From positions 1 through 62,897 of the IMG/VR virus record IMGVR_UViG_3300025030_000106: a DNA stretch of 62,897 nucleotides. The stretch is one strand, 5' to 3'. Every line of letters begins with the position of its first letter. Position 1 is the first letter of the stretch. The notes beneath the pieces are model-generated. The model saw nothing but the letters and a program-made list of their open reading frames with translations, was not told where the DNA came from and ran no database searches. This DNA comes from a virus. Shown here piece by piece: positions 1 to 62,897 of the stretch. The translations under genes and the position numbers were made by a program.

Positions 1-281
1 GAAGGTTTTTCCCAAGTACGAAGCTCTGTATGGCGTGTGGTCAGCTGCATGACATGCCGTTAAATAAGAGAACTTTCCAGTGCTCTTGTAATGGTGTCTC
101 TATTGATAGAGACCTTCACGCAGCTCAAAATATACTACGGGCGGGTTGCCCGAACGTCAAGCCTGTGGAGAGAGAAGCGCTGATTCTTGGGCAATTGCCC
201 GAGAATGAAACTACTTTCTGGGAAGCAGGAAATGTACACAAATTCAATGGGTTTGAAGGAGCCCCTTGTAACTTTTTGTAA
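1..281 (+). pseudogene. tnpB: C-terminal fragment of a TnpB-family RNA-guided nuclease, cut by the window edge
   Basis: The frame is open from base 3 and reads RFFPSTKLCMACGQLHDMP, then the zinc-finger CSC pair and the third RuvC motif SIDRDLHAAQNIL, and stops at 279-281. This is the last ~92 residues of the same protein family as the complete copy at 33211-34380. TnpB proteins are RNA-guided DNA nucleases of IS200/IS605-type elements. The last ~20 residues (after NETTF) differ from the complete copy, so each copy has its own right end. The 5' part is simply outside the window, so this need not be a real pseudogene. No TnpA transposase is seen. Confidence 0.9.
46..171 (+). repeat. 126-bp identical terminal repeat (partner 62772-62897)
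   Basis: Bases 46-171 are identical to 62772-62897, both inside tnpB. Upstream of it, bases 1-45 differ from 62727-62771 at 8 positions. The repeat is therefore shared by two distinct tnpB copies. It most likely stopped the assembly here and is not a clean circular overlap. Confidence 0.85.
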
Positions 282-286
282 GTTAC
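268..286 (+). other. Inverted repeat at the tnpB 3' end
   Basis: GTAACTT and AAGTTAC form a 7-bp hairpin with a 5-nt loop that spans the tnpB stop codon. A hairpin at the right end is usual for IS200/IS605 elements, so it may mark the element end. It could also be a weak terminator. The complete copy at 33.2 kb does not show the same hairpin. Confidence 0.4.
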
Positions 287-300
287 ATAAACCAGTCAAT

Positions 301-1050
301 ATGCTTAAAAAAATAATCGTTCTGGGGTTTCTCTTAGGGATCGCCCCAACTGTCTGGGCGCAAGGGTTCTCTACTCCGTTTGGGACTCAACCTGAGATCG
401 CGATCAGCACCGACTGCTCTTCATTCATTGCTGATGGGAAGCTCTGTTGGGATTCTGACAACGATCTGCTCTATGTTGGAAACGGTACTACCGCGGCCTT
501 GGTGGATATCACCAGCGGTGCCGACACCCCATACACTACCACCAGCACCGTAACTGACTCAATCCGCTGGAACGCTGCCGGGACAGCCGGGGATGGGGTG
601 TATTGCGGATATGCCAACCTGGTTCAGATCAACTCCGGGCCGTATCAGTATTCCATCATTTGCCAAGATAGCGACAGTTCCACCATCTACGGCAACACCG
701 TCATGCGCGACGGTTGGAACGCCGGGACGATCACTTTTGAACTTGAGTATGTCCAGACCGCCGCCGACACCGGGCCGTTGAACTCAGATATTACCTGCGC
801 CTGCCGAGGGCCGGGAGAGACGATCAACTCCACCTGGGGCACGGAGATAGCCATCGATGACGCGGCTGTGACCGGGAGCAGCGGAGTGGACCATACGACA
901 TCCGCCGCCGTGACCTGCAACGGGCCATGCGCTGCCGGGGATACCCTCTATTGGCGCTGGCAGATGGATGCGGCCGGGACCACGACCGCAGTGGCGACGC
1001 TCAACATTTTAGGCGTCAAGGCCGAGTATACTGCAATGTTGGGGGATTAA
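301..1050 (+). CDS. Exported protein, probable surface or tail-fibre-associated protein
   Basis: 249 residues. The frame is open from 187, but the start at 301 gives a good signal peptide (MLKKIIVLGFLLGIAPTVWA, then QGFS), so I use it, although the SD is weak. The mature part is rich in Thr, Ser, Gly and Asp with several Cys (DCSS, CACRG, CNGPC) and looks like a beta-rich extracellular or virion protein. It lies one base before the fibre-like gene at 1052 and is probably cotranscribed. I recognise no family. A signal peptide on a phage fibre-type protein is unusual; it may act at the host surface. Confidence 0.7.
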   Translation: MLKKIIVLGFLLGIAPTVWAQGFSTPFGTQPEIAISTDCSSFIADGKLCWDSDNDLLYVGNGTTAALVDITSGADTPYTTTSTVTDSIRWNAAGTAGDGVYCGYANLVQINSGPYQYSIICQDSDSSTIYGNTVMRDGWNAGTITFELEYVQTAADTGPLNSDITCACRGPGETINSTWGTEIAIDDAAVTGSSGVDHTTSAAVTCNGPCAAGDTLYWRWQMDAAGTTTAVATLNILGVKAEYTAMLGD

Positions 1051-1051
1051 G

Positions 1052-3229
1052 ATGCGACGATTTCTCCATACTCTGCTGGTCGCCCTGCTGATTGCGGGGC
1101 TTGGTCTTCCTGCCAACGCTGAGCAGTTCATCGGTGGTGCTTCACAACCGCAGTTGACTGCGGACCTGATCACCTCCCTTGAGTACAAAGGTACTCCGAC
1201 CGGTGGCACCGCCACCTTCACCCGAGGTTCCGCCCGAGTCTTCGAGGACTGGGAAGGCAACTACGTCCGCACCACCAACGTAAACGAGGCAGTATTCAAA
1301 GCCCGGCGGGTAGCGAACCTGCTTGCTGCGGATTCGAGTGAGGATTTCTCGGTCGCGAGTTGGGGCACAACCTCGGCAACTGTAGCGTCTAACGGGGATG
1401 GGTCTTACAGGGTAACAGCAACAGGAGCAACCGCGAATATCAGACAAGCGGTTACAGTTTCTAGCGGAGATGTGCGGACATTCAGAAACTCCATCTGGAT
1501 TAAGCGGGCAAGCGGGACCGGGACAATATCGCTGATGGACCCAAACCTTACGGCTGTAGGTGTACCAGTAACCAGCAGTTGGGTAAGGTATAGTGTGGCA
1601 GATTTTGGGTTAGCATCGTCCGCTAATATAAGAGTTATCATAAGCACCAGCGGTGATGCAGTAGATGTAAAAAACGCTCAGCTTGAGGAAGTCACGGGCC
1701 AGAGCATAACCGCACCTTCTGAGTACAGATCAACTCACCAGTATTATGGGGGTCAACCTCATAAAGGGGTGGATTTCCTCGCATACGAGAACGGCAACAC
1801 GGTAGATGCCAACGGCGTTGTGACCGAGGCCCAGGGCGAAGCGATCCCCGAGGCCCAGCTTACCGGATACCAGTATGACGGAGCGAGCACCAACAAGATT
1901 GCCGGGGCTTACAATGCCGTTGGGCCGGATATGCTGTCCACTACGAATATCTATGCAAGCTATGATTTTACGAGTGGGTGGAGCGCAAGCAGCGCGACGA
2001 TAAACGATGCGAACACTTTTACGACTACGGGCGCAAACGGGAAGATATATAAAACAGGATCAACTAATACCGGGAAGAGATACAGGCTAACAGTCGCAGG
2101 TACGGTTTCCACCGGTGTTTTTGAGGTTAGGAGTCCTAGTACCGGAGCACTGTATATGACGGGCTTCGGAACGGTAGATTTTACGGCTGATGCGACGATC
2201 GGGCCGCTATTGCAGACCGCTACAAGTGGAGCAGTAGTAGACATCACCGCCCTCACCTTGTACGAGATCGGCGCTGCAAACCTCGCAGGCACTTTCGTCT
2301 CCGGCCTCGGCACCGGGGCAAAGAACACCGCAGCAGCTACCGCAGCTATCCCCGGCCAAACTCACGGCGGGACCGGCTCGACCACTGTCACCGATGTCAG
2401 CGCGGTAATCACCAATACCAACAAGTACAAGAGATTAACCCCAGCTACGAAGTGGTACGTCACTACGGCCAGTGGCGGGGATGCAACGGTGGACTTTACC
2501 GGGGCACTCTCTGCTGCGACGCATACCCTCTCTCTGGTTGCCTACGGGGCCACGGCAAGCGATGTGCTGACCCTCGGTACAAATACAGTCGGAGGTACCC
2601 CGCAGACCGTAACTACTGCGCCTGTGCTGTACTCGCAGACCCTGACCGCGAACGCCAGCGACACCATGCGCCTGACCGTAGCCGATGGCGACACGATAAC
2701 GTGGTGTCTGATGCAAGCGGAAACCGGCTACGTCCCAACAAGCAGAATCGTCGTGGAGGGTGCCGCTGCTTCTCGGAGTAGAGACAACTTGACCATCCCG
2801 GTTGCAGATGGCACGAACTTCAGGCAACGGGAAGGTACTGTTTCTGTTGACATTACCTGGGGGTTCGGGAGTGCGAGTATTCCTGTGGCAGCATATGTGC
2901 CAATTTTTAGTTTATCAAACAGGGTTGATTCAATTCTTTATTTACAGAATTCGGCTGGAACTGTCTACCTGCGGAACGATGATTCTACAAATGCTCCATT
3001 CGTCGCAACAGGCGCGTTCGTTACTGGAGACACTGATGCGTTAGAGACAACCTGGTCAGTAAGCAAAAATAAATTAAGGACTAAATTTAATGCAACCTGG
3101 TCTTCGGCAACTGCGTATGATGGTAGTTACAATTTAGGTACATCGTGGGTTTTAAGTTATAACGGAGCCTACCCCTTCGCCCTCAAAAACCTGCGGGTAT
3201 TAGGCACCGCTGATCCGGGAGGGATGTAA
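1052..3229 (+). CDS. Large exported adhesin or tail-fibre-like protein with carbohydrate-binding-type modules
   Basis: 725 residues. An N-terminal signal peptide ends near ANA (about residue 24). Two beta-rich modules follow; the first holds a segment like the carbohydrate-binding domains of phage fibres (NSIWIKRASGTGTISL ... SSWVRYSV ... KNAQLEE). Near residues 570-600 the pattern SRSRDNLTIPVADGTNFRQ ... EGTVSVDITW resembles the start of the concanavalin-like lectin domain often found at phage fibre C-termini. Role inferred: receptor or polysaccharide binding. The signal peptide is unexpected for a virion fibre. The stop overlaps the next start (TAATG). Confidence 0.75.
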   Translation: MRRFLHTLLVALLIAGLGLPANAEQFIGGASQPQLTADLITSLEYKGTPTGGTATFTRGSARVFEDWEGNYVRTTNVNEAVFKARRVANLLAADSSEDFSVASWGTTSATVASNGDGSYRVTATGATANIRQAVTVSSGDVRTFRNSIWIKRASGTGTISLMDPNLTAVGVPVTSSWVRYSVADFGLASSANIRVIISTSGDAVDVKNAQLEEVTGQSITAPSEYRSTHQYYGGQPHKGVDFLAYENGNTVDANGVVTEAQGEAIPEAQLTGYQYDGASTNKIAGAYNAVGPDMLSTTNIYASYDFTSGWSASSATINDANTFTTTGANGKIYKTGSTNTGKRYRLTVAGTVSTGVFEVRSPSTGALYMTGFGTVDFTADATIGPLLQTATSGAVVDITALTLYEIGAANLAGTFVSGLGTGAKNTAAATAAIPGQTHGGTGSTTVTDVSAVITNTNKYKRLTPATKWYVTTASGGDATVDFTGALSAATHTLSLVAYGATASDVLTLGTNTVGGTPQTVTTAPVLYSQTLTANASDTMRLTVADGDTITWCLMQAETGYVPTSRIVVEGAAASRSRDNLTIPVADGTNFRQREGTVSVDITWGFGSASIPVAAYVPIFSLSNRVDSILYLQNSAGTVYLRNDDSTNAPFVATGAFVTGDTDALETTWSVSKNKLRTKFNATWSSATAYDGSYNLGTSWVLSYNGAYPFALKNLRVLGTADPGGM

Positions 3230-3912
3230 TGCGCTTCCGGTTCGACTGCTGGCTCATTGCCCTCGGGTGCTTATGCGGGTTGGTTTTGATCTGCAAGATA
3301 GCGCAGGGCGATACGCTGGTTGTTTCCGGCTCATGGGCTGAACGGAATTGCCACCAGGAATGGTCAATGTGGGCGCTGAATGCAGCAAGTCAACTCCCCG
3401 GCCCAACAACTGCACTCGCTACCCCGATTGGACAGGCAGTAATTGATAACGCGGTTGGAAAATCTAATTTTTACATGGCCGCGCACAGTGACCACTACAT
3501 ATCATGGCCCGGATGCGATATGGTTGATCCTTGGAAAGATGAGTTAAGGGCCGACGCATTCGATATCAAGGAGCCGTTTGATTTTGCGTTCATCGCCGGG
3601 TGCGGGGCGTTGTGCAGAACCGGTTTTGGAACTTTTGCAAACATCGCAATAGATGCGGTCGGATACTGTGACATGGCCGCGCCTCAGTGTGCGGGCTGCT
3701 GGTCTGTCAGCGCGTTGTCGTTTCAGGACTTCATGTTCATGGAAATGGCTGACGGGCGACCAGTCGGTGAGGCACACCAGGCCGCGCTGAATCGGTTTCC
3801 AGAATGTCAGGGGTGTATCAGGTACTCGCACCACGATATGCCTATTCCTACACTGGAGAAAAATCAGATAGTCATGACAATAATAGTCCCGTGGCTGATG
3901 AGGAAACGATGA
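3229..3912 (+). CDS. Exported Cys-rich protein, possible caspase-fold (CHAT/C25-like) protein
   Basis: 227 residues with an N-terminal hydrophobic anchor or signal (residues 8-26). I do not recognise a named family. The pattern of a buried strand ending in His (FYMAAHSDH, His86) followed by FDFAFIAGCGALC (Cys125), and a late helix FMFMEMADGRPVGEAHQAAL, resembles the His/Cys order and C-terminal helix of caspase-fold peptidases. This is a weak pattern match and peptidase activity is not shown. Eleven further Cys fit an oxidising, extracytoplasmic location. Start and stop both overlap neighbours, so it is translationally coupled. Confidence 0.7.
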   Translation: MRFRFDCWLIALGCLCGLVLICKIAQGDTLVVSGSWAERNCHQEWSMWALNAASQLPGPTTALATPIGQAVIDNAVGKSNFYMAAHSDHYISWPGCDMVDPWKDELRADAFDIKEPFDFAFIAGCGALCRTGFGTFANIAIDAVGYCDMAAPQCAGCWSVSALSFQDFMFMEMADGRPVGEAHQAALNRFPECQGCIRYSHHDMPIPTLEKNQIVMTIIVPWLMRKR

Positions 3913-4271
3913 TGAAAGCCCTGTTGCTGACCGCCCTGCTGCTCATGTCAGGCTGTACACTCGGTCTGCCGCAAAACAACCTGCTTCCGGTCCTGGTGGA
4001 GAAGCACGACAACAAGCCACTGGACCCGCTGACCGAAGTGGATATCCGGGCGGAAGTGATCGGACCAGGCGTCTATACCAACTGCGGGCCGAAGGGGTAT
4101 CTGGCCCTCATCACCGGCGGGGCTCTGTTCGGGTGCGCTCGGCTCGGGTGCGCAGGGATCAAGAGGTGGCAGACAGATAAAATCTGTACCTGCCAGATAT
4201 ACCTGATGTTCGACTGGGATACGATCCGAAACCACGAATACAAGCATTGTCTTGGGTATGGCGAATTATGA
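3909..4271 (+). CDS. Small lipoprotein with an HExxH zinc-peptidase-like motif
   Basis: 120 residues from ATG 3909 (a second ATG follows at 3912). The N-terminus has a lipoprotein signal with lipobox LMSGC (Cys16). The C-terminal DTIRNHEYKHCLGYGEL contains HEYKH (109-113) followed by Gly116, the HExxHxxG layout of zinc metallopeptidases with nothing downstream. It may be a minimal metallopeptidase-like fold or a chance match. It overlaps the previous stop (ATGATGA) and the next start. Confidence 0.75.
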   Translation: MMKALLLTALLLMSGCTLGLPQNNLLPVLVEKHDNKPLDPLTEVDIRAEVIGPGVYTNCGPKGYLALITGGALFGCARLGCAGIKRWQTDKICTCQIYLMFDWDTIRNHEYKHCLGYGEL

Positions 4272-4357
4272 AATTTATTCTGTTGATAGCCTGCATTATA
4301 GCGGCCCTTGCGGCTGGCGATACATGGGGAAAAATCAAGGAACGGAGGAAAAAATGA
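4268..4357 (+). CDS. 29-residue membrane peptide
   Basis: Reads MKFILLIACIIAALAAGDTW followed by a basic tail (KIKERRKK). The start overlaps the previous stop (ATGA) and the stop overlaps the next ATG (4354), so it fits tightly in the operon. One hydrophobic helix with a positive cytoplasmic tail suggests a small membrane protein of the lysis or surface cassette. Function unknown. Confidence 0.55.
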   Translation: MKFILLIACIIAALAAGDTWGKIKERRKK

Positions 4358-5115
4358 AACACATTCTTGCGCTGATACTGGCGCTGCTGCTGGCCGGGAA
4401 CTGCGAGGCGTATTCCATGGGCTACTTCCCGAAAGATGACCCGCCGGCCGTGCCTGTTCCGGTTCCAGATCCGGTGCCTACTCCAACGGTAACGACCGAA
4501 CAGGGTACGCGCTCCATCTCCGGGAACGAGGTTGACTTCTACTTCAGCAAGCCAATCACGAGCTACGGCAAGTTCGACCTGCGCACCGGCGGCAAAAAGT
4601 ACACGATCAAGGGATCGTACAAGGACGGTAACATCGAGGTCCGCAACTCCCAGACCAAAGGTAATATGGTGGTCATTGCCGGGCCTGCATATAAGGGCGC
4701 AACTGCTACCGTGATTTACCCTTCAACCGATGCGCCGACTGTGCCAGACGCTACCCCGCCCCCGGTGACACCCCCTGCCGATGAAGCGACGACATCAAAA
4801 CGATTTGCCCATATCAACCACATGTCATGGCGCGGCCAGGGCACCACCATCGTCTTCTGCGCCGGGGATGACGTAACCAGCGTGACCTTCCACGACACTG
4901 CGTTCCACTTCCACATGAAAGACGGACTCGACAAGGGACCGGGCAGAGAGCAATGGACCAACCATTACTTCCGGGGCAAGAGTGAAACCGGCACAGCTGG
5001 CATGTTCGTCTGGACCATCGGCGGGAAGAAATATCAATATTATTCCGATGGCCGGGGTGATGGGCTTACCGATTATCAGAAGCATACCGGCGACTGCTAC
5101 CAAAAATATAAATGA
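4354..5115 (+). CDS. Exported protein with Pro-rich linkers
   Basis: 253 residues. The start at ATG 4354 has an SD GGAGG and gives a signal peptide (LALILALLLAGNCEA). Two Pro-rich linkers (about residues 29-46 and 128-145) separate a small Gly/Lys-rich beta domain from a C-terminal domain rich in His, Trp and Tyr (FHDTAFHFHMKDG). The layout suggests modular extracellular binding domains. No family recognised. It lies among other exported genes, before the holin candidate. Confidence 0.7.
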   Translation: MKHILALILALLLAGNCEAYSMGYFPKDDPPAVPVPVPDPVPTPTVTTEQGTRSISGNEVDFYFSKPITSYGKFDLRTGGKKYTIKGSYKDGNIEVRNSQTKGNMVVIAGPAYKGATATVIYPSTDAPTVPDATPPPVTPPADEATTSKRFAHINHMSWRGQGTTIVFCAGDDVTSVTFHDTAFHFHMKDGLDKGPGREQWTNHYFRGKSETGTAGMFVWTIGGKKYQYYSDGRGDGLTDYQKHTGDCYQKYK

Positions 5116-5122
5116 GGAGGGG

Positions 5123-5329
5123 ATGATGAAAAGGGTATTTTGGATTCTTCCGTTGATGCTTCTGGCCGGCTGCGCTGATAGTAGCCGAAACCTGACGGTA
5201 CAGGTGTATGGCGGCGGGGTGTTGACGATCTGCCACTCTACCATTTCGCCGGAAGTGCTGAAGTCTGGCACCGACGAGCGGGCCACGAATACGCCGTCGA
5301 TTTCGCCGAACTTCCCAATTGTTCCGTGA
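5123..5329 (+). CDS. Small lipoprotein
   Basis: 68 residues from ATG 5123 behind a strong SD (GAGGAGGGG). The N-terminal signal has lipobox LLAGC. The rest is short and polar. Size, lipobox and position next to a holin candidate are compatible with an outer-membrane spanin subunit, but no Rz/Rz1 overlap is seen, so this is only a suggestion. Confidence 0.7.
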   Translation: MMKRVFWILPLMLLAGCADSSRNLTVQVYGGGVLTICHSTISPEVLKSGTDERATNTPSISPNFPIVP

Positions 5330-5339
5330 GGAGGACCAC

Positions 5340-5567
5340 ATGACTATTATCGAAGCAATGGATGGAAAGAAAGTCAACGCCAGTATGGTGCTTGTCATCG
5401 TTGCTGCTTTACTTATGCCGGTGATCGCTGACGGGGTAGCCCTTGCCGGATATCCAGAATGGGCGGCACTCATCCGGCGCGTTGCTGAGATATTTGTCGG
5501 CGTCGGCGCAGGCGGCGGGGTAATCGGGCTGGCGGACAAGGCCAGGAAGTCTTCAGGAGCTGACTAA
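5340..5567 (+). CDS. Putative holin
   Basis: 75 residues from ATG 5340, preceded by GAGGAGG. Two hydrophobic segments (about residues 16-38 and 46-66, the latter Gly-rich GVGAGGGVIGLA) are separated by a short polar turn, and the C-terminus is charged (DKARKSS). Size and topology fit a small two-helix holin that permeabilises the inner membrane. It lies upstream of the endolysin in the same operon. The function is inferred from topology and position only. Confidence 0.6.
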   Translation: MTIIEAMDGKKVNASMVLVIVAALLMPVIADGVALAGYPEWAALIRRVAEIFVGVGAGGGVIGLADKARKSSGAD

Positions 5568-5830
5568 TGCAATATGCCAGGTGCAAATGTGGGAAGCAAG
5601 AGCGGTGGGACTCTGGCTATCCAATTTTCCCCTGCCAAGGGTGCGAAGACTGCCAGGCTACTCTGGCAAGAGGGCCAAGCGGGCATAAGCCACTCGCTCC
5701 TCACAAGATGCAGCGTCACGAAGAAAAGAGAACTGTTGACGGCAAGGAGGTGTCTTCACGAACTTGGGACGTGTGCTCAGTCTGCGGAGATATAGAAGAA
5801 GTCAAACCGGAACAGTCTGTGATCTCTTAG
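5567..5830 (+). CDS. Small Cys-rich zinc-ribbon-like protein
   Basis: 87 residues. The start overlaps the previous stop (TAATG). Cys pairs CKC, CQGCEDC and CSVC suggest one or two zinc knuckles. The middle has a His-rich run (GHKPLAPHKMQRHEE). No family recognised. Confidence 0.65.
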   Translation: MQYARCKCGKQERWDSGYPIFPCQGCEDCQATLARGPSGHKPLAPHKMQRHEEKRTVDGKEVSSRTWDVCSVCGDIEEVKPEQSVIS

Positions 5831-5855
5831 ATCCGGGCAAAGGAGTGGTGAGGTG

Positions 5856-6263
5856 ATGGATTTTGATACACTGGTAGCGGTTGCGGCGCTGTTGGCTTCG
5901 GCTTTGGCGATTATCACTGTCTGGAGAAAGTCTGGGGCGATCGAGGGGAAGATCCTTGAGCGATTGGATAACCAACAGGAGTGGCTTCGAGGACATGAGC
6001 AACGGCTCCAAGGGATCGAGCAGGCCAACTACATCACTGAAGAGATCCACGAGAAACAGTCACTCCGCTGTGTGCAGAGTATCACCAAACAAATTGATGA
6101 AAACCACTCGAACCTGGCGAAGCTCGAAATAACTACCAGTACAATGGAGGCAGCCAGGCACAGTGCCAGAGAGATCGACAACCAGCGTTGGTGCAGGATT
6201 GAAGTGACTCTGGGAAAGTTGGAGGAGTTCATCGCGACGTTGAAAAAGGGTAATGGAATATGA
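5856..6263 (+). CDS. Membrane-anchored coiled-coil protein, spanin-like
   Basis: 135 residues from ATG 5856 (SD AAGGAG). One N-terminal transmembrane helix (about residues 7-23) is followed by a long charged, heptad-like region. This single-anchor plus coiled-coil form is that of inner-membrane spanins or XhlA-type proteins. Position between the holin candidate and the endolysin agrees. The lipoprotein at 5123 could be its partner. Not a sequence match to a known family by eye. Confidence 0.6.
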   Translation: MDFDTLVAVAALLASALAIITVWRKSGAIEGKILERLDNQQEWLRGHEQRLQGIEQANYITEEIHEKQSLRCVQSITKQIDENHSNLAKLEITTSTMEAARHSAREIDNQRWCRIEVTLGKLEEFIATLKKGNGI

Positions 6264-6973
6264 CTGTCATCATGAAAGACGGCACTGAGGTGCTCGACAG
6301 TCGGCTCGGGCGGCTTGTTGACTTCGACGCCCGGAGCAAGGGCTTTCCGATCAGGTCAACTTTTGAGACCAAGACGCCGAGAGCAAACTACTGGCGGTGC
6401 CGTTTACGTCTTGATCAGGGTGTTGATGGAATGTGTACCGGTGCCGGCGTTTCTCACGAATTGGCTGCCTGCCCGGCGGAAGTTCCCGGGTTGGACATCA
6501 ACTTCGCCCGGGAGAAAATCTACTGGGAAGCGCAGAAAGAAGACCCTTGGGAAGGAGGAGCTTACCCGGGGGCCAGCCCCAGATATGAGGGGTCAAGTGT
6601 TCTGGCCGCGGTAAAAGTGGCCCAACGACTGGGCTATTTTGATAACTATCGCTGGGCGTTCAGCCTACAGGACCTGATCCTTGGTGTAGGCTACAACGGG
6701 CCTGCAGTCATGGGCACCGTCTGGTATGAGGGCATGTCCGACCCCGACGTCGACGGCTTGATCCGGCCCGCCGGCCGGTTAATCGGCGGCCACTGCTACC
6801 TTATCGACCAAGTCATTCCCAAAAAGAAACTGTTTGGCGGCCTCAATAGCTGGGGCACAAAGTTTGGCGTTGACGGCCGGTTCTACATCTCGTTCGACGA
6901 TATGGAGATGCTCCAGCATGAAGGCGGGGAAGCGGTATTTATGTTGAAGCGGCACTGCAGGCCCAGAGGGTGA
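6260..6973 (+). CDS. Papain-like (C1 family) cysteine peptidase
   Basis: 237 residues. The C1 catalytic elements are all visible: the oxyanion Gln and Cys in DQGVDGMCTGAGVSHELAA (Gln53, Cys59), His178 in GGHCYLI and Asn196 in NSWGTKFGVDGRFYIS. There is no prodomain or signal peptide. Family knowledge: papain-fold endopeptidases. The phage role is unknown; position in the lysis cassette suggests action on envelope or host proteins late in infection. The start overlaps the previous stop (ATGA). Confidence 0.85.
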   Translation: MTVIMKDGTEVLDSRLGRLVDFDARSKGFPIRSTFETKTPRANYWRCRLRLDQGVDGMCTGAGVSHELAACPAEVPGLDINFAREKIYWEAQKEDPWEGGAYPGASPRYEGSSVLAAVKVAQRLGYFDNYRWAFSLQDLILGVGYNGPAVMGTVWYEGMSDPDVDGLIRPAGRLIGGHCYLIDQVIPKKKLFGGLNSWGTKFGVDGRFYISFDDMEMLQHEGGEAVFMLKRHCRPRG

Positions 6974-6976
6974 GTT

Positions 6977-7420
6977 ATGTTCAGCGGGCGAGTCAAAGCT
7001 GAGTGGCTGGACGACGGGCGCAACATGTGCCTGCTAGAGACGTTGACGTTTATCGACTCCGCTGGTAAACTCTGGGAGGCACCGGCCGGCAGTGTGATCA
7101 ACGGCGCGAGCGTCCCCGGGATCTTCTGGCAGATCATCGGCTCTCCCTATACCGGCAAGTACCGTCGGGCCGCTGTGATTCATGACGTCTACTGTGGCTG
7201 CCGCACCGAGCCGCACCGGGCCGTCCACAAGGTGTTCAACGAGATGATGGAGTTTGACGGCGTGGATGATCTCCGGCGGATCAGGATGTTCAAAGCGGTC
7301 TGGTACTTTGGCCCGAAGTGGTCGCCGGCCCTGCGTCGAACTCAAGATCATCCCGAGATGCTGCCGATGAACTTGGAGGTTATAACAAAAATATTGGATG
7401 CTAAGCCGTGGCCATTATAA
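6977..7420 (+). CDS. DUF1353-family protein
   Basis: 147 residues. The segment APAGSVINGASVPGIFW ... GSPYTGKYRRAAVIHDVYC is the hallmark of the DUF1353 family, common next to phage lysis and tail genes but without a known function. The conserved His-Asp (IHD) could be a catalytic or metal pair. The next gene starts 13 bases inside its end. Confidence 0.8.
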   Translation: MFSGRVKAEWLDDGRNMCLLETLTFIDSAGKLWEAPAGSVINGASVPGIFWQIIGSPYTGKYRRAAVIHDVYCGCRTEPHRAVHKVFNEMMEFDGVDDLRRIRMFKAVWYFGPKWSPALRRTQDHPEMLPMNLEVITKILDAKPWPL

Positions 7421-7776
7421 TTCCGTTCACGTCGACGATACTCCCGACGTCTGGCGCCCTGAGAGAGCAGCAGAAACTCCTCGTCAGGGCGTCAGGTTGG
7501 CGGCCACTCCGGGAAGATTTTATTGTCGCCCACCCGGCCTGTGCCGCCTGTGGCGCCGTCGAGCTTATGATGCAGGTGCATCATATCAAGTGTGTCCACC
7601 TGTTTCCGGAACTGGAGTTGGTCTGGGGCAATCTGATCACGCTCTGCAGCAAACATCATCTGATTCTCGGACATGGAGGAAATTGGAAACTCTGGAACAA
7701 GAACATTGTCGAAATCTGCCGACTGATGTCGGAAGGCGTCGTGGTGGGTCGTGAAGATCTCCGAATCGTCGCATAA
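7408..7776 (+). CDS. HNH-family endonuclease
   Basis: 122 residues from GTG 7408, overlapping the preceding gene by 13 bases. The core CAACGAVELMMQVHHIKC ... LITLCSKHH gives the HNH histidines and two zinc Cys pairs. HNH nucleases sit beside terminases in many phages; here it lies beside the lysis genes, so it may be a free-standing homing-type nuclease. Confidence 0.8.
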   Translation: MAIIIPFTSTILPTSGALREQQKLLVRASGWRPLREDFIVAHPACAACGAVELMMQVHHIKCVHLFPELELVWGNLITLCSKHHLILGHGGNWKLWNKNIVEICRLMSEGVVVGREDLRIVA

Positions 7777-7939
7777 AGACTGCCGGTGCAATCACGGCAC
7801 ACCTGTCGGGCGGAACTGTCCGTACTGCTTTGCCGTTCTACGAGTGGGACAGGCTCAGGAACGGCTGACCTTTATTGATTTTTCAAGTTTTGTCCATCGC
7901 AAGAAGGCCCTCTCCGGATCAGGAAATGGCAAGGAGTAG
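7751..7939 (+). CDS. Small hypothetical protein with Cys knuckle
   Basis: 62 residues from GTG 7751, overlapping the HNH gene by 26 bases. CRCNHG and CPYC may bind zinc. No family recognised. Kept because it fits the overlapping gene order; it could be spurious. Confidence 0.45.
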   Translation: MKISESSHKDCRCNHGTPVGRNCPYCFAVLRVGQAQERLTFIDFSSFVHRKKALSGSGNGKE

Positions 7940-7943
7940 ACTA

Positions 7944-8126
7944 ATGACGAGGCCCGAAAATACCCCAATCCTGACTCTGACAAAGCTGTTGCTCCGCTCC
8001 TGCTCCACCTGGGAACAATACTGTTCCGATCTCGAGTACATCAAGAATTTCAGGAGAAGAAATGAATTTTCCGGAAACATTTTTATTCGCGATGGTGTTC
8101 CTCTTTCAGGAAGAGGGGGGGACTAA
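7944..8126 (+). CDS. Possible small hypothetical protein overlapping the endolysin start
   Basis: 60 residues from ATG 7944 with SD AAGGAG. It overlaps the endolysin by 65 bases in another frame. No motif. The SD favours it, the long overlap speaks against it. Confidence 0.35.
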   Translation: MTRPENTPILTLTKLLLRSCSTWEQYCSDLEYIKNFRRRNEFSGNIFIRDGVPLSGRGGD

Positions 8127-8568
8127 CGCTGATCCTCTGGACCGTGGGGGCTTTACAAACTTTGGGCTCTCTGAGAAACAGTACCCTGACCTCGACTTGA
8201 AGAATATTACTCGGGAGCAGGCGCTGGAGATCTACTATCTTGACTACTGGCTCAAGCAACAGTGCCACATGTTCTTGTCGCCCATCGCCGTCGCTCTGTT
8301 CGACTCCTCGGTGAACTGTGGCCCGGGCACGGCCGCCAAGTGGCTGCAGAAGTCAATCAACCAAGGGAACAACTTTCTCAACGTCGACGGCAACGTCGGG
8401 CCCAAAACGATCTTGGCGTCAACCGGCCCCCCGCCGTATCGAGTAGCCGGGGGGCTGATCGGGTACCGAGTGAGTCACTATGCTGACCTGCTGGACCGGT
8501 ACCCGGAGCAAGTGCGGTTTATCAAAGGCTGGAACCGCCGAGCGGGCCGGCTGTTGAATTATATTTGA
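8062..8568 (+). CDS. Endolysin, N-acetylmuramidase (glycoside hydrolase 108 type)
   Basis: 168 residues from ATG 8062 behind AGGAGA. The N-terminus carries the GH108 signature FQEEGG ... DPLDRGGFTNFGLS, with Glu18 the expected catalytic acid. The second half (NCGPGTAAKWLQ ... DGNVGPKTI) is the peptidoglycan-binding-3-like part typical of this family. It cleaves the glycan strand of peptidoglycan. There is no signal peptide, so release by the holin candidate at 5340 is expected. It is the last plus-strand gene of this block and overlaps the converging minus gene by 10 bases. Confidence 0.88.
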   Translation: MNFPETFLFAMVFLFQEEGGTNADPLDRGGFTNFGLSEKQYPDLDLKNITREQALEIYYLDYWLKQQCHMFLSPIAVALFDSSVNCGPGTAAKWLQKSINQGNNFLNVDGNVGPKTILASTGPPPYRVAGGLIGYRVSHYADLLDRYPEQVRFIKGWNRRAGRLLNYI

Positions 8569-8747
8569 GGCAGCTTTCCAGACTGCCGGATCTTGTTGGC
8601 TTTCTTCTTGGCCAGCTTGTAGACCCTGCGCCCGTCGCTGGCGACGATTTGTAACGTCCGTGGATGCCGGAACCTCTTAGGGTCGTCGACGTTGACGTTG
8701 ACGTCTCGGAGGGCCTTGCGCAGTTTCTTAATTGATTTCCCGCTCAT
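8559..8747 (-). CDS. Small basic protein carrying the GACGTT hexamer repeat in its coding sequence
   Basis: 62 residues from ATG 8747 (SD GGAGGC). A run of GACGTT/GACGTC units encodes RDVNVNVDDP. The C-terminal half is Lys/Arg-rich (KLAKKKANKIRQ), so it may bind nucleic acid. It is the last gene of the long minus block and converges on the endolysin. Confidence 0.65.
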   Translation of the reverse strand: MSGKSIKKLRKALRDVNVNVDDPKRFRHPRTLQIVASDGRRVYKLAKKKANKIRQSGKLPQI

Positions 8748-8911
8748 CGCTTTGCCTCCTGCATCGCTTTCATAATCTTCAGCATCTCGCCAGCTTTCTT
8801 CATCCGTGCTTGGTTGAACGCCGACGTGATCATAAAGGTACACATATAGAGCCAGGCCGGTACCAAGATAAAGAGCCCCAACACAAAGGCCACGAATTCA
8901 TACCATTCCAT
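8744..8911 (-). CDS. Small single-span membrane protein
   Basis: 55 residues, starting MEWYEFVAFVLGLFILVPAW, then an amphipathic charged tail rich in Met, Lys and Ala. The start overlaps the previous stop (TAATG) and the stop overlaps the next ATG, giving strong positional support. Function unknown. Confidence 0.6.
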   Translation of the reverse strand: MEWYEFVAFVLGLFILVPAWLYMCTFMITSAFNQARMKKAGEMLKIMKAMQEAKR

Positions 8912-9165
8912 TATTTGATCCTCACAGTTTTTGGGTCAGTGTACCTCCCGGCGTCGAGAAGATCTATGATCTCCCGAGCTTTGGTATACACAGGCTCAGG
9001 ATCAGACGTCAGCCCACGAACTCTGACCAGGACCTTTCCTCTTTTTGTCCCCTTCCCGCTGGACTTTTTCAAAATTGGGAAGACCCCAACAGAAAAAGTC
9101 TCCGAGTTAAAGGGCTCTTTGCCAGGCGTCCAGCTACCGTCAAACCCATGAAGAATCTTTTCCAT
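8911..9165 (-). CDS. Hypothetical protein
   Basis: 84 residues from ATG 9165; an in-frame ATG at 9180 is the alternative. Basic middle (KKSSGKGTKRGKVLVRVRG). No family recognised. It overlaps the DNA-binding gene upstream. Confidence 0.6.
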   Translation of the reverse strand: MEKILHGFDGSWTPGKEPFNSETFSVGVFPILKKSSGKGTKRGKVLVRVRGLTSDPEPVYTKAREIIDLLDAGRYTDPKTVRIK

Positions 9166-9640
9166 ACATCCGCCTCTCATATTTGGTTGGTTCAGGGATC
9201 CGGCTCAGGTTGTGATCCCGAGGCCGGCCTTTCAGGTTTCCCCAGTTTGATTTCATTTCCAGCTTGTCTTGGTACTCTTTCAGGTTATTCTCGACGAGCT
9301 TCCCGACGATCCACGTCCTGGGGTTGTCGGGCCCGTGCTTGTGCAGTCTCTTAGCAAATGACGGGACAGAGACCTGAAGCTTCTTAGCACAGTAAGCGTA
9401 TGTCTGGAGGCCCCACTCAGGGGTCTGTACCGTCCGGGTGGCCAGGGGTTCACGGGAACTATATTCTCGCAACTTGGTGTACCGATCCCAAAGCGGCCGG
9501 CCGTCGGTTACCCACCGGCACATCACCGGCCCGGTCACGCCGACAATATCAGCGGCAGCCTGCCGGGTTGTTTCGCCAGACCTTATCTGCTCTTCCAACG
9601 TGTTCAGGATTTCTTTTGTCAGCCTGCGATTCAGCTTCAT
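9140..9640 (-). CDS. Helix-turn-helix DNA-binding protein
   Basis: 166 residues. The N-terminus RRLTKEILNTLEEQIRSG and TRQAAADIVGVTGPVMCRWV reads as a helix-turn-helix like those of terminase small subunits and transposase-type DNA binders. The C-terminus is basic. It might regulate this block or bind phage DNA. It lies far from the large terminase, so I do not call it terS. Confidence 0.6.
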   Translation of the reverse strand: MKLNRRLTKEILNTLEEQIRSGETTRQAAADIVGVTGPVMCRWVTDGRPLWDRYTKLREYSSREPLATRTVQTPEWGLQTYAYCAKKLQVSVPSFAKRLHKHGPDNPRTWIVGKLVENNLKEYQDKLEMKSNWGNLKGRPRDHNLSRIPEPTKYERRMYGKDSSWV

Positions 9641-9649
9641 CACCCCTCC

Positions 9650-10267
9650 TCACATCATCAAGGTTGCTCTTGCGATCCGGTCCGTCAATCGGAAGTCATA
9701 CCGCCGATCGGCACAGTTGGTAATTTCTTCTTCGTGGCTCACGATCAGGAACTGGAGGTCGAACTCTTTCGACAGCATGCGCAACATCTCCGCCGCGGCC
9801 GGCTGGAGGTCCTCAGACAGGTGGCGGAAGGGCTCGTCGAGCAGGATGAACGGCGCCGTCGAGGACAACAGCCAGTAGCTGATCCGCAAGGTGAAGGAAG
9901 CGACGTCGGCAGCACCGTGGCCGGCACTCTCCAGCGGGTCGTAATCCTCACCGCCGCGGGAGAACAATAGGTCGCACTCGGTAGAATTCCTGCGCTCAAC
10001 GAACTCCACCTTGAATTCGTAGGGGTCTGGGAACACTAGCGATAGCGCCTGCGTGACGATGTTCGAGATCTTGTATTTGAGCTGCTCCTGCGTCAGGGCA
10101 ACGGCCCTCTGGATCAACCCCCGGCAGTCAACGGCGAGCTTCTGCTGTTTCTCTGCGCTGACGAGCAGGCATTGCTGCGCGTCGGCCTGCTGCCGGAGAT
10201 CCTCGATCTTCCAAAGCTTCTTGTCGACCTTCTCCTTGAACTCGGCAAGTTTAGAGGAGTGCGGCAT
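9650..10267 (-). CDS. C-terminal half of a split SbcC/Rad50-like ATPase
   Basis: 205 residues from ATG 10267. A coiled-coil N-terminus leads into the ABC signature region (ESAGHGAADVASFTLRIS), Walker B FILLDEPFRHLS and the switch His of IVSHEEEI. There is no Walker A. The missing N-half (Walker A, coiled coil, zinc hook) is encoded at 12714-13901. Family knowledge: SbcC/Rad50/T4 gp46 act with SbcD/Mre11/gp47 in DNA-end processing and recombination. Here the two halves would pair as separate chains through their coiled coils. Confidence 0.8.
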   Translation of the reverse strand: MPHSSKLAEFKEKVDKKLWKIEDLRQQADAQQCLLVSAEKQQKLAVDCRGLIQRAVALTQEQLKYKISNIVTQALSLVFPDPYEFKVEFVERRNSTECDLLFSRGGEDYDPLESAGHGAADVASFTLRISYWLLSSTAPFILLDEPFRHLSEDLQPAAAEMLRMLSKEFDLQFLIVSHEEEITNCADRRYDFRLTDRIARATLMM

Positions 10268-10487
10268 ATCGCGTCTCCAGATCCTTGACGGCGATGTCGA
10301 TCTCGACGTCGAGCTTATCCAGTTCCTCATCCATCTTGGCAATAGCTTTGTCGGCCTCAGGCACAGTGTCATAGCCCAACGTCTTCAACTGGTCGAACGC
10401 CGACTCCAATTGGCCTTCGACCTTGGCCTTCTCCTTCTGCTTTTCTTCCAACACCGACTTCAACTTCTTCAGTTTCTCCAAGCTCAT
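10251..10487 (-). CDS. Short coiled-coil protein between the SbcC halves
   Basis: 78 residues, almost entirely heptad-like (EKLKKLKSVLEEKQKEKAK ... DEELDKLDVEIDIAV). It overlaps the SbcC C-half start by 17 bases and the nuclease stop by 4. It may be a detached coiled-coil segment of the same Rad50-like machine. Confidence 0.7.
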   Translation of the reverse strand: MSLEKLKKLKSVLEEKQKEKAKVEGQLESAFDQLKTLGYDTVPEADKAIAKMDEELDKLDVEIDIAVKDLETRYAALL

Positions 10488-11413
10488 CGAATACCCTCCA
10501 GATTTTTTCGTGCCGTGGTTAATACATCCCTTGTCATTGCGGCTAGCTCGACGTCTTCAGCCTCAGCAACGACACCGTCGAGGATCTTGAAGAAGTCAGG
10601 CCGGTCTTCCTTCTTGGCCATGGCATCCCGCAGACCGTTGGTACTGACGGAAATATCATGCTGGGCCTGTTTCTCGATCCGCTCATCATTCCAGACGTCG
10701 CTCTTGACGTCGAGGTACAGAGGTTCAATCTCCGCGGTATCAGTGTCAATCAAGTACACCCGGGGCCGGTAATCCCGTTTATCAATACTGGACCTGAGCA
10801 TGGGCCCGGGGTTGACCAAGAACGCGCCGTCGCGCTCAGCGATGAACGGATCGTGATAGTCGCCGGAGAGCACGAGGTCAAAGTTATACAGGGTCTCCAA
10901 GGTCTTCTGTGCCGGCGTGGCGTCCTTCAAGAAAAACGGCGGCTCGCCAGGGGTGATGGTTCGGTGCAAGAGCAAGACGTCGACGATGTTGTCGGTCTTC
11001 TCCATGGGCATGGGAATATCCTGACCCCAGCCAGAGCCGTAGAACCTGACGTTGCCAATGGTAATGCCCAGAGCGCCAGGCACTTCAATACCGCCACCGA
11101 CGAACAGCGTGTAGTACGGCGAAGTCTGCAGGTTCGGGTTATGGTAGGTCATGTCGTGCTGACCGTGACACGCAAGGACCCTGACCTTCAGCAACCTGAT
11201 CATCTGCAGGACCTTGTTCGTCAGTTGATACGGGATCTTCGACAACTTCGACGTGTCCCACAGGTCCCCGGAGACGGTCAAGACCGCGTCGTGTTCCTTG
11301 ACCAGGGCGAGGATCTGGCTGAACTTATCCAGCACGGTAGCCTCGTAGTCGTCAATCCTATTGACTGGCCGGGCGGTTGTCATATGGAGGTCGGCGGTGG
11401 CTATGATTTTCAT
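10484..11413 (-). CDS. SbcD/Mre11-like DNA nuclease subunit (T4 gp47-like)
   Basis: 309 residues from ATG 11413 (overlaps the previous stop as ATGA). Metallophosphoesterase motifs in order: DLH (Asp8, His10), SGDLWD (Asp50), GQHD in place of GNHD (His86, Asp87), LLLH (His150) and SGDYHDP (His187). It should bind two metals and work as an exo/endonuclease with the split ATPase encoded on both sides. The Gln for Asn in GNHD is a small oddity. Confidence 0.85.
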   Translation of the reverse strand: MKIIATADLHMTTARPVNRIDDYEATVLDKFSQILALVKEHDAVLTVSGDLWDTSKLSKIPYQLTNKVLQMIRLLKVRVLACHGQHDMTYHNPNLQTSPYYTLFVGGGIEVPGALGITIGNVRFYGSGWGQDIPMPMEKTDNIVDVLLLHRTITPGEPPFFLKDATPAQKTLETLYNFDLVLSGDYHDPFIAERDGAFLVNPGPMLRSSIDKRDYRPRVYLIDTDTAEIEPLYLDVKSDVWNDERIEKQAQHDISVSTNGLRDAMAKKEDRPDFFKILDGVVAEAEDVELAAMTRDVLTTARKNLEGIR

Positions 11414-11610
11414 ATCAAACCCTTCTTCTCTACCAGCCATTCCGGGATCACCAATGTCATAGTGCCGTCGACAGGCATAATCTCAGTCTCATCATCGATC
11501 TGTGATTTGGGAATCCAGTAATCTGTCTCGTCATCGTCAGTGATGCAGATTGCCAGATCAGTCTCAGCTACCAGCCTGCAATAGATTTCAACCATCTTAA
11601 CGTCGGTCAT
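11410..11610 (-). CDS. Hypothetical acidic protein
   Basis: 66 residues from ATG 11610 (SD GGAGGG). Acidic centre CITDDDETDYWIPKS. Coupled to the nuclease gene by an ATGA overlap. No family recognised. Confidence 0.65.
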   Translation of the reverse strand: MTDVKMVEIYCRLVAETDLAICITDDDETDYWIPKSQIDDETEIMPVDGTMTLVIPEWLVEKKGLI

Positions 11611-11963
11611 GCGAATCGCCCTCCGTTGACAGGTTTCCCTGCACTGGCCCCGGCCGGATCGGCTTTCCAATCCCGGGCCAAGACTTGAGCAATCACAGCC
11701 GCGATCTCTTCCTCGGCGTCCAGCCCGAGAATAGACAAAAGCTGCAGCCCGTAGATCACTGTGTCAGCAACCCCGTCAGCGATCTCTGCCTTGTTGAGGC
11801 CATTAACCCCACCACGGATGCCTTGGGTTCCTTTCAGAACGTGATGACAGACCTCACCAACTTCCTCAGCCATACCCAGAGCGCACTTGAGAAGGTCGTC
11901 ATTATGGCTGCCAAAGTTTCTCTTCTGCCACTGGTCAAGTTCTTTCTGTCGTAGATCAATCAT
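11607..11963 (-). CDS. MazG-like nucleotide pyrophosphohydrolase
   Basis: 118 residues. The metal-binding helices ALGMAEEVGEVCHH (Glu33, Glu34, Glu37) and KAEIADGVADTVIYGLQLL (Glu60, Asp63, Asp67) match the ExxE ... ExxD arrangement of the MazG/all-alpha NTP-PPase fold. It likely hydrolyses (d)NTPs and may adjust the nucleotide pool or host signalling nucleotides. Located inside the replication block. Confidence 0.8.
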   Translation of the reverse strand: MIDLRQKELDQWQKRNFGSHNDDLLKCALGMAEEVGEVCHHVLKGTQGIRGGVNGLNKAEIADGVADTVIYGLQLLSILGLDAEEEIAAVIAQVLARDWKADPAGASAGKPVNGGRFA

Positions 11964-11986
11964 TCTCGTGTTCCTTTGTGTTGGGT

Positions 11987-12388
11987 TTACTGGCAGCTAT
12001 TTCCATAAAGTACCGCCTGAAACAACGCAATTCGATCAGCTTTAGCTAATAGATTAAGCTTTTTTGCAACACTCGTTGCAGCAAGAAATTTCTTTGCAAA
12101 TTCTGGGCTGTCGGTAACTATTAAATTAAGGTCATCGCTTTTGCGCCTGAAAGAGGTAAACAGTGTCAACTCTTTTCTTTGCTCTAGTTTGTTTGCTGGC
12201 ACGGAACCTCCAACCTCAAAACCTTCGCGGATAGCTACGCTTAGAAACTCGTGCCAGTCTCCTGTAAGGCAAAGCCAGTCTGAGTCAGTGTTCATCACAG
12301 GTGGCGAGCATGTTACCCGGCTCCCAACCTCGTGTATCCCGGTGCAAAGAGCCAAAAAGGGGACCGTCCAATTTGGTAGTATGTTCAT
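11987..12388 (-). CDS. Conserved phage protein, nucleotidyltransferase-like
   Basis: 133 residues. Ends with SDDLNLIVTDSPEFAKKFLAA ... KADRIALFQAVLYG, a pattern I recall from phage proteins sometimes described as nucleotidyltransferase-like. No GS/DxD catalytic motif is clear, so activity is uncertain. Confidence 0.6.
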   Translation of the reverse strand: MNILPNWTVPFLALCTGIHEVGSRVTCSPPVMNTDSDWLCLTGDWHEFLSVAIREGFEVGGSVPANKLEQRKELTLFTSFRRKSDDLNLIVTDSPEFAKKFLAATSVAKKLNLLAKADRIALFQAVLYGNSCQ

Positions 12389-12717
12389 TTCCCCAACCCC
12401 ATAAAAGCTGGCGCCGGCATCGACGCTTTCAGTTCTTTTTCTTTGTCCTCCATCTTCTTCCGGCGCAGCACCCTCTTCAGAATCAGATAGCCGACAAGGT
12501 CAAGCTCAGTATCATCACCGTGGAACTCGTTGCCCTTGGCGATGCGGGAGAGCTTGTCGTCGATCCGGATATCAATCTGGGCCAGCGGGTCGGCCTTGGA
12601 AAAAATCCTGACCGGTTCGGCCGCAGAGTTGCCATAGGCCTTGTTCTTCTCAATAAGAAAATTCGCCAGCTTCTCGCACTCGAGAGTGATCAGTTCTTGC
12701 ATTCTCAGGTTATTCAT
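12385..12717 (-). CDS. DUF1599-like (nucleotide-modification-associated) protein
   Basis: 110 residues from ATG 12717 (overlaps the SbcC N-half stop as ATGA). The core KNKAYGNSAAEPVRIF ... IRIDDKLSRI ... DTELDLVGYLILKR fits the DUF1599 pattern (YG ... DKLxRI ... DLxGYL). Members sit near nucleotide-metabolism genes in phages. Assignment from pattern memory. Confidence 0.6.
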   Translation of the reverse strand: MNNLRMQELITLECEKLANFLIEKNKAYGNSAAEPVRIFSKADPLAQIDIRIDDKLSRIAKGNEFHGDDTELDLVGYLILKRVLRRKKMEDKEKELKASMPAPAFMGLGK

Positions 12718-13901
12718 TCGCAGCATCCTTCTGTAAAGTTATTACCACACACCGGGCAGACGCCGAGGTCGACTTTGAGGGCCTCATAGGCCTCTTCAGC
12801 ATCAACCAGAGCAAGCTCGGCAGCCTTCAATTTTCCCTGCCATTTATCAACAGCGACCAGGGCGCCACGCAGGGTGGATCTGCCGGCGGTGAGGTCGCGT
12901 TTCTTGATCTCGAAGCCGGCGACGTCGGGCATGACGTCAACGTCAGGCAGGACGTCGAGTTTCTCTTGAAGTTGGGCGATCCGTTGACGTGCATCAACAA
13001 GGTTCTTTCGCGCCAGTTCTACCACGGCACGAGTCTCACAAAGGTCAATCCCGACCTCAACGTCGGAGATACTGATCTCAGGGAATTTCTCAATAACCTG
13101 CTGCAAGACGTCAACCCGGTCAACGGCGTTCATCAGGGCAGTGCCCTGGGCAAAGAGATCATCACGACGTTGCTGTTGGGCGAGGATGTCTTCGATATAT
13201 GTCAATCCTGACATATCTGGAAACTGGTCCAGTTCAGAGCTAATGTCGGTGATAGTGCCGATGACCCCAATGAGACTCTCTTTTGTCGATGAGAGCCTAT
13301 CATAGGCTTCCTGCAGCCCAACCCCCTGGTCAACTAGTTTCTTCGCCTCAGCGACCCACTGCAGCCCGTCCAGCTGGTCGTTGATCCCAGTGATTGACAT
13401 CTTGATGACGTTGACGTTGCCGTCGGCGTCTCGCACAAGAGCATTTACGGTCTTTAACGACTCATCCATGATACTCAGGTCAGCAACCTCGTTCAGGCGC
13501 TTGGCCACATTCCCTCCGGTTTCATCCAAGAGAAAATAATGGGGATGCTGCCACTGGCAGTTGTCCAGAGTGACCCCATGGAACTTGCTGACCTCGGCAG
13601 GGACGTCGGCCTTGATCGCTTTGAAGACGTCGCCGTTGAACTGGTACTGGTTCACCTTTGGACCTCGCTCCCGGATCAGGACGTCGCCAGTGTCGTAGGT
13701 CAGGGTAACCCGGGTCGTGCCCTTGCGGTCCAGCATAAAGTTGCCCTTGGGCGCCCGGTTGAAGAATACCCACCGTAACGCCCGGACCAACGATGATTTC
13801 CCAGAGTCGCTAGAGCCAGTGATCAGAGTGATCGCGTCAAGCTCAAGCTCGGTGTGCTGATGGGCTTGAAAGTTCTCAAGCAGGATCTTGGTGAGTTTCA
13901 T
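12714..13901 (-). CDS. N-terminal half of a split SbcC/Rad50-like ATPase, ending at the zinc hook
   Basis: 395 residues. Starts as a canonical SMC/Rad50 N-terminus: LTKILLENFQAHQHTELEL then Walker A GSSDSGKSS (Lys35). A coiled coil runs to the end, where CPVCGNNF (Cys382, Cys385) is the zinc-hook CxxC, and the protein stops 10 residues later. A full SbcC would turn back here and reach Walker B; that half is a separate gene at 9650-10267. The split at the hook looks functional, since both halves keep all their motifs. Confidence 0.85.
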   Translation of the reverse strand: MKLTKILLENFQAHQHTELELDAITLITGSSDSGKSSLVRALRWVFFNRAPKGNFMLDRKGTTRVTLTYDTGDVLIRERGPKVNQYQFNGDVFKAIKADVPAEVSKFHGVTLDNCQWQHPHYFLLDETGGNVAKRLNEVADLSIMDESLKTVNALVRDADGNVNVIKMSITGINDQLDGLQWVAEAKKLVDQGVGLQEAYDRLSSTKESLIGVIGTITDISSELDQFPDMSGLTYIEDILAQQQRRDDLFAQGTALMNAVDRVDVLQQVIEKFPEISISDVEVGIDLCETRAVVELARKNLVDARQRIAQLQEKLDVLPDVDVMPDVAGFEIKKRDLTAGRSTLRGALVAVDKWQGKLKAAELALVDAEEAYEALKVDLGVCPVCGNNFTEGCCE

Positions 13902-14371
13902 ACCTTCCCCACTCGTTGAAGATTACCAAACACCCCCAGCAGCAAGGCGTCCGCCAGAGCTTGGCCTTTGCCTTTGAAGTCAAGATCAGAGATCCCAGGA
14001 AAGAGTTGAATAGCCCGGGCCCGGGCAGCATCCTTGTCCTGACTGATGAGGCCCGCCCATTTCTTCCACGCCTGCGGAGTAATCAACGACAGTGGTATGT
14101 GAGAACCAGTCACAATACCCTCCACAAGCCCTGCAGAATGGCCAAATGAGAATACGGAAGACACCCCTTGGCCTGGCATGGAATGAACCGCCTCCAGGTA
14201 GCAATGATCGATCTTATACTGTTCCAGCCAGCGGGTAATGGCGGCGCCGTTGACCCGGTTCCGCTTCCCGATCTTGGTTGAGGGCATGAACAAGTGGTCG
14301 ACGTGGACGTTGTTCTCATCCAAAAGGGCAAGGCAGCCGCTGATACCCGGGTCAATTGCGAGAATAATCAT
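13898..14371 (-). CDS. RuvC-like Holliday-junction resolvase
   Basis: 157 residues. AIDPGISG (Asp7), CYLEAV (Glu60) and KGKGQALADALLL (Asp141) supply the RuvC acidic triad in RNase-H fold order. It should cut branched DNA formed in replication or before packaging. The stop overlaps the next gene (ATGA). Confidence 0.85.
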   Translation of the reverse strand: MIILAIDPGISGCLALLDENNVHVDHLFMPSTKIGKRNRVNGAAITRWLEQYKIDHCYLEAVHSMPGQGVSSVFSFGHSAGLVEGIVTGSHIPLSLITPQAWKKWAGLISQDKDAARARAIQLFPGISDLDFKGKGQALADALLLGVFGNLQRVGKV

Positions 14372-14562
14372 ATTTCACCCTCCGGCATGTAGATTGTCAG
14401 CATCTTGACCGAGGCCCGGGCAGCATAAGGTTTCTGCCCAACCGACTCAACAATCTGATAGTCGAACTGAACGTTGTCGATCCTGATGCTGTGCTCGTTG
14501 AAGATCTCTTTGGCGAGTTCGTGCAGTTTCTTGTTGATGGCTGCTTCTACTGATGTTTCCAT
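14368..14562 (-). CDS. Hypothetical protein
   Basis: 64 residues, starting METSVEAAINKKLHELAKE. No family recognised. It overlaps the resolvase start and lies between it and the polymerase. Confidence 0.65.
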   Translation of the reverse strand: METSVEAAINKKLHELAKEIFNEHSIRIDNVQFDYQIVESVGQKPYAARASVKMLTIYMPEGEI

Positions 14563-14571
14563 GTCGGCTCC

Positions 14572-14832
14572 TCAAACTCTGTTTGTTCGAGCAACTGGGC
14601 GGTCAGGTCCACCTGTAGTGCGGCGTTCTTGAACAACTGGCGCCTGCACTAACTCCAACTGGGGCTCGTCAAACTGACCAGCCTCTCTGATTGCTCCCTC
14701 TTTCAGGTCTTTTGGTTGTACCCGATACACGTTGCAGTTGTACAGCCATTGAGTTCTAGCCACAATGACACCAGAAAAACCAGTAATCAAGTCTTTCACT
14801 TCCGAACCAAGAGCAAACTTAAACTCTGTCAT
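14572..14832 (-). CDS. Small hypothetical, SH3-like barrel
   Basis: 86 residues from ATG 14832. FALGSEVKDLITGFSGVIVAR is typical of small phage SH3-like proteins. The start overlaps the polymerase stop (TGATG). Confidence 0.6.
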   Translation of the reverse strand: MTEFKFALGSEVKDLITGFSGVIVARTQWLYNCNVYRVQPKDLKEGAIREAGQFDEPQLELVQAPVVQERRTTGGPDRPVARTNRV

Positions 14833-17800
14833 CAAACTACCTCCTCATTTGTTAGCGGCCACTCATATTTTTTACAATCGGCATAGTTCGGCCCGACCTC
14901 AGGGGTACTCGTTGTCGGGATACCCATCGAGCCATAAGGAATGCACACGCAGTCTCGCAAGATAGGGACGACGACGTCAACGTCGCCTTTGTGAATTCTG
15001 TTGACGACTTCATCGTGTACCGAGGTCACCGGGGAGCACCGATACAGAAAGAACACCTCGGACCGCCAAAGGGCGCCCATAATCAATTTTGTCTGCTCAG
15101 ATGCTGAACCTTGGATCCGAAAACTCCAAGCCCACCGGCCAGCTTTGGCCCGGTAGAACTTATCATTCGTCGAGAACGGCACATGCAAGTGACGGCGCCC
15201 GCCAAGAAACGTCAACGAGTACTTCCGCTTCTCACATTCAGCAATGTATTTCTCAACGTGGGGCATCAGGCCGGGGAATGCTGCTGCCTTGGCGTCCATG
15301 AATGCCTGGGCCTCATCTTCAGGAACACAAAGCATGTTGCCCAGCTTCTTCGCCATGCAAAGATACGACGTGGAGAAATTGGTCTCCTTGCCTTGATGGT
15401 AGACCCTGGCGGCGATCTCGTCGTCGGCGTTGACCGCTGCTTGGAACTCCTCATAAGTGGCCCAACGCTTTTCTTTTTTCTGATCAATGCTGAACCCGGT
15501 CAACGAGTGGAGCTTCCGCTTATTCTCTCCGATATAGCAAGACAAGAAATTGACGTCCTGCGAATCCCAAGCCTGGAGCTTAAGCTCCTGCCCATCTATG
15601 TCGAGCTTGCAGATAACGTGGTCGTCGTCGCCGGCAGTCACAATGCCCCGCATTTCCTTCCCCTTTTTCTTGGGCATCTGAGCGAGGTTGGGAGCCCCAT
15701 GGGAGAAACGTCTTGTTGACGTCGACGACTGGTTGAGGTGGTGATGGAGCTTGCCGTCCTTCCAATGCACCAACACGGGGTACTTGTCATAGAAAAGCGA
15801 GAAGCGAGTGATGATCTTCTTCAACTCCAGCAGCGTCTTGAAAGCATCTTCGTACTGCCCGACGTCACCGAAAGCGATGGCGTTCTTGACCGCCTCTTCG
15901 TCAGTCGAGGGTGTGCCGCCGCGCCCTTCCTTGCGCATCTTGTCAGTGGGCTTGTTCCTGATCCTGACAGGCATATTCAGGGCGTCGTACATCAGCCGAG
16001 TGACGTCCATCGGGCTGCCGGGGTTGAAGTTGGGGCTGGGCACCCACCGGGCCTCATACTCGGCGTTAACCTTGTCCAGATCCCCAGCGGCAATAGCCTC
16101 AGCCAGAGGGGCCTCGGTGAAGAACGCAGCCAGTGCATCCAGATTCCGGGCCTGACATTTGAATGGTTCGCCGTAGAGGACTCCGTACATCCTCTTGATC
16201 TGGACGCCGTTGAGTTCAGTCAAGGGCTCGAAATAGGTCCCGGGCCAACGATGCTGGGTTGCCTTCGGAATCTTCTTTCCGTCAACCTCAACAAGCTCCC
16301 GAGTCTCCCAAGATAGATCCATCAAGAAGTTAAAGAACTTCTGCCAGTGCTCATCATAAGCAGCCTGGTCCCGGGCAGAAAGTTCTTCAACTTTATCAAG
16401 GTCGCAGTCAACACCACGGTGCATAGCCAAGGCAGCAGTGTATTGGCAGTCCTGCTCAACGGTGACAAAGACATCCAAAGTACGTTCATACTCCATGATG
16501 GCTGTGAACAGGTTCCACAGAGAGTCCGTGCAAAGAGTATCGTCAAGGCCGTAGTTGAGGACCTCCTGCCCGGTGACTTCAAACATACCGGACCGGCCGG
16601 CCAGGGTCTCCTCATAGGTCAGCTGCGTGTAGTGCAACCACTTCTTTGACAGTGACTTCAGGCCGGTGATCGGCGTGTTCTCGTCGACATAGTTGGCAGC
16701 AATCTTGGTGTCGTGAACATTTGGGAGGAAGCCGTGATCGCCGAAGGTCTGGTCTTCGCCAAACTCCCGAAACAGCACCGGCAACTCGAATCCCCCTGCC
16801 CGATGGCAGAGGATCGGGGTCGTCTTTGGGATCCACCTGAGGACCTCTTTCAAGTCCTCGACGTCGACGTTGTCAGTGTCCTTGTGCCGGATCGGGAAGT
16901 AGAAGCTGTGCGGGCCGGCCGTCAGCCCGCAGCCGGCGAGTTCCGAGCCAAAGGTATCAATCTTCTCACCGTTTTTCTCCAACCAAACCTTCGACTCCGG
17001 AGGCGTGTCAGTCTCGATATCGAGAGCGACGTGTTGAGCAGACTCCAGCGCCTTGCGAATTGTCTCGGCCCGGGTCTCGATATTGGCGTCGGTGATCAGC
17101 CGGCGAGACGGCCACCATTTCTCCATGCCGGGCTCGAAGCGGAGTTTCTGCACTCCGCCTCCCCACTTCACTTTGTAGGCCGGCACATGCTGGAAAGAGA
17201 ACAGTGCCCAGGCTGTGTAGGCCGTCTGCATGTCGTCCAGGATCAACTGTAGGCATGGCAAGTCAGCGACGTCTTCAGAGAGCCGGTGCAGTTCGTCGTT
17301 CTCAAGCAGTTCTGCCATCAAGTCCAAGCCGTCGGCGCCGAAGGCCTCGATCAGCTGCATGAATTTCTGCTGACCGAAGCCCTTGACTGAGGGGACGTTG
17401 TCAGAGGAATCGCCCTTGACCAAGACCTTCCAGACCTTGATGTGGTTGGGCTCAATCAATCCGGAGGGGTGAGGAGGGTTGAGTTGCCCCTCAAGAAAGA
17501 TGTCGCCTTCAAGGCACTGGAGGTCCCGGTCCCGCGTCCAAATGATTGTGTGCCGGAACCTGTTTGAAATCTCGGCGATCAAATCGTCAGCTTCGTAGCC
17601 TTCTTTGGGCGTGGCAACAATCCCACCAAAATCCTTGATCAGGGTCTCTGCCTTTTCCATCGCCGCGGAGTACGCCGCATACCACTCAGGTGGCCGGGGC
17701 TCACGATTGGCTTTGTATTCGGGAAAAATCTTGACCCTGTTGCCGCGAGAATTGACCGGGTCTTTGACGAAGATGACGTCCGCCGGGCTGAATTTCAGAT

Positions 17801-17990
17801 CCGTCAACGTCTTGGTCAACGTCCCTTTGAACGTGTCGTAGATGTCGACGTCGGTTTGGACGTGGTACTTACGGCCCTCGAAGATGATCTCGGTCTCGTC
17901 TTCTTCATGGCGGATGTAGGCACAGGCTGTCATGACTGACGAGGCGTCGATCACGAGCCGAGGTTTGTGGACTCCGGGAAGGTCAAGCAT
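14832..17990 (-). CDS. DNA polymerase I family protein with 5'-nuclease, 3'-5' exonuclease and polymerase domains
   Basis: 1052 residues. Residues ~1-230 are a FEN-type 5' nuclease (EGYEADDLIAEI, TRDRDLQCL, KGDSSDNVPSVKGFG). Residues ~310-490 are a 3'-5' proofreading domain starting VALDIETDTP. The C-terminal half is polymerase A: motif A DIDGQELKLQAWDS (from 797), motif B region RVYHQGKETNFSTSYL (~862-877) and motif C VHDEVV (HDE at ~992-994). It is the replicative polymerase of this phage. Carrying the 5' nuclease on the same chain is less usual for phage PolA enzymes, which often lack it or encode it separately. Confidence 0.92.
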   Translation of the reverse strand: MLDLPGVHKPRLVIDASSVMTACAYIRHEEDETEIIFEGRKYHVQTDVDIYDTFKGTLTKTLTDLKFSPADVIFVKDPVNSRGNRVKIFPEYKANREPRPPEWYAAYSAAMEKAETLIKDFGGIVATPKEGYEADDLIAEISNRFRHTIIWTRDRDLQCLEGDIFLEGQLNPPHPSGLIEPNHIKVWKVLVKGDSSDNVPSVKGFGQQKFMQLIEAFGADGLDLMAELLENDELHRLSEDVADLPCLQLILDDMQTAYTAWALFSFQHVPAYKVKWGGGVQKLRFEPGMEKWWPSRRLITDANIETRAETIRKALESAQHVALDIETDTPPESKVWLEKNGEKIDTFGSELAGCGLTAGPHSFYFPIRHKDTDNVDVEDLKEVLRWIPKTTPILCHRAGGFELPVLFREFGEDQTFGDHGFLPNVHDTKIAANYVDENTPITGLKSLSKKWLHYTQLTYEETLAGRSGMFEVTGQEVLNYGLDDTLCTDSLWNLFTAIMEYERTLDVFVTVEQDCQYTAALAMHRGVDCDLDKVEELSARDQAAYDEHWQKFFNFLMDLSWETRELVEVDGKKIPKATQHRWPGTYFEPLTELNGVQIKRMYGVLYGEPFKCQARNLDALAAFFTEAPLAEAIAAGDLDKVNAEYEARWVPSPNFNPGSPMDVTRLMYDALNMPVRIRNKPTDKMRKEGRGGTPSTDEEAVKNAIAFGDVGQYEDAFKTLLELKKIITRFSLFYDKYPVLVHWKDGKLHHHLNQSSTSTRRFSHGAPNLAQMPKKKGKEMRGIVTAGDDDHVICKLDIDGQELKLQAWDSQDVNFLSCYIGENKRKLHSLTGFSIDQKKEKRWATYEEFQAAVNADDEIAARVYHQGKETNFSTSYLCMAKKLGNMLCVPEDEAQAFMDAKAAAFPGLMPHVEKYIAECEKRKYSLTFLGGRRHLHVPFSTNDKFYRAKAGRWAWSFRIQGSASEQTKLIMGALWRSEVFFLYRCSPVTSVHDEVVNRIHKGDVDVVVPILRDCVCIPYGSMGIPTTSTPEVGPNYADCKKYEWPLTNEEVV

Positions 17991-18265
17991 TATTTGGTTC
18001 CTTCTTCAACAAGTTTCAATTTACAAACGTCTGGCCAATACACTGTGGGGCGGTCAGGCAAAATCGCCGGCTTCATAACAATAAAGCTATCATAGTTTCT
18101 TGGTTTCTCTGACCCCCAAGCACGATGAAACATAGGAAGCTGAAGCTGTCTGAGAGTGCGTCTGAAATCCTCCCCTTTATGAACTGCAGCAATGATACTC
18201 CCAGACTTTTTTCTCCGCTCCGGGATCAAGCCATCTTCCCACTCAACCGTGTCACCAACTTTCAT
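17990..18265 (-). CDS. Hypothetical protein
   Basis: 91 residues from ATG 18265 (SD GGAGGA). Begins MKVGDTVEWEDGLIPERRKK, a small SH3-like start seen in many phage proteins. The stop overlaps the polymerase start. No function known. Confidence 0.65.
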   Translation of the reverse strand: MKVGDTVEWEDGLIPERRKKSGSIIAAVHKGEDFRRTLRQLQLPMFHRAWGSEKPRNYDSFIVMKPAILPDRPTVYWPDVCKLKLVEEGTK

Positions 18266-18287
18266 TTGTTCCTCCATCCAAAGGCAA

Positions 18288-18307
18288 AGCTGGAGCCCCC
18301 GAGAGGG
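18288..18307. other. Hairpin in the leader of the 17990-18265 gene
   Basis: A 7-bp stem GGAGCCC/GGGCTCC with a 6-nt loop lies between the terminator at 18341 and the gene at 18265. It has no T-run. It may structure the leader RNA. Confidence 0.35.
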
Positions 18308-18340
18308 CTCCGTGACTCCGTCCACACATGGTGGATGAGC

Positions 18341-18378
18341 TAAAATTGGGCGGGCAGGATTCAGATCTGCCCGCCCAA
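18341..18378 (-). terminator. Rho-independent terminator of the 18396-19235 gene
   Basis: A perfect 12-bp stem TTGGGCGGGCAG/CTGCCCGCCCAA with a 9-nt loop is followed on the minus strand by TTTTA. It lies 18 bases after the stop of the gene at 18396. A strong terminator here and a strong promoter at 19292 make this gene a separate, probably highly expressed unit. Confidence 0.85.
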
Positions 18379-18395
18379 CGGTTAAAGGTTAAAGT

Positions 18396-19235
18396 TTATT
18401 CAAAGTTGAAGCAGGAGAACGTGTTGCCGCTGTAGGTCTTGACGACGACCGTGGCCGTAACCACTTTCAAGTCCTCGACCTTCATCTTACCCATCTTGAC
18501 CTGGACCGCAGCCTGCACCTTGAAGCCGTTCCACGCCTTGACTGACTCCGGCGACAACGACAACATCGCCAGCTTGTTGAGAGCCGGGTCGTTGTCAGGG
18601 AGTTTCTCGGCGCTGAGGACGATGCCGAAGAGTTCGATGTACCGCTTGATCGACGCATCGGTATAGCCAGCCTCCTGGGCCTCTTTAAGCGCCTGCTGCA
18701 GCGTCATGGAACCGTCGGTACACATCTCATTGTCGTAGGAGAACTTCAAGAACTCCTTGGCTTCCTCATCTTTGGAGTTTGGGGCCATCATGTAGGAGTA
18801 GTTCCACGACACCGGCTCGAACTGGATCCAAGACCCAACCAGCTTCTTATCCTGGTTCATTACCTGGCCGTTGCTGGCGGTATACCGCGGGATACTGCCA
18901 AAGGTCAGCTCACCCGGGGGGATGTTGCCCTCCAGAGAGTCAAACGGCGAAGACAGGCCCATACCTCCACCAGACGTCGCCGGGGGCTTGGCAGCCGGCC
19001 GGGCAGCGACGGCGGTTTCGACAGGGGCCTCGACCTTGGTCTCTTCCGGGGGCAGAACCTCGGGAGTAACCTCAGGCGCAGGCGCCCCAGCTGACGGCGA
19101 CGCCCCTTTGCGCAAGCGAGTACTCGGCTTGCCCGTGGGGGTGTCGGTAGCCATAGGGACGTCGGTCTCGACGTCGGCGCCGGTGTCAGGGGAAGAAGTA
19201 GGGGAAGGGGCAGCATTGTTTCGTTTTAAAGCCAT
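18396..19235 (-). CDS. Abundant acidic/Pro-rich replication-region protein, possible ssDNA-binding protein
   Basis: 279 residues. The N-terminal ~95 are disordered (Pro, Ala, Thr, Glu). The folded C-terminal part (from about FGSIPRYTASNGQ) is beta-rich, then helical, and ends in a strand-rich tail. Its position beside polymerase and primase and its own promoter and terminator fit a highly expressed single-stranded DNA-binding protein, but no OB-fold motif is provable by eye. SD GAGGT before ATG 19235. Confidence 0.6.
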   Translation of the reverse strand: MALKRNNAAPSPTSSPDTGADVETDVPMATDTPTGKPSTRLRKGASPSAGAPAPEVTPEVLPPEETKVEAPVETAVAARPAAKPPATSGGGMGLSSPFDSLEGNIPPGELTFGSIPRYTASNGQVMNQDKKLVGSWIQFEPVSWNYSYMMAPNSKDEEAKEFLKFSYDNEMCTDGSMTLQQALKEAQEAGYTDASIKRYIELFGIVLSAEKLPDNDPALNKLAMLSLSPESVKAWNGFKVQAAVQVKMGKMKVEDLKVVTATVVVKTYSGNTFSCFNFE

Positions 19236-19291
19236 TTTCTTTACCTCATTTTCATTGTGTTAATCAAAGTCAGCATCATTACCATTGTCAT

Positions 19292-19320
19292 TTTGTATTG
19301 CCTTTCCAAGTTAAAGTCAA
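19292..19320 (-). promoter_or_regulatory. Sigma70-type promoter for the 18396-19235 gene
   Basis: TTGACT, 17-bp spacer, TACAAA on the minus strand, about 55 bases before the start codon. Confidence 0.65.
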
Positions 19321-19327
19321 GCCCTTT

Positions 19328-19513
19328 TCAATCACCTCCTTCTTTTATTGTTTCACTGGTAACCTTAACGCCACAGCCCAAGATCCAGCCAGCCAATTTG
19401 AACAGGGCTGTGGCAATGATCAGCCGAAGCCTGAACATCTCGGAGATCGTGATCTTGACCTCAAGCTGGTGCTTTGGGGTCAGCTTGCCAATTGTTATTC
19501 CATCGACTTTCAT
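19328..19513 (-). CDS. Conserved phage protein
   Basis: 61 residues from ATG 19513 (SD GAGGA). KVDGITIGKLTPKHQLEVKI then a hydrophobic RLRLIIATALFKLAGWILGC. I recall similar short phage proteins of unknown role; the hydrophobic stretch may be membrane-associated. Confidence 0.65.
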   Translation of the reverse strand: MKVDGITIGKLTPKHQLEVKITISEMFRLRLIIATALFKLAGWILGCGVKVTSETIKEGGD

Positions 19514-19523
19514 CCTTGTCCTC

Positions 19524-19910
19524 TCAAAGCGCCCTCGGATAAACGACCCGAAGGCCCTCGAATGTTTTTGGATAGGCAGCAATCACTGGCTTACCTGTGA
19601 GAAAGTCAGAAAACTGATAGCACTGCCCTTTATCAACGGAGACATCAATGGCTGAGCCGTACCGTTTCGCCCACTTTTTATTGACCCGTTTCTTATGGTG
19701 ACCCCGAGCTTGTTTTGTTGGCCAAGACATCCGGATCAGTTTTGGGGATACTGGTACTGCAGGCATCGAATACAGCTTCTGCCTCATCTCCAGTATCTTG
19801 GCAAGAGTAAGCGCTTGGGTAGTTGAGGCTGCTTCAGTCGTTGTACAGGCTTCAGGCAGGCTGCCACTCATCAGCTTAATAAACTCCATCTCTATTTCAT
19901 CTTTCCACAT
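19524..19910 (-). CDS. Hypothetical basic protein
   Basis: 128 residues from ATG 19910. A Thr/Ala-rich segment is followed by a basic patch (QARGHHKKRVNKKWAKRYG). No family recognised. Follows the primase-helicase gene directly. Confidence 0.65.
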   Translation of the reverse strand: MWKDEIEMEFIKLMSGSLPEACTTTEAASTTQALTLAKILEMRQKLYSMPAVPVSPKLIRMSWPTKQARGHHKKRVNKKWAKRYGSAIDVSVDKGQCYQFSDFLTGKPVIAAYPKTFEGLRVVYPRAL

Positions 19911-19927
19911 TTTAACCGTTGCGCCTC

Positions 19928-22609
19928 TCAATTATGCCCTACCAACCTGAGCCCGGCATAGCACCAGCACCCTTTGTGATAGATGGCAGAGTACTTTTTA
20001 TCCATAGCCTCAACAAAGGCCTGTTTTTGAATCAGCCTGTTATGTGATTTCTCGCACCAGTCACTGTAAGCGTGGAAGATGGCGTCGCGATTAACAATGC
20101 TATTGACGTCATGGATAACGTAATCACCGTCAGAGACGAAGCCGGTCACCGGGTTGATCCTGATCTGCCACTGATCCATGATGTGATTATGTGTCTTGGT
20201 ATGCGTGAAGTGGTTTTGCTCCAGCAGTCGGGAGGCCCCCTCCAGCGCCCAGTTTAAGATGCCTGGGCCCTCGGCCTCGGCAACGATCCTGCCAAAGTCG
20301 CTGATCCTGTCCTCCTCGCTGATCACGGAGTCAAAACCCATAAACAGCCACCGTCGGAGCATGCCCTCGGAAGCGTCGTCGGAGTCGATGAAATAGTTGG
20401 AGGAGAAAACCTGTGAGCAGATCGGAACAAAAGAAAACGGCGCCTCGTAGAGACGCCGGGCGGAAACGAGTGAGCTGTCAACGATCTGCTTGAAGATCTC
20501 TCCTGGGATCTTTTTGCTCGAGGGCAGCTCCGGCACGAGGTTGAGCAACTTCCCGGCCATGCTCGCCCGATACGACCCCTCTTTCATATCAAAAGGCGAA
20601 ATCACGCAGACATAATCCTGCGGGACGATATGCCGGATGATATTGAACATAACGCCTTTGCCGTTGGCGCCCGGCCCCTTGAACAGCACTGCTTTATGAA
20701 ACTGGTAGTTCAGGATCCCAAACAGGATCGCGCCAAAGATCTCTTGCATGAGGTCGATCTGTGTCGGATCATTCTGAAATGCCCACTGCAGGAACCCGTC
20801 AAACATCTGGATAGAGCAGTTGGGGTCGGCGTCAACCTTAAACATGTGCCTGATCTTGTATTTGGAGTCATGCCTGGTCTCGTTGATATCCTTGCCGTTG
20901 ACGATATAGCAGGCAGAGGGCGTGGCGAAACAGGGTTGATGGTTGACAAAAAACAACTCGTCCTTGAGCTTGTCGTAGATGTGGACGGCAATAGCTTTAT
21001 AGTCCTGCTTCCGGGAGCACCTGGCCACGCCGTCAAAGCTGGAGATCATCCCCTGTTGCACGGCGTTGAGGTCCAGACTTTCCCAGACGCACTTGCCATT
21101 GTACTGGTAGACAGCCCCCTCGGCGCCGACGACATCCTTGGGCAATTGTTTGATATACAGTTCAGCAATTTGGTCATGCGTAAGGTCCTCGTCATCATCA
21201 GGAGGAACAAGGCCGGCAAGGTAGCCGTTCTCACCGACCTTGTTCTTAAGCTCTACAGCCTCCCTCTCCGCTTTCTTGAAGCCAGTCAAATCCTTACGCA
21301 GGACCGTGACGCTGACGCCAAGGGCGATCTTTAACCTCTCGAGTAATTTAGCCTCAGCTACCGCGGAGTCAGAGGCAGAGGCCACCATCCTGAGCCAGTT
21401 GTCCTCTATCTCCTTGCCTGAGGCGTTATTCAGCCACTCATCAAAGGTCGCCTCGTCATGCTTGAGCCTGAAGGTCCGTCCACCGTGGGCAAATGAATTA
21501 CAGATGATGCTGCCGTCTTCGTTGACGAAGATCTTGGCCTTTGACTTGCCGTACTCAGGTTCCAGCGGGTCCCGGAAAGACATTCCGACGAACGACTGCG
21601 GATCGTTCAGAATATCCTTGACGGAGACGTAGCCGTCTTCGTCGGTCTGGAGCCAATCCTGTGACAAGAGGTAGCCGTCGTACCGGCTGTTGATAACTTT
21701 CTTGGCGGTAACGACTGCCAATCCACCGGTCTTTGCGAGAGACTCGGCCTGCTTCTGGATATAGACCTTCCTGACCCGGGAGATCTCGTTGCTGAGTTCT
21801 GCCTTTTTCTTGGCGATCAGCACCTTGACCGGGGCGAGAAAGTTGGAATTGAGAAGCTCAACCTTCTTCAGATCTATTGTCTTCCCCGGGTAGAACTCCG
21901 TCTTTGGCAACTTCTGCGTCAGGCCCGACGTCAATTGGGCGCCGGCCTCAAACACCAACCGCTCCGGAGAGAATACCGCGGTGTCAAAAATCACCCGCTC
22001 AAGGGCCGTGCCGGCTGCCGAGATCATGATCCAGCCCAGCTCCTTGAACCAGCACTCACACTTCAAGGTGGTGATGAAAGGAACGAGGCCTTCTGGATTC
22101 TCGCAGGGGACATACACATGCTGACCTGTCAACCCGGTCAATTCTTTCTCCCCATCGTAAATGAACGACGACGACGACGGGCGCCACAGCATCGCCACGT
22201 CACTCAGCGCCGGATGCAGCGACCGCAACTTCGCGATCAACCCCTCTTTCGTCAGCGGCGTTTTGCCAGGCGGCGGGTCATAGTCGAAGTAGATCATAAA
22301 CCGGTCAGCAAACCTGAACTCTTCTTTCGTCCTGGTGATGGCCCCTGGGTGTTTATCCTGCATCCCGACAGCCACCAGATCACCACTTGAAACCGTGGGC
22401 ACTCCCAAAGTAATGGCTTGGTTTAAAGCCAAGCCATCCAGAATCTCCCCAACACTCTCGAAAGTAACGTCAACGCGCTCAACAGAACCTTCTGTCAGTT
22501 TGCATTTACTTGAATCTTTCTTGAGTATCCCCTCTTCGGTCAGTGAGAATTCTTTTGTCAGGATGCCTTGGTTTTTCGTGATGATCGAAAAACCTATTGC
22601 ATCTGACAT
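19928..22609 (-). CDS. Primase-helicase (D5/P4-type, SF3 helicase)
   Basis: 893 residues. The N-terminal part holds FMIYFDYDP, compatible with an archaeo-eukaryotic-type primase acidic motif. The C-terminal part is an SF3 helicase: Walker A GPGANGKG (645-652), then KLLNLVPELPS and SARRLYEAPFSF. The end (residues ~838-893: NRDAIFHAYSDWCEK ... CWCYAGLRL) is the winged-helix domain typical after D5-type helicases. It should prime and unwind DNA for the polymerase at 14832. Its promoter is probably the one before the HTH gene at 22806, which overlaps its start. Confidence 0.87.
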   Translation of the reverse strand: MSDAIGFSIITKNQGILTKEFSLTEEGILKKDSSKCKLTEGSVERVDVTFESVGEILDGLALNQAITLGVPTVSSGDLVAVGMQDKHPGAITRTKEEFRFADRFMIYFDYDPPPGKTPLTKEGLIAKLRSLHPALSDVAMLWRPSSSSFIYDGEKELTGLTGQHVYVPCENPEGLVPFITTLKCECWFKELGWIMISAAGTALERVIFDTAVFSPERLVFEAGAQLTSGLTQKLPKTEFYPGKTIDLKKVELLNSNFLAPVKVLIAKKKAELSNEISRVRKVYIQKQAESLAKTGGLAVVTAKKVINSRYDGYLLSQDWLQTDEDGYVSVKDILNDPQSFVGMSFRDPLEPEYGKSKAKIFVNEDGSIICNSFAHGGRTFRLKHDEATFDEWLNNASGKEIEDNWLRMVASASDSAVAEAKLLERLKIALGVSVTVLRKDLTGFKKAEREAVELKNKVGENGYLAGLVPPDDDEDLTHDQIAELYIKQLPKDVVGAEGAVYQYNGKCVWESLDLNAVQQGMISSFDGVARCSRKQDYKAIAVHIYDKLKDELFFVNHQPCFATPSACYIVNGKDINETRHDSKYKIRHMFKVDADPNCSIQMFDGFLQWAFQNDPTQIDLMQEIFGAILFGILNYQFHKAVLFKGPGANGKGVMFNIIRHIVPQDYVCVISPFDMKEGSYRASMAGKLLNLVPELPSSKKIPGEIFKQIVDSSLVSARRLYEAPFSFVPICSQVFSSNYFIDSDDASEGMLRRWLFMGFDSVISEEDRISDFGRIVAEAEGPGILNWALEGASRLLEQNHFTHTKTHNHIMDQWQIRINPVTGFVSDGDYVIHDVNSIVNRDAIFHAYSDWCEKSHNRLIQKQAFVEAMDKKYSAIYHKGCWCYAGLRLVGHN

Positions 22610-22806
22610 TCCTCTGTCCCCTTCACCCAGTCTTCAAAGTTACCTACCGCCCCACCAGTTGCCTCTTTGACTTTGATCAGCCCAGTAATATCAGGAACCC
22701 GGGAGAGTTCACACCAGCGGAAAACAGTCACCCGGGATTTCCCGACCCTCCTGCCGAACTCGGCTTTGGAGATAGCATGCAATTGCAGGTACTTAGAAAG
22801 TTTCAT
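22594..22806 (-). CDS. Cro/XRE-type helix-turn-helix regulator
   Basis: 70 residues. ISKAEFGRRVGKSRVTVFRW reads as a classic helix-turn-helix, followed by a short C-terminus like Cro-type proteins. First gene after a promoter and overlapping the primase start by 16 bases, so it probably autoregulates the replication operon. No good SD before ATG 22806. Confidence 0.75.
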   Translation of the reverse strand: MKLSKYLQLHAISKAEFGRRVGKSRVTVFRWCELSRVPDITGLIKVKEATGGAVGNFEDWVKGTEECQMQ

Positions 22807-22847
22807 AGGCGGCTACCATTGAAGATTTTTATGAACGAGATGTTTTT

Positions 22848-22877
22848 ATCTTATGAGCTTTGATACCGTAAAGTCAA
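22848..22877 (-). promoter_or_regulatory. Sigma70-type promoter for the HTH-primase operon
   Basis: TTGACT, 18-bp spacer, TAAGAT on the minus strand, about 40 bases before ATG 22806. Confidence 0.6.
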
Positions 22878-22880
22878 CTT

Positions 22881-23327
22881 TTATTTCTGATTTTTCAAAT
22901 AGTCGGGTTTCCCTGAGTACTTAGCCAAGGCTTTGTTGGCTTTCTGGGCGATCCGGCGCAACTGCGCGACAAAGCCCTCTGGCGAGAGCAGCAAATGATG
23001 GGCACCGTGGAGCGCGATGTGCTGCTCAAAGGCGTCATAGACCCGCCGCATGGCTGCGTTATCCTTGAGCAGGGCCATCAGGCCCGGCTTTGACAGCAGG
23101 AAATTCCTGACCAATGCCTCCTCAGAGGCGCCCTCATCCGCAGCCATCACCGTGTGCGTCACCAGGAACATCCTGAACGCCCGCTCCTTGTCCCGAGAGT
23201 CCTTGGCGTCGATGAATTCGTCCTTGCATTTCCGGCTGATCTCCTCCAGCCTGTCGGCCGACGTTTCTATCTCTGCCAACGGCAACGGCTCGTCGAACGG
23301 CACTAGCTCATTGTTATCTTCAGTCAT
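22881..23327 (-). CDS. Hypothetical protein
   Basis: 148 residues, largely helical and charged. No family recognised. Starts inside the end of the preceding gene. Confidence 0.7.
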   Translation of the reverse strand: MTEDNNELVPFDEPLPLAEIETSADRLEEISRKCKDEFIDAKDSRDKERAFRMFLVTHTVMAADEGASEEALVRNFLLSKPGLMALLKDNAAMRRVYDAFEQHIALHGAHHLLLSPEGFVAQLRRIAQKANKALAKYSGKPDYLKNQK

Positions 23328-23568
23328 GAGATTCTACAAGCTCCTTCAGTTTATCAATAGCAAATTGGAACCTCATCATTACATATTCTTCATTGAAATG
23401 GAGCAATTCTTCTGGAGAGAAATTAATCGCAGAGACGTAACCAATTTTATTCACAGTCATAGATAACTGAACTTCAATCAGACCGTCAAACATTCTGATG
23501 ATCATTTTGCAGTTGTCACCAAATTCTCTTTGCAATATTTTCATTGCATCAAATAGATCAAACTTCAT
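23320..23568 (-). CDS. Hypothetical protein
   Basis: 82 residues from ATG 23568 (SD GGAGG). Begins MKFDLFDAMKILQREFGD. No family recognised. Confidence 0.65.
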   Translation of the reverse strand: MKFDLFDAMKILQREFGDNCKMIIRMFDGLIEVQLSMTVNKIGYVSAINFSPEELLHFNEEYVMMRFQFAIDKLKELVESHD

Positions 23569-23785
23569 TATCACCCTCCTGGATTCTTTCTGTAGAAAAC
23601 GCTGTGGTTACTGTTAACGTTATAGTATAATCTTTGTCACAGTTCGGACATGAAGCAACCCAATCGTCTCCATCGTCTTTCGGAGAGAGCCCATCTGCCC
23701 AATCAAAGTCAATAAAATTACAATAGGGACAGACCGGTAAAGGATTCATACAGTAGTCTAGATTGTTGTTACCCACGTTTTCCAC
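23558..23785 (-). CDS. Small zinc-ribbon protein
   Basis: 75 residues from GTG 23785 behind a GGGGG SD; an internal ATG at 23749 is the alternative. CPYC ... CPNC, 29 residues apart, form a zinc ribbon. Overlaps both neighbours. Confidence 0.6.
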   Translation of the reverse strand: MENVGNNNLDYCMNPLPVCPYCNFIDFDWADGLSPKDDGDDWVASCPNCDKDYTITLTVTTAFSTERIQEGDNEV

Positions 23786-24308
23786 TTGTCCCCCTATTAA
23801 GTTCAGCAATGAGAAGGTCTTGTTCAGCCCGACGTAGTTCCTGACGTCGACGTTCCTCTTCAGGATCAGGCTCGGGTTGGAAGTCCGGCAGCCGGTACTG
23901 AAGATTGTCTCTGTTTGCCGCAATCAAGACGTTGGCCTCTTCCAAGGTATTGACGGCAAGCTCCAGCCCATCAAAACACCACCCGCCCCTGTAATGGACC
24001 AACCGATGCTTCTGCTGCAGACGCTCCATCAAAAACATCTTCGGTGGAGTATAGTTGGTATGGTAGGTCGCGTTATGCTCATACCAAGCATAGAATATCT
24101 GCAGCAGCATATCCCGGGACAGCTTGCCGCCGGGCTTCTCCCGCAGCATGATGTTCATAAACATGTCCGTGATCTCCAGGTCAGTCCGGAACCCGGCACT
24201 GCCAATCGGCTGAATAAATGATCTATGGCAATTCTGAGTATACTCCTTCAGGAATTTCTGCATCCACTTGTTAAATGGATCCTGAGAGAGCAGTCGCTCA
24301 AGATTCAT
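23769..24308 (-). CDS. Protein with a D5-type winged-helix domain, relative of the primase C-terminus
   Basis: 179 residues from ATG 24308 (SD GGAG). The segment SRDMLLQIFYAWYEHN ... HYRGGWCFDGLEL aligns by eye with the end of the primase-helicase (NRDAIFHAYSDWCEKS ... HKGCWCYAGLRL). The C-terminus is charged (EERRRQELRRAEQ). It may be a stand-alone DNA-binding or loading partner of the replication proteins. Inferred, not proven. Confidence 0.65.
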   Translation of the reverse strand: MNLERLLSQDPFNKWMQKFLKEYTQNCHRSFIQPIGSAGFRTDLEITDMFMNIMLREKPGGKLSRDMLLQIFYAWYEHNATYHTNYTPPKMFLMERLQQKHRLVHYRGGWCFDGLELAVNTLEEANVLIAANRDNLQYRLPDFQPEPDPEEERRRQELRRAEQDLLIAELNRGTSGKRG

Positions 24309-24672
24309 CTGGGGCTCCCTTATGTGGCAGATCCAGCAGCAATGGTGCTTTGTCGTCGAGGTCAAAGACCTCCTTATTAGAAGCGATCCTCAAGAGATCC
24401 TCAGCAGCCTCCACCTGGGCTTGAAGGATCTTTATCTGCCGGCGCTTCCGGGCAGCATAGGATTCATAGGCCTGCGCTTTTGTTTCACAAGCCCACTTCT
24501 TATGGGCCTTGAGATTGACAAACTTCTTATCGCTCCTCCAACCGAGATCAATCCACACCCCGCAAGGAGTTCTCTTGAGGATCAGATATTCCTGAGGTTT
24601 CTTGTGACGATTCCAAGGATAGTCTCGCACATCGGAATCTTCAAACCGATAGAGATACTCGACCTTATTCAC
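24298..24672 (-). CDS. Conserved phage protein
   Basis: 124 residues from GTG 24672. The pattern LILKRTPCGVWIDLG ... AHKKWACETKAQAYESYAARK followed by a coiled coil is one I recall from many phages; function unknown. Confidence 0.7.
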   Translation of the reverse strand: MNKVEYLYRFEDSDVRDYPWNRHKKPQEYLILKRTPCGVWIDLGWRSDKKFVNLKAHKKWACETKAQAYESYAARKRRQIKILQAQVEAAEDLLRIASNKEVFDLDDKAPLLLDLPHKGAPDES

Positions 24673-24845
24673 GGCACGACCTCTGCCTTCTTGTTTTTCT
24701 TGGCCTCGAGCCCGACCTTGACCAGGACCGCGATCATGTTCGAAACTGTCCGCCCGTCCTCAATTGCCAGGTCCTGCACCTGTTTATAGAGTTCCCAGTG
24801 CATTGATACTGACGACGTCACCCTCGTTCTTTTTACCGTGTTCAT
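24669..24845 (-). CDS. Small ribbon-helix-helix (CopG/Arc-like) regulator
   Basis: 58 residues starting MNTVKRTRVTSSVSMHWELY and continuing with a helix, a GRTVSNM turn and a second helix. A basic strand followed by two helices is the ribbon-helix-helix layout of small dimeric repressors. The stop overlaps the next start (GTGA). Confidence 0.6.
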   Translation of the reverse strand: MNTVKRTRVTSSVSMHWELYKQVQDLAIEDGRTVSNMIAVLVKVGLEAKKNKKAEVVP

Positions 24846-25069
24846 GCCTGAACCTCCGAATTCGGAACACTGTTGTTTGTCAACTGCCGCGCATCACCAC
24901 CCCCGGGCCCCGCCATAAGAGCATCGAGTTTAGCCCTGACGGCGTCGTGCCCGACGTCATCACCGAACTTCTGCCCTTGCAGGTAGGTCTCGTTCATAAA
25001 CTGCCCATTCCCATTCAACAGCCAACGTAGACGTCTGGCGTCTGCTGCATCACTTCGATCAATACTCAT
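24842..25069 (-). CDS. Hypothetical protein
   Basis: 75 residues from ATG 25069 (SD AAGGAG). RRLRWLLNGNGQFMNE is a motif I recall from small phage proteins. Function unknown. Confidence 0.65.
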   Translation of the reverse strand: MSIDRSDAADARRLRWLLNGNGQFMNETYLQGQKFGDDVGHDAVRAKLDALMAGPGGGDARQLTNNSVPNSEVQA

Positions 25070-25226
25070 TGTTTCTCTCCTTGAGTTCGTCAAAACTTTG
25101 AGGTTGTTCTGACAGTTGTTTAAAACACTCGCCACACAGCGTGTCAACACCCTCTTCAATCACCAAGACCCACTTTCCGCAACCGGCACAGCGGATCTTG
25201 TATGTCTCCAACCCAGGTTCAGTCAT
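25059..25226 (-). CDS. Small zinc-knuckle protein
   Basis: 55 residues. CAGC and CGEC are 20 residues apart and suggest one zinc site. The stop lies inside the next gene start. No family recognised. Confidence 0.6.
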   Translation of the reverse strand: MTEPGLETYKIRCAGCGKWVLVIEEGVDTLCGECFKQLSEQPQSFDELKERNNEY

Positions 25227-25534
25227 TTTGAGTCCTCCTCATCAACTGAAGGGACTCTGTGAAAAACACCCTCCTCATCAGCATAAACGATACTCCCGTT
25301 CAAAAAATCTGGGATGAACCGGTACTCCACGTTCAGGTCATTCAAGTCAACCGGGGCTGGCACCTTCATGTAAAACCCTAACGGCATACGTCGATAAACT
25401 CCTGGTCCGGTAGGATCCCCTGCTTCCGACCAAGATGTTCCTGAGATATACCCTCCGATGACAGAGAGCAAAAAGCCCATTACCGCGATGGCTACACCAA
25501 GGAATACAAGAATAGCTGGATCAATGTGTTTCAT
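25223..25534 (-). CDS. Membrane protein, single N-terminal span
   Basis: 103 residues (SD GGAGG). A hydrophobic N-terminus (AILVFLGVAIAVMGFLLSVI) is followed by a polar domain. No family recognised. Confidence 0.65.
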   Translation of the reverse strand: MKHIDPAILVFLGVAIAVMGFLLSVIGGYISGTSWSEAGDPTGPGVYRRMPLGFYMKVPAPVDLNDLNVEYRFIPDFLNGSIVYADEEGVFHRVPSVDEEDSK

Positions 25535-25571
25535 TTTGCCTCCGGGGGTTCAGGTAGCGGTTGCCAGTGGA

Positions 25572-25940
25572 TTATACAGGTATATCCAGCCACTCGGTCG
25601 GGTTTTGGATGTGTGTTCTTGGGCCACCCAGTCGAAACCAACCTGCCGGCACAGCAAGAAACGTTGTCCCGTCAATGACGCGCTCGGGTCGCCTGTATCT
25701 CCACTGCACCAAATCAGGTAGCCCCTTTCCCTCGCGGATCAAAATTGGCCTGTCCATTGGTGATGTCCCTATCGGTTGCCACTGAGAGGCGCGGGTGTTC
25801 CGCGCAAGCTCGGCTTCGAGATGCTGGGCTTTCCTAATAAATCTATCCATAGTCCACTCGTCTGGACGATCTGCTCGCCATGCGGATAAGTCATTTGTCA
25901 GTGTTTTTCCTTTATGATCTTCGGCACAATGTTTGCACAT
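25572..25940 (-). CDS. DUF551-like protein
   Basis: 122 residues from ATG 25940 (SD AAGGAGA). An N-terminal CKHC is followed by QHLEAELARN. The C-terminal half SQWQPIGTSPMDRPILIREG ... THIQNPTEWLDIP follows the DUF551 pattern (W.PI..SP...VLV ... THW..LP). Function unknown. Confidence 0.6.
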   Translation of the reverse strand: MCKHCAEDHKGKTLTNDLSAWRADRPDEWTMDRFIRKAQHLEAELARNTRASQWQPIGTSPMDRPILIREGKGLPDLVQWRYRRPERVIDGTTFLAVPAGWFRLGGPRTHIQNPTEWLDIPV

Positions 25941-25957
25941 ATCTCTCCTTAAAGTGT

Positions 25958-26025
25958 ACGGCGGGCAGAGAATCGAACTCTGCACTGTGCGGAAATACGC
26001 AATACCCTTTCTTGCGCCACCGCCG
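25958..26025 (-). tRNA. Degenerate tRNA-like element
   Basis: The minus strand has an acceptor-type stem CGGCGGT/CCCGCCG (one mismatch), a perfect T-arm CAGAG-TTCGATT-CTCTG and a D-arm-like CGCAA/TTGCG, but only ~67 bases and no good anticodon arm. It lies between genes. It is probably a decayed tRNA or a tRNA mimic; no isotype can be given. Confidence 0.4.
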
Positions 26026-26049
26026 TACTATTTTATTTCAGCCTTTCCG

Positions 26050-26133
26050 TTACTGCATCAAGCCGGTTTTGGCATAATAAAAATCAACCAGAGCATTGAA
26101 CATTTTCCAACCTCGTACAATATCTTCTTTCAC
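26050..26133 (-). CDS. Possible 27-residue peptide
   Basis: From GTG 26133, overlapping the previous stop (GTGA), with GGAGG ~10 bases upstream. Reads VKEDIVRGWKMFNALVDFYY and a short tail. Support is only positional. Confidence 0.35.
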   Translation of the reverse strand: MKEDIVRGWKMFNALVDFYYAKTGLMQ

Positions 26134-26354
26134 TTGCTCCGTGCCTCCATGGCCCTGTCGGCTATCGTTACAAAAATACGATACGCACTACTCAGCTCAT
26201 CTTTCCCGTGGGTCAGCTCATCTTCCACACAAGTTTCAGCGATTGTTTCTATCTCCATCAGCGCCTCATCCTTCCGCGCAAGCTCGGCTTCTAGATGCTG
26301 GATGCGGCCGTATGCCTCGCCGCCATAACAGGCGCAATCATGATCCTGACACAT
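26130..26354 (-). CDS. Hypothetical coiled-coil protein
   Basis: 74 residues (SD GAGGGG). RIQHLEAELARKDEALMEIE is coiled coil and resembles a segment of the DUF551-like gene at 25572, so the two may share a duplicated piece. Confidence 0.6.
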   Translation of the reverse strand: MCQDHDCACYGGEAYGRIQHLEAELARKDEALMEIETIAETCVEDELTHGKDELSSAYRIFVTIADRAMEARSK

Positions 26355-26363
26355 AGCCCCTCC

Positions 26364-26498
26364 TCAGCAATCCCTCGAATCTATGATAGCAACGATTATC
26401 CAAAACGCTGAGTATAAAACTCCTATATCGTCACCATCCCCGAGAAAGGTGTTCAAACCAAGGGCAATCAATATCATTACCAATGAGAAGAATTTCAT
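26364..26498 (-). CDS. 44-residue membrane peptide
   Basis: From ATG 26498 overlapping the previous stop (ATGA), SD AGGAGG. Two hydrophobic segments (FFSLVMILIALGL and VLYSAFWIIVAII) flank a GDGDD turn. Probably a hairpin membrane protein. Confidence 0.5.
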   Translation of the reverse strand: MKFFSLVMILIALGLNTFLGDGDDIGVLYSAFWIIVAIIDSRDC

Positions 26499-26821
26499 CC
26501 CAACTCCTCCTCAACCACCACCACCTCCAAAACCATCCTGGGCCCGGGCAGGCACTTCTGCTCCCATTGGAAGTCCGGCGCAACGTTAACGTCGACGTTA
26601 TGGTCCCGGAGGAATCCCATAATCTCATCATAGGGTATTCGGGAAGCCCTGCCAAACTCCATCAGGGCGCCCATCAACATCTGGGTATTCTGCCGCTCCT
26701 CGGCAACTTTATCAGACAGATACTCTGAGCCTTTGTTCCGACGGAGCAGCCGGGCGGTCAGCAACCACTTGCCAAACCCCAAGGCAGTCTTTTTGAACTG
26801 TTCAGATTTCAACACACTCAT
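26495..26821 (-). CDS. Hypothetical protein with hexamer-encoded segment
   Basis: 108 residues. A TAACGTCGACGTT stretch encodes part of HNVDVNVAPD, so the dispersed GACGTT/GACGTC motif is inside this gene too. No family recognised. Confidence 0.65.
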   Translation of the reverse strand: MSVLKSEQFKKTALGFGKWLLTARLLRRNKGSEYLSDKVAEERQNTQMLMGALMEFGRASRIPYDEIMGFLRDHNVDVNVAPDFQWEQKCLPGPRMVLEVVVVEEELG

Positions 26822-27072
26822 TTCTGATCCTCCTCGTTGATAAATTCAGCAACACTCTTGTCATACGGCGGCACTGAGACGTTCCAAGCCGCACAAAATT
26901 TCAGGCTGATCTGCTGCAGGACCTCCTCCACCCGCACTTGGCAGACTTGAGCATGCAAGGTGCTCTCCTCTGCCAAGACCCTCTCGTAGTGGTTGGTCGT
27001 CAGGATATTCCCAAACCAGGCCCCGACGCCAAACACACTGCAGATGAACAGAAATTTTAGCCACCACTTCAT
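26818..27072 (-). CDS. Membrane-anchored hypothetical protein
   Basis: 84 residues. N-terminal anchor WWLKFLFICSVFGVGAWFG, then a soluble part. Overlaps both neighbours by a few bases. No family recognised. Confidence 0.65.
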   Translation of the reverse strand: MKWWLKFLFICSVFGVGAWFGNILTTNHYERVLAEESTLHAQVCQVRVEEVLQQISLKFCAAWNVSVPPYDKSVAEFINEEDQK

Positions 27073-27452
27073 CAGGGCTCCTGATACCGCTGTAAGAAAT
27101 CACAAACCCGGGCCCGGGCAGCCGGAGACAACTTGCTGATGCAATCACTGGGCAGATCTCCGTGCCAAGCATTATCAAGATAGGACTCCAGATCATCCCA
27201 GATCTGCCCGAACCACCAACCGTTGGAGAAAAAGTGCTCAATGATACCTTGGCAGTCGACACAGACCTTGTAATTCCTGGCGGTCCCTTCACCAAAGCAG
27301 GTGTGATAGTAATACTCCTGTCCCTTCTTAATCTGGACTGAGCACTCACCACAAATATGGTCCTTGCCGGCATGCTTGATGTGTCTCACGCCCCAGTGCC
27401 AGTCCTCAGACTCTTCCATATAGCCAATAGCATTGCAGGAGCAATTCATCAT
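27072..27452 (-). CDS. Zinc-binding hypothetical protein
   Basis: 126 residues. CSC near the start, then HICGECSVQIKKGQEYYYHTC and CVDC form a treble-clef-like zinc site. The C-terminus is helical. First gene after a promoter at 27477. Confidence 0.65.
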   Translation of the reverse strand: MMNCSCNAIGYMEESEDWHWGVRHIKHAGKDHICGECSVQIKKGQEYYYHTCFGEGTARNYKVCVDCQGIIEHFFSNGWWFGQIWDDLESYLDNAWHGDLPSDCISKLSPAARARVCDFLQRYQEP

Positions 27453-27476
27453 TTCATCGCCCTCCTGACTTCTTAG

Positions 27477-27506
27477 ATTGTAGCATAATTGTTATTTCTA
27501 TTACAA
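27477..27506 (-). promoter_or_regulatory. Promoter before the 27072-27452 gene
   Basis: TTGTAA, 18-bp spacer, TACAAT on the minus strand, overlapping the stop of the helicase gene and about 25 bases before the next start. Confidence 0.5.
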
Positions 27507-28913
27507 GAGAAAATCTTGCAACGACTTCTTATCACCAATGACATCAGACAGAACTTTGTCCTTAACGATCAGATTGTCGTAGATCCTTTCTTGGATTGTG
27601 CCAGCGGCCAGGAATATGCTCACGAACTGCTTCCGCGCCTGGCCATCTCTGTGGATCCGCCCGACGGCCTGCTTAAACGTCGGCGGATCAGGTGGAATCT
27701 CGATAAAAATCTCGTGCCGAGCATGCTGCAGATCCAGTCCGACGCCACCAGACTTGCAGTGTGCGACCATTCTGTTGACGTCGGCCTTAAAAGCGTCCTC
27801 ACTCTTGTTCTTTTGCATCTGCGTAAAGTCGCTCCACAGCCCGACGGCAGTATTACCAAGATGCTGAAGGACCCTCCGGTTCGTGTCGATGAAGTGACCG
27901 TAGATGATGACCTTCTCGTCGGGCCCAAGTTCCTCAAGACGTTCATCGAGCAGTTCCAGATACACCGGCGGAAACTCGGCGCCAAACATCTCCGGGTTCG
28001 TCACCATCTGCTGGAGCCTGGTGAACAACGAGTCAATTTCCTTCCCGTTCTTGGCTGCATATGCTGGAAATTCCGCAACCGCGGTGCTGGTCATCTTCTG
28101 GTAGAGCCTCAAGTGCCTATGATCGAGGTCATACTTGATCGGAATGTAGGTGATCGGCGGAATGTCCAGCAACTCGTCGGCGTTGGCGTCAAACCTGCGG
28201 AGTTTGAAATTGGTCTCCAAGAGGTCCATATTCTTGAACACCCTGGGCTTCTTGTACTGGTCAAACTTTGCCACGTGCAGATGGTTGAATTGCTCCTGGG
28301 TTTTGTACACGAACGGCGTCAACGTCTTGATGTAGCCATACGCCTGGCCCGGGTTCGACACCGGCGTCGCGTTCAGCAGCGTGAATGGCTTCACCGGATC
28401 GTCCGTGTCCAAGGCATTCAGTTGCTTCACAGTCAGCACATTGTAAAACAGTTGCCGCAGATTCTTGAATGTCTTGGAGCCTGAATCGCGGAGGCTAACC
28501 TCGTCACAGATCACATATACCTTCCGAGCCTTCATCTGAGTGTAGACCTTGTCAAAGTCTTTCAGGAAGATCTGGTAGCCCATGATGATGATGGCCTCGG
28601 TAAGATTCATCTTGGCTCGCTCCTTCGGGCTGCCCTGATAGGCACAGGTTGAAGGAATATTCTCAAACTCTTTGACAAACTCGTGCCACTTCCTGATCAG
28701 AGTCGGCGGGCACAAGATCAAGATCTGCGTCGTGTCTCCTACAATTGACGAGCCCAGGGCCAAGAACCACGACACGATCGTCTTCCCGGTCCCGACGTCC
28801 ATCTTCTCCAGCGACGTCGAGTCAGCGCCGGCGTCGAGGATAATCTGACGTTGGAAGGGGTAGGGTGTGTACCTTGAGGGGAACTCCTTCCCGACCTTAT
28901 CTACGATGTCCAT
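27501..28913 (-). CDS. SNF2/DEAD-type superfamily 2 helicase
   Basis: 470 residues. Motif I MDVGTGKT (Lys44), motif II CDEV (Asp137, Glu138), motif III LLNATPV, and in the second domain KSGGVGLDLQHA and motif VI QAVGRIHRDGQ. This is the SNF2-like order seen in phage helicases that remodel DNA or displace proteins. Single-chain, no extra domains. It is expected to act in replication or recombination. Confidence 0.87.
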   Translation of the reverse strand: MDIVDKVGKEFPSRYTPYPFQRQIILDAGADSTSLEKMDVGTGKTIVSWFLALGSSIVGDTTQILILCPPTLIRKWHEFVKEFENIPSTCAYQGSPKERAKMNLTEAIIIMGYQIFLKDFDKVYTQMKARKVYVICDEVSLRDSGSKTFKNLRQLFYNVLTVKQLNALDTDDPVKPFTLLNATPVSNPGQAYGYIKTLTPFVYKTQEQFNHLHVAKFDQYKKPRVFKNMDLLETNFKLRRFDANADELLDIPPITYIPIKYDLDHRHLRLYQKMTSTAVAEFPAYAAKNGKEIDSLFTRLQQMVTNPEMFGAEFPPVYLELLDERLEELGPDEKVIIYGHFIDTNRRVLQHLGNTAVGLWSDFTQMQKNKSEDAFKADVNRMVAHCKSGGVGLDLQHARHEIFIEIPPDPPTFKQAVGRIHRDGQARKQFVSIFLAAGTIQERIYDNLIVKDKVLSDVIGDKKSLQDFLL

Positions 28914-28922
28914 ACTTGGGCC

Positions 28923-29270
28923 TCAATTCTTGATCTCCTGTAGTTTTTGATCCTTACATTTCTTGAGATACTCCCCTATAGCTTTTTGGCTGTGCTCCTC
29001 ACCCGGGTGCCTTATAAAATAAAGGATAACATCAGCACCACATTCAAGTCCGAGGTTAAAGCCTGCAGTAAAGCCCCGCTCGTATTCAGTCTCAGGTGTC
29101 TCGACGTCAACGCCGACTTCCTGTAACTTTTGTTTATCCACGCACTCGAACCAATAGGCGCCCCGGACGAGTGTTCCCCCCTGCCGCTTGCAACTGGAGG
29201 AGGCCAACCAAAGAGCCGAAGCAAAAATTATGGCTACCCAGAGCAAACCTAATATCCAAAGGCCTTTCAT
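28923..29270 (-). CDS. Exported or membrane-anchored hypothetical protein
   Basis: 115 residues with an N-terminal anchor (ILGLLWVAIIFASALWLASS) and a Cys just after it. The rest is charged. No family recognised. Confidence 0.65.
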   Translation of the reverse strand: MKGLWILGLLWVAIIFASALWLASSSCKRQGGTLVRGAYWFECVDKQKLQEVGVDVETPETEYERGFTAGFNLGLECGADVILYFIRHPGEEHSQKAIGEYLKKCKDQKLQEIKN

Positions 29271-29806
29271 TCCTCCCCCTCCCTGACGTGGGCTTCCAGT
29301 TTCTCAAACGCCCGCCGACCATCATCACCAAACATCTGGTGAAAATCCGACAGGCCCAGGCAGTACACATACCCGGGCGACTTGAACGCCGGCTTGGTCC
29401 GGTGCCGGAGCAACAGCCCTGCCGACAGCCCCACATCCATGGCAGAGCCGTCGGCGTTCTCCTTAAGGATCTTCGAGACCATGCACTCGCTCGGAACCAT
29501 GGCGAAGACGTCATAGCCACACAGCAGCTCCGGGATATACGAGACCGAGCAAGTCTTCCCAACCTTCAGGTCGAGCACGTCGAGGACCACGTCCTTATTG
29601 ACGATGTTGATTCCGGTGACCCTGAGATTCGTCAGGATATTGGGGACCGCGCTCCCGGAGAGGATGTTGTACACGACCAACAGCTTGCCGTGGAACACCC
29701 TGACAATAGCCAGGTCACCGAACTGTGCATAGTGCCGTTGCTCATCCTGGCTCATCTGCTCGATGTAATATTTACTGATCTCGTTTCGTTCTAGAATTTT
29801 ACTCAT
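29267..29806 (-). CDS. Hypothetical protein
   Basis: 179 residues, mixed alpha/beta, no motif recognised. ATGA-type overlap with the neighbour at 29803. Confidence 0.7.
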   Translation of the reverse strand: MSKILERNEISKYYIEQMSQDEQRHYAQFGDLAIVRVFHGKLLVVYNILSGSAVPNILTNLRVTGINIVNKDVVLDVLDLKVGKTCSVSYIPELLCGYDVFAMVPSECMVSKILKENADGSAMDVGLSAGLLLRHRTKPAFKSPGYVYCLGLSDFHQMFGDDGRRAFEKLEAHVREGEE

Positions 29807-30342
29807 CCTCCCACCTCCTTGGGATCTTTGAAATCCTTATGATATGGGTTCATTTTGAGCAGGAACACCTCCTCACCCTTCTCCAGCAGCGAGCCGAACC
29901 GGACTTGGATCACGTTACCGTCCTGAGAAAGCGAGCCACGTTGATATTTCTTCCACTGCAACGCCCTCGCCAGCACAACGTCGAGGACAAGGTCAACGTC
30001 GCCGTACCAGTAGCGAGTGACGCCCAGCGCCGGCAGATCGCTGAGGTTGGCTTTGAAAAAATCAAACATCTGGACCGGGCTCAGCTCCGAACACAGTCTC
30101 TCCACGGTCCTGCCCCCGACGATCTGCCCCAGGGTCTCTTCATAAAGGAAGTCTTTGTCGAGGGTAAAAAAATGATGAAGGCCATCATTCCCAGGCTCAT
30201 ACTGAAACGGGACCGTACTGGCCCGGGTGACCAGATTGAACAACACCGGCGACCGACCAAAGTATGTGCTGTAGATCCCGGCCTGGCGCCCTTCACACAT
30301 AATATCGTACTTCTCGAGTGGTTGTACTGTTGCAAAAATCAT
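29803..30342 (-). CDS. Hypothetical protein
   Basis: 179 residues, no motif recognised. It contains a hexamer-encoded stretch (GDVDLVLDVVL). Confidence 0.7.
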   Translation of the reverse strand: MIFATVQPLEKYDIMCEGRQAGIYSTYFGRSPVLFNLVTRASTVPFQYEPGNDGLHHFFTLDKDFLYEETLGQIVGGRTVERLCSELSPVQMFDFFKANLSDLPALGVTRYWYGDVDLVLDVVLARALQWKKYQRGSLSQDGNVIQVRFGSLLEKGEEVFLLKMNPYHKDFKDPKEVGG

Positions 30343-30355
30343 GGGCTGTTGTCTC

Positions 30356-30685
30356 CTATTTACGTTTCAGATGAATCGGCAAGTTTTTAACAACCTCGAC
30401 GTCAGGACAGCCGTAGGCACGTTTATAATCCTTGAGCAGGAAGTCTTCCGGGACCGTGTCGGTGACGATTTTCTCCCGTGGGAACTTGACCCAGTCGTCT
30501 TTCTTGCTGCCGAAGATGAACGGGATCAACGCCGCCATCAACTGCCCTTGCTGGTTCTGCTGCGGCACGACCCTGGCGGCGTTCTTGATCATGATATTGT
30601 CCTCGTCGTGATAGGCAACCTCGGCGATGACGCTGACGTAGCCTTCAACGAGGAGCAACTGAATCTCTGCAACTTTCTCAGCCAT
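30356..30685 (-). CDS. Hypothetical protein
   Basis: 109 residues. Starts MAEKVAEIQLLLVEGYVSVI. No family recognised. Confidence 0.65.
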   Translation of the reverse strand: MAEKVAEIQLLLVEGYVSVIAEVAYHDEDNIMIKNAARVVPQQNQQGQLMAALIPFIFGSKKDDWVKFPREKIVTDTVPEDFLLKDYKRAYGCPDVEVVKNLPIHLKRK

Positions 30686-30698
30686 TTTGAACCTCCGT

Positions 30699-30884
30699 TT
30701 AATCTTTAAAAAGTATGACTATTAAAACCATAACAACACAAAATTCCTGAAACTCAACTTCAGCTACCGGCCGCAACCAGAAATCAGCAGCAGATGGAGA
30801 GATCACTGGCCCAACAATAACCAACAGGCCAAACAAAAAGACGCAAAAGATTGTCATATAAACTTTTCCCAAAGAATCTCCCAT
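30699..30884 (-). CDS. Small membrane protein with two spans
   Basis: 61 residues with hydrophobic segments at both ends (MTIFCVFLFGLLVIVGPVI and FCVVMVLIVILF). Function unknown. Confidence 0.6.
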   Translation of the reverse strand: MGDSLGKVYMTIFCVFLFGLLVIVGPVISPSAADFWLRPVAEVEFQEFCVVMVLIVILFKD

Positions 30885-30893
30885 AGCACCTCC

Positions 30894-31478
30894 TCAGTGA
30901 AGATCAAACACAACGTCATAGCCGAGCTTGACGATATCCCAGCATTTGTAGCACTCATCACACCTGCCCGGGCACTTGAAGTGAAAGTTCGGTCGGCGCT
31001 TGTCAATCGATAGCCAGGCCCGAGGGAAATCGTCAAACCCTTTCGGGTTCCGGAGCCCGGGCCACATCGACAAGATGATTGAAAAATTATCAGGGATTTT
31101 TTCCCCAAGAGGTAACAGATCCCACCGTTTTGTGAACATCATGAACTTGATGTCAGGAAAGATCCGGGCGGTTTGCATAACCCATTCAGCATAAGCAACG
31201 TCAGGCATGTCACCGCTGACATGCCAGCGGAAATGGGTCGGCCGGTGTTCTCTCAACCAAGTCTCAATTGCGATGAAATACTGTGCCGCCCCATAGGCTT
31301 GCAGGAACTGCCAGTTCTCCAACCAAGCTTTCCGCACTGACGGATACAGCCGCATCGCTTTCTGCGCATAGCATTGCTTGGCGCAGGGGACCTTCGGCCG
31401 GCAGGTCACCGCCGGCGGCAAGGAGATGTTTGGGATCTTGCCCAACTTCATGTTTCCTTTCGAGATGTGCAACTTCAC
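30894..31478 (-). CDS. GP88-family phage protein
   Basis: 194 residues. CRPKVPCAKQCYAQKAMRLYP ... RKAWLENW, then RWHVSGDMP and a late Cys cluster CPGRCDECYKC match the pattern of mycobacteriophage-type gene product 88 proteins. The Cys clusters could bind zinc or an iron-sulfur cluster. Role unknown. Confidence 0.75.
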   Translation of the reverse strand: MKLHISKGNMKLGKIPNISLPPAVTCRPKVPCAKQCYAQKAMRLYPSVRKAWLENWQFLQAYGAAQYFIAIETWLREHRPTHFRWHVSGDMPDVAYAEWVMQTARIFPDIKFMMFTKRWDLLPLGEKIPDNFSIILSMWPGLRNPKGFDDFPRAWLSIDKRRPNFHFKCPGRCDECYKCWDIVKLGYDVVFDLH

Positions 31479-31717
31479 TCACTGACCTCCTCATAACTTT
31501 CTGATTCGGGATTCCAGTGGAACCCCAGTTTTACCGCTTCCTCTGCCTCCAGATCATCCAACGTCGCGATCACGTCCTCTTTCAGTTCAGCCAGGACAAC
31601 GTCGACGTCTTCGTCGGGCCCGACCTCGACCTTCATCCAGAATTCGGGCCCGATAATAACGTAGGGCTTGAGACGCACCGAGCGCTTCATCCCCATAGCC
31701 ATCTCAAGGATCTTCAC
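31475..31717 (-). CDS. Acidic hypothetical protein
   Basis: 80 residues from GTG 31717, overlapping the previous stop (GTGA). VEVGPDEDVDVVLAELKED contains a hexamer-encoded DVDV. No family recognised. Confidence 0.6.
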   Translation of the reverse strand: MKILEMAMGMKRSVRLKPYVIIGPEFWMKVEVGPDEDVDVVLAELKEDVIATLDDLEAEEAVKLGFHWNPESESYEEVSE

Positions 31718-31989
31718 GGCCCAGCCTCGATCGCGGACTCCAGCCCCGCGGCGAACTTGGTTAAAACCCTGCCGCGAGTGAAGGCCTTCGTGATGGCCTC
31801 TCTGACGGCGTCTTCTCGGGTCCGGCCCACCCCGGTGACCGACAGCCCCAGAAACGCCAACGAAGGAGGATTCAGCCGGCACTGAAAGGCGCCCTTCGCC
31901 ACCCAGATCAGCCCGACGTACTCGCCGTTGACGAGCACGACTTGATGGGAGAGCAGTTTATCGCCGGGGACTTTCACAAAGATGATCAT
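31714..31989 (-). CDS. Hypothetical protein, paralogue of the adjacent 31986-32264 gene
   Basis: 91 residues. VVLVNGEYVGLIWVAKGAFQCRL ... TREDAVREAITKAF shows the same order of motifs as its upstream neighbour (VVVNGDEIGEVW, FQCQL, TVQEAIQNAV), indicating tandem duplication. Role unknown. Confidence 0.65.
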   Translation of the reverse strand: MIIFVKVPGDKLLSHQVVLVNGEYVGLIWVAKGAFQCRLNPPSLAFLGLSVTGVGRTREDAVREAITKAFTRGRVLTKFAAGLESAIEAGP

Positions 31990-32264
31990 GACTGCAACTC
32001 CAAAAGCTTGGCGATGAAATCAGCCTCAGCAGCCAAAGCCGCGGCGTCCCTCCTGGCGTTGCTGACAGCGTTTTGGATGGCCTCTTGTACTGTATTCCCC
32101 GAGCCGTTCATCGACATCCAGCCCGGGGCCTGGAGCAAGGAACCACACCGCAGCTGGCACTGGAAGCCAAATTGAGTGCTCCAGACCTCACCTATTTCGT
32201 CGCCGTTGACGACGACCTTCTGCCGATTGATTTTCTCCGGGGATACGTCTTTGAATTCGATCAT
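31986..32264 (-). CDS. Hypothetical protein, paralogue of 31714-31989
   Basis: 92 residues. See neighbour for the shared pattern (VVVNGDEIGEVW ... FGFQCQL ... EAIQNAVSNA). The two overlap by 4 bases (ATGA). Confidence 0.65.
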   Translation of the reverse strand: MIEFKDVSPEKINRQKVVVNGDEIGEVWSTQFGFQCQLRCGSLLQAPGWMSMNGSGNTVQEAIQNAVSNARRDAAALAAEADFIAKLLELQS

Positions 32265-32314
32265 GTTCTGGTCCTCCTACTTTAGTTTGACATTCCTATT
32301 TGATGTTGTTAAGA

Positions 32315-32659
32315 TTACTGTACAGAAAAATTAAAATTCTGGTACACCTCCTTACATTGTGTGGCGCCAAAGAGTTTGGTGTCAAAAAAACCTGTGGGGC
32401 ATTGCAGGAATATCTTTTCTCCCTCCGAGGTAAGGACACTGCAGGTGCCATACCCATCCCCACCTGAATCTCCTGCACATGTAATCCTCTTCACTTTCAT
32501 GCCATTTTGAGAAATAAACATCTTGGCTGCCACCATCGCCCGCCGCTCGGTTGCCCCACGATTATTCAGCCCAACACCCCCGATAAGGCTGGCAAAGATG
32601 CCGACAACCGCAGCCACTAGCAGTACCTCAACTATTGTAAACCCTTTCTCATTCATCAC
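32315..32659 (-). CDS. Type IV prepilin-like protein (class III-type N-terminus)
   Basis: 114 residues. The N-terminus NEKGFTIVEVLLVAAVVGIF has the prepilin peptidase site Gly|Phe, Glu at position 5 of the mature protein and the hydrophobic helix of type IV pilins and pseudopilins. The soluble part has Cys pairs. The phage has no pilus assembly genes here, so it would use the host prepilin peptidase and pilus or secretion machine. Possible roles: altering the host pilus, or superinfection exclusion (inference). Confidence 0.78.
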   Translation of the reverse strand: MMNEKGFTIVEVLLVAAVVGIFASLIGGVGLNNRGATERRAMVAAKMFISQNGMKVKRITCAGDSGGDGYGTCSVLTSEGEKIFLQCPTGFFDTKLFGATQCKEVYQNFNFSVQ

Positions 32660-32681
32660 ATCTTAACCTCTGTTTGACTGT

Positions 32682-32787
32682 TGGTGGGGCGGGCAGGATT
32701 CGGACCTGCATGAGAGCCTCTTTGTGGATTTTGGGTCTGCAGACCCCTTCTCTCGCCACGTCGCGGGTGCCATTACGCCACCGCCCC
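32682..32787 (-). tRNA. tRNA with encoded CCA, type II or intron-like insert, isotype unclear
   Basis: The minus strand reads a perfect acceptor GGGGCGG/CCGCCCC, discriminator A and encoded CCA, T-arm GCAGG-TCCGAAT-CCTGC and D-stem GCG/CGC. The body is 106 bases, longer than a normal type II tRNA. A 14-bp palindrome GGGTCTGCAGACCC lies in the anticodon region between GTGG and CCAC. Either the variable arm is very long or the anticodon loop carries a ~21-base insert. It sits in a gene-free gap. Confidence 0.6.
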
Positions 32788-32798
32788 ACATTCCTGAC

Positions 32799-33149
32799 CT
32801 ATTTCTTCGGTTCCCTCAAGCTGTAATACTGAGACACACTGGACAGCTCCACGGCACCTTTCGACTCCAACGTCGTGACCAACGCCGCGCCGCCGAACTC
32901 TTTGATCTTGCCAAACGCGATCGTGGCCCGAGCAATGAACTCATCTTTGCCCATCTCCTTGACCACGACGTCTTTGTCGGTGACTTTCCAGTTCTCGCGA
33001 GTGTTGAAGATCAGGGTGCCATACTTGGTCTCGACCTTGCCTGGGGTCCCGTGCTCCTTGATGCACTTGGCCTGGGCCGTGTCTGCCTGTTCTTCCAGCT
33101 TTTTGATTTCGGATTTGATTCTTGCCAAATCAGTGAAGCAGCGGTTCAT
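32799..33149 (-). CDS. Conserved coiled-coil phage protein
   Basis: 116 residues. An N-terminal coiled coil (ARIKSEIKKLEEQADTAQAK) is followed by KYGTLIFNTRENWKVTDKDV. The layout is like small Gam-type or related phage proteins, but I cannot confirm the family. Confidence 0.6.
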   Translation of the reverse strand: MNRCFTDLARIKSEIKKLEEQADTAQAKCIKEHGTPGKVETKYGTLIFNTRENWKVTDKDVVVKEMGKDEFIARATIAFGKIKEFGGAALVTTLESKGAVELSSVSQYYSLREPKK

Positions 33150-33210
33150 AGTGATTCTCCTGTTAATAGTGATTTACTTTCTACGCTGATGTTACTGTGG
33201 TTTATCAAAC

Positions 33211-34380
33211 TCATGAAGCTAATAACCCCTTCTGTTGATTTCCTGCTTCCTTGAAAGTAGTTTCGTTCCCAGGCAATTGCCCAAGAACCAGAGCTTCTCT
33301 CTCCACAGGCTTAACGTCCGGCAAACCCTGCCATAGTATATTTTGAGCTGCGTGAAGGTCTCTATCAATAGAGACGCCATTACAAGAGCACTGGAAAGTT
33401 CTCTTGTTTAAAGGCATGTCATGCAGCTGACCACAACTTATACAGAGCCTTGTGCTTGGGAAGAACCTCCCCACGACGTGAACTCTAATAGATTTATAAA
33501 CGAGTTGCCTTCTAATCTCAGAAAAAGAGGCGTCTTGGATACTCTTTGCAAGACGTCGATTCTTTGCCATTCCTGATGTATTCAGATCCTCTATACAAAT
33601 GTCTGAATAGTTATCAGCAAGGTATGACGTCAACTTATGCAAAACGTCTTTCCTGACGTTACTGATTCTAGCGTGCAGAAGGCCCAGTTTCTTTTTTGCT
33701 TTTTCTCGGTTACTGCTACCTTTCTTTTTCCTGGCCAGGGATTTATTGAGCCGTCGAAGTCTCTTTTGATATTTCTTTGTCGTCTTGGGATTCTCAAAAG
33801 TTATCCCGTTAGAGAGCGCTGCCAATTTATCTATCCCAAGGTCAACGCCAACGGCTGAATACACTTGGCTATCGCTACATTCAGAGCCGTCTGGAATCTC
33901 TACCGTGATAGACACAAACCAACCTGCTGCTTCCTTACTCACCGTTGCTGACAAGAGCCGGCCCGGGAGCCTCAGAGACTCCTGCATTCTTACCCAGCCC
34001 AGCTTCGGTATCTTGATGCTCTTGCCATTGAGCTTGAAGTTTCCGTTGTCAAGATAAAAAGAGTCTTGTTGACCTTTCTTTTTAAATTTTGGGTACCTTG
34101 ACGCCTTTTTGAAGAAGTTCTTGAAAGCTTTTTCCAGGTCAGAAAATGCCCTTTGTGTAGCACACTTTGTAACTTCATAAACAAAAGGAAACTCTGACTT
34201 CTTCACAACGTTGAATTGCTTATCAAGCCCAAAAGCAGAGGGCTTCTCGCCGGCTTCATATTGCCTTTGCCACTCCACCAGACCCCAATTAAAGGCCAGA
34301 CGTCGAACGCCACAAGCTTTCTTGAAGTAGGTAGCTTGCTTATTGTTTGGCTTTAATTTTATCTTGTGGGCTCTTTGCAC
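33211..34380 (-). CDS. tnpB: Complete TnpB-family RNA-guided nuclease
   Basis: 389 residues from GTG 34380, chosen because the second copy (61817) starts at the same point. All RuvC residues are intact: Asp180 (VGVDLGI), Glu264 (CIEDLN), Asp339 (SIDRDLHAAQNIL), with the zinc finger CISC ... CSC between. Family: OrfB/TnpB of IS200/IS605-type elements, RNA-guided DNA nucleases and ancestors of Cas12. No tnpA is nearby. It overlaps the zinc-ribbon gene by 41 bases and shares its promoter/operator. A guide (omega) RNA would be expected at the 3' end but I cannot delimit it. Confidence 0.92.
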   Translation of the reverse strand: MQRAHKIKLKPNNKQATYFKKACGVRRLAFNWGLVEWQRQYEAGEKPSAFGLDKQFNVVKKSEFPFVYEVTKCATQRAFSDLEKAFKNFFKKASRYPKFKKKGQQDSFYLDNGNFKLNGKSIKIPKLGWVRMQESLRLPGRLLSATVSKEAAGWFVSITVEIPDGSECSDSQVYSAVGVDLGIDKLAALSNGITFENPKTTKKYQKRLRRLNKSLARKKKGSSNREKAKKKLGLLHARISNVRKDVLHKLTSYLADNYSDICIEDLNTSGMAKNRRLAKSIQDASFSEIRRQLVYKSIRVHVVGRFFPSTRLCISCGQLHDMPLNKRTFQCSCNGVSIDRDLHAAQNILWQGLPDVKPVEREALVLGQLPGNETTFKEAGNQQKGLLAS

Positions 34381-34486
34381 GTTTCTGATTCCAGTATTTG
34401 CTTTTGCAGCTTGGGCATTTAGCCGGGCTTTTTGGCAACCTCGGGTACCACTGGTGACCACACCTGAGACACTTTAAAGTTTGCAT
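34340..34486 (-). CDS. 48-residue zinc-ribbon protein coupled to tnpB
   Basis: From ATG 34486 behind a near-perfect SD (AAGGAGGTG, 8 bases). MQTLKCLRCGHQWYPRLP then CPSCKSKYW: two CxxC pairs form a zinc ribbon, and the tail is basic (KRAKSPQDKIKAKQ). It shares a promoter with tnpB and its end overlaps the tnpB start, so the two are translationally coupled. The other tnpB copies in the window do not show this partner upstream. Role unknown; possibly a regulator of tnpB or a nucleic-acid-binding cofactor. Confidence 0.75.
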   Translation of the reverse strand: MQTLKCLRCGHQWYPRLPKSPAKCPSCKSKYWNQKRAKSPQDKIKAKQ

Positions 34487-34507
34487 TCTTTCATCACCTC
34501 CTTTCTT

Positions 34508-34536
34508 AATATTACCCATCATGGGTAATATGTCAA
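34508..34536 (-). promoter_or_regulatory. Promoter with built-in palindromic operator for the zinc-ribbon/tnpB unit
   Basis: On the minus strand, TTGACA (34531-34536), a 17-bp spacer and AATATT (34508-34513). The spacer is filled by the palindrome ATATTACCC-ATCAT-GGGTAATAT (34509-34531, 9-bp perfect arms), so a dimeric repressor bound there would block the polymerase. The SD of the zinc-ribbon gene follows directly. Confidence 0.7.
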
Positions 34537-34564
34537 CTATATTTGTGTGTCTCACACCTCCAAT

Positions 34565-34795
34565 TTATTTATCTCGCCAGACCCTGATACCACCCTCAAC
34601 CTTGCGAGCACTAAACCTTTTCGGTGCAAGCCTCTGGGTCGCCGATGAGGCTGCTCCTCTGATGCCTTTATATGCCTCGCCAATTGGAACAAAAAACGAG
34701 TCACCAACTTTCATAGATCTCCAAGGATATATTGCCTCACGCCCCGGGCCCCTCGATCTCTCAGGCTTAGTAATCCCTTTCTCGATTTTGAACAT
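34565..34795 (-). CDS. DUF7303-like protein
   Basis: 76 residues from ATG 34795 (SD GAGGTG). The motif YPWRSMKVGDSFFVP ... RFSARKVEGGIRVWR is shared by many small phage proteins of unknown function. Probably a compact DNA-binding or structural fold. Confidence 0.7.
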   Translation of the reverse strand: MFKIEKGITKPERSRGPGREAIYPWRSMKVGDSFFVPIGEAYKGIRGAASSATQRLAPKRFSARKVEGGIRVWRDK

Positions 34796-34796
34796 G

Positions 34797-34982
34797 TCAC
34801 ACCTCCCCAAAAAATTTGTTGATATGCCAGCCGATGAAGACCCCAGCCACGGTGTCGATCAGGTCCTTATTGACAGTGCTCTTGTCAATCGCAGCCCGGA
34901 TAGCCCCTGCCGGGGATTTTGACTCGACGTGAAACGTCAACGGCCCTTCAGTCCTGTGCATCAAGACGACTGTGAATTTCAT
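34797..34982 (-). CDS. Hypothetical protein
   Basis: 61 residues, small alpha/beta. No family recognised. Confidence 0.6.
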   Translation of the reverse strand: MKFTVVLMHRTEGPLTFHVESKSPAGAIRAAIDKSTVNKDLIDTVAGVFIGWHINKFFGEV

Positions 34983-34994
34983 TCGTTGGCCTCC

Positions 34995-35288
34995 TCACAT
35001 TGAGCCACGTTGGCAGCCACAGTCGAGCAACGACCCACAGTTGGGGCAATCATTCAGCTGCTGAGTGCTGATGACTCCATGGGCGATCAACCACTCCTTC
35101 GGGTCGTCAGGCCCGAGCAAGATCTCTCTGATAATTTTACTCCAAGTAGCCTCAATTTCTTGTTTGACGTCGGCGTCAATAGCATACCATTCGCGTTTCA
35201 ACCCTCTTCGGTCAGAAAGGTCCAAAATGATCGCCTCAACGGCAACGTCGATAAGTTTTGAAAATTGGTCTTCGATTTCTTTGTTCAT
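34995..35288 (-). CDS. Hypothetical protein with C-terminal zinc knuckle
   Basis: 97 residues. A helical N-terminus is followed by CPNCGSLLDCGC at the end, a likely zinc site. Overlaps the next gene start by 4 bases. Confidence 0.6.
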   Translation of the reverse strand: MNKEIEDQFSKLIDVAVEAIILDLSDRRGLKREWYAIDADVKQEIEATWSKIIREILLGPDDPKEWLIAHGVISTQQLNDCPNCGSLLDCGCQRGSM

Positions 35289-35695
35289 TCTTCACCCTCA
35301 GTGTAGGTTTTGCACCACTCAAGTGCCTCAGACGCAGGGCCCGAGAACAACACCTTCTCAGCAGCATCACAGACCTCAACGTTGGGATCTCTCCCATCAT
35401 TTTCAGACACCTTATAGATGAATTCTTCCCAGACATCCCGAGTGCCCGGCGCCATCAAATAAATATGTCCGGGCTCAGTCTTGAAGTGAGCAACAACTTG
35501 AGCCGCCAAGCACCCCATCCCGTTGGCGATCCTCGGCCCATCTACCATGCTGATCCCGTTCACGATCTTCATGCCGGCCAGAAACTCGGCAAGTTCTTTG
35601 CCGTGCCCCTCCGGATAGCCATCCATCTGCCGGTACATCACAGCGAAATCCTTGCCGGTGTCGTCCACAAACACTGTTAAACTTCTTGTTCCCAT
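35285..35695 (-). CDS. Conserved phage hypothetical protein
   Basis: 136 residues. MGTRSLTVFVDDTGKDFAVM and YRQMDGYPEGHGKELAEFL are a pattern recurring in phage and bacterial hypothetical proteins. Function unknown. Confidence 0.72.
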   Translation of the reverse strand: MGTRSLTVFVDDTGKDFAVMYRQMDGYPEGHGKELAEFLAGMKIVNGISMVDGPRIANGMGCLAAQVVAHFKTEPGHIYLMAPGTRDVWEEFIYKVSENDGRDPNVEVCDAAEKVLFSGPASEALEWCKTYTEGEE

Positions 35696-35722
35696 TTTCT
35701 GACCTCCTACTTTAGTTTGATC

Positions 35723-36184
35723 CTACCAACTGGACTTGTAGTAATAATCCGCCTGATCTTCTTCATCAGAGACTCCAAAGATTGGCTTCAACTGCTCGAC
35801 AGTGTTCTCGATGTCCTGCCAGTAGCCTTCATCTATCTCAGTGCCTCCAAAGAAGAACCCGGACTGCGGCGGCAACTCATCCACGGCCACAACGTCACTC
35901 CGTTTCTTGAGAAGATTCTCACACAGATCGAGAAGCTCCCGCAGCTGCCTCCGATTGACATAGGCACGTTGACACTCGTCAACCCCATCTTGGGCGTTAT
36001 CCACGAACCATTTATGGATCGCATTTGCTTTCCGCCAATAGGCCACGCCCTCAGTTACGGATTTGACCTTGTCAGGATCCACGCCAGGGATCTTGATCTT
36101 GACTTTATCCATACCTTTGCGATAATGCCTGAACTCCTTCATTCCGATGTACGTGTCTCTCTCAAGATACATATCTAAGCCCAT
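35723..36184 (-). CDS. Conserved phage hypothetical protein
   Basis: 153 residues. MGLDMYLERDTY ... YWRKANAIHKWFVDN ... SGFFFGGTEIDEGYW is a family I recall from many phages. No function known. Confidence 0.72.
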   Translation of the reverse strand: MGLDMYLERDTYIGMKEFRHYRKGMDKVKIKIPGVDPDKVKSVTEGVAYWRKANAIHKWFVDNAQDGVDECQRAYVNRRQLRELLDLCENLLKKRSDVVAVDELPPQSGFFFGGTEIDEGYWQDIENTVEQLKPIFGVSDEEDQADYYYKSSW

Positions 36185-36198
36185 GGTGATCCTCCTGT

Positions 36199-36600
36199 TT
36201 ATTTGACGTTGATAGTGATAACAACTTTGCCGTTGACGTTGACGTCAACAACACCTTTGTACCCGGTCGCTGCTTGGATGTTATCCCGGTACTGTTTGGC
36301 CTGCTCCATCTGCCCATAGAACTTGTCCCTCTCCCCTCTGTAAATCTCAGCCAAGTTCTGAGCCTCATCCAGGTCAACTTCATACTGGGCGTTGGCAGCC
36401 TGCATCCGGTCCACGGACTCTTGCAGGAGCTTGTTTTTGTTTTTGAGATCCTTAGCCAATTCAATAGCTTCGTCGCGGCGTTCTACAACCCGGCAGAGTC
36501 TCGAGTTGAGAGACTTCACCAGAGCCACCGCTGCATCACGATCGACCTCCGATCGGTTGAGCCGCTCTTTAATACTGATCTTTTTGTCTGTCATTTTCAC
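36199..36600 (-). CDS. Coiled-coil protein
   Basis: 133 residues, a long heptad-rich coiled coil (about residues 8-110) and a short tail containing the hexamer-encoded VDVNVNG. No family recognised. Confidence 0.65.
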   Translation of the reverse strand: MKMTDKKISIKERLNRSEVDRDAAVALVKSLNSRLCRVVERRDEAIELAKDLKNKNKLLQESVDRMQAANAQYEVDLDEAQNLAEIYRGERDKFYGQMEQAKQYRDNIQAATGYKGVVDVNVNGKVVITINVK

Positions 36601-36603
36601 TCC

Positions 36604-36819
36604 CTAGTAAAGTTGACTTTTTTGGATCCTTGCCCACAACGGCCGGGTCCAGCCTGAGCCCGACGTCGACAGCCACACCCGGCCCCTACCGCGGCAGATG
36701 TGACAGCCGTTTTCATCCCCAACGTTGGCGCCAAAGCCCTTGCACCGCGGGCAGTAGGTCAGGATCGCCGGTTCGGCTTTGACCTTACTTTTATTCCAGA
36801 CTTTCTCGTTTCTTGGCAT
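36604..36819 (-). CDS. DnaJ-type zinc-finger protein
   Basis: 71 residues from ATG 36819. CPRCKGFG ... CHICRGRG matches the CxxCxGxG repeats of the DnaJ central domain, here as a two-repeat mini-protein. It may bind unfolded proteins or simply be a zinc structure. Confidence 0.65.
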   Translation of the reverse strand: MPRNEKVWNKSKVKAEPAILTYCPRCKGFGANVGDENGCHICRGRGRVWLSTSGSGWTRPLWARIQKSQLY

Positions 36820-36821
36820 GG

Positions 36822-37163
36822 CTATTCTCCCAGGATTCCACACGGACAAGCAGCAATCTCCGAGACTTCCCGGACCGGCCGCTTCCGCCAATGTTTGTCA
36901 AAGTCGACCTCGAACATGCCTCGGAGTTTGATCTCCTTCAATTCCGAGAGTGAGAAATACCCCCACTCTGCATTCTGCTGGTCGCCCAAGCAGACGAATC
37001 CGAAGAACGTGTCACCATCCTCGTGGTCAAATTCCGTGACCCACCAATCGCAGCTGGCCACAAAGAAGTGGCCGTGGACGATCTTGTCGCCGGTCTTGAC
37101 ATCTTTGGTTGAGTACAGTTTGGGAATTCTTTCCAGATCTCTTTTTGTCGGTTTCGCCCACAT
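36822..37163 (-). CDS. DUF2958-family protein
   Basis: 113 residues. MWAKPTKRDLERIPKLYST ... HFFVASCDWWVTEFD ... GFVCLGD ... EWGYFSLSELKEI is the clear DUF2958 pattern found in phages and plasmids. Function unknown. Confidence 0.82.
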   Translation of the reverse strand: MWAKPTKRDLERIPKLYSTKDVKTGDKIVHGHFFVASCDWWVTEFDHEDGDTFFGFVCLGDQQNAEWGYFSLSELKEIKLRGMFEVDFDKHWRKRPVREVSEIAACPCGILGE

Positions 37164-37189
37164 GATTGATCTCCTTTATGTTGTTGATT

Positions 37190-37546
37190 TTAATACGGAT
37201 TGTCCCAATTTTCATAGGCCCACTCACTGATCTCGCCGTCCTTGCACAGCCCGTCTGTGTAATCGTTCCAGGCTTCCCGGATTGCGATCTCGTCGTCTTT
37301 TCCATACTTCTCCACGACGTAAGGCAGGACGTTCTCCTCAAAGTCGGCCTGGACGTCCTCAAAGCTTCGGAAGTCGTCGTTGTCGTCTTCATACTCCTCA
37401 AGGATGACGTTGTTGAAGTGCTCGCTGGCAGCCTGGTAAATGCCGGGAATCTGGAGCATGTCATACACCTCCATACCGCTCAGGCACTCAGCCAGCCGCC
37501 GGTCATATTCCTTGTCCGAGATCGGACCAAATTTTGCAGTACTCAT
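37190..37546 (-). CDS. Acidic hypothetical protein
   Basis: 118 residues, strongly acidic (EEYEDDNDDFRSFEDVQ). Very acidic small phage proteins are sometimes DNA mimics, but nothing here proves it. Confidence 0.65.
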   Translation of the reverse strand: MSTAKFGPISDKEYDRRLAECLSGMEVYDMLQIPGIYQAASEHFNNVILEEYEDDNDDFRSFEDVQADFEENVLPYVVEKYGKDDEIAIREAWNDYTDGLCKDGEISEWAYENWDNPY

Positions 37547-37586
37547 TTCTGTTCCTCCCTATGTGGGGCGCCCCACATGCTGATGT

Positions 37587-37808
37587 TTAATCCTCGCCCG
37601 CCATCGGCGGGTCAAATTCGTCGTCGCGCAGGCCCTGGAGCGTGATCACGTGGCCGGACTCGTCCACGGCCTCGACCTCGCAGCAGTTTGAAACTGCTGC
37701 CGGTCTGGAGTCAAAACCTTTAACCGAGCCGTATTCATATTCCCCGATCCCGAAGTCGATCACGACCACAGTACAAGGCTGACCACAACGGGTGCAGATG
37801 CCGGTCAT
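37587..37808 (-). CDS. Small Cys-containing hypothetical protein
   Basis: 73 residues from ATG 37808. CTRCGQPC and a later NCC may bind zinc. The start overlaps the stop of the small membrane gene upstream (ATGA). Confidence 0.6.
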   Translation of the reverse strand: MTGICTRCGQPCTVVVIDFGIGEYEYGSVKGFDSRPAAVSNCCEVEAVDESGHVITLQGLRDDEFDPPMAGED

Positions 37809-37909
37809 TGCAGGCCTCTGCAAACCACCAAAGCCAGCATCGCCGCAGCCAGGAGATTTGCTATGCCCAAGAGCAACATGAACCAGGAACTCTTGATAAA
37901 CTTCTTCAT
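37805..37909 (-). CDS. 34-residue membrane peptide
   Basis: From ATG 37909. KKFIKSSWFMLLLGIANLL and the rest form one long hydrophobic helix behind a basic N-terminus. Coupled to the next gene. Function unknown. Confidence 0.5.
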   Translation of the reverse strand: MKKFIKSSWFMLLLGIANLLAAAMLALVVCRGLQ

Positions 37910-37914
37910 GTTGA

Positions 37915-38457
37915 TTACCCCACTACATAGAGAACTTTTTGATAATAATCCCGATGCCGTTTAGCCCACTCCAACAACCGCAACTCAGTCAGATACACTG
38001 CTTCCTCCGGGTCATGGGTGTCCAGCCCTGCTGCCTTATGCCCGAACCCATTTTTGAAGGCGTCATACGTGAACCACCCGTAAGAATAAGGGCTTGAGCT
38101 TACCACAATCCGAAAAGGGTACTCAGTCCGTATGACAATAGACCTTGGCAACGGGGTAACGGTATCCAAAAACTCAGACCGAATAATGGTCCATGTCAGC
38201 TTCGGGGTGAAAGACACCGGATTGAACGAGCCTACATTGTACTCGCCATCACAGATTCGCGGAAAGCCCCGCAAAGGTCGTAAGGACTGCTCCCAGCCAT
38301 GGACGACCACTCTGCCAGAACCGGCATTCACCTGCTCCCACCGGCCATGAGAGGCTTCCCACCCATTAGGTCCCACCACAGGCTCATACTCAAAATAAAA
38401 TATGGTATTATCAGCATTGGTAGCACTCCATTTCGCCCAAACATAAGAGTCCATCAA
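37915..38457 (-). CDS. Hypothetical protein
   Basis: 180 residues, aromatic-rich and beta-rich, no motif recognised. Confidence 0.65.
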   Translation of the reverse strand: MMDSYVWAKWSATNADNTIFYFEYEPVVGPNGWEASHGRWEQVNAGSGRVVVHGWEQSLRPLRGFPRICDGEYNVGSFNPVSFTPKLTWTIIRSEFLDTVTPLPRSIVIRTEYPFRIVVSSSPYSYGWFTYDAFKNGFGHKAAGLDTHDPEEAVYLTELRLLEWAKRHRDYYQKVLYVVG

Positions 38458-38469
38458 AATATCCTCTTT

Positions 38470-38853
38470 TTACTCCAGCTTTTTGATTGTGCCGTTGGCA
38501 GCCCGATAGTACAGCCGGCCCGCGTTGTGGAGATCAGCCGCGATCTCGACCAAATCGAGGATCTCGACCTCGCCAGCGGTAGCCTTGCAGGAGTTCACCC
38601 ATTCCCGGACCTTGTTAATTCTGGATTCGATCTCTTTGGCAATTTTTTCAATTGGATTAGTAAAATGAAAGTGTTTGTTAAAGGTAATTATAGTTGAAAA
38701 TGCTCCCCAAGTAAAATTTTCTTCATGATGGTAGATAAAAAGATTCCCACAGCTACAGCCCGTCAGTTTCCGGGTCGTTTCCGCATTGATGCTCTTGCCG
38801 TCGACCAAGATCGTGACGTTGCCGTTGTCATCAATGATTTTCTCGATTTTCAT
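38470..38853 (-). CDS. Hypothetical protein
   Basis: 127 residues from ATG 38853 (SD AGGAGG). Contains CSCG. No family recognised. Confidence 0.65.
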   Translation of the reverse strand: MKIEKIIDDNGNVTILVDGKSINAETTRKLTGCSCGNLFIYHHEENFTWGAFSTIITFNKHFHFTNPIEKIAKEIESRINKVREWVNSCKATAGEVEILDLVEIAADLHNAGRLYYRAANGTIKKLE

Positions 38854-39071
38854 TTTGATCCTCCTGTCTTGAATTCCGCAATTTTGCGCAAGCCGTCGTA
38901 CCTGATAAAGACCGCTGCGCATTCCTTGGTCAGGTCCTGCTTGTTTGCCGGCTTTCCTGAATAAGGGTGGCCGAGGCTGGCGATGATAAAATCTTTGCCA
39001 GCATCAAAATCCTTTTGGACCGCTGCTTTTGATTTGTACTGCCGCCCGTAGGCGGGGGTTAATGTGATCAT
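38850..39071 (-). CDS. Conserved small phage protein
   Basis: 73 residues from ATG 39071 (SD AGGAGGT). MITLTPAYGRQYKSKAAVQ then DFDAGKDFII is a pattern seen in several phages. Function unknown. Confidence 0.68.
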   Translation of the reverse strand: MITLTPAYGRQYKSKAAVQKDFDAGKDFIIASLGHPYSGKPANKQDLTKECAAVFIRYDGLRKIAEFKTGGSK

Positions 39072-39082
39072 TTTTTGACCTC

Positions 39083-39271
39083 CTAATATCCACACTCAGT
39101 GCAGATGATCTTGAGCTGAGAACCATTATGGATAATGACGTTGTTGCCAAGGTTATTCCCGAAGGTAACGTGGTGACCACAATCAAGTTCGAACTTCTGA
39201 TTTTTGAGGGCATCCAGCGCCCGCCTGAGTTCACTTGCCGGCTGATACTTTGACTTCTGCGTTGCTGTCAT
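39083..39271 (-). CDS. Small zinc-site protein
   Basis: 62 residues. DCGHH and CTEC may bind one metal. No family recognised. Confidence 0.6.
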   Translation of the reverse strand: MTATQKSKYQPASELRRALDALKNQKFELDCGHHVTFGNNLGNNVIIHNGSQLKIICTECGY

Positions 39272-39459
39272 TGTTGATCTCCTCTTGTTTCTGATTTAAT
39301 CACAAACCCTGCCGTGGACCTGAGTAGCACCCAGTCCCTGGGGAACCCCTTGTAATTCCCATTCAACCACGCTTCGTGGATCTCGGCCCGCCAGTGGCGC
39401 CCGTAAAAAGCCTTGGCTTCTCTCAGGACCTCAATTTCGATGTCGGTTGGAGTTTTCAT
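39268..39459 (-). CDS. Hypothetical protein
   Basis: 63 residues from ATG 39459, overlapping the next gene by 4 bases. No family recognised. Confidence 0.6.
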   Translation of the reverse strand: MKTPTDIEIEVLREAKAFYGRHWRAEIHEAWLNGNYKGFPRDWVLLRSTAGFVIKSETRGDQQ

Positions 39460-39469
39460 ACCCCGTCCC

Positions 39470-39709
39470 TCAACCTGCATGAAAATCTGATATGATTTCA
39501 GTTGGCTCTTTAAAATTCTCCGGCCGCAGTTCTTCACAGGTTGTGTGGGTTTTCAACTCCCAGATTTTCCCCTCATCACCAGTCTCCAGATTGGCTTCTT
39601 TTCTAGCTATTTCTTCTGACGGGGCTATAACCAGTTTTGCATCATAAGCGTCATATATCACATGATCAGAGATTCTGGTTAACAACCAAAACTTCATTTT
39701 CTTTTTCAT
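39470..39709 (-). CDS. Hypothetical protein
   Basis: 79 residues. Begins KKKMKFWLLTRISDHVIYDA and looks like one of several small alpha/beta orphan proteins in this stretch. Confidence 0.62.
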   Translation of the reverse strand: MKKKMKFWLLTRISDHVIYDAYDAKLVIAPSEEIARKEANLETGDEGKIWELKTHTTCEELRPENFKEPTEIISDFHAG

Positions 39710-39885
39710 CCCTTTACCTCCTCATAAACGCCCAAGATCGCGACCTCATACTGGATCTCCTCAAGAGCCTTCTCCTTGGCCTCAGCAGCGGAATCTGCTT
39801 TCAGTTCCAAATATCCGTATTGGTCATAATCAACAGTTCGGTCAGCTGACTTGATCGGAGCCACAGCCACGACATAGTTTTTCAT
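39706..39885 (-). CDS. Hypothetical protein
   Basis: 59 residues from ATG 39885. MKNYVVAVAPIKSADRTVDY then an Ala/Glu-rich helix (AAEAKEKALEEI). Overlaps both neighbours. Confidence 0.6.
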   Translation of the reverse strand: MKNYVVAVAPIKSADRTVDYDQYGYLELKADSAAEAKEKALEEIQYEVAILGVYEEVKG

Positions 39886-40073
39886 CCCGTCACCTCCTTC
39901 TCAATTCTCCTGCAGGTCTCGATCTCACCCTGAGTTTCAAGTTCAAAGCAAATGACATATACGACGCCGTCGTCGATTCCGTTGATTTCGTAGTCAGTTC
40001 CGACCTGCTCCTCAAACTGTGTTGCAAAGGCATCCGCTTGAACAGGGGTCATCATGCCGGTTTCATATTCCAT
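39882..40073 (-). CDS. Hypothetical protein
   Basis: 63 residues from ATG 40073 (SD AAGGAGG). Small acidic alpha/beta protein. No family recognised. Confidence 0.6.
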   Translation of the reverse strand: MEYETGMMTPVQADAFATQFEEQVGTDYEINGIDDGVVYVICFELETQGEIETCRRIEKEVTG

Positions 40074-40485
40074 TTTTTGTCGCCTCCTTGAATTTCTCCA
40101 GAGCCAAAAAATAGTCCAGAGCCACACCGGCGCCGGCTTCTGTGTGATGAACTCGACCCCGCTCAAAAACCACAGGCACGACGGGCCCACCAAACTCGTC
40201 GCACTGGATTTCGTGATAGGTTCCGTCGCCCGGACAGACAAAGACATAAGACGTGTGCAGGCTCTCGGTTTCCGAGAACCCGGTCAACGGCACAGGATAT
40301 CCAAGCTTTTCCAGTTCTTGAATGAAACGCCAGCCGTCTTCCATCGGATATGAGCACCAAGCAGCTCCTTTGTCTTCATAAGGCTGAATATCCTCGGCGT
40401 AGTCCTCGACGTCAAGGCCCAAGGCCTTCAACTTGGTGGCGTCTTCGTCTCTGATTTCAATCCGTGCGTAAATTGAGCTGCTCAT
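40063..40485 (-). CDS. Hypothetical protein
   Basis: 140 residues. Acidic N-terminus, then GYPVPLTGFSETESLHTSYV. No family recognised. Confidence 0.65.
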   Translation of the reverse strand: MSSSIYARIEIRDEDATKLKALGLDVEDYAEDIQPYEDKGAAWCSYPMEDGWRFIQELEKLGYPVPLTGFSETESLHTSYVFVCPGDGTYHEIQCDEFGGPVVPVVFERGRVHHTEAGAGVALDYFLALEKFKEATKNGI

Positions 40486-40486
40486 T

Positions 40487-40714
40487 TTACACCTCGTATG
40501 GCCAGGGTTCAGCCATTATATGACCCTTGAATATGGCCAAGACGGCATAGTCACGACCCTTGGCGGAAACCACTCCATCAGCCTTGACCACTTCTTTTCT
40601 GGCAGCCTTGACCGCGACGTCGACGTTAACCTCATCCACGAAAGCGGTGTAGATGTCAAACCCGAAGTTGTCCGTAGCGTAGTCCGGGCGCTGCAGGATT
40701 ATTGTGTACTTCAT
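40487..40714 (-). CDS. Hypothetical protein with hexamer-encoded segment
   Basis: 75 residues from ATG 40714 (SD GAGGAGGG). The GACGTCGACGTTAACC stretch encodes part of DEVNVDVAVKAARKE. No family recognised. Confidence 0.6.
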   Translation of the reverse strand: MKYTIILQRPDYATDNFGFDIYTAFVDEVNVDVAVKAARKEVVKADGVVSAKGRDYAVLAIFKGHIMAEPWPYEV

Positions 40715-40715
40715 T

Positions 40716-40958
40716 TCAGACCCTCCTCGCATTTTTGAACGCATGCAGGACCCGGCTCAAGGTCTCAGCATGTCCCCGGAGCCAGATCAAGGTCTCGGCC
40801 GCGGTCGCACCTTTCAGAGCGTTGGTGCCGTACCAGCCCTCGAAATCAAGGATAGCCTGGTGCTGGTCGGCTTCCTCTTTTGAATTGAATTCCCGGCCGT
40901 CCGACGTCTTATACGACGTCACCGTCGACGGAGTCCTAAACTTTAATAGTGCCGCCAT
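40716..40958 (-). CDS. Hypothetical protein
   Basis: 80 residues. SYKTSDGREFNSKEEADQHQ is like short phage proteins with a strand and a helix. Function unknown. Confidence 0.6.
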   Translation of the reverse strand: MAALLKFRTPSTVTSYKTSDGREFNSKEEADQHQAILDFEGWYGTNALKGATAAETLIWLRGHAETLSRVLHAFKNARRV

Positions 40959-40978
40959 TCTTGACCTCCTAGCATTGG

Positions 40979-41224
40979 TTATCCTGCATTAAACGAAGCA
41001 CAAATCACACCTTGTTTGGTGCCTTTCACAGCCTTCCCTAGAAACTTGACTATTACATCATCTGGACTATTGCACCAAGCATCAGAGGGTTCACTAAACA
41101 CTTTTGGCAGCCCGGTTGAAGGGTCCATATGTTTTGCGATTTTAGCACTTTTTGCTGCAACAACTGCAGAATCAAAAGTCTCATAGCCCCAATTAGTCGA
41201 TTGCGAGATTAGATACAGTCGCAT
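40979..41224 (-). CDS. Conserved small phage protein
   Basis: 81 residues from ATG 41224. MRLYLISQSTNWGYETFDSA is a start I recall from several phage proteins. Function unknown. Confidence 0.65.
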   Translation of the reverse strand: MRLYLISQSTNWGYETFDSAVVAAKSAKIAKHMDPSTGLPKVFSEPSDAWCNSPDDVIVKFLGKAVKGTKQGVICASFNAG

Positions 41225-41423
41225 TCTTGACCTCCTCAAAGAATTTTTCGTCACTCCAGCTTTCAGTGTCGAGTATAATCCTGAGCCCGATCAAGTCATT
41301 AACCATAGTCAGGTTACTCTCCAAGCAGGTCGGGATCGTGAATTGATTGATGGCTCGGGTCAAGCTCTTGCGCTGCTTTTTGAGCAACTCCAAGTCCACG
41401 TTTTTAATGATCAGATCGGACAT
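41193..41423 (-). CDS. Hypothetical protein
   Basis: 76 residues from ATG 41423, mostly helical. Overlaps both neighbours. No family recognised. Confidence 0.62.
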   Translation of the reverse strand: MSDLIIKNVDLELLKKQRKSLTRAINQFTIPTCLESNLTMVNDLIGLRIILDTESWSDEKFFEEVKNATVSNLAID

Positions 41424-41977
41424 CAGGTTACCTCCTTCAGAAAGCAATCTTTCAAAGTGTTCCGGCGGATTCTGACTGTCACATGATCCCCCAGACTCTC
41501 CAAGCACAAAGGCTTCAGCTGAGTAACCAGGAAGTGTGACCGGCCTTTGCCGTCGGAAAAATGGATCGGCCGGGTTTCGATCTGCATCCCGACTTTGAGT
41601 TTGAACACCTTGCCCTTGGCAATATTATCCCAACACTTCCGACGCCACTCCAAGGCATACTCGTGGGCAGTGGGCGTGAGCAGGTTCAGGATCCGTTCCG
41701 GGCACTGAGCCTCGCATGGACCGACGGATTCGTCCATATCCTTGTAGCCGGTGTCGTAATCGTCTTTCGGTCGGTAATCCAAGAGAAAGACGTAGGCCAC
41801 GACATAGGGGTCTTGACCCGCCCGGGTGATCCTCACCGCCATGTAGGCCGTCCTGAACTTGACAATAGCGCAGTCGAGCATCTCCCATTTTGTGCCTTTG
41901 TCATTTGTGCAGTCGGTCTCTCCTCTGAGAAATTCCTTAATCGGTTGCGTTCCGCGGTGCGTGTATGTCCAGCCCAT
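41423..41977 (-). CDS. DUF6927-like conserved phage protein
   Basis: 184 residues. The start MGWTYTHRGTQPIKEFLRGE and the pattern AIVKFRTAYMAVRIT recall the DUF6927-type phage proteins. Function unknown. The stop overlaps the next start (TGATG). Confidence 0.65.
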   Translation of the reverse strand: MGWTYTHRGTQPIKEFLRGETDCTNDKGTKWEMLDCAIVKFRTAYMAVRITRAGQDPYVVAYVFLLDYRPKDDYDTGYKDMDESVGPCEAQCPERILNLLTPTAHEYALEWRRKCWDNIAKGKVFKLKVGMQIETRPIHFSDGKGRSHFLVTQLKPLCLESLGDHVTVRIRRNTLKDCFLKEVT

Positions 41978-41979
41978 AT

Positions 41980-42195
41980 TTATGCCTCCTCGGTTGCTTT
42001 CTTTATTGCATCTTCGATAGGCTGCTTGTTTTTGCTGCAGATTAGGAGCGCACGAGCCAATTTACATGCCTCCAACAAGTCAGGAGCAGCGGCCATAAGG
42101 GTAGCGTGTTCCTTTTCGTAGGTTACGGCAATATTGTTGCCTTTGTCGTCGACGACCAGCCCTTGATGGTTTCCTGTCTTTGCTACATGCCACAT
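41980..42195 (-). CDS. Conserved small phage protein
   Basis: 71 residues. NIAVTYEKEHATLMAAAPDL and LLEACKLAR form a motif seen in very many phage hypothetical proteins. Function unknown. Confidence 0.7.
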   Translation of the reverse strand: MWHVAKTGNHQGLVVDDKGNNIAVTYEKEHATLMAAAPDLLEACKLARALLICSKNKQPIEDAIKKATEEA

Positions 42196-42207
42196 AATCA
42201 GATCCTC

Positions 42208-42387
42208 CTATTTGATTTGACAAAGCCCAGCTTCGATCAGGCCTATTGCCATCCGCTGATACGACCCCTGCAGTTGCCAGACGATTCCGAAATCGATCAG
42301 GCTTTGAAACCCCTCGATCACGGCGTCTTCGTCAAGCCGGCCGTCTTCGTAGGCATTAATAAAGCTGACGACGTCGACGTTGCTCAT
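42208..42387 (-). CDS. Conserved small phage protein (DUF7417-like)
   Basis: 59 residues from ATG 42387. EDGRLDEDAVIEGFQSLIDF and GIVWQLQGSYQR follow a pattern common in podo- and siphophages. Function unknown. Its first codons are a GACGTCGACGTT stretch. Confidence 0.65.
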   Translation of the reverse strand: MSNVDVVSFINAYEDGRLDEDAVIEGFQSLIDFGIVWQLQGSYQRMAIGLIEAGLCQIK

Positions 42388-42389
42388 GC

Positions 42390-43010
42390 TCAGATCTCCT
42401 CTTTTAACTTGATTTCTGTTTCTTCTCGGATTTCTTTCCAGTCGATTTCTTTTTCATCCCTCGGTAGATCCTTGACCCAGTCGTCAAGTTTGACACAAAA
42501 TTCAGAGCAATATCTCCAGAATTTACTTGGGTTGAGAGTCCCGTCTTTTCGAAGAATTTGTCTGGCGCCGGGGAGAAATCTGGGTTCTTGCATCAAATAC
42601 AAGGCCATCATCCACGTTCCTGCATTTGTCCAGCCTTGATATCGAATTTCTGCCTGACGTTTCTTTTGAGCCTCATTCCGGATTATCCAAGGTTTGTGCC
42701 CGGGGGTATGCCCGGCCGGAACACCATAAGGTTCAAGATCAGAACTCCAGATCTCCCGCGGGTACCAATCTGTTTCCCAGTGGCACCAAGGCTGGGAATA
42801 CCCATCAAGGCGAATTTGCACATTACCAACTTGGGATTTGTTACACTTATCAGGAGGGGCGTCAACGACTCGCCCCCACTCTCCTTGGGCACAATACAGA
42901 TATCGATCTCCAAACAAGCTTGTTTTGAAAATGTTTCTGGTGACCCTGACGATGTCGCCGAGGTGGAAGAAATGGCCACGGCAGCCATCTGGGTAATACG
43001 TGGTTCTCAT
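42390..43010 (-). CDS. Conserved phage protein
   Basis: 206 residues. GWTNAGTWMMALYLMQEP resembles the NGWxNxxTW motif of a common phage domain (DUF7249-like). The N-terminal half is separate and aromatic-rich. Function unknown. Confidence 0.65.
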   Translation of the reverse strand: MRTTYYPDGCRGHFFHLGDIVRVTRNIFKTSLFGDRYLYCAQGEWGRVVDAPPDKCNKSQVGNVQIRLDGYSQPWCHWETDWYPREIWSSDLEPYGVPAGHTPGHKPWIIRNEAQKKRQAEIRYQGWTNAGTWMMALYLMQEPRFLPGARQILRKDGTLNPSKFWRYCSEFCVKLDDWVKDLPRDEKEIDWKEIREETEIKLKEEI

Positions 43011-43162
43011 GCCCGCGCCCTCTTTCGATTTGCTTCCATGGTAAAGACCTGAAATTCGACTACGCGCTGGCCGGTGGGCCGAAACGTGGTGACCGCCTTG
43101 ACCGGGCGCTTTCTCTTGTCCTCAAAGTACTGTACTGCACAAACCTGACGCTCTGTTTTCAT
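43007..43162 (-). CDS. Small basic hypothetical protein
   Basis: 51 residues from ATG 43162 (SD AAGGAG). A GGTAGTTTTAAACTAC palindrome lies just upstream of the SD. The C-terminus is basic. The stop overlaps the next ATG (ATGA). Confidence 0.55.
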   Translation of the reverse strand: MKTERQVCAVQYFEDKRKRPVKAVTTFRPTGQRVVEFQVFTMEANRKRARA

Positions 43163-43183
43163 TTTGATTCTCCTTTTTGTCTG

Positions 43184-43200
43184 GGTAGTTTTAAACTACT
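43184..43200. repeat. Dispersed palindrome, copy 1
   Basis: GGTAGTTTTAAACTACT, one end base off the perfect 17-mer. It lies upstream of the SD of the 43007-43162 gene and overlaps the stop of the previous gene. Confidence 0.75.
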
Positions 43201-43387
43201 GGTTACCTAAACTATTTTCGAGTTCCCGAAGTCGATCGTGCTCCCAAGGTGTGGCCAGCTTCCCACGGCAGGCCCGACGTAAATAATCCATCTCGCGCAG
43301 GTTGTTTATTCTGTGCATATGCCCAATAGCGTCCGGGTAGTTTGCAGCCATGTTGTGCCAGTCGTCGGCGGTTAAGTGTGGGAACAT
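43196..43387 (-). CDS. Hypothetical protein
   Basis: 63 residues, helical and charged. No family recognised. Confidence 0.6.
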   Translation of the reverse strand: MFPHLTADDWHNMAANYPDAIGHMHRINNLREMDYLRRACRGKLATPWEHDRLRELENSLGNQ

Positions 43388-43395
43388 CGTTCACC

Positions 43396-43611
43396 TCACG
43401 CCGCGGCAGTGGCCAGGAGTCCAAGAATGAGCAGACCCCGGGCGGTTATCGGATAGGGAACGCCGCCGAGCGGATACTCGTCGTAGCTCCAAACGAAATG
43501 GGGAACCACGTCAAATCCGCGTTCCGCCATGCGATCCACCCAAGGTTGCGGCAGGGCATTGTCGAACACTTTCAGGCCTTTTGATTTTGCAACTTCATCT
43601 TTTGTCGGCAT
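43396..43611 (-). CDS. Hypothetical protein
   Basis: 71 residues. Polar body with an Ala/Leu-rich C-terminus (ARGLLILGLLATAAA) that may be a membrane tail. Confidence 0.6.
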   Translation of the reverse strand: MPTKDEVAKSKGLKVFDNALPQPWVDRMAERGFDVVPHFVWSYDEYPLGGVPYPITARGLLILGLLATAAA

Positions 43612-43614
43612 GGT

Positions 43615-44004
43615 TCAGTCCTCCTTTAGTTTCCAGATCAGCCATGGTGTGGTGCGTTCTGTTGTGAAACTCGTGCCACCATCTTGGAAGGTGTGCATAA
43701 GCTCTCTGTCAAAGTGGCTGAAGTGCCTGGGCAGCCATTGGGCGACGGCGTAGTCCTTGACGTAGACCTTGGCGTCTGTAGCCAGGTCGGGCAGGGGCGC
43801 TGTTTCTTTGGGGAGAGGGAACTCGTGCCAATAGAGATCGGGATAGAGATCCCGGTGATCAAATTTACCCTTAAGATTGTACCATCTTTTGAAATCTTCC
43901 CTAAAAATGACCTCGATATCGTCGACGTAAATGTTACTGATCACGCCCCAGCCCGACGTCACTGACCAGACTTTGTCACCAATCTTCACATTTTTGAATT
44001 TCAT
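43615..44004 (-). CDS. SH3-like hypothetical phage protein
   Basis: 129 residues. VKIGDKVWSVTSGWGVISNI is an SH3/KOW-like start found in several phage proteins. Function unknown. The start overlaps the stop of the repeat protein upstream. Confidence 0.65.
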   Translation of the reverse strand: MKFKNVKIGDKVWSVTSGWGVISNIYVDDIEVIFREDFKRWYNLKGKFDHRDLYPDLYWHEFPLPKETAPLPDLATDAKVYVKDYAVAQWLPRHFSHFDRELMHTFQDGGTSFTTERTTPWLIWKLKED

Positions 44005-44711
44005 TTCTCAACCTCCTGGAATAATTGATAAATTATGGAGTTAAATTCAATTCGAGCAGCGTCCCAAGCAGCATCCCGAGCAGCGTCCCAAGCAGCGTCC
44101 CAAGCAGCGTCCTGAGCAGCGTCCCGAGCAGCGCCCCGAGCAGCGCCCCAAGCAGCGTCCCGAGCAGCGCCCCGAGCAGCGCCCCAAGCAGCGTCCCGAG
44201 CAGCGCCCCGAGCAGCGCCCCAAGCAGCATCCCAAGCAGCGTCCCAAGCAGCGTCCCAAGCAGCGGCCCAAACAGCGTCCCGAGCAGCGCCCCAAACAGC
44301 GCCCCAAACAGCGTCCCGAGCAGCGCCCCGTAGGGATTCGTCAGCTGTCTTGAGGTAGTTTAGAACTACCTCCGGGCAGTTGGGACAGAGATGAATAATG
44401 CTCAGAGCTTGATCACAGGCGAAACGCCGCAGGAGTTGAGTGACATTGATAGATTGCAGGATAATGCGCTCGCGCCCGACCCATTTGTCGATAGGATTTC
44501 CATGCGAAATCATTTTTCCTCTGAGTTTGACATGGTGAAGAATGGCTCCTGGAGCAAATTGTAAGGCGTCAAAAGGTTCCTCGCTCATATGCAAACCGGA
44601 TTCGCAGGGGATGACAGCACCTTTGTGCCGGAGGATCTTCCCGACGTCAGGAATGGTTGAGCCATCTCGAAGGGTGTTATTTGTGAAATGCCAGCCGAGT
44701 TTTGTTTGCAT
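44001..44711 (-). CDS. DUF7666-like protein with ~23 tetrapeptide repeats
   Basis: 236 residues. The N-terminal ~130 residues (LGWHFTNNTLRDGSTIP ... ESGLHMSEEPFDALQFAPG) fit a phage domain I recall as DUF7666. Then residues ~133-223 are repeats of AA-[W/R/V/Q]-[D/G] coded by 12-bp units like GCGTCCCAAGCA. The array would form a long helix with a Trp/Arg stripe and an Ala/Asp face. The repeats are prone to slippage and likely vary between relatives. Confidence 0.75.
   Translation of the reverse strand: MQTKLGWHFTNNTLRDGSTIPDVGKILRHKGAVIPCESGLHMSEEPFDALQFAPGAILHHVKLRGKMISHGNPIDKWVGRERIILQSINVTQLLRRFACDQALSIIHLCPNCPEVVLNYLKTADESLRGAARDAVWGAVWGAARDAVWAAAWDAAWDAAWDAAWGAARGAARDAAWGAARGAARDAAWGAARGAARDAAQDAAWDAAWDAARDAAWDAARIEFNSIIYQLFQEVEK
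44040..44332. repeat. 12-bp tandem repeat array inside the 44001-44711 gene
   Basis: About 24 units of a GCGTCCCAAGCA-type 12-mer with changes mainly in the third and fourth codons. A second array of the same unit is at 45080-45310. Confidence 0.85.
44352..44370. repeat. Dispersed palindrome, copy 2
   Basis: AGGTAGTTTAGAACTACCT, one mismatch between arms, inside the 44001-44711 coding region. Confidence 0.6.
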
Positions 44712-44889
44712 TGCAAACCTCCTCTTTGTTAAATTTCCCGGAAGTATAGGTTTTGTCTATAGCACCGTAGACGTCTTCGCATTCGTAAACTTGTACGTTT
44801 TGTGCAACGTCTGGCGTTGGCGTCAGGCAGTTGAGGATCATCCCCAGGGTTAACCCCAGGGTGAGGCTAATAAGGATTGCTTTTAGCAT
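44677..44889 (-). CDS. Small exported protein
   Basis: 70 residues from ATG 44889 (SD GGAGG). Hydrophobic N-terminus LKAILISLTLGLTLGMILNC, then a short polar domain with two Cys. Might be a lipoprotein but the lipobox (ILNC) is poor. Confidence 0.6.
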   Translation of the reverse strand: MLKAILISLTLGLTLGMILNCLTPTPDVAQNVQVYECEDVYGAIDKTYTSGKFNKEEVCNANKTRLAFHK

Positions 44890-45022
44890 GCTGCCTCCTT
44901 TCATTCTGAGCCAGACATCTCTGGATCTTTTCTTCTTTCTTAATAGCAGGGTCTTCCGGTTTATAATCTCGACGGAATTCCCGACGTTGACGTTGCTCTC
45001 TTGTGGGGAATTGGATGATCAT
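44867..45022 (-). CDS. Small basic protein
   Basis: 51 residues from ATG 45022 (SD GAGGAGG). Rich in Arg, Gln and Lys (REQRQRREFRRDYKPED), likely nucleic-acid binding. Overlaps the next gene by 23 bases. Confidence 0.55.
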   Translation of the reverse strand: MIIQFPTREQRQRREFRRDYKPEDPAIKKEEKIQRCLAQNERRQHAKSNPY

Positions 45023-45035
45023 GATGTGGCCTCCT

Positions 45036-45614
45036 CTACTTTGAGTCTGTGACCATTCTGATGAGCTGCTCACACTGTTTTTGTCGAGCAGCGTCCTGAG
45101 CAGCGTCCTGAGCAGCGTCCTGAGCAGCGTCCTGAGCAGCGGCCTGAGCAGCGGCCTGAGCAGCGTCCTGAGCAGCGCCCCAAGCAGCGCCCCAAGCAGC
45201 GCCCCAAGCAGCGCCCCAAACAGCGCCCCGAGCAGCGGCCTGAGCAGCGCCCCGAGCAGCGCCCCAAGCAGCGTCCCAAGCAGCGTCCCAAGCAGCGTCC
45301 TGAGCAGCAGTTAATTCTTCTGCAGTGGCCTGCCCGTGGGCAAATCGTTCAGCAACGTTGCAGGCAGCAATACTGCGCGGATCCGGATCTTTGATAAGTT
45401 TCAAGGCTTCTCGGGCACACCAAACTGCAAAAAGTCTCAGTGTCTTCGAATCAATGGCCTCTTCCCTGAGCACGACCCAAAGCCGATCCTCGATAGGAAC
45501 GTTGTCAGCTCTGAGGACGTCAAGAGCGGTCCCTTGCCAGTCCTTGGGGATGAACTTGATCGGGTCATAACATGGATCCCAAGAGCAAATGAGTTTGTAC
45601 GTTAACGTTTTCAT
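45036..45614 (-). CDS. Protein with ~19 tetrapeptide repeats
   Basis: 192 residues. The N-terminal ~100 residues (LFAVWCAREALKLIKDPDPR, SIAACNVAERFAHGQATAEE) are a domain I recall from phage proteins that end in Ala/Trp repeats, sometimes labelled putative immunity proteins. Residues ~102-177 are AA-[W/Q/R]-[D/G/A] repeats of the same 12-bp unit as the 44001 gene, with more Gln units. A short helical tail follows. Confidence 0.72.
   Translation of the reverse strand: MKTLTYKLICSWDPCYDPIKFIPKDWQGTALDVLRADNVPIEDRLWVVLREEAIDSKTLRLFAVWCAREALKLIKDPDPRSIAACNVAERFAHGQATAEELTAAQDAAWDAAWDAAWGAARGAAQAAARGAVWGAAWGAAWGAAWGAAQDAAQAAAQAAAQDAAQDAAQDAAQDAARQKQCEQLIRMVTDSK
45080..45310. repeat. 12-bp tandem repeat array inside the 45036-45614 gene
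   Basis: About 19 units of GCGTCCTGAGCA/GCGCCCCAAGCA type. Same unit as in the gene at 44001, which suggests duplication or gene conversion between the two. Confidence 0.85.
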
Positions 45615-45688
45615 AGTAGTGGTCTCCTGTTTGGTTTTAAAGGTCCCCTCTGGGGGCTGGAATGACTCTTCCTGCTCTTTTTGGAATT

Positions 45689-46096
45689 TTAGGGTAGGGT
45701 GGGCTGGGTTTTGAGTTCCAGTTCGTGTATGAGCACTTTGATGGCCAGGATGAGGTCTCGTTTAATCCAGTAGCAGGCTTTGTCTGTTTCTGCATTGGCA
45801 TACCTGTAGTAGAGAGACCTTCCACGATTGCCCCAGCAACCTTTAGAATGGTATCGTTGGGATCTTGGTGGTTCAGGATCCCAAACAGTTCTTAATGGAC
45901 AAACAGGTTCACATTCACAATGTCTTTGATTTGAGCCTACTGTGATGCCAGAGTAGTTTTGAACTACCCACTCGCAGGCCGGCCAGTTGTTGTAATACTC
46001 AGGTGTTTGCTGCGGATTATTCGGGGGAAATGTGTCTGAGAATGCTTCTGTGAACCGCAGGCACTCTTTCAGGCATTCTTCGAGTGTGAATTTCAT
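45689..46096 (-). CDS. Hypothetical protein
   Basis: 135 residues from ATG 46096; the frame is open to 46270, so an earlier start is possible. ACEWVVQNY and CECEPVC segments. No family recognised. Confidence 0.55.
   Translation of the reverse strand: MKFTLEECLKECLRFTEAFSDTFPPNNPQQTPEYYNNWPACEWVVQNYSGITVGSNQRHCECEPVCPLRTVWDPEPPRSQRYHSKGCWGNRGRSLYYRYANAETDKACYWIKRDLILAIKVLIHELELKTQPTLP
45953..45969. repeat. Dispersed palindrome, copy 3
   Basis: GTAGTTTTGAACTACCC, one mismatch, inside the 45689-46096 coding region. Confidence 0.55.
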
Positions 46097-46136
46097 TGGG
46101 TTTAAGGTCCTGCTTGAGTTTTGATTCGAGTCCGAA

Positions 46137-46877
46137 TTATGAACGGTGAACAATGGTTTGCCGTCTGCCAGCAATGCCTCCAGCTCGTGAGAGAAATGAG
46201 TTCTCAGGTGTGTAGCCTTTGTTACAGTCTTTTCTGAGGACGTATTTCTTGCCGTTGTAGTCAGGATCAAAGACTTCTCCGAAGTTTGGTTGGGAAATGG
46301 CCCAACCGAGAAACCAGACGAAATCCTGTGCCCAAAGAGGATCCATTGAGGTTCTGAGCCGCTTGGACCTTTCTCTTATTTTAGTCCAGGTGGTATACAT
46401 TTCGTGCTTAGTTTTGCAGGTGTTAAAGATGTCTTTAGGCCAGGCACCCTTTTCCGGGCCGATGCAGCCGCAAGACAGAATTGAATGCGGATTCTTGGAT
46501 CGCTTGGTGAACCTTTTGCCACAAAGGCAGAGTCCGGTGTAGACGTTTTTGTGACGCCGGAGCTGGCTCCAGAAGTTGTATTTGATGTTTTTCTTCAAGT
46601 CTTCGGCGTACTCCTTTTGGAGTTCGATTCGCTGGGGATATCTTTTGCAGCCGCAACTTTCAGTGTGTCCTGAAACCAAATTTCGTCTCAAAACTGAAAA
46701 TGATTCGGAGGTGTTGCATTCACAGGTTACAAGCCAGGCTGTTCTTCCGAGATATCTTTCCACAGTGAGCTTGCCAAACTTCTTGCCAGTGAGATCTTCC
46801 TTGAGTGGTCGTCCCAAAAGAGTCTTATTTACGTAAGTGCTTAGAATATCTACAATTGGTGGTTTTTTTGATCCCAT
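46137..46877 (-). CDS. Diverged phage HNH/AP2-type homing endonuclease-like protein
   Basis: 246 residues. The first half has repeats of a zinc/AP2-like unit (GKKFGKLTVERYLGRTAWLV, CECN ... SGHTESCGCKR; LCLCGKRF ... SILSCGCIG). The second half, MYTTWTKIRERSKRLR ... GWAISQP ... RKDCNKGYTPENSFL, follows the phage HNH family (YxxWxxMxxR ... LxRxDNxxGYxPEN) with changed catalytic positions, so activity is uncertain. Confidence 0.68.
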   Translation of the reverse strand: MGSKKPPIVDILSTYVNKTLLGRPLKEDLTGKKFGKLTVERYLGRTAWLVTCECNTSESFSVLRRNLVSGHTESCGCKRYPQRIELQKEYAEDLKKNIKYNFWSQLRRHKNVYTGLCLCGKRFTKRSKNPHSILSCGCIGPEKGAWPKDIFNTCKTKHEMYTTWTKIRERSKRLRTSMDPLWAQDFVWFLGWAISQPNFGEVFDPDYNGKKYVLRKDCNKGYTPENSFLSRAGGIAGRRQTIVHRS

Positions 46878-47326
46878 GAATGGCTCCAGAGAAGAAAGGG
46901 GTTATTAGATAATGATAGAATAGCACAGAGATAACAGAAATACTAGGTAAAATGTCACCCTACCAGGGCTTGGAAAATCTTTACTATATAAAAAAAAATT
47001 CTCTATGTACCCCTCGAATTTTTCCCTCGCGAAGGACTTTTTATAGTAGTGGTAGGGTAATAGTAATAAAGTAAAAATGTTAACCTATTGTTAATGGGGC
47101 ATTTTGAGGTTCAGAAATAGTTCTCTCGAGTTTGGCCAAAAAACTGACTTTTAGGCCCGATGCTCTGTCATTCCTGGCATAGTTTATTTTTTAGCTATTT
47201 TTGTGTGCATATGCTCAGAATGTTTTTTATAAAATACTATGTCATTTTTGACACACTTATTTTTTTGATTAAACTTTTGGGCCTGAAGCTCGACAGAAAT
47301 CTTTTACAAGGTTTATGAGTCTCTAG

Positions 47327-47398
47327 AAAACATTATGCGACATTGGAGAAGAATTTTTGGGACTATTTCAGGAAAGTGAAAAACATTATGCGACATTG
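47327..47398. repeat. Pair of 19-bp direct repeats
   Basis: AAAACATTATGCGACATTG occurs at 47327-47345 and 47380-47398, 53 bases apart, in the gene-free region. Iteron-like or regulator-binding sites are possible. Confidence 0.75.
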
Positions 47399-47461
47399 TG
47401 GACGTTAACGTCGACGTCTTGAGGATGTTAGGCCGGCCCACTCGCCAAAAAATTTCTATGC

Positions 47462-47505
47462 TTGACAGGATGAAAAAAAGACTGTAACGTCACGATTGAC
47501 GTTAC
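47462..47505 (+). promoter_or_regulatory. Promoter with palindrome, unit 1
   Basis: TTGACA (47462-47467), 17-bp spacer, TAACGT. The -10 lies inside the inverted repeat GTAACGTC-ACGATT-GACGTTAC (47484-47505). A near-identical unit is at 47553. Transcription would run only to the terminator at 47514-47548. Confidence 0.5.
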
Positions 47506-47513
47506 AAAACACG

Positions 47514-47548
47514 AAAAAAGGGGCGCCCAATCGAGCACCCCTTTTTTT
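47514..47548. terminator. Bidirectional rho-independent terminator
   Basis: AAAAAAGGGG ... CCCCTTTTTTT with a 14-base loop. It can end the short plus transcript from unit 1 and the minus-strand gene 47593-47922. Confidence 0.75.
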
Positions 47549-47552
47549 ATTG

Positions 47553-47596
47553 TTGACAGGCTAGAAAAAAGTTTGTAACGTCACGATTGACGTTAC
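47553..47596 (+). promoter_or_regulatory. Promoter with palindrome, unit 2
   Basis: TTGACA (47553-47558), 17-bp spacer, TAACGT, and the same inverted repeat GTAACGTC-ACGATT-GACGTTAC (47575-47596), which overlaps the stop of the minus gene. Its transcript would be antisense to that gene. Confidence 0.45.
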
Positions 47597-47922
47597 AAGA
47601 CACGTCGACGTTTATAGCAACTTCCATTCATCCAGACAACTCCAGGCGAATCATCAGCCGGCATGTTTTGGGCCCTTCCTGAACCTGTCCATTGGTATCT
47701 TGTTTGCTCCCTTTTCTGTGCCAGATATTCCTCACTCACTCCTATATAGTGGCGTAAAATTCCACCATGTTGACGTCGATACTCCTGACATTGTTCTTTT
47801 GATTTTCCCTCGAAGATTGTCACACCGGCCAGGTCAACGAACCATCTTTCTTTAGCTGGTTTCGGCTGTCTGACATCCTCATCCTTGAAGGGCCAATTTG
47901 TTCCCAGCAGATTCCATGTCAT
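47593..47922 (-). CDS. Hypothetical protein
   Basis: 109 residues (SD AAGGAGA). ERWFVDLAGVTIFEGKSKEQ and a basic C-terminus. No family recognised. The hexamer array lies ~30 bases before its start. Confidence 0.6.
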   Translation of the reverse strand: MTWNLLGTNWPFKDEDVRQPKPAKERWFVDLAGVTIFEGKSKEQCQEYRRQHGGILRHYIGVSEEYLAQKREQTRYQWTGSGRAQNMPADDSPGVVWMNGSCYKRRRVL

Positions 47923-47951
47923 TGTGTTCTCCTTTTACTGTCTGGCGAGCT

Positions 47952-48045
47952 GTTGACGTTGACGTTGACGTTGACGTTGACGTTGACGTTGACGTTGACG
48001 TTGACGTTGACGTTGACGTTGACGTTGACGTTGACGTTGACGTTG
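47952..48045. repeat. Tandem hexamer array (GTTGAC)n, ~15.7 units
   Basis: 94 bp of perfect GTTGAC repeats (AACGTC units on the other strand). The same hexamer, as GACGTT or GACGTC, is scattered in many genes and regulatory sites of the window. It lies between the genes at 47593 and 48075. Confidence 0.97.
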
Positions 48046-48048
48046 CTC

Positions 48049-48065
48049 GGTAGTTTAAAATTGCC
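48049..48065. repeat. Dispersed palindrome, copy 4 (degenerate)
   Basis: GGTAGTTTAAAATTGCC, two mismatches between arms, directly beside the hexamer array. Confidence 0.5.
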
Positions 48066-48074
48066 TTGTTAGGT

Positions 48075-48197
48075 CTAGATTACTTTTAAAATTCTTGCGC
48101 AGATTAACAGAACAGCTTGCAATACTTCGCCCTCTGTTCTCAATCCCTCGTCATATGCGGTCAGAATTTCTTTAATTTCTGTTATTGCATTCTTCAT
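48075..48197 (-). CDS. 40-residue helical protein
   Basis: From ATG 48197 with SD AGGAGG. MKNAITEIKEILTAYDEGLR then a hydrophobic helix. A perfect GGTAGTTT-A-AAACTACC palindrome lies just upstream of the SD. Function unknown. Confidence 0.55.
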   Translation of the reverse strand: MKNAITEIKEILTAYDEGLRTEGEVLQAVLLICARILKVI

Positions 48198-48211
48198 TTT
48201 TGTTCCTCCTA

Positions 48212-48228
48212 GGTAGTTTAAAACTACC
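48212..48228. repeat. Dispersed palindrome, copy 5 (perfect)
   Basis: GGTAGTTTAAAACTACC, perfect arms, immediately before the SD of the 48075-48197 gene. Confidence 0.85.
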
Positions 48229-48258
48229 GTCTTGCACACTTTGTGCTATTTGTTACTT

Positions 48259-48336
48259 CCCGCCTTGCGTTTGTGTTATCGGCATTTCCGATACTCCAAA
48301 CGCAAGGCGGGCAGGGTGAACAATCACCCTGCCCGC
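48259..48336. other. Two adjacent long hairpins
   Basis: Hairpin A: CCCGCCTTGCGTTTG (48259-48273) with CAAACGCAAGGCGGG (48297-48311), plus an inner stem TATCGG/CCGATA. Hairpin B: GCGGGCAGGGTGA (48307-48319) with TCACCCTGCCCGC (48324-48336), loop ACAA. They share bases, so only one can form fully at a time. No T-run follows, so they are not ordinary terminators. A 24-codon frame from a GTG crosses them on the minus strand. Confidence 0.7.
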
Positions 48337-48348
48337 TCCCTCCTCTGA

Positions 48349-48365
48349 GGTAGTTTTAAACTACC
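48349..48365. repeat. Dispersed palindrome, copy 6 (perfect)
   Basis: GGTAGTTTTAAACTACC, between the stop of the 48369 gene and the double hairpin, followed on the minus strand by GAGGAGG. Confidence 0.85.
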
Positions 48366-48368
48366 CTG

Positions 48369-48950
48369 CTACATGCAAGCCACCATGACGGCAATATTGG
48401 TGGCGCTGACTTCTTGCCCTTTCTGGGACAGGATAGCACGGGCGCGTTGCTCCTTCTCGTCATGCGCGATAGCCTCGGCTTTTTCGCGCAACTCCTTGGT
48501 AGCATCGCGCAGAGCAACAGCCGCCTTGCTGTGCATGGCTTTCATGGTGTCAATGACATGAGCCGGGACACTCTCCCCCAGGACGTCCCATGCATCACTG
48601 AGCTTGTCCTTCTCGATGCGCGCAACATGAGCGATGACCGTGCAGTTATCGCCGGCGAAATGCAGGCTGTACGTCTCATCGCTGGCTTTTACCATGGCCA
48701 GACCGAGGGAGCGCTTAAGCGACTGTTTGGCGGCCTTTGTTCCGGTAAAGACAGCCATGGACAGGGACAGGTGGTCAACGAGGAGGGCATGATCTTTACC
48801 GTACTCGCCAATCATGGCCACGCGTTCCACCGACAACGCTTTGTTGCTCGCTGTCACGGCTTCCCTGTTCACGAGGTTCGCGGCGGTACGACTGAAGTGG
48901 TTCAACCAGTCAATCGTCGTGAGGTCTGTTGCTGTTGCTTTCTTTTTCAT
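48369..48950 (-). CDS. Hypothetical helical protein of the early operon
   Basis: 193 residues (SD AGGAGA). Mostly helical, with a long C-terminal coiled coil (ATKELREKAEAIAHDEKEQR). Third gene after the leftward promoter, so expressed early. A half-palindrome TAGTTTAAC lies before its SD. No family recognised. Confidence 0.68.
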   Translation of the reverse strand: MKKKATATDLTTIDWLNHFSRTAANLVNREAVTASNKALSVERVAMIGEYGKDHALLVDHLSLSMAVFTGTKAAKQSLKRSLGLAMVKASDETYSLHFAGDNCTVIAHVARIEKDKLSDAWDVLGESVPAHVIDTMKAMHSKAAVALRDATKELREKAEAIAHDEKEQRARAILSQKGQEVSATNIAVMVACM

Positions 48951-48979
48951 GATGTTGTCTCCTGTTGTCTGATGTTAAA

Positions 48980-49240
48980 CTACTTGATTGATAACCCTTC
49001 TACCTTGTAGGTATCCCCATCAGCGGACTCGACAGGGTGGAGGGTAAACGCTACTGTTACCTTGTCGCCTATGGCGTAGTGTGCCTGGCTTGTTGCCCCC
49101 CATACCTCTGACCCTACCTGCAAGCACACCACATTTTTCGGGGCGTTCTCGATACAAGGTCGGACTGTGGCTGTTCCTGTTAACGTCATACCCTGTTGCA
49201 ATGATGCTATCATTACCGCTGTCAATAACAAGTTGCCCAT
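48980..49240 (-). CDS. Small exported protein
   Basis: 86 residues. A signal-like N-terminus (GNLLLTAVMIASLQQG) then a beta-rich part with two Cys, like a small periplasmic OB-type barrel. Early-expressed; might act on the envelope. No family recognised. Confidence 0.62.
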   Translation of the reverse strand: MGNLLLTAVMIASLQQGMTLTGTATVRPCIENAPKNVVCLQVGSEVWGATSQAHYAIGDKVTVAFTLHPVESADGDTYKVEGLSIK

Positions 49241-49242
49241 GA

Positions 49243-49404
49243 TTACACCCCTAATGTTAAATTATAGAAGGATTGATAGCCTAATGCAATTACCCGTGCC
49301 AAGTACTTTCCGACCAAAGGGCGTAACCAAACACGTATGTGTAATGGGTTTAGATAGTGGCGCACTTGGTCGGCGTTGGTAGTGTGATGGATTGATGTCG
49401 TCAT
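49243..49404 (-). CDS. First gene of the leftward operon, 53-residue protein
   Basis: From ATG 49404 with SD AAGGAG. MTTSIHHTTNADQVRHYLNP then a basic hydrophobic part (VWLRPLVGKYLARVIALG). Directly after the strong promoter at 49449. Function unknown; small first early genes often target host functions (inference). Confidence 0.55.
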   Translation of the reverse strand: MTTSIHHTTNADQVRHYLNPLHIRVWLRPLVGKYLARVIALGYQSFYNLTLGV

Positions 49405-49448
49405 GGCCTAGTGCTCCTTTGTTCTGATTGTTCTTCTCTCTTACTTAT

Positions 49449-49477
49449 AATATACGACATCGTTACCAAGATGTCAA
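49449..49477 (-). promoter_or_regulatory. Strong leftward early promoter
   Basis: TTGACA (49472-49477), 17-bp spacer, TATATT (49449-49454) on the minus strand, ~45 bases before ATG 49404. Confidence 0.8.
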
Positions 49478-49491
49478 CAAATAATTTGTTG
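49475..49491. promoter_or_regulatory. Palindromic operator at the early promoter
   Basis: CAACAAAT-A-ATTTGTTG, perfect 8-bp arms around one base, overlapping the -35 box. A dimeric repressor there would control the whole early block. Confidence 0.6.
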
Positions 49492-49717
49492 TCGATAACT
49501 TTTTTTTCTGCTCTTTGTTATTGTATAGCTTAACGTTAAGACGTATACCGCCTACAATGTGGTAGCTCGCCCAGGGCGGCCCACGAGGTACCCCCAGAAA
49601 CCTGACAACTTTTTCTGCAGAATGTAGCATAAAATTACACCAAGCCCGACAGTAACGTCAACGTCCTCAAGACGTCGGGAGCAGGAGCAGGCAAGACGTT
49701 CCCAGACACAAGACGTC

Positions 49718-49747
49718 TTGACAAACGTCAATAGAAACGCCTATACT
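49718..49747 (+). promoter_or_regulatory. Rightward late promoter with very short or absent leader
   Basis: TTGACA (49718-49723), 18-bp spacer, TATACT (49742-49747). The start codon of the next gene is only 8 bases after the -10 box, so the message would be leaderless if this promoter is used. Confidence 0.6.
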
Positions 49748-49754
49748 GGGCAGT

Positions 49755-50057
49755 ATGAACGTCGACCTCAACGCTGAAATAAACGCACAATTGAAGCGCT
49801 GCAAGGACTTGGCTGATGACGCCACGGAAGACGGCGAGAGCCCTCTCAGTCAACGCGCCGCCGCCCTGACAACGCTCAATAACCTGCTCAAAGAGATCAC
49901 GAAGTCGCAGTTGGAAGTGATCAACATGTCACGGTTGCAAGCACTGGAACAGACACTGATTGACCTACTGCCCGAGTTTCTCTCAGACGACCAGACACAA
50001 GAGTTTATGGCGGAATATGAGCGCCGCCTGACCCTACTGGAACATAGGGATGAATGA
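49755..50057 (+). CDS. Probable terminase small subunit
   Basis: 100 residues, highly helical (NAEINAQLKRCKDLADDATE ... TLNNLLKEITKSQLEVIN ... EYERRLTLLEHRDE), directly upstream of and overlapping terL by 8 bases. Small helical DNA-binding terminase subunits usually sit here. No HTH motif is obvious, so the call rests on position and size. No SD; see the promoter at 49718. Confidence 0.6.
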   Translation: MNVDLNAEINAQLKRCKDLADDATEDGESPLSQRAAALTTLNNLLKEITKSQLEVINMSRLQALEQTLIDLLPEFLSDDQTQEFMAEYERRLTLLEHRDE

Positions 50058-51801
50058 CCTTTACTCCAGGCATTTCACCCGTCTTTCAGCAGGCCTCTCT
50101 CGAACAAAGATCAGCCTTTCTGACTATATCACGCGCTACACCTACCTCGGCGTCAAGCGCTTTTCCTATGTCAACCACGAGTATCAGCCCTATATCATCA
50201 GCAAGATTAACGCCGACCCCGATATCAACCTTCTTCTCTACAAGTGCTCGCAGTTGGGCGTCTCAGAGGTGTTTCACCGGCTGATTCTGTCAATGATGGG
50301 TATTGAACCAGGCTTTTCCACACTCCTGGGCATGCCGTCACAGACTTTCTCTCAAGAGGTGATGAAAACAAGAATTTCTCAAATAGTGAGAAGTTCGAAA
50401 GTCCTGAGAGAACTCAGCGATCCACGAGTAGACTCAGCATCCGTCAAGCAATTCATCAACGGCTCTATCCTGTATGCCTTGGGCGCCGGCGAGCAGTCGG
50501 GCGAATCTTCCTTGATCAACCGCCCGATCAAATTGGTGTGTATCGACGAGTTGGACAGATGCTCGATGGATATCGTAACTGGTTTCCGTTCCCGGCAGAC
50601 GCATTCTGTCCACAAACCCCGCATCTACATCTCAACACCGACTTATGAGGGCCTGGGTATCGACGGCGAGAGTGAGGATGCTGAAATTCACAGGAATGTG
50701 GTCAAGTGCTGCCATTGCTCCCACCATTTCTTTCCTGATTACTATGAACACGTGTGCTTGCCCGGGTTTGACCAGCCTCTTGAGCTTCTCACCAAGGCCG
50801 ACGTCGACAGCAACGTCGCTATCAACCTTGACGAAGCGTATTTATTCTGCCCAAAGTGCTTAAAACAGCCGGATTTGAGCCCAAAACACCGTGAGTTCGT
50901 CATAGAAACAGCCCAAAAATCAACGATTGAGCGGAAAATTTGTATCAAACTGAGCCCTTTTGACGCACCCGGTTTCATCAAAACACCTGATTTAATCCGC
51001 TCAAGCTTTATTTATTCAGACAATAACGAGTTTCGCAACCAGGCATTGGGGCTGCCGGTCAAGGCTTCCGACAGTTCTATCGACAGAAACCTCCTCAGAT
51101 TTGAGAACGTCGAGGTCCCGAGCGACGCCGTGACTGTGGCCGGGCTTGATATGGGCAAGTTGTGTCACCTGATCCTGCTCTCGATCACCCCTAGCAACCA
51201 CATCATCGTGCACTCGCCGGAGATCATCCCCTTGGAATTGATCCCGGAAGAGATGCAGGACCTTTTCCATGGCCCTAGCAGCCGGCACATCGCCTCGTTG
51301 GTCGTTGATAGCCAGCCCTATACCGACACCGTGAACAAGTTGGTGACCTTGCATCCGCAGGTTTGGTCAGCGCTCTACTCCGTCCCCGTGCAGCCCAAAC
51401 CCGAACTCTATTGGTTGAAGACTGAAGAAGAACCGGAAGACGCCAACAACCCTTACAAGATCGCGAACAGGGTCGCGGACTACAAAGTGCGCCAGATCAC
51501 GATCAACAAAAACCCCTTTTTCGACTACACCGCAGGGCTGCTGCAGTCGGAGCAGCTCAAATTCAAGTCCGGACCCTATGACCTGCAGGTCTTGAACCAT
51601 GTTCTTGATATGCGCAGGATCAGGGACCACAGATACTCTGACATGCGGTACAAATGGGTGAAATCGAAAAAAGGCGCGGACCACTTCTTTCATGCGATCA
51701 ACTACGGGATTGCGGCATTTAAGCTCATAGACACCATCAATTCTACAGTTATCTTGCCCAGAGTCCTCCTCCATCGCATTAAAATGACCAATCAACTGTA
51801 A
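50050..51801 (+). CDS. terL: Terminase large subunit (GpA-like)
   Basis: 583 residues. ATPase: a deviant Walker A KCSQLGVSE (Lys65 ahead, no GKS/T lysine) and Walker B LVCIDELD (Asp166, Glu167). A zinc ribbon insert (Cys220/Cys223, Cys267/Cys270) as in lambda gpA-type terminases. Nuclease: Asp367 (AGLDMG), Asp420 (LVVDSQ) and Asp544 (GADHFFHAINYG). It cuts concatemers and drives DNA into the capsid. Confidence 0.88.
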   Translation: MNDLYSRHFTRLSAGLSRTKISLSDYITRYTYLGVKRFSYVNHEYQPYIISKINADPDINLLLYKCSQLGVSEVFHRLILSMMGIEPGFSTLLGMPSQTFSQEVMKTRISQIVRSSKVLRELSDPRVDSASVKQFINGSILYALGAGEQSGESSLINRPIKLVCIDELDRCSMDIVTGFRSRQTHSVHKPRIYISTPTYEGLGIDGESEDAEIHRNVVKCCHCSHHFFPDYYEHVCLPGFDQPLELLTKADVDSNVAINLDEAYLFCPKCLKQPDLSPKHREFVIETAQKSTIERKICIKLSPFDAPGFIKTPDLIRSSFIYSDNNEFRNQALGLPVKASDSSIDRNLLRFENVEVPSDAVTVAGLDMGKLCHLILLSITPSNHIIVHSPEIIPLELIPEEMQDLFHGPSSRHIASLVVDSQPYTDTVNKLVTLHPQVWSALYSVPVQPKPELYWLKTEEEPEDANNPYKIANRVADYKVRQITINKNPFFDYTAGLLQSEQLKFKSGPYDLQVLNHVLDMRRIRDHRYSDMRYKWVKSKKGADHFFHAINYGIAAFKLIDTINSTVILPRVLLHRIKMTNQL

Positions 51802-51839
51802 CACTCCCGGCAACACATCAATAAAAATCACTGCATCGC

Positions 51840-51868
51840 TTGACTTTTTACCTGCTTTCCTCTACACT
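51840..51868 (+). promoter_or_regulatory. Internal promoter before the portal gene
   Basis: TTGACT, 17-bp spacer, TACACT, in the gap after terL. It lies inside the longest possible portal reading frame, which argues for a portal start further downstream. Confidence 0.5.
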
Positions 51869-51944
51869 TATCTCAGGACGTACTAGAGTACTTGACTTTT
51901 ACAGTACTTTAGACAGCAACTTCGGGAGAGAAAGAGACGACTAC

Positions 51945-53441
51945 GTGGCTTTGAATAACCCTTTCAGCGGGATGCTGACGTCGATCAAGAAAGTAAAGAC
52001 CAAAGGGCTGGCTCTTCCATCATATCTCCGTTCCGCAACGACCCGCAGTGGCGCCGACATCAGCAACACGACCCCTGATGTCACCAACATCGACCTCACT
52101 CAATATCGCAACCTCTCGACCAAGCTCGACGTCATCAAGTCGTTGTCGTATGCGTCACCGGATTGGTCGCAGGCGATCAATTCGTTGTTAAGATTTGCCA
52201 TCACCGACGCCTACCAGATCGTCGCTTACACCTTCGACGGCAAGGTCGACGTCAACGCCACGAACTACACGCAAGCACTGGCTGCACGGTTTGACTGTCT
52301 CCCTCCTGACTACGACGGTTTCTACACACAGACAGACCTGAGGTCAACATCCGAGTCTTTACTTCGCCAACTTGTCACCTACGGAGCTATGTCGAGTGAA
52401 CTGGTCCTCTCACAGGCCCGAGACGCCTCCCACATTCGGGCCATCTCCGTAAAAGATCTCAAGTTTGAGAATAAAGGCAACAGAGCGGTCCCGTATCTGC
52501 AGTTGAACACTGGTGGCGCCAACAATAAGCTGTCGCTCGACTCGCCGCTGTTCTTCTACACGTCGCTCGATCAGGATCTTGATGAGGCCTACCCGATATC
52601 CCCCATGACGTCGGCCGTACAGCCCGTGCTTGCTAACGAGGAGTTCAAAAATGACCTTCGCCGGGCGTTCCGCAAAGCAGCGCTGCCTCGAATCAAGGCC
52701 CTGATCAAGACCAAAGAATTCCAGGAATCTCTGCCGGCGGCCGTCCGTTACGACGAGACCAAGCTCAAGGCCTACATGGACAACTTGATCACGGATCTCG
52801 AAACCAAACTCAACGGCTTGAACCCTGAAGACGCCTTGGTCTTTTTCGACATCTTGGACATCGAGCACCATTCCGCCGGGAACATCAGCTTTCACGAGAA
52901 TGTGAAAGAGTACGGGAACCTCATCAACGCCAACGTTGCTGCTGGCGTCAAGACCCTGCCCAGCGTCCTCGGCCGAGGTGAGTCTCAAAACGTGGCTTCA
53001 ACGGAATCAATGCTGTACCTGCGCTATGTCGAGGGCATGCAGGAAAAACTGAACACCCATTACTCAAAAAAATTCACCCTGGCAGCTCGTCTCTCCGGGT
53101 TTGACGTCTACTGCAACTTCAAATATGCGGACCCGGAACTTCGGCCGAAGTCGGAACTGGCCACGTTCGAGTCCATGAAACAAAGCACGGTCCTGGAGCG
53201 GCTCAGTCTCGGGTTCGTTTCTGACGAAGAAGCTTCGGTTCAACTCACTGGCCGGCTGCCATCAGGGGAGTTTACGCCACTGTCGGGGACCGGGTTCTTC
53301 GAGGCGAAAGCGCCGGTGGAAAACCCCTACTCCAACACCTCCGTCTCCGGTGAGGGCGTGACCGCGACCAAAAACCAAAAAGACACCAAATCGACCGCAC
53401 CCACCGGCACCAAGCGCACCGGCGGGCAGCAGGGGAGATAG
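51945..53441 (+). CDS. Portal protein
   Basis: About 498 residues from GTG 51945; ATG 51972 is an alternative, and the frame stays open back to 51840. The core has portal-like features: LLRFAITDAYQIV early, a long stem helix (AFRKAALPRIKALIKTKEFQ) and the C-terminal LRYVEGMQEKLNTHYSKKFT. Order terminase-portal-protease is standard. The portal forms the dodecameric DNA entry ring. The tail is disordered and Thr/Gly-rich. Confidence 0.75.
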   Translation: MALNNPFSGMLTSIKKVKTKGLALPSYLRSATTRSGADISNTTPDVTNIDLTQYRNLSTKLDVIKSLSYASPDWSQAINSLLRFAITDAYQIVAYTFDGKVDVNATNYTQALAARFDCLPPDYDGFYTQTDLRSTSESLLRQLVTYGAMSSELVLSQARDASHIRAISVKDLKFENKGNRAVPYLQLNTGGANNKLSLDSPLFFYTSLDQDLDEAYPISPMTSAVQPVLANEEFKNDLRRAFRKAALPRIKALIKTKEFQESLPAAVRYDETKLKAYMDNLITDLETKLNGLNPEDALVFFDILDIEHHSAGNISFHENVKEYGNLINANVAAGVKTLPSVLGRGESQNVASTESMLYLRYVEGMQEKLNTHYSKKFTLAARLSGFDVYCNFKYADPELRPKSELATFESMKQSTVLERLSLGFVSDEEASVQLTGRLPSGEFTPLSGTGFFEAKAPVENPYSNTSVSGEGVTATKNQKDTKSTAPTGTKRTGGQQGR

Positions 53442-53442
53442 C

Positions 53443-54894
53443 ATGAACAAAAACCACTTACGCCGCAAGATCTGCCTGATTTCGGAAGGTTCGGAACAGG
53501 AACTGCTCAGCCTAGAGAACCGGATCTTCGAGTTGCAAGGGGACAGTGGGGCCCTTGCGGCGTACTCTCTTCAGCAAGATGAGGCCGAGGAGAAGAAAGA
53601 ACGGCCCTATCAAGTCCACGAGGGGGTCGCGATCATCGAGATGAAGGGGCCGCTCGTCGCCAGGACGACCTGGATGTCGCGGTTCATGGGGGCCATGTCC
53701 TACGAAGACCTCCGCGCCCAGTTCGTTGAAGCGGTCATGGACGAGGAAGTGCAGAGCATCCTTATCGACGCCGACACCCCGGGCGGGCAAGTGAATGGGC
53801 TCGGAGAATTGTCCGGGCTCTTAGACAAGATCAAAGGCATCAAGCCCATCGACACCTACGTCGCTGGCGGACTTCTGTCCGCGGGTTACTGGGTGGGGGT
53901 GACGGCTCGGAAAATCTACGCATCCGAGACAGCTTTCGTCGGCTCGATCGGCGTCGTGATCACCCACGCGTCCTATGAAAAAGCCTACGAGAAGGAAGGG
54001 ATCAAGATCACCAAGATCAAGTCTGGTGAGAAGAAGCAAGTAGGCTCTTCCGAGAAAGACCTCTCTGCCGAGGACAAAGCATACCTGCAGGCCCAGGTCG
54101 ACGACTTGTTTGGCTTGTTCAAGAAACATGTGCTCGCACATCGGGCACAGGTCAATCCCGACACCTTTGACGGGTCGGAGTTTGTAGCGGATAAAGCCTT
54201 GGCAATGGGGCTTGTGGATAGAGTTATGACGTTTGACGACGTCCTGGCTCATATTGTTACTCAACGTGAATCCAATGGAGGTTCAACTATTATGAAGAAA
54301 GGTTTTACAGCAGAACAGGTAGCGGCGGCAGCAGCCTCCGGTGCCAAGCTGGAGGATCTCGAGCTTGCCGGCGGAGGAGCGGATCCCGACGCCGAGGCTC
54401 TGGCTGCCAAGGAGAAGGCTGAAGCCGACGCCAAGGTCGCTGCTGACGCTGAGGCCAAAGCTAAGGCCGATGCTGAGGCCGCGGCAGCCGCTGCAGGCAC
54501 TGAGGCTCCACCGGCAAAGGCTGAGGGTGAGACAGTATCTGCCTATCTCGAGTCCCAGCTCGCGAAGTCGGCCGACAAGATCGCTGATCTGACGGTCGAA
54601 AACAAGGAACTCAAAGCCAAACAGGCCCGGACTGAAGAGGTCCTGCCCAAGCTGAAGACCATCGTGTCCGAAGCCATCAATCGGATGCACGTCGCCCTGG
54701 GCATGACCAGGACTGATATGGCAGCCATGGATGAGGGCGCCCTGATCAAGCAGTATGAAGCGACTTGCGAGCAGTTCAGCAAGACGTTCAAGACCGGGGG
54801 CCTGACCGCAGGTGCGGATATGCCAGACACCGAGAAGAACAAGGCGAAGATCACCAACATCGACGAAGCTCGCTGCAAGTCGGTTGGTTTGTAA
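53443..54894 (+). CDS. Head maturation protease (S49/SppA-like) fused to scaffold
   Basis: 483 residues. The N-terminal domain is S49-like: DADTPGGQVNG, catalytic Ser146 in AGGLLSAGYW, SIGVV, and a Lys in the SGEKK segment (~194-198). From residue ~284 the chain becomes an Ala/Glu-rich coiled-coil scaffold. The layout equals lambda C/Nu3, where the same frame also makes the scaffold alone from an internal start (see 54292). Confidence 0.85.
   Translation: MNKNHLRRKICLISEGSEQELLSLENRIFELQGDSGALAAYSLQQDEAEEKKERPYQVHEGVAIIEMKGPLVARTTWMSRFMGAMSYEDLRAQFVEAVMDEEVQSILIDADTPGGQVNGLGELSGLLDKIKGIKPIDTYVAGGLLSAGYWVGVTARKIYASETAFVGSIGVVITHASYEKAYEKEGIKITKIKSGEKKQVGSSEKDLSAEDKAYLQAQVDDLFGLFKKHVLAHRAQVNPDTFDGSEFVADKALAMGLVDRVMTFDDVLAHIVTQRESNGGSTIMKKGFTAEQVAAAAASGAKLEDLELAGGGADPDAEALAAKEKAEADAKVAADAEAKAKADAEAAAAAAGTEAPPAKAEGETVSAYLESQLAKSADKIADLTVENKELKAKQARTEEVLPKLKTIVSEAINRMHVALGMTRTDMAAMDEGALIKQYEATCEQFSKTFKTGGLTAGADMPDTEKNKAKITNIDEARCKSVGL
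54292..54894 (+). CDS. Nested scaffold protein from an internal start
   Basis: In-frame ATG 54292 has its own SD (GGAGG, 10 bases) and begins MKKGFTAEQVAAAAA, just where the protease domain ends. It would give a 200-residue Ala-rich, coiled-coil scaffold, as lambda Nu3 does. Inferred from the SD and domain boundary. Confidence 0.6.
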   Translation: MKKGFTAEQVAAAAASGAKLEDLELAGGGADPDAEALAAKEKAEADAKVAADAEAKAKADAEAAAAAAGTEAPPAKAEGETVSAYLESQLAKSADKIADLTVENKELKAKQARTEEVLPKLKTIVSEAINRMHVALGMTRTDMAAMDEGALIKQYEATCEQFSKTFKTGGLTAGADMPDTEKNKAKITNIDEARCKSVGL

Positions 54895-54927
54895 ATAAAA
54901 CACGAAATTTCCAGGAGGAATTGAATC

Positions 54928-55374
54928 ATGTCAAAGTTTACTTTCAAGGCAATGGTCGCTGAAGGCGACCTGACAACCGCCAAACTCGGAACCGGCACTG
55001 TGGCGGCTTCCGGCGACCTCAACGGTAACGACATCGGCAAGCCGGTCAAGCTGACCGCGGCCGACACCTACGGCCTGTGCTCCAATGGTGACCAGATCGA
55101 CGGTTTCCTGTATTCCGTGGAGTCCTACACCGCTGATGGCTATGCTGTCGGCACCGTACAGCTGAGCGGCCGGCGCCGGGTGGAGCTGGGCGGCAACAGC
55201 GCCGTCGGCACCCTCGTGCAGTCTGGCACCAACGCGGCGCGGACCGTGGCGCCGACCAATGGCCTGGGCGTTGTCGTCGAGCACACCCATGTGACAGCGA
55301 CCCGCAAACTGTGGCGTGTAATCTCCGGGACTGGCCTGTCCGGCGACACTACCTGCATCATCGAGAAACAGTAA
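54928..55374 (+). CDS. Head decoration protein
   Basis: 148 residues (SD AGGAGG). Beta-rich, Gly/Thr-rich (GTGTVAASGDLNGNDIGKPV) and directly before the major capsid gene, the usual place for a decoration protein that stabilises the shell. Identity by position and composition. Confidence 0.65.
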   Translation: MSKFTFKAMVAEGDLTTAKLGTGTVAASGDLNGNDIGKPVKLTAADTYGLCSNGDQIDGFLYSVESYTADGYAVGTVQLSGRRRVELGGNSAVGTLVQSGTNAARTVAPTNGLGVVVEHTHVTATRKLWRVISGTGLSGDTTCIIEKQ

Positions 55375-55404
55375 CTCATCGAGCCTATTGGAGGGCAAAC
55401 AAAA

Positions 55405-56604
55405 ATGGATAAGACAAAGGTATATTTCACCGATGCAGCAGGGCTTCGCCAGGAGGCGTCTTTTGGTCCCAGCCTGTACCGGGCCGCCATGGACAAGAAC
55501 ATGACGGTTCGGCAGTACATCAACAGCGAATTCCCGACCGCGGCCGACGCCAAGCACGACACCTTCGTGCAGATGTGCGCCTCGGCGGGCCTGCAGTTTA
55601 AGCAGGACAAGACCCTGGGCGTCAACAGCGCCCCGCTGCGGGTTATTCTTGACGGCCCGGTCAGCCCTGATGCCGCCGGCATCACCGGCAACACCAACCC
55701 GGTTCAGTCCCGCATCCTGTTCCCGGCAGCGATCCTCGAGTACATCGAGAACGCGATGGCCGTCGACCGCACCTCGGTCATCTCGGCCTTTGACCAGACT
55801 GTGGCCCTGACCACCACCGTGCCCAATGCCCGCATCGAGCGCCCGGTGATCAGCTATGCTGGTAAAGACGGCCCGCAGGACTCCCGTTCCCAGGTCATCT
55901 CTCAGTTGACCAAGCCGCCGGCGATGTTGTCCATCACCGCGTCCGAGGTCACCAAGAAGATCCCGACCCGGTCGATCGGCCTTGAGGTCTCTGATGAGGC
56001 CCTGCAGTCGACCACCCTGGATCTGGTTGGGCTGGCCCTGCGCCGGCAGACGGAGGTAGAGGGCTATGCTATGGCCGGCGAGGCGCTCATCGATATGCTG
56101 AGCGGCGACGTTGACAACGGGCAGTCTGCCCTGTCTCAGGTAAAAGCTGACACGCTGGATTCTACCATCGTGGCGGCCGGGGCGCTGACTCAGTCTGCAT
56201 GGGTGCAGTGGCTCTACACCAACCTGCAGTCCCGCCAGATCGACTGGGTCTTCACCGACCTGGCCGGCGCCCTGGCCATCGAGAACCGGACCGGCAAGCC
56301 GGTTATCACCGGGGATGATCCCAACAGTCCGCGGATCGACACCATCTTCAACATTGCCTTCCCGCAGTTGGTGAAGAATGTGAAGATGTTCATCGTGCCC
56401 TCTGACTGGGGTTGGACGGCCAACACCATCATGGGCATTCAGAGCGCCTACGCCATTCACAAGTTTGTGAATTCCTCGGCCGAGTATTCTGCCATGGAGC
56501 GATTCGCTCTGCGGAAGGGTCAGGGCCTGCGCTTTGACTTCGGCAATATGTACGAGCGTATGTTCGACGGCGCATTCTCCGTGCTGAGCTTGACGTTGAC
56601 CTAA
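55405..56604 (+). CDS. Major capsid protein
   Basis: 399 residues (SD GGAGG). Position after protease, scaffold and decoration genes, and a typical HK97-fold order: helical N-arm (LRQEASFGPSLYRAAMDKN), a long spine region, then a beta-rich end (NMYERMFDGAFSVLSLTLT). A strong palindromic terminator-like hairpin follows. Family not confirmed by search. Confidence 0.75.
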   Translation: MDKTKVYFTDAAGLRQEASFGPSLYRAAMDKNMTVRQYINSEFPTAADAKHDTFVQMCASAGLQFKQDKTLGVNSAPLRVILDGPVSPDAAGITGNTNPVQSRILFPAAILEYIENAMAVDRTSVISAFDQTVALTTTVPNARIERPVISYAGKDGPQDSRSQVISQLTKPPAMLSITASEVTKKIPTRSIGLEVSDEALQSTTLDLVGLALRRQTEVEGYAMAGEALIDMLSGDVDNGQSALSQVKADTLDSTIVAAGALTQSAWVQWLYTNLQSRQIDWVFTDLAGALAIENRTGKPVITGDDPNSPRIDTIFNIAFPQLVKNVKMFIVPSDWGWTANTIMGIQSAYAIHKFVNSSAEYSAMERFALRKGQGLRFDFGNMYERMFDGAFSVLSLTLT

Positions 56605-56619
56605 ACTTACACCCCGAGA

Positions 56620-56646
56620 GCGGGCCCGACGTCGGGCCCGCCTTTC
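56620..56646 (+). terminator. Terminator-like perfect palindrome after the capsid gene
   Basis: GCGGGCCCGAC directly followed by GTCGGGCCCGC, a 22-bp perfect palindrome with GACGTC at its centre, then CTTTCTC. The T-run is weak, so it may only partly terminate. Confidence 0.6.
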
Positions 56647-56659
56647 TCAAGGAGTCATT

Positions 56660-56881
56660 ATGGCAAGGTTGAAAAAAGAAGACTCGGAAACCTCCGAAGC
56701 GGCCCCGGAGGAGAAGGTGGAGAAGGTCGAGAAGAAGGTCCGGCGCTTTGTCGGCAAAAGGTTCGCTTATTACCACCCCTTCCAGAACAAGGCCATCCCT
56801 TTGGGTGGCGACGGGGTTGTGTTGGAGATGGATAGCTGGCTGGACTGTCAGGTCAAGGCCGGCTATATCGTTGAAGTTTAG
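56660..56881 (+). CDS. Small charged head-region protein
   Basis: 73 residues. N-terminal Lys/Glu-rich segment (ETSEAAPEEKVEKVEKKV), then a short beta domain. Between capsid and connector genes, so possibly a head-completion protein. Confidence 0.6.
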   Translation: MARLKKEDSETSEAAPEEKVEKVEKKVRRFVGKRFAYYHPFQNKAIPLGGDGVVLEMDSWLDCQVKAGYIVEV

Positions 56882-56896
56882 GTTGAGGGACTCCCT

Positions 56897-57574
56897 GTGA
56901 ATATCACGACCTATACCAGCTATGCGGAAGTCAGGGCAGTTCTGGGCGTTTCTGCCTTGGAACTCACTGACACCCAGCTGGCTCTTGGTATTTATGGGGA
57001 GTTTCTTTATCAAGAACTGTCTTCGATCAGTGGCATCTTGGCGCCGGACACGGTGTCCAGAAACCTGATCGAGCAGTTTACTTTTCTCTCAGCAGTATCT
57101 TCCGTAAGCCCGAGCAGCAGCCCAAGCAGCAGTGTGAGCAACAGCCCGAGCAGTTCAGCAAGCCCAAGTGCTTCTGTTTCGGCGAGCCCGAGCGAGTCGA
57201 ACAGCACCAGCCCGAGTGGCTCAGTCTCATCGAGTCCGAGTGCTTCTGCTTCAACTGCACCGGTTGCACAGCCGACGGCAAATCAAAGCCTGCTGCTGAG
57301 CTACATCAGGACCTTTGCCACCTATACAGTGGCGGCGAACGTCTCCGGGTCGATATCACTGCTGGCGCCGAAGACGATCTCCGACGGCAAGGCACTGACG
57401 ACACGGTTCTCTTCCGAGCGTACTTTCGAGGCAGTAGTTGCTGATGTCAATTATCGAAAGTCCGATCTGAAGCGAAAGATCCAAGATTTGTTCGGAACTA
57501 CGCTGGCAGACAAGTCCTATCTGGGTGTGGTTGCTCCGGCGATTGACGTTGTGACCAACGCGGCTTACGAGTAG
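56897..57574 (+). CDS. Head-tail connector-like protein with a Ser/Pro linker
   Basis: 225 residues from GTG 56897. Residues 1-66 (YTSYAEVRAVLGVSALELTD) and ~131-225 are helical, as in gp6/gp15-type adaptor proteins. Between them, residues ~68-119 are a Ser/Pro repeat (SPSSSPSSSVSNSPSSS). The same type of tract ends the tail tube protein at 60681. A long flexible insert in a ring-forming adaptor is unusual. Confidence 0.65.
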   Translation: MNITTYTSYAEVRAVLGVSALELTDTQLALGIYGEFLYQELSSISGILAPDTVSRNLIEQFTFLSAVSSVSPSSSPSSSVSNSPSSSASPSASVSASPSESNSTSPSGSVSSSPSASASTAPVAQPTANQSLLLSYIRTFATYTVAANVSGSISLLAPKTISDGKALTTRFSSERTFEAVVADVNYRKSDLKRKIQDLFGTTLADKSYLGVVAPAIDVVTNAAYE

Positions 57575-57581
57575 GGTTGCC

Positions 57582-58415
57582 ATGGACTTGCGAGACGCCG
57601 CCAAGTTCTTTGACAAAGAGATTTTCAAGGACTATTACAGCTCCTCGACGTTTTACGGGCAGGTTGGCCCGTTCGCTGAGAGCACCAGGTCAGGGCCGGC
57701 AACACCGCGGCGGGTCTTGTCGGTGGCGCCTGACGTTTCTATCCCGGCCCGGAAAGTGGTCAAGATGGTCAGTTCCGGCCGGAATTACATCGTCGGGATC
57801 CTCAACGAGGACTACTGGTTTAATGGGGTGATCCGGAAGAAGTATCCGATGATCCCAGTGGATACGCAGGTACGACTGGGCAATGTCGGAACGCACCTCG
57901 CCGGGTCCGGGTACTCATCAGACGTCTTCATGTTCCTGACATATGTCCGCCGGGTGCCACTGGAGGAGGAGTCCTCGCTGTTTTACGCCGGGTATGAGAT
58001 CCACTTCTCGGCATATGAAACTGTTGCCAACGACAGCATCATCAAGTTTGGCAACGACTATTTCCGGGTAAAGGTGGCAGCGTCAATCGACGGCGCCGGC
58101 TTCGGGATGTGCGAGGCGGTGAAACTGGAGTCGCCGATGACGACGGTGACCTACACGAAGAAGGGCACGGTTTACGATCCGGCGACGGACACGCACGGAT
58201 CAACAGTGCTCGCGGGGGTAGCAGCCTTCATCGAGCCGACGAGGTTCAACTTCCTGTTCACTTACCCGGCGTTTGAGAAGGTCGAGCCAGGCGACAAGAC
58301 GGTCTCAGTGCTGAAGACAGCTGTGAACGCGGCTAAGGCTGGGGACACAGTTGATGCACGAAATGTTTTGGCAGTACGGGATGCTTCGACGTACTGGGTT
58401 CTTCACTGCAGGTAA
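57582..58415 (+). CDS. Head-tail joining protein
   Basis: 277 residues, beta-rich, two similar halves possible. Position between the adaptor and the gp10-like gene fits a head-closure or stopper protein. No motif confirms it. Confidence 0.55.
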   Translation: MDLRDAAKFFDKEIFKDYYSSSTFYGQVGPFAESTRSGPATPRRVLSVAPDVSIPARKVVKMVSSGRNYIVGILNEDYWFNGVIRKKYPMIPVDTQVRLGNVGTHLAGSGYSSDVFMFLTYVRRVPLEEESSLFYAGYEIHFSAYETVANDSIIKFGNDYFRVKVAASIDGAGFGMCEAVKLESPMTTVTYTKKGTVYDPATDTHGSTVLAGVAAFIEPTRFNFLFTYPAFEKVEPGDKTVSVLKTAVNAAKAGDTVDARNVLAVRDASTYWVLHCR

Positions 58416-58420
58416 GGGCT

Positions 58421-58945
58421 ATGGCTGGAGTCTTTCTCACCATCAACACAGATTTTAACGCTCAGGTAAAGCGTGAGATCCGGGAAATGGAACTCAAGCT
58501 GGGCCGGGTCTTTTCTGGCATTGTTGAGGAGGCCTTTGTCAATCTTGTGCTGGAGACGCCGCAGTATTCAGGAACGATGGCGGCATCGTGGAATATGACA
58601 GTGAACAGGGCCAGTTTCCGAGTTTCCGGAAATTTTCCTTTTCCGGAAAATCCCTATCAGAAGGGGGATCTGCCGGCAGTGATGGAAGCTCTGGGGAAGG
58701 CACAAGGGAAGTCAAAGTCGTTCAAAGACCGGTTCGAGGCCAAGGGCTGGACGATTGAAGTGGCCAATGGAGTTGACTACGCCTCGAATGTGAACGACGG
58801 AGACATCAAGCTCAGATCAGAGGTCGGGCACAGCCCGGGGTTTGTGGAGCAGTTTATGATGCGGGTGCAGGGCGCCGTGGCTTATTCTGATTCTGACTGG
58901 AACTACTATGCGAATACTGACTTTCTCGGGATAGGTGCAGCATGA
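58421..58945 (+). CDS. HK97 gp10-like neck/tail completion protein
   Basis: 174 residues. VEEAFVNLVLETPQYSGTMA and ASWNMTVNR follow the gp10 pattern (helix, then TPVxTGxLxxSW). These proteins sit in the neck between head and tail. The stop overlaps the next start (ATGA). Confidence 0.7.
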   Translation: MAGVFLTINTDFNAQVKREIREMELKLGRVFSGIVEEAFVNLVLETPQYSGTMAASWNMTVNRASFRVSGNFPFPENPYQKGDLPAVMEALGKAQGKSKSFKDRFEAKGWTIEVANGVDYASNVNDGDIKLRSEVGHSPGFVEQFMMRVQGAVAYSDSDWNYYANTDFLGIGAA

Positions 58946-59346
58946 CGTTTGAAGAGTTGAGAGAGACGATTATGGCGGCCTTCCAAGCTGCGCACGATAC
59001 GTCGTACCCGACGACTCTAGTGGACTATCCGAACCGGCCCAAGGTCGACGTCGAGACTCAGGTTAATCCTTGGGTCAGGGTCGAGCTGGCGATCAATAAC
59101 CAGAAGCAGTTGTGCCTGGGCAGTGATTTCACCCGGGTGAGCGGGTGGTTGTATATTGTGACGAATGTTCAAACTGGGGAGGGCACGAGGTGGCAGACCC
59201 AGTATACGGATTTTTTAGACACCAATTTCTCGCTGAAGACGATCAATGAGATCCTTTTCAGGGAGCTTGTCCCATTGCCAGGGGTGAGTTATCCGGCTTG
59301 GCACACGGTTCGGAATGTGCTGCCATTTACTTTTGAAAAATATTAA
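58942..59346 (+). CDS. Tail terminator protein
   Basis: 134 residues. MTFEELRETIMAAFQAAHDT followed by strands resembles the gpU-type tail terminator (minor tail protein that caps the tube). Position directly before the tail tube gene supports it. Confidence 0.68.
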   Translation: MTFEELRETIMAAFQAAHDTSYPTTLVDYPNRPKVDVETQVNPWVRVELAINNQKQLCLGSDFTRVSGWLYIVTNVQTGEGTRWQTQYTDFLDTNFSLKTINEILFRELVPLPGVSYPAWHTVRNVLPFTFEKY

Positions 59347-59361
59347 CGGAGGATCTTAAAC

Positions 59362-60681
59362 ATGCCTGCTTCTGCAAGTGCTGCTCAAGTACGATACCTT
59401 GAAGAAGTTGTCCGCGGGACAACTCCTTCCGGGAACCCTACTGAGATCAGGGTTACTGGTGAGTCCTTAAACCAGAGTGTCGAGTCTGCCGCCAGCCAGG
59501 AACTCCGTGATGACCGGATGACTCCTGACAGTATTTTGACTGGCGGTCAAGTTGGCGGAGCCCTGAACTTCGAGATGTCGTTTGAAACCTACGACACGTT
59601 CCTCGAAGCTCTGCTTGCCGGAACCTTTGCCACGATCGGGACCGACAGTACGGACCCGGTGGCGGATGCGACGTTCTCCTCAACGGATAACAGTCTGAAC
59701 TCTGCCGGCAACAGTATTCCTTACACCTTGATTGCTCTGGGGCAGTGGGTTCGAGTAGCAAGTGCCAGGACCGCGGCGAACGTTGGTATTTATCGGGCGT
59801 CAACGACTGTCGCTGCTACTGGTGCGAAGCTGCGGTTTGACACCGCGGTCAAGACGGTGACGACTGATGCCGTAGCGCATATGGCGACTATCTCCTCGGC
59901 CCGGCTGAAGAATGGTGTAGCTGCCCTACGGACATTCTCGATGGAAAAAGAGTTCACTGATGTCAGCCAGCACTTTATGTTTACCGGGTGTGGTGTTGAG
60001 TCAGCCAGCCTTGACTTCTCGACGGGGTCGATGCTGACCGGGTCGTTCAACTTCCTGGGACAAAGTTGTACCCGGGCGACCGCTACTCAGTTCCCCTCGG
60101 GGCTGGGTTCGGTAGTTGCAGCGACGACTTCACCGGTTATGAACTCTGTACAGGGGACCACGGTTCTTCTGGACGGGGCATCGCTGGGTGAGAGCTGTGC
60201 TGAGTCGTTTTCTCTGAATATCGGGACAGGGCTTCGCGGCATCCGATGTTTGGGCAGTGGCCTGGGGTTCTCAGCCCTTGTTCTGGGTACCTTTGAGATC
60301 ACGGCCAACCTTAACATTTTCTTCGGGGCGGCGTCTTCGGCTGCGGTTTATGACAAGATGATCCTGAATCAGCCGCTGTCGTTCGCGATCGCGGTCTCTG
60401 ATGCTAACGGTAAGGGGTATGGGTTCAACCTGGATCGGGCGAAACTGTCCAGCTGCGAAATCGTGGCCGGTGGGATCAATACCGACGTCATCATGAACCT
60501 GGGCCTGACGGCAACGATCGACACGGTTTCCAACGCGATGATCAGTATTGATCGTTTTGGTGACACCGGGCCGAGCGGGGCTGCCAGTGCGAGCCCGAGT
60601 TCTTCTAACTCTTCGAGCCCGACGACAAGCCCAAGTTCGAGTGTGTCGGCTTCACCTTCATCCAGCCCGAGCGCTTCTTAA
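59362..60681 (+). CDS. Tail tube protein with a Ser/Pro C-terminal tail
   Basis: 439 residues. RVTGESLNQSVESAASQELR DDR is the typical start of phage tail tube proteins, and the chain is beta-rich throughout. Residues ~403-439 are a Ser/Pro tract (SASPSSSNSSSPTTSPSSS), matching the insert in the connector at 56897. It polymerises into the non-contractile tube. A strong terminator follows. Confidence 0.82.
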   Translation: MPASASAAQVRYLEEVVRGTTPSGNPTEIRVTGESLNQSVESAASQELRDDRMTPDSILTGGQVGGALNFEMSFETYDTFLEALLAGTFATIGTDSTDPVADATFSSTDNSLNSAGNSIPYTLIALGQWVRVASARTAANVGIYRASTTVAATGAKLRFDTAVKTVTTDAVAHMATISSARLKNGVAALRTFSMEKEFTDVSQHFMFTGCGVESASLDFSTGSMLTGSFNFLGQSCTRATATQFPSGLGSVVAATTSPVMNSVQGTTVLLDGASLGESCAESFSLNIGTGLRGIRCLGSGLGFSALVLGTFEITANLNIFFGAASSAAVYDKMILNQPLSFAIAVSDANGKGYGFNLDRAKLSSCEIVAGGINTDVIMNLGLTATIDTVSNAMISIDRFGDTGPSGAASASPSSSNSSSPTTSPSSSVSASPSSSPSAS

Positions 60682-60706
60682 AGTACTCAGGTTTTCAAAG
60701 CTCAAC

Positions 60707-60741
60707 AAAAAGCAGGAGGCCTCAGGCCTCCTGCTTTTTTT
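60707..60741. terminator. Strong bidirectional terminator
   Basis: AAAAAGCAGGAGGCC-TCA-GGCCTCCTGCTTTTT, 15-bp stem with T-runs on both strands. It ends the head-tail operon on the plus strand and the regulator at 60722 on the minus strand. Confidence 0.88.
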
Positions 60742-60901
60742 CTTGTTCCAGAACCCTGCCAAACAGGTCGTGTCCTTCGATCAACCGTTGAAGTACTGCT
60801 GAGTTGTTCAACCCGGTCTTGTTACAGATCAGCGCGAGCTTTTTCTGATGAAAAGGTGTGAGGGTTATCTGCACTATTTTGTTATCTTTCTTAATCGCCA
60901 C
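60722..60901 (-). CDS. Ribbon-helix-helix (Arc/CopG-like) regulator
   Basis: 59 residues from GTG 60901 (SD GAGAGG). KDNKIVQITLTPFHQKKLAL, then ICNKTGLNNSAVLQRLIE: one strand and two helices, the ribbon-helix-helix layout. It is on the opposite strand between two tail genes, has its own promoter (60942) and ends inside the shared terminator. It may repress or time the tail genes that follow. Confidence 0.68.
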   Translation of the reverse strand: MAIKKDNKIVQITLTPFHQKKLALICNKTGLNNSAVLQRLIEGHDLFGRVLEQEKKQEA

Positions 60902-60941
60902 GCTTGACCTCTCTAGTAAAAGTTAATGACTCAATGACTTC

Positions 60942-60970
60942 TTTATATACGATTCCACTTGATATTGCAA
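60942..60970 (-). promoter_or_regulatory. Promoter of the ribbon-helix-helix gene
   Basis: TTGCAA (60965-60970), 17-bp spacer, TATAAA (60942-60947) on the minus strand, ~40 bases before GTG 60901. Confidence 0.55.
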
Positions 60971-61024
60971 GTTGCATCTGATATCTTTAGAGTAACTTTA
61001 ACCCCTCTATAGGAGATTGCAGTT

Positions 61025-61435
61025 ATGCTCGACATCGACAAGGTATTCGGTTTTGACGAAAAGATGGCCAAAGACGGCGTGAAGATGATCCTCGACATCA
61101 AAGGGGAGCAGTTCTTTCTCGTGCGCCGAACCCCTAACCCGGACTACGAGCGACAGCTGGGCCAGGAGTATCGCCGGTATGAGAAGGTCCTTAAGCTGAA
61201 GACCCCTGAGTCGGAGGAGCTGTCTCAGAAGCTGATGGCAGAAGTCTTGGCCAAGACCGTGCTGATTGGCTGGGGTGGAATCTCGGTCAAGGGCAAGAAG
61301 CTGGAGTTCACTGTCGAGAATGCCACCAAGCTCCTGCTTGACTACCCAGCGCTGCGGACGTCAATTATTGACTTCGCTCAAGAGGCCAGCAATTTCCGGC
61401 CCACGGACGACCCGGCTGAAATAAAAAAGCCTTAA
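61025..61435 (+). CDS. Tail assembly chaperone, short form (gpG-like)
   Basis: 136 residues (SD TAGGAGA). MLDIDKVFGFDEKMAKDGVK starts a chaperone-type protein; the end (LRTSIIDFAQEASNF) is typical of tail assembly chaperones that recruit tube protein to the tape measure. A canonical slippery site lies three codons before the stop. Confidence 0.78.
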   Translation: MLDIDKVFGFDEKMAKDGVKMILDIKGEQFFLVRRTPNPDYERQLGQEYRRYEKVLKLKTPESEELSQKLMAEVLAKTVLIGWGGISVKGKKLEFTVENATKLLLDYPALRTSIIDFAQEASNFRPTDDPAEIKKP

Positions 61436-61812
61436 TTCCTTACATCGACTGGTCGGTCGAGTGGGGTGAACACATAGCGGTGCTTGAGAGTGCTGCCAAA
61501 TCTGGCAACATTCCTCAAGCACTTCGAAATCGTCCAACAGTGGAGTGGTGGCACATTTCACTGGTACATGACTTTTCAAGGCTTCACCAATCAAGAACAT
61601 ATGGCATGTCTGGGGCTAATCCCCTTGACTTGCCTTCTATTATTGCCTACAATGAAGCAGTCAGTAAAGAACCAATGGAGTTCTTTATCGACATCATGCA
61701 GGAGTTGGATAGCACTTTTCTGAAAGCTGAGAGAAAAAAGGCCGAAAGAAAAGGTAAAGCGAAAAAAGTAACTAACTCTTCCAGTACCAAGGGCCGGAAA
61801 TCGGGGCGGTAA
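61025..61812 (+). CDS. Tail assembly chaperone, -1 frameshift fusion (gpGT-like)
   Basis: The heptamer A AAA AAG (61423-61429) is in the right phase (codons ATA AAA AAG). A -1 slip there continues as GCC TTA ATT with no stop to 61812, adding 128 codons including an EWWHISLVHDFSR region and a Lys-rich tail (AERKKAERKGKAKK). The second ORF lacks a good start of its own, which supports frameshifting as in lambda G/T. The long form links chaperone and tape measure. Confidence 0.82.
61423..61429 (+). promoter_or_regulatory. -1 ribosomal slippery heptamer
   Basis: AAAAAAG in zero-frame spacing A AAA AAG, three codons before the chaperone stop. Same motif as the efficient E. coli slippery site. Confidence 0.85.
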
Positions 61813-61816
61813 TTAA

Positions 61817-62897
61817 GTGCGAAGAGCTCACAAAATAAAGTTAAAGCCAAACAATAAGCAAGCCACTTTCTTTAAGAAAGCCTGTGGTGTCCGACGTCTG
61901 GCTTTTAACTGGGGTCTGGCGGAGTGGAAAAGACAATACGAAGCTGGGGAGAAGCCCTCTACCTCTGGAATCAGAAAACAGTTCAACGCTTTGAAGAGGT
62001 CAGATTTCCTGTTTGCTTATGAGACTCCTGCAGGAGTAACTGCCCAAGCGTTTTCTGATCTTGACACTGCCTTTAAGAACTTTTTCAGAAAGACGTCAAG
62101 GTACCCAAGATTCAAAAAGAAAGATCAACGAGATGCTTTTCGATTAGATAACCAAAAATTTAAGCTTGATGGTAAAAGTATCAGGATACCAAAGTTGGGC
62201 TGGGTAAGAATGCAGGAGTCTCTCAGACTCTCAGGTAAGCTCTTATCAGCAACGGTGAGTAAAGAAGCAACAGGTTGGTTTGTATCTATCTTGGTAGAGA
62301 TTCCAGACGGTTCTGAATGCAGCGATAGCCAAGTGTATTCAGCCGTTGGCGTTGATCTCGGGATAGATAAATTGGCAGTGCTCTCTAACGGGAGAATTTT
62401 TGAGAATCCCAAGACGACAAAGAAATATGAAAAGAGACTTCGACGGCTCAATAAATCCCTGGCCAGGAAAAAGAAAGGTAGCAATAATCGAGAGAAAGCA
62501 AAAAAGAAGCTGGGCCTTTTGCATTCTAGAATCAGAAACGTCAGGAAAGACGTTTTGCATAAGTTGACGTCATACCTTGCTGATAACTATTCAGACATAT
62601 GTATAGAGGATCTGAATACATCAGGAATGGCGAAGAACCGACGTCTTGCAAAGAGTGTTCAAGACGCCTCTTTTTCTGAAATTAGAAGGCAACTTGTTTA
62701 TAAATCTATCAGAGTTCACGTCGTGGGGAGGTTCTTCCCAAGCACAAAGCTCTGTATGAGTTGTGGTCAGTTGCATGACATGCCGTTAAATAAGAGAACT
62801 TTCCAGTGCTCTTGTAATGGTGTCTCTATTGATAGAGACCTTCACGCAGCTCAAAATATACTACGGGCGGGTTGCCCGAACGTCAAGCCTGTGGAGA
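61817..62897 (+). CDS. tnpB: TnpB-family RNA-guided nuclease, N-terminal 360 codons (cut by window end)
   Basis: Starts at GTG 61817, 4 bases after the chaperone stop. VRRAHKIKLKPNNKQATFF leads the same protein as the copy at 33211-34380, clearly similar but with many substitutions in the first half. RuvC Asp (VGVDLGI), Glu (CIEDLN) and the third Asp (SIDRDLHAAQNIL) are intact. No zinc-ribbon gene precedes it. It sits where the tape measure gene is expected, so the element has inserted between tail genes. The last ~20-30 residues are beyond the window. Confidence 0.9.
   Translation, partial: MRRAHKIKLKPNNKQATFFKKACGVRRLAFNWGLAEWKRQYEAGEKPSTSGIRKQFNALKRSDFLFAYETPAGVTAQAFSDLDTAFKNFFRKTSRYPRFKKKDQRDAFRLDNQKFKLDGKSIRIPKLGWVRMQESLRLSGKLLSATVSKEATGWFVSILVEIPDGSECSDSQVYSAVGVDLGIDKLAVLSNGRIFENPKTTKKYEKRLRRLNKSLARKKKGSNNREKAKKKLGLLHSRIRNVRKDVLHKLTSYLADNYSDICIEDLNTSGMAKNRRLAKSVQDASFSEIRRQLVYKSIRVHVVGRFFPSTKLCMSCGQLHDMPLNKRTFQCSCNGVSIDRDLHAAQNILRAGCPNVKPVE
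62772..62897 (+). repeat. 126-bp terminal repeat, right copy
   Basis: Identical to 46-171 (see that entry); upstream bases differ, so it is a different tnpB copy. Confidence 0.85.

What the first reader, a model, noticed from the sequence alone, without database searches (positions are those of the whole stretch)
47952..48045. GACGTT/GACGTC hexamer dispersed across the whole window, with a ~15.7-unit tandem array
The array is perfect (GTTGAC)n. The same hexamer, alone or in pairs or triplets like GTCGACGTTGACGTTGACGTC (8686-8706 area), occurs in dozens of genes on both strands and in different frames, encoding DVDV/VNVDV segments, and clusters at regulatory sites: 47401, 47484, 47575, 49653-49730 and the centre of the palindrome at 56630. 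A codon-bias explanation alone does not fit intergenic copies and different frames. Candidates: binding site of a phage regulator or nucleoid protein, a modification or recombination signal, or an expanding selfish hexamer.
Basis: seen in the sequence. Interest (0 to 1): 0.68.

Follow-up and report, generated by a model that had tools for sequence, protein, structure and literature searches.

The report
Phased hexamer binding code in a phage

Summary
Confirmed, and stronger than described. The array (GTTGAC)15.7 is exact at 47952-48045. GACGTC occurs 81 times (15.7 expected) and GACGTT 106 times (29.6 expected). The excess survives a codon shuffle (141 coding sites against 63±6), occurs in all three codon frames, and is about 7-fold in non-coding DNA. 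Conserved-codon comparison with a second phage species (82% nt identity) suggests selection on the core bases.

New here: distances between sites are quantised. Within 60 bp, copies sit mostly at 6n or 6n-1 and almost never at 6n+3 (0 pairs in the window, 2 in the second species). The best-fitting period is 5.9 bp, detectable to about 100 bp. It appears in coding and non-coding DNA. About 100 other viral loci show none of this. Codon usage, protein periodicity and decayed tandem repeats do not explain it.

Best explanation: cooperative binding of a protein along the DNA in ~6-bp steps, with dense clusters at the late promoter region and in gene leaders. A conserved 58-aa ribbon-helix-helix protein (24669-24845) is the leading candidate binder; that link is unproven. 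The array is a lineage-specific expansion in a leader where the sister species has three spaced sites. The enrichment was seen only in this phage genus.

The parts
47952..48045 (.). Perfect (GTTGAC)15.7 tandem array, read as (GTCAAC)n in the leader of the minus-strand 109-aa gene, ~30 bp upstream of its start
   Evidence: identical in G001; the sister species has 3 spaced GACGTY sites in the homologous leader
47593..47922 (-). 109-aa gene of unknown function downstream of the array; 77% identical homologue in G003
49654..49760 (.). Cluster of 7 GACGTY sites (spacings 6, 11, 24, 17, 12, 34) over the leader and second promoter of the packaging operon
   Evidence: equivalent cluster in G003 (spacings 6, 6, 12, 17, 30)
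49602..49630 (+). Promoter-like CTGACA-17-TAGCAT; the CTGACAACTTTTTCTGCAGAATGTA stretch is shared with G003
   Evidence: comparison
49718..49747 (+). Promoter-like TTGACA-18-TATACT with AACGTC (49724-49729) in its spacer; G003 has TTGACG-17-TATAAT with AACGTC in its spacer
   Evidence: G003 promoter read by eye
49449..49477 (-). Divergent promoter-like TTGACA-17-TATATT facing the minus-strand genes
47401..47418 (.). Contiguous triplet GACGTTAACGTCGACGTC
47482..47507 (-). Inverted pair TGTAACGTCACGATTGACGTTACA; terminator-like hairpin on the minus strand
47573..47598 (-). Second copy of the inverted pair; terminator-like hairpin at the 3' end of the 109-aa gene
8653..8705 (.). Site followed by a contiguous triplet (spacing 35, 6, 6), inside ORF 8559-8843 (-); same arrangement in G003
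56628..56633 (.). GACGTC at the centre of a GC-rich palindrome after the major capsid gene
   Evidence: reading of sequence
12921..12956 (.). Example of a phased coding cluster: four sites spaced 12, 6, 12
24669..24845 (-). 58-aa ribbon-helix-helix (RHH_5/CopG-like) protein, leading candidate binder; TRVTSSVS strand identical in the sister species although the protein is ~58% identical
   Evidence: Pfam E=4.3e-9, above cut-off
22594..22806 (-). 70-aa Cro/C1-like HTH protein, alternative candidate binder
   Evidence: weak Pfam HTH_3, below its cut-off; 70% identical in G003
9140..9643 (-). 167-aa basic protein, HTH-like by eye, alternative candidate binder
   Evidence: charge +12; 70% identical in G003; no Pfam match

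Best explanation
GACGTY (core GACGT) is most likely the recognition unit of a sequence-specific DNA-binding protein that binds this phage's DNA cooperatively in steps of about 6 bp. Strong sites nucleate it; in-phase weaker sites let it extend. The dense contiguous or in-phase clusters at the packaging-operon promoters (49654-49760), upstream of the 109-aa gene (47952-48045) and at 47401 would act as operators, and the ~170 dispersed strong sites would give a looser genome-wide occupancy, nucleoid-like or repressive, over the early, replication and head modules. The 94-bp array is a lineage-specific slippage expansion of such a cluster. Shown here: the excess, the quantised spacing, the constraint on core bases, the clusters and their counterparts in a second species. 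Inferred: that a protein reads the sites, that it oligomerises, and what it does. Most likely binder: the phage's own 58-aa ribbon-helix-helix protein (about 0.4); other phage or host proteins share the rest.
For: Spacing comb: in the window, pairs within 60 bp are 48 at 0 mod 6 and 0 at 3 mod 6; nearest-neighbour gaps give mean cos(2πd/5.9)=0.71 against -0.02±0.12 under codon-phase-preserving jitter (0 of 20,000; z=6.2). The sister species gives 0.69 (z=5.2). Pair classes: same-frame coding 21/21 at 0 mod 6; non-coding cos 0.85; different-frame coding weaker, 0.27. One-mismatch sites are phased around strong sites but, in the window, not more than 120 bp from them. Controls: 30 related-phage loci (564 kb) give strong-weak mod-6 counts [189,35,34,148,34,30], cos5.9=0.05; other viral loci chosen for carrying GACGTYx3 give [615,149,157,598,169,166]. 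Excess over codon shuffle in all frames. Third positions in conserved codons are better kept inside sites than in the same codons elsewhere: 119/146 against 101 expected, z=3.3; ACGTCG ranks 1st of 606 hexamers. Site clusters at homologous regulatory places with different spacing. RHH protein present in both species with an identical N-terminal strand.
Against: No binding data. The binder is not identified; RHH dimers reported so far use longer steps (MetJ 8 bp, omega 7 bp), so a 6-bp step would be new, although successive dimers would sit on nearly opposite faces. The constraint signal is moderate; the per-context Fisher tests are p=0.025-0.065. Only two phage species carry the pattern. Many sites are coding, so repression by occupancy there is conjecture. 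The RHH homologue search found no further phage to test co-occurrence, and the tail module has few sites in both species, which could reflect module exchange. In the sister species weak sites far from strong ones still show a mild 5.9-bp signal.
Confidence: 0.6

Rival explanations
1. Expanding selfish or slippage-prone hexamer: replication slippage makes (GACGTY)n tracts that spread or decay, leaving period-6 remnants.
For: The 94-bp array is perfect and found in one lineage only; adjacent pairs at d=6 are common (29 in the two species); GTCGAC lies at 3 mod 6 from sites, as in a decayed (GACGTC)n.
Against: Middle hexamers of 12-bp-spaced pairs are not significantly GACGTC-like (mean mismatch 3.63 against 4.05, P=0.07). 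Spacings of 11, 17 and 35 bp occur inside genes across frames, which would need frameshifting indels. Core bases are constrained.
Confidence: 0.15
2. Codon pairing or amino-acid pattern: Asp-Val pairs and beta-strand alternation produce GAC GTC at 6-bp steps.
For: 49 of 71 coding GACGTC are codon-aligned Asp-Val; same-frame pairs dominate; a weak tendency in the same direction exists in control phages for strong-strong pairs (30 against 16).
Against: Excess in other frames and in non-coding DNA; the comb persists in non-coding and, more weakly, different-frame pairs; control phages show similar counts at 0 and 3 mod 6 for strong-weak pairs (189/148, 615/598).
Confidence: 0.05
3. Target of a DNA modification enzyme, a phage-borne analogue of HIP1-type methylated palindromes.
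For: The unit is a palindrome, dispersed, with no strand preference; several other palindromes are nearly absent, which suggests restriction pressure. A 538-aa protein with a methyltransferase-like domain and a ParB_N-like end is encoded in the rest of the genome (L023:17247-18863).
Against: No DNA methyltransferase family was recognised among the window proteins scanned (the PHROG list shows 25 of 28 families). A modification signal gives no reason for 6-bp phasing or for clusters at promoters.
Confidence: 0.08
4. Host property: the host's own nucleoid or regulatory protein, or a host mutational habit, shapes phage DNA.
For: The host is unknown; the TnpB gene gives no clear host (best matches 31-44% identity).
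Against: Tail modules of the same phages carry few sites, so the whole genome is not shaped uniformly. GACGTC O/E was 0-2.1 in the bacterial contigs sampled, but the host is not known to be among them.
Confidence: 0.12

Closest known systems
Omega (ParB) of plasmid pSM19035 and its heptad arrays
   Same: RHH protein reading a short unit; 7-10 contiguous repeats overlapping promoters; direct or inverted orientation tolerated; the repeats are the partition site (PMC9499535)
   Different: Heptad WATCACW with 7-bp step in six sites; here a 6-bp palindromic unit, ~170 dispersed strong sites in the window, phasing inside genes; no ParA partner was identified
MetJ repressor and met boxes
   Same: RHH (PMC5569661); consensus AGACGTCT contains GACGTC; two to five contiguous boxes at promoters (PMC12925634)
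   Different: 8-bp step, a handful of operators; the 58-aa protein had no PDB sequence match at all
phi29 protein p6
   Same: Phage genome-organising protein contacting DNA at a fixed step (monomer every 12 bp), with a role in the early-to-late switch (PMC10899789)
   Different: p6 reads a bendability pattern, not a specific sequence; step 12 bp
CdbA of Myxococcus xanthus
   Same: RHH protein with more than 500 sites across a genome, many inside genes; among the top fold matches of the candidate (E about 1)
   Different: Bacterial, c-di-GMP binding; consensus is a direct repeat one helical turn apart
Mycobacteriophage L5-type stoperators
   Same: Many repressor sites across one phage genome (PMC9283540)
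   Different: Asymmetric 13-mers in promoters and intergenic spaces, oriented with transcription; here palindromic, unoriented, also coding
HIP1 palindrome of cyanobacteria
   Same: Short palindrome dispersed at high density in genes (own knowledge; abstract of PMC6604393)
   Different: Bacterial, associated with methylation; no 6-bp comb known to me

Membership tests
Simple sequence repeat (microsatellite) | Head-to-tail perfect units | tested here: met
   Array 47952-48045 only: 15.7 copies, 100%
Simple sequence repeat (microsatellite) | Dispersed copies arise as remnants of tandem tracts | tested here: inconclusive
   Middle hexamers not significantly unit-like, P=0.07; 6n-1 spacings across frames
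RHH transcription factor (candidate protein 24669-24845) | RHH fold or profile match | tested here: met
   Pfam RHH_5 36.4 bits, cut-off 26; model has two helices after an extended N-terminus, pLDDT 77.7; fold matches include MatP, CdbA, Arc, CopG, AvtR, all at E about 1 or worse
RHH transcription factor (candidate protein 24669-24845) | Binds the GACGTY unit | not testable with these tools
   No DNA-protein docking or assay available
Omega/heptad-type operator-centromere | Contiguous short repeats at promoters | tested here: inconclusive
   Contiguous units upstream of the 109-aa gene, at 47401 and 49654; promoter prediction near 49654 only by consensus
Omega/heptad-type operator-centromere | 7-bp unit | tested here: not met
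   Unit and step are 6 bp
MetJ/met box | 8-bp step between boxes | tested here: not met
   No neighbouring GACGTY sites 8 or 16 bp apart
Stoperator system | Asymmetric sites oriented with transcription | tested here: not met
   47 GACGTT against 44 AACGTC outside the array
phi29 p6-like nucleoid system | Fixed step along DNA | tested here: met
   5.9-bp comb to about 100 bp, but the step differs from 12 bp
phi29 p6-like nucleoid system | Homologous protein | not tested
   No dedicated p6 search was run
HIP-type methylated palindrome | Cognate methyltransferase | tested here: inconclusive
   None recognised among window proteins scanned; a fused methyltransferase-like/ParB_N protein lies outside the window

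The most novel reading that the evidence does not exclude
The phage genus writes a 5.9-bp phased positional code into its genes and leaders, so that a small phage-encoded protein coats DNA as a filament with one two-fold unit per ~6 bp (alternating faces), nucleating at strong GACGTY sites. This would be a sequence-programmed phage nucleoid with a step not known for RHH or p6-like proteins.
Probability: 0.35. Interest if true: 0.85.

Novelty: new variant of a known kind. Interest (0 to 1): 0.68.

Why it matters
Spacing quantised at ~6 bp over roughly 100 bp, inside protein genes as well as leaders, in two phage species, is a strong sequence-only sign of a DNA-coating protein. It gives a named motif, ready-made substrates (the array, the 49654 cluster, 12- against 15-bp pairs) and a 58-aa candidate protein, so it can be tested directly. 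If right, it shows that a phage genome can carry a genome-wide positional code under its coding sequence, and it offers a way to find phage nucleoid proteins from spacing statistics alone.

Tried and rejected
(1) Codon bias: rejected by codon shuffle and frame distribution. (2) Beta-strand alternation: rejected as the sole cause by non-coding and out-of-frame pairs and by control phages. (3) Decayed tandem arrays: not supported. (4) The 47484/47575 inverted pairs as operators over TTGACA promoters: I first read them so; they are better described as minus-strand terminator-like hairpins. (5) The operator pattern TAACGTCANNNNTGACGTTA in other viruses: 14 stretches, about what I estimate for chance. 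(6) Family-wide property of phages with related terminases: no; GACGTC O/E at most 2.75 in the related loci of 15 kb or more; two short distant loci (L107, L108) reach 4.0 and 5.8 on 5 and 7 palindromes without a comb. (7) Host from the DNA polymerase or TnpB gene: no answer. (8) RHH homologues elsewhere in IMG/VR: only the sister phage and a weak partial match in a contig with 3 sites. (9) PDB sequence search of the RHH protein: no hit. (11) Three sites at exact 12-bp steps outside the array: none.

Full report
WHAT THE WINDOW IS. The window is a 62,897-bp virus record of a tailed phage. PHROG matches give terminase, portal, head protease, major head protein, tail protein, DNA polymerase, primase and helicase. 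The terminase is about 25% identical to those of 77-88 kb phages such as Lana and Seuss. A second record, G001 (IMGVR_UViG_3300025012_000103), is 99.99% identical over the shared ~39 kb and appears to cover the ~18 kb that the window lacks. G002 and G003 represent a second species, 81.8% identical over 32.7 kb of alignment.

The array 47952-48045 is perfect. GACGTC (81, expected 15.7) is the most over-represented hexamer under a dinucleotide model, with GACGTT at 106 against 29.6. Shuffling synonymous codons leaves 63±6 coding sites; 141 are observed, with excess in all three frames. That shuffle does not keep codon-pair bias. Non-coding DNA has 26 sites against about 3.9 expected, after one ORF that my gene set had missed (8559-8843) was counted as coding. 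There is no strand preference outside the array. Sites are scarce in the first 6.2 kb and in the tail module of both species.

SIGNS OF CONSTRAINT. Between the two species, codons whose amino acid is conserved keep their third base more often inside sites (119/146) than the same codons elsewhere (101 expected, z=3.3). The effect sits on the core: GAC 41/43 against 0.78 elsewhere, ACG 18/22 against 0.60, CGT 5/5 against 0.54. The final Y exchanges freely. ACGTCG ranks first of 606 hexamers by this measure. With next-base context controlled, the individual tests are p=0.025 to 0.065, so this line is moderate.

THE SPACING COMB. Distances between sites, array excluded, fall on 6, 11-12, 17-18, 24, 29-30, 35-36 and so on. 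In the window, pairs within 60 bp are 48 at 0 mod 6, 0 at 3 mod 6, and 31 others, mostly 5 mod 6. The best period is 5.9 bp (mean cosine 0.80 up to 36 bp, 0.74 up to 60 bp, still 0.52 at 5.98 bp up to 100 bp). Using only nearest-neighbour gaps and a null that moves each site by multiples of 3 bp, so codon phase is kept, the statistic is 0.71 against -0.02±0.12 in the window and 0.69 against -0.02±0.14 in the sister species, with none of 20,000 null sets reaching either. The period was chosen on the same data, but the null maxima (0.43 and 0.51) leave room for that. It holds for same-frame coding pairs (21/21 at 0 mod 6), for non-coding pairs (0.85) and, more weakly, for coding pairs in different frames (0.27). 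The non-coding set is dominated by a few clusters and, in that call, still included the 8653-8705 sites. One-mismatch versions of the word show the same comb around strong sites (mod-6 counts 125,29,10,31,8,75 for the two species, 7-48 bp). In the window they do not when far from strong sites (24 at 0 mod 6, 23 at 3 mod 6); the sister species keeps a milder signal there (cos 0.27). Thirty loci of related phages and the other viral loci chosen for carrying three adjacent GACGTY show essentially codon periodicity only. The control palindromes GCCGGC, CTGCAG and GGCGCC show no 6-bp comb.

READING. A step of about 5.9 bp that crosses reading frames, appears in leaders, is anchored on strong sites and is not accompanied by clear repeat remnants is best explained by a protein assembled on DNA in ~6-bp steps. 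I infer this; no binding was measured. The unit is its own reverse complement, so each step would carry a two-fold symmetric contact. A step of 5.9 bp turns about 200 degrees around B-DNA, so neighbours would sit on nearly opposite faces.

PLACES THAT LOOK REGULATORY. Upstream of the packaging operon, seven sites (49654-49760) lie behind a promoter-like CTGACA-17-TAGCAT and over a TTGACA-18-TATACT whose spacer holds AACGTC. The sister species has a matching arrangement with different exact spacings and also AACGTC in the spacer. The array lies ~30 bp upstream of the start of the 109-aa gene (77% identical in the sister). There the sister has three sites spaced 12 and 24 bp instead. So the array looks like a recent tandem expansion of a site cluster that was already in that leader. 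Both near-identical records have the same array length, so variation could not be tested.

WHO READS IT. A 58-aa protein (24669-24845) matches the ribbon-helix-helix family above Pfam's cut-off. Its strand TRVTSSVS is identical in the sister although the protein is about 58% identical. A model of modest confidence (pLDDT 77.7) gives two helices after an extended N-terminus, and its weak fold matches (E about 1) include MatP, CdbA, Arc, CopG and AvtR. RHH proteins fit by habit: they bind short repeated boxes cooperatively (omega, PMC9499535; MetJ, PMC12925634), a review describes archaeal viral RHH factors that may polymerise along DNA from a strong site (PMC5569661), and CdbA occupies more than 500 sites (PMC7156744). 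Two other conserved candidate DNA-binding proteins exist (22594-22806, 9140-9643). I give the RHH protein about 0.4.

LIMITS. Gene calls are simple ORF choices. Two species only. The host is unknown. The rival of a modified palindrome cannot be closed without native reads.

Noticed in passing
44055-44329 and 45085-45308: Imperfect 12-bp coding repeats (AGCAGCGTCCCA-like) in two neighbouring, partly similar proteins (44001-44711 and 45036-45614, minus).
   Followed up: no
33211-34461 and 61818-62897: IS605/TnpB-type gene and a second copy-like stretch at the window end; G001 carries matches to it at about 38.9-40.1 kb and 20.7-21.8 kb (88-91%), where an ORF matches a PHROG transposase.
   Followed up: partly
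48046-48062, 48213-48229, 48351-48367: Repeated GGTAGTTTTAAACTACC-like palindromes in leaders and gene gaps next to the array; also present in the sister species.
   Followed up: no
whole window: Several palindromes are nearly absent (GAGCTC, GTGCAC, ATGCAT, GCGCGC once each; CGCGCG and CGTACG never) while GCCGGC is 3.5-fold over-represented: possible restriction avoidance.
   Followed up: no
L023:17247-18863: 538-aa protein outside the window with a generic methyltransferase-like domain and a weak ParB_N-like end.
   Followed up: partly
48260-48336: Two strong hairpins between the 193-aa and 54-aa genes (GCGGGCAGGGTGA... and CGCCTTGCGTTTG...), with a counterpart in the sister species.
   Followed up: no
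47327-47344 and 47380-47397: Direct repeat AAAACATTATGCGACATT next to the 47401 triplet.
   Followed up: no
46137-46877: HNH-endonuclease-like protein, more diverged between the two species (54% identity) than most other conserved genes compared.
   Followed up: no
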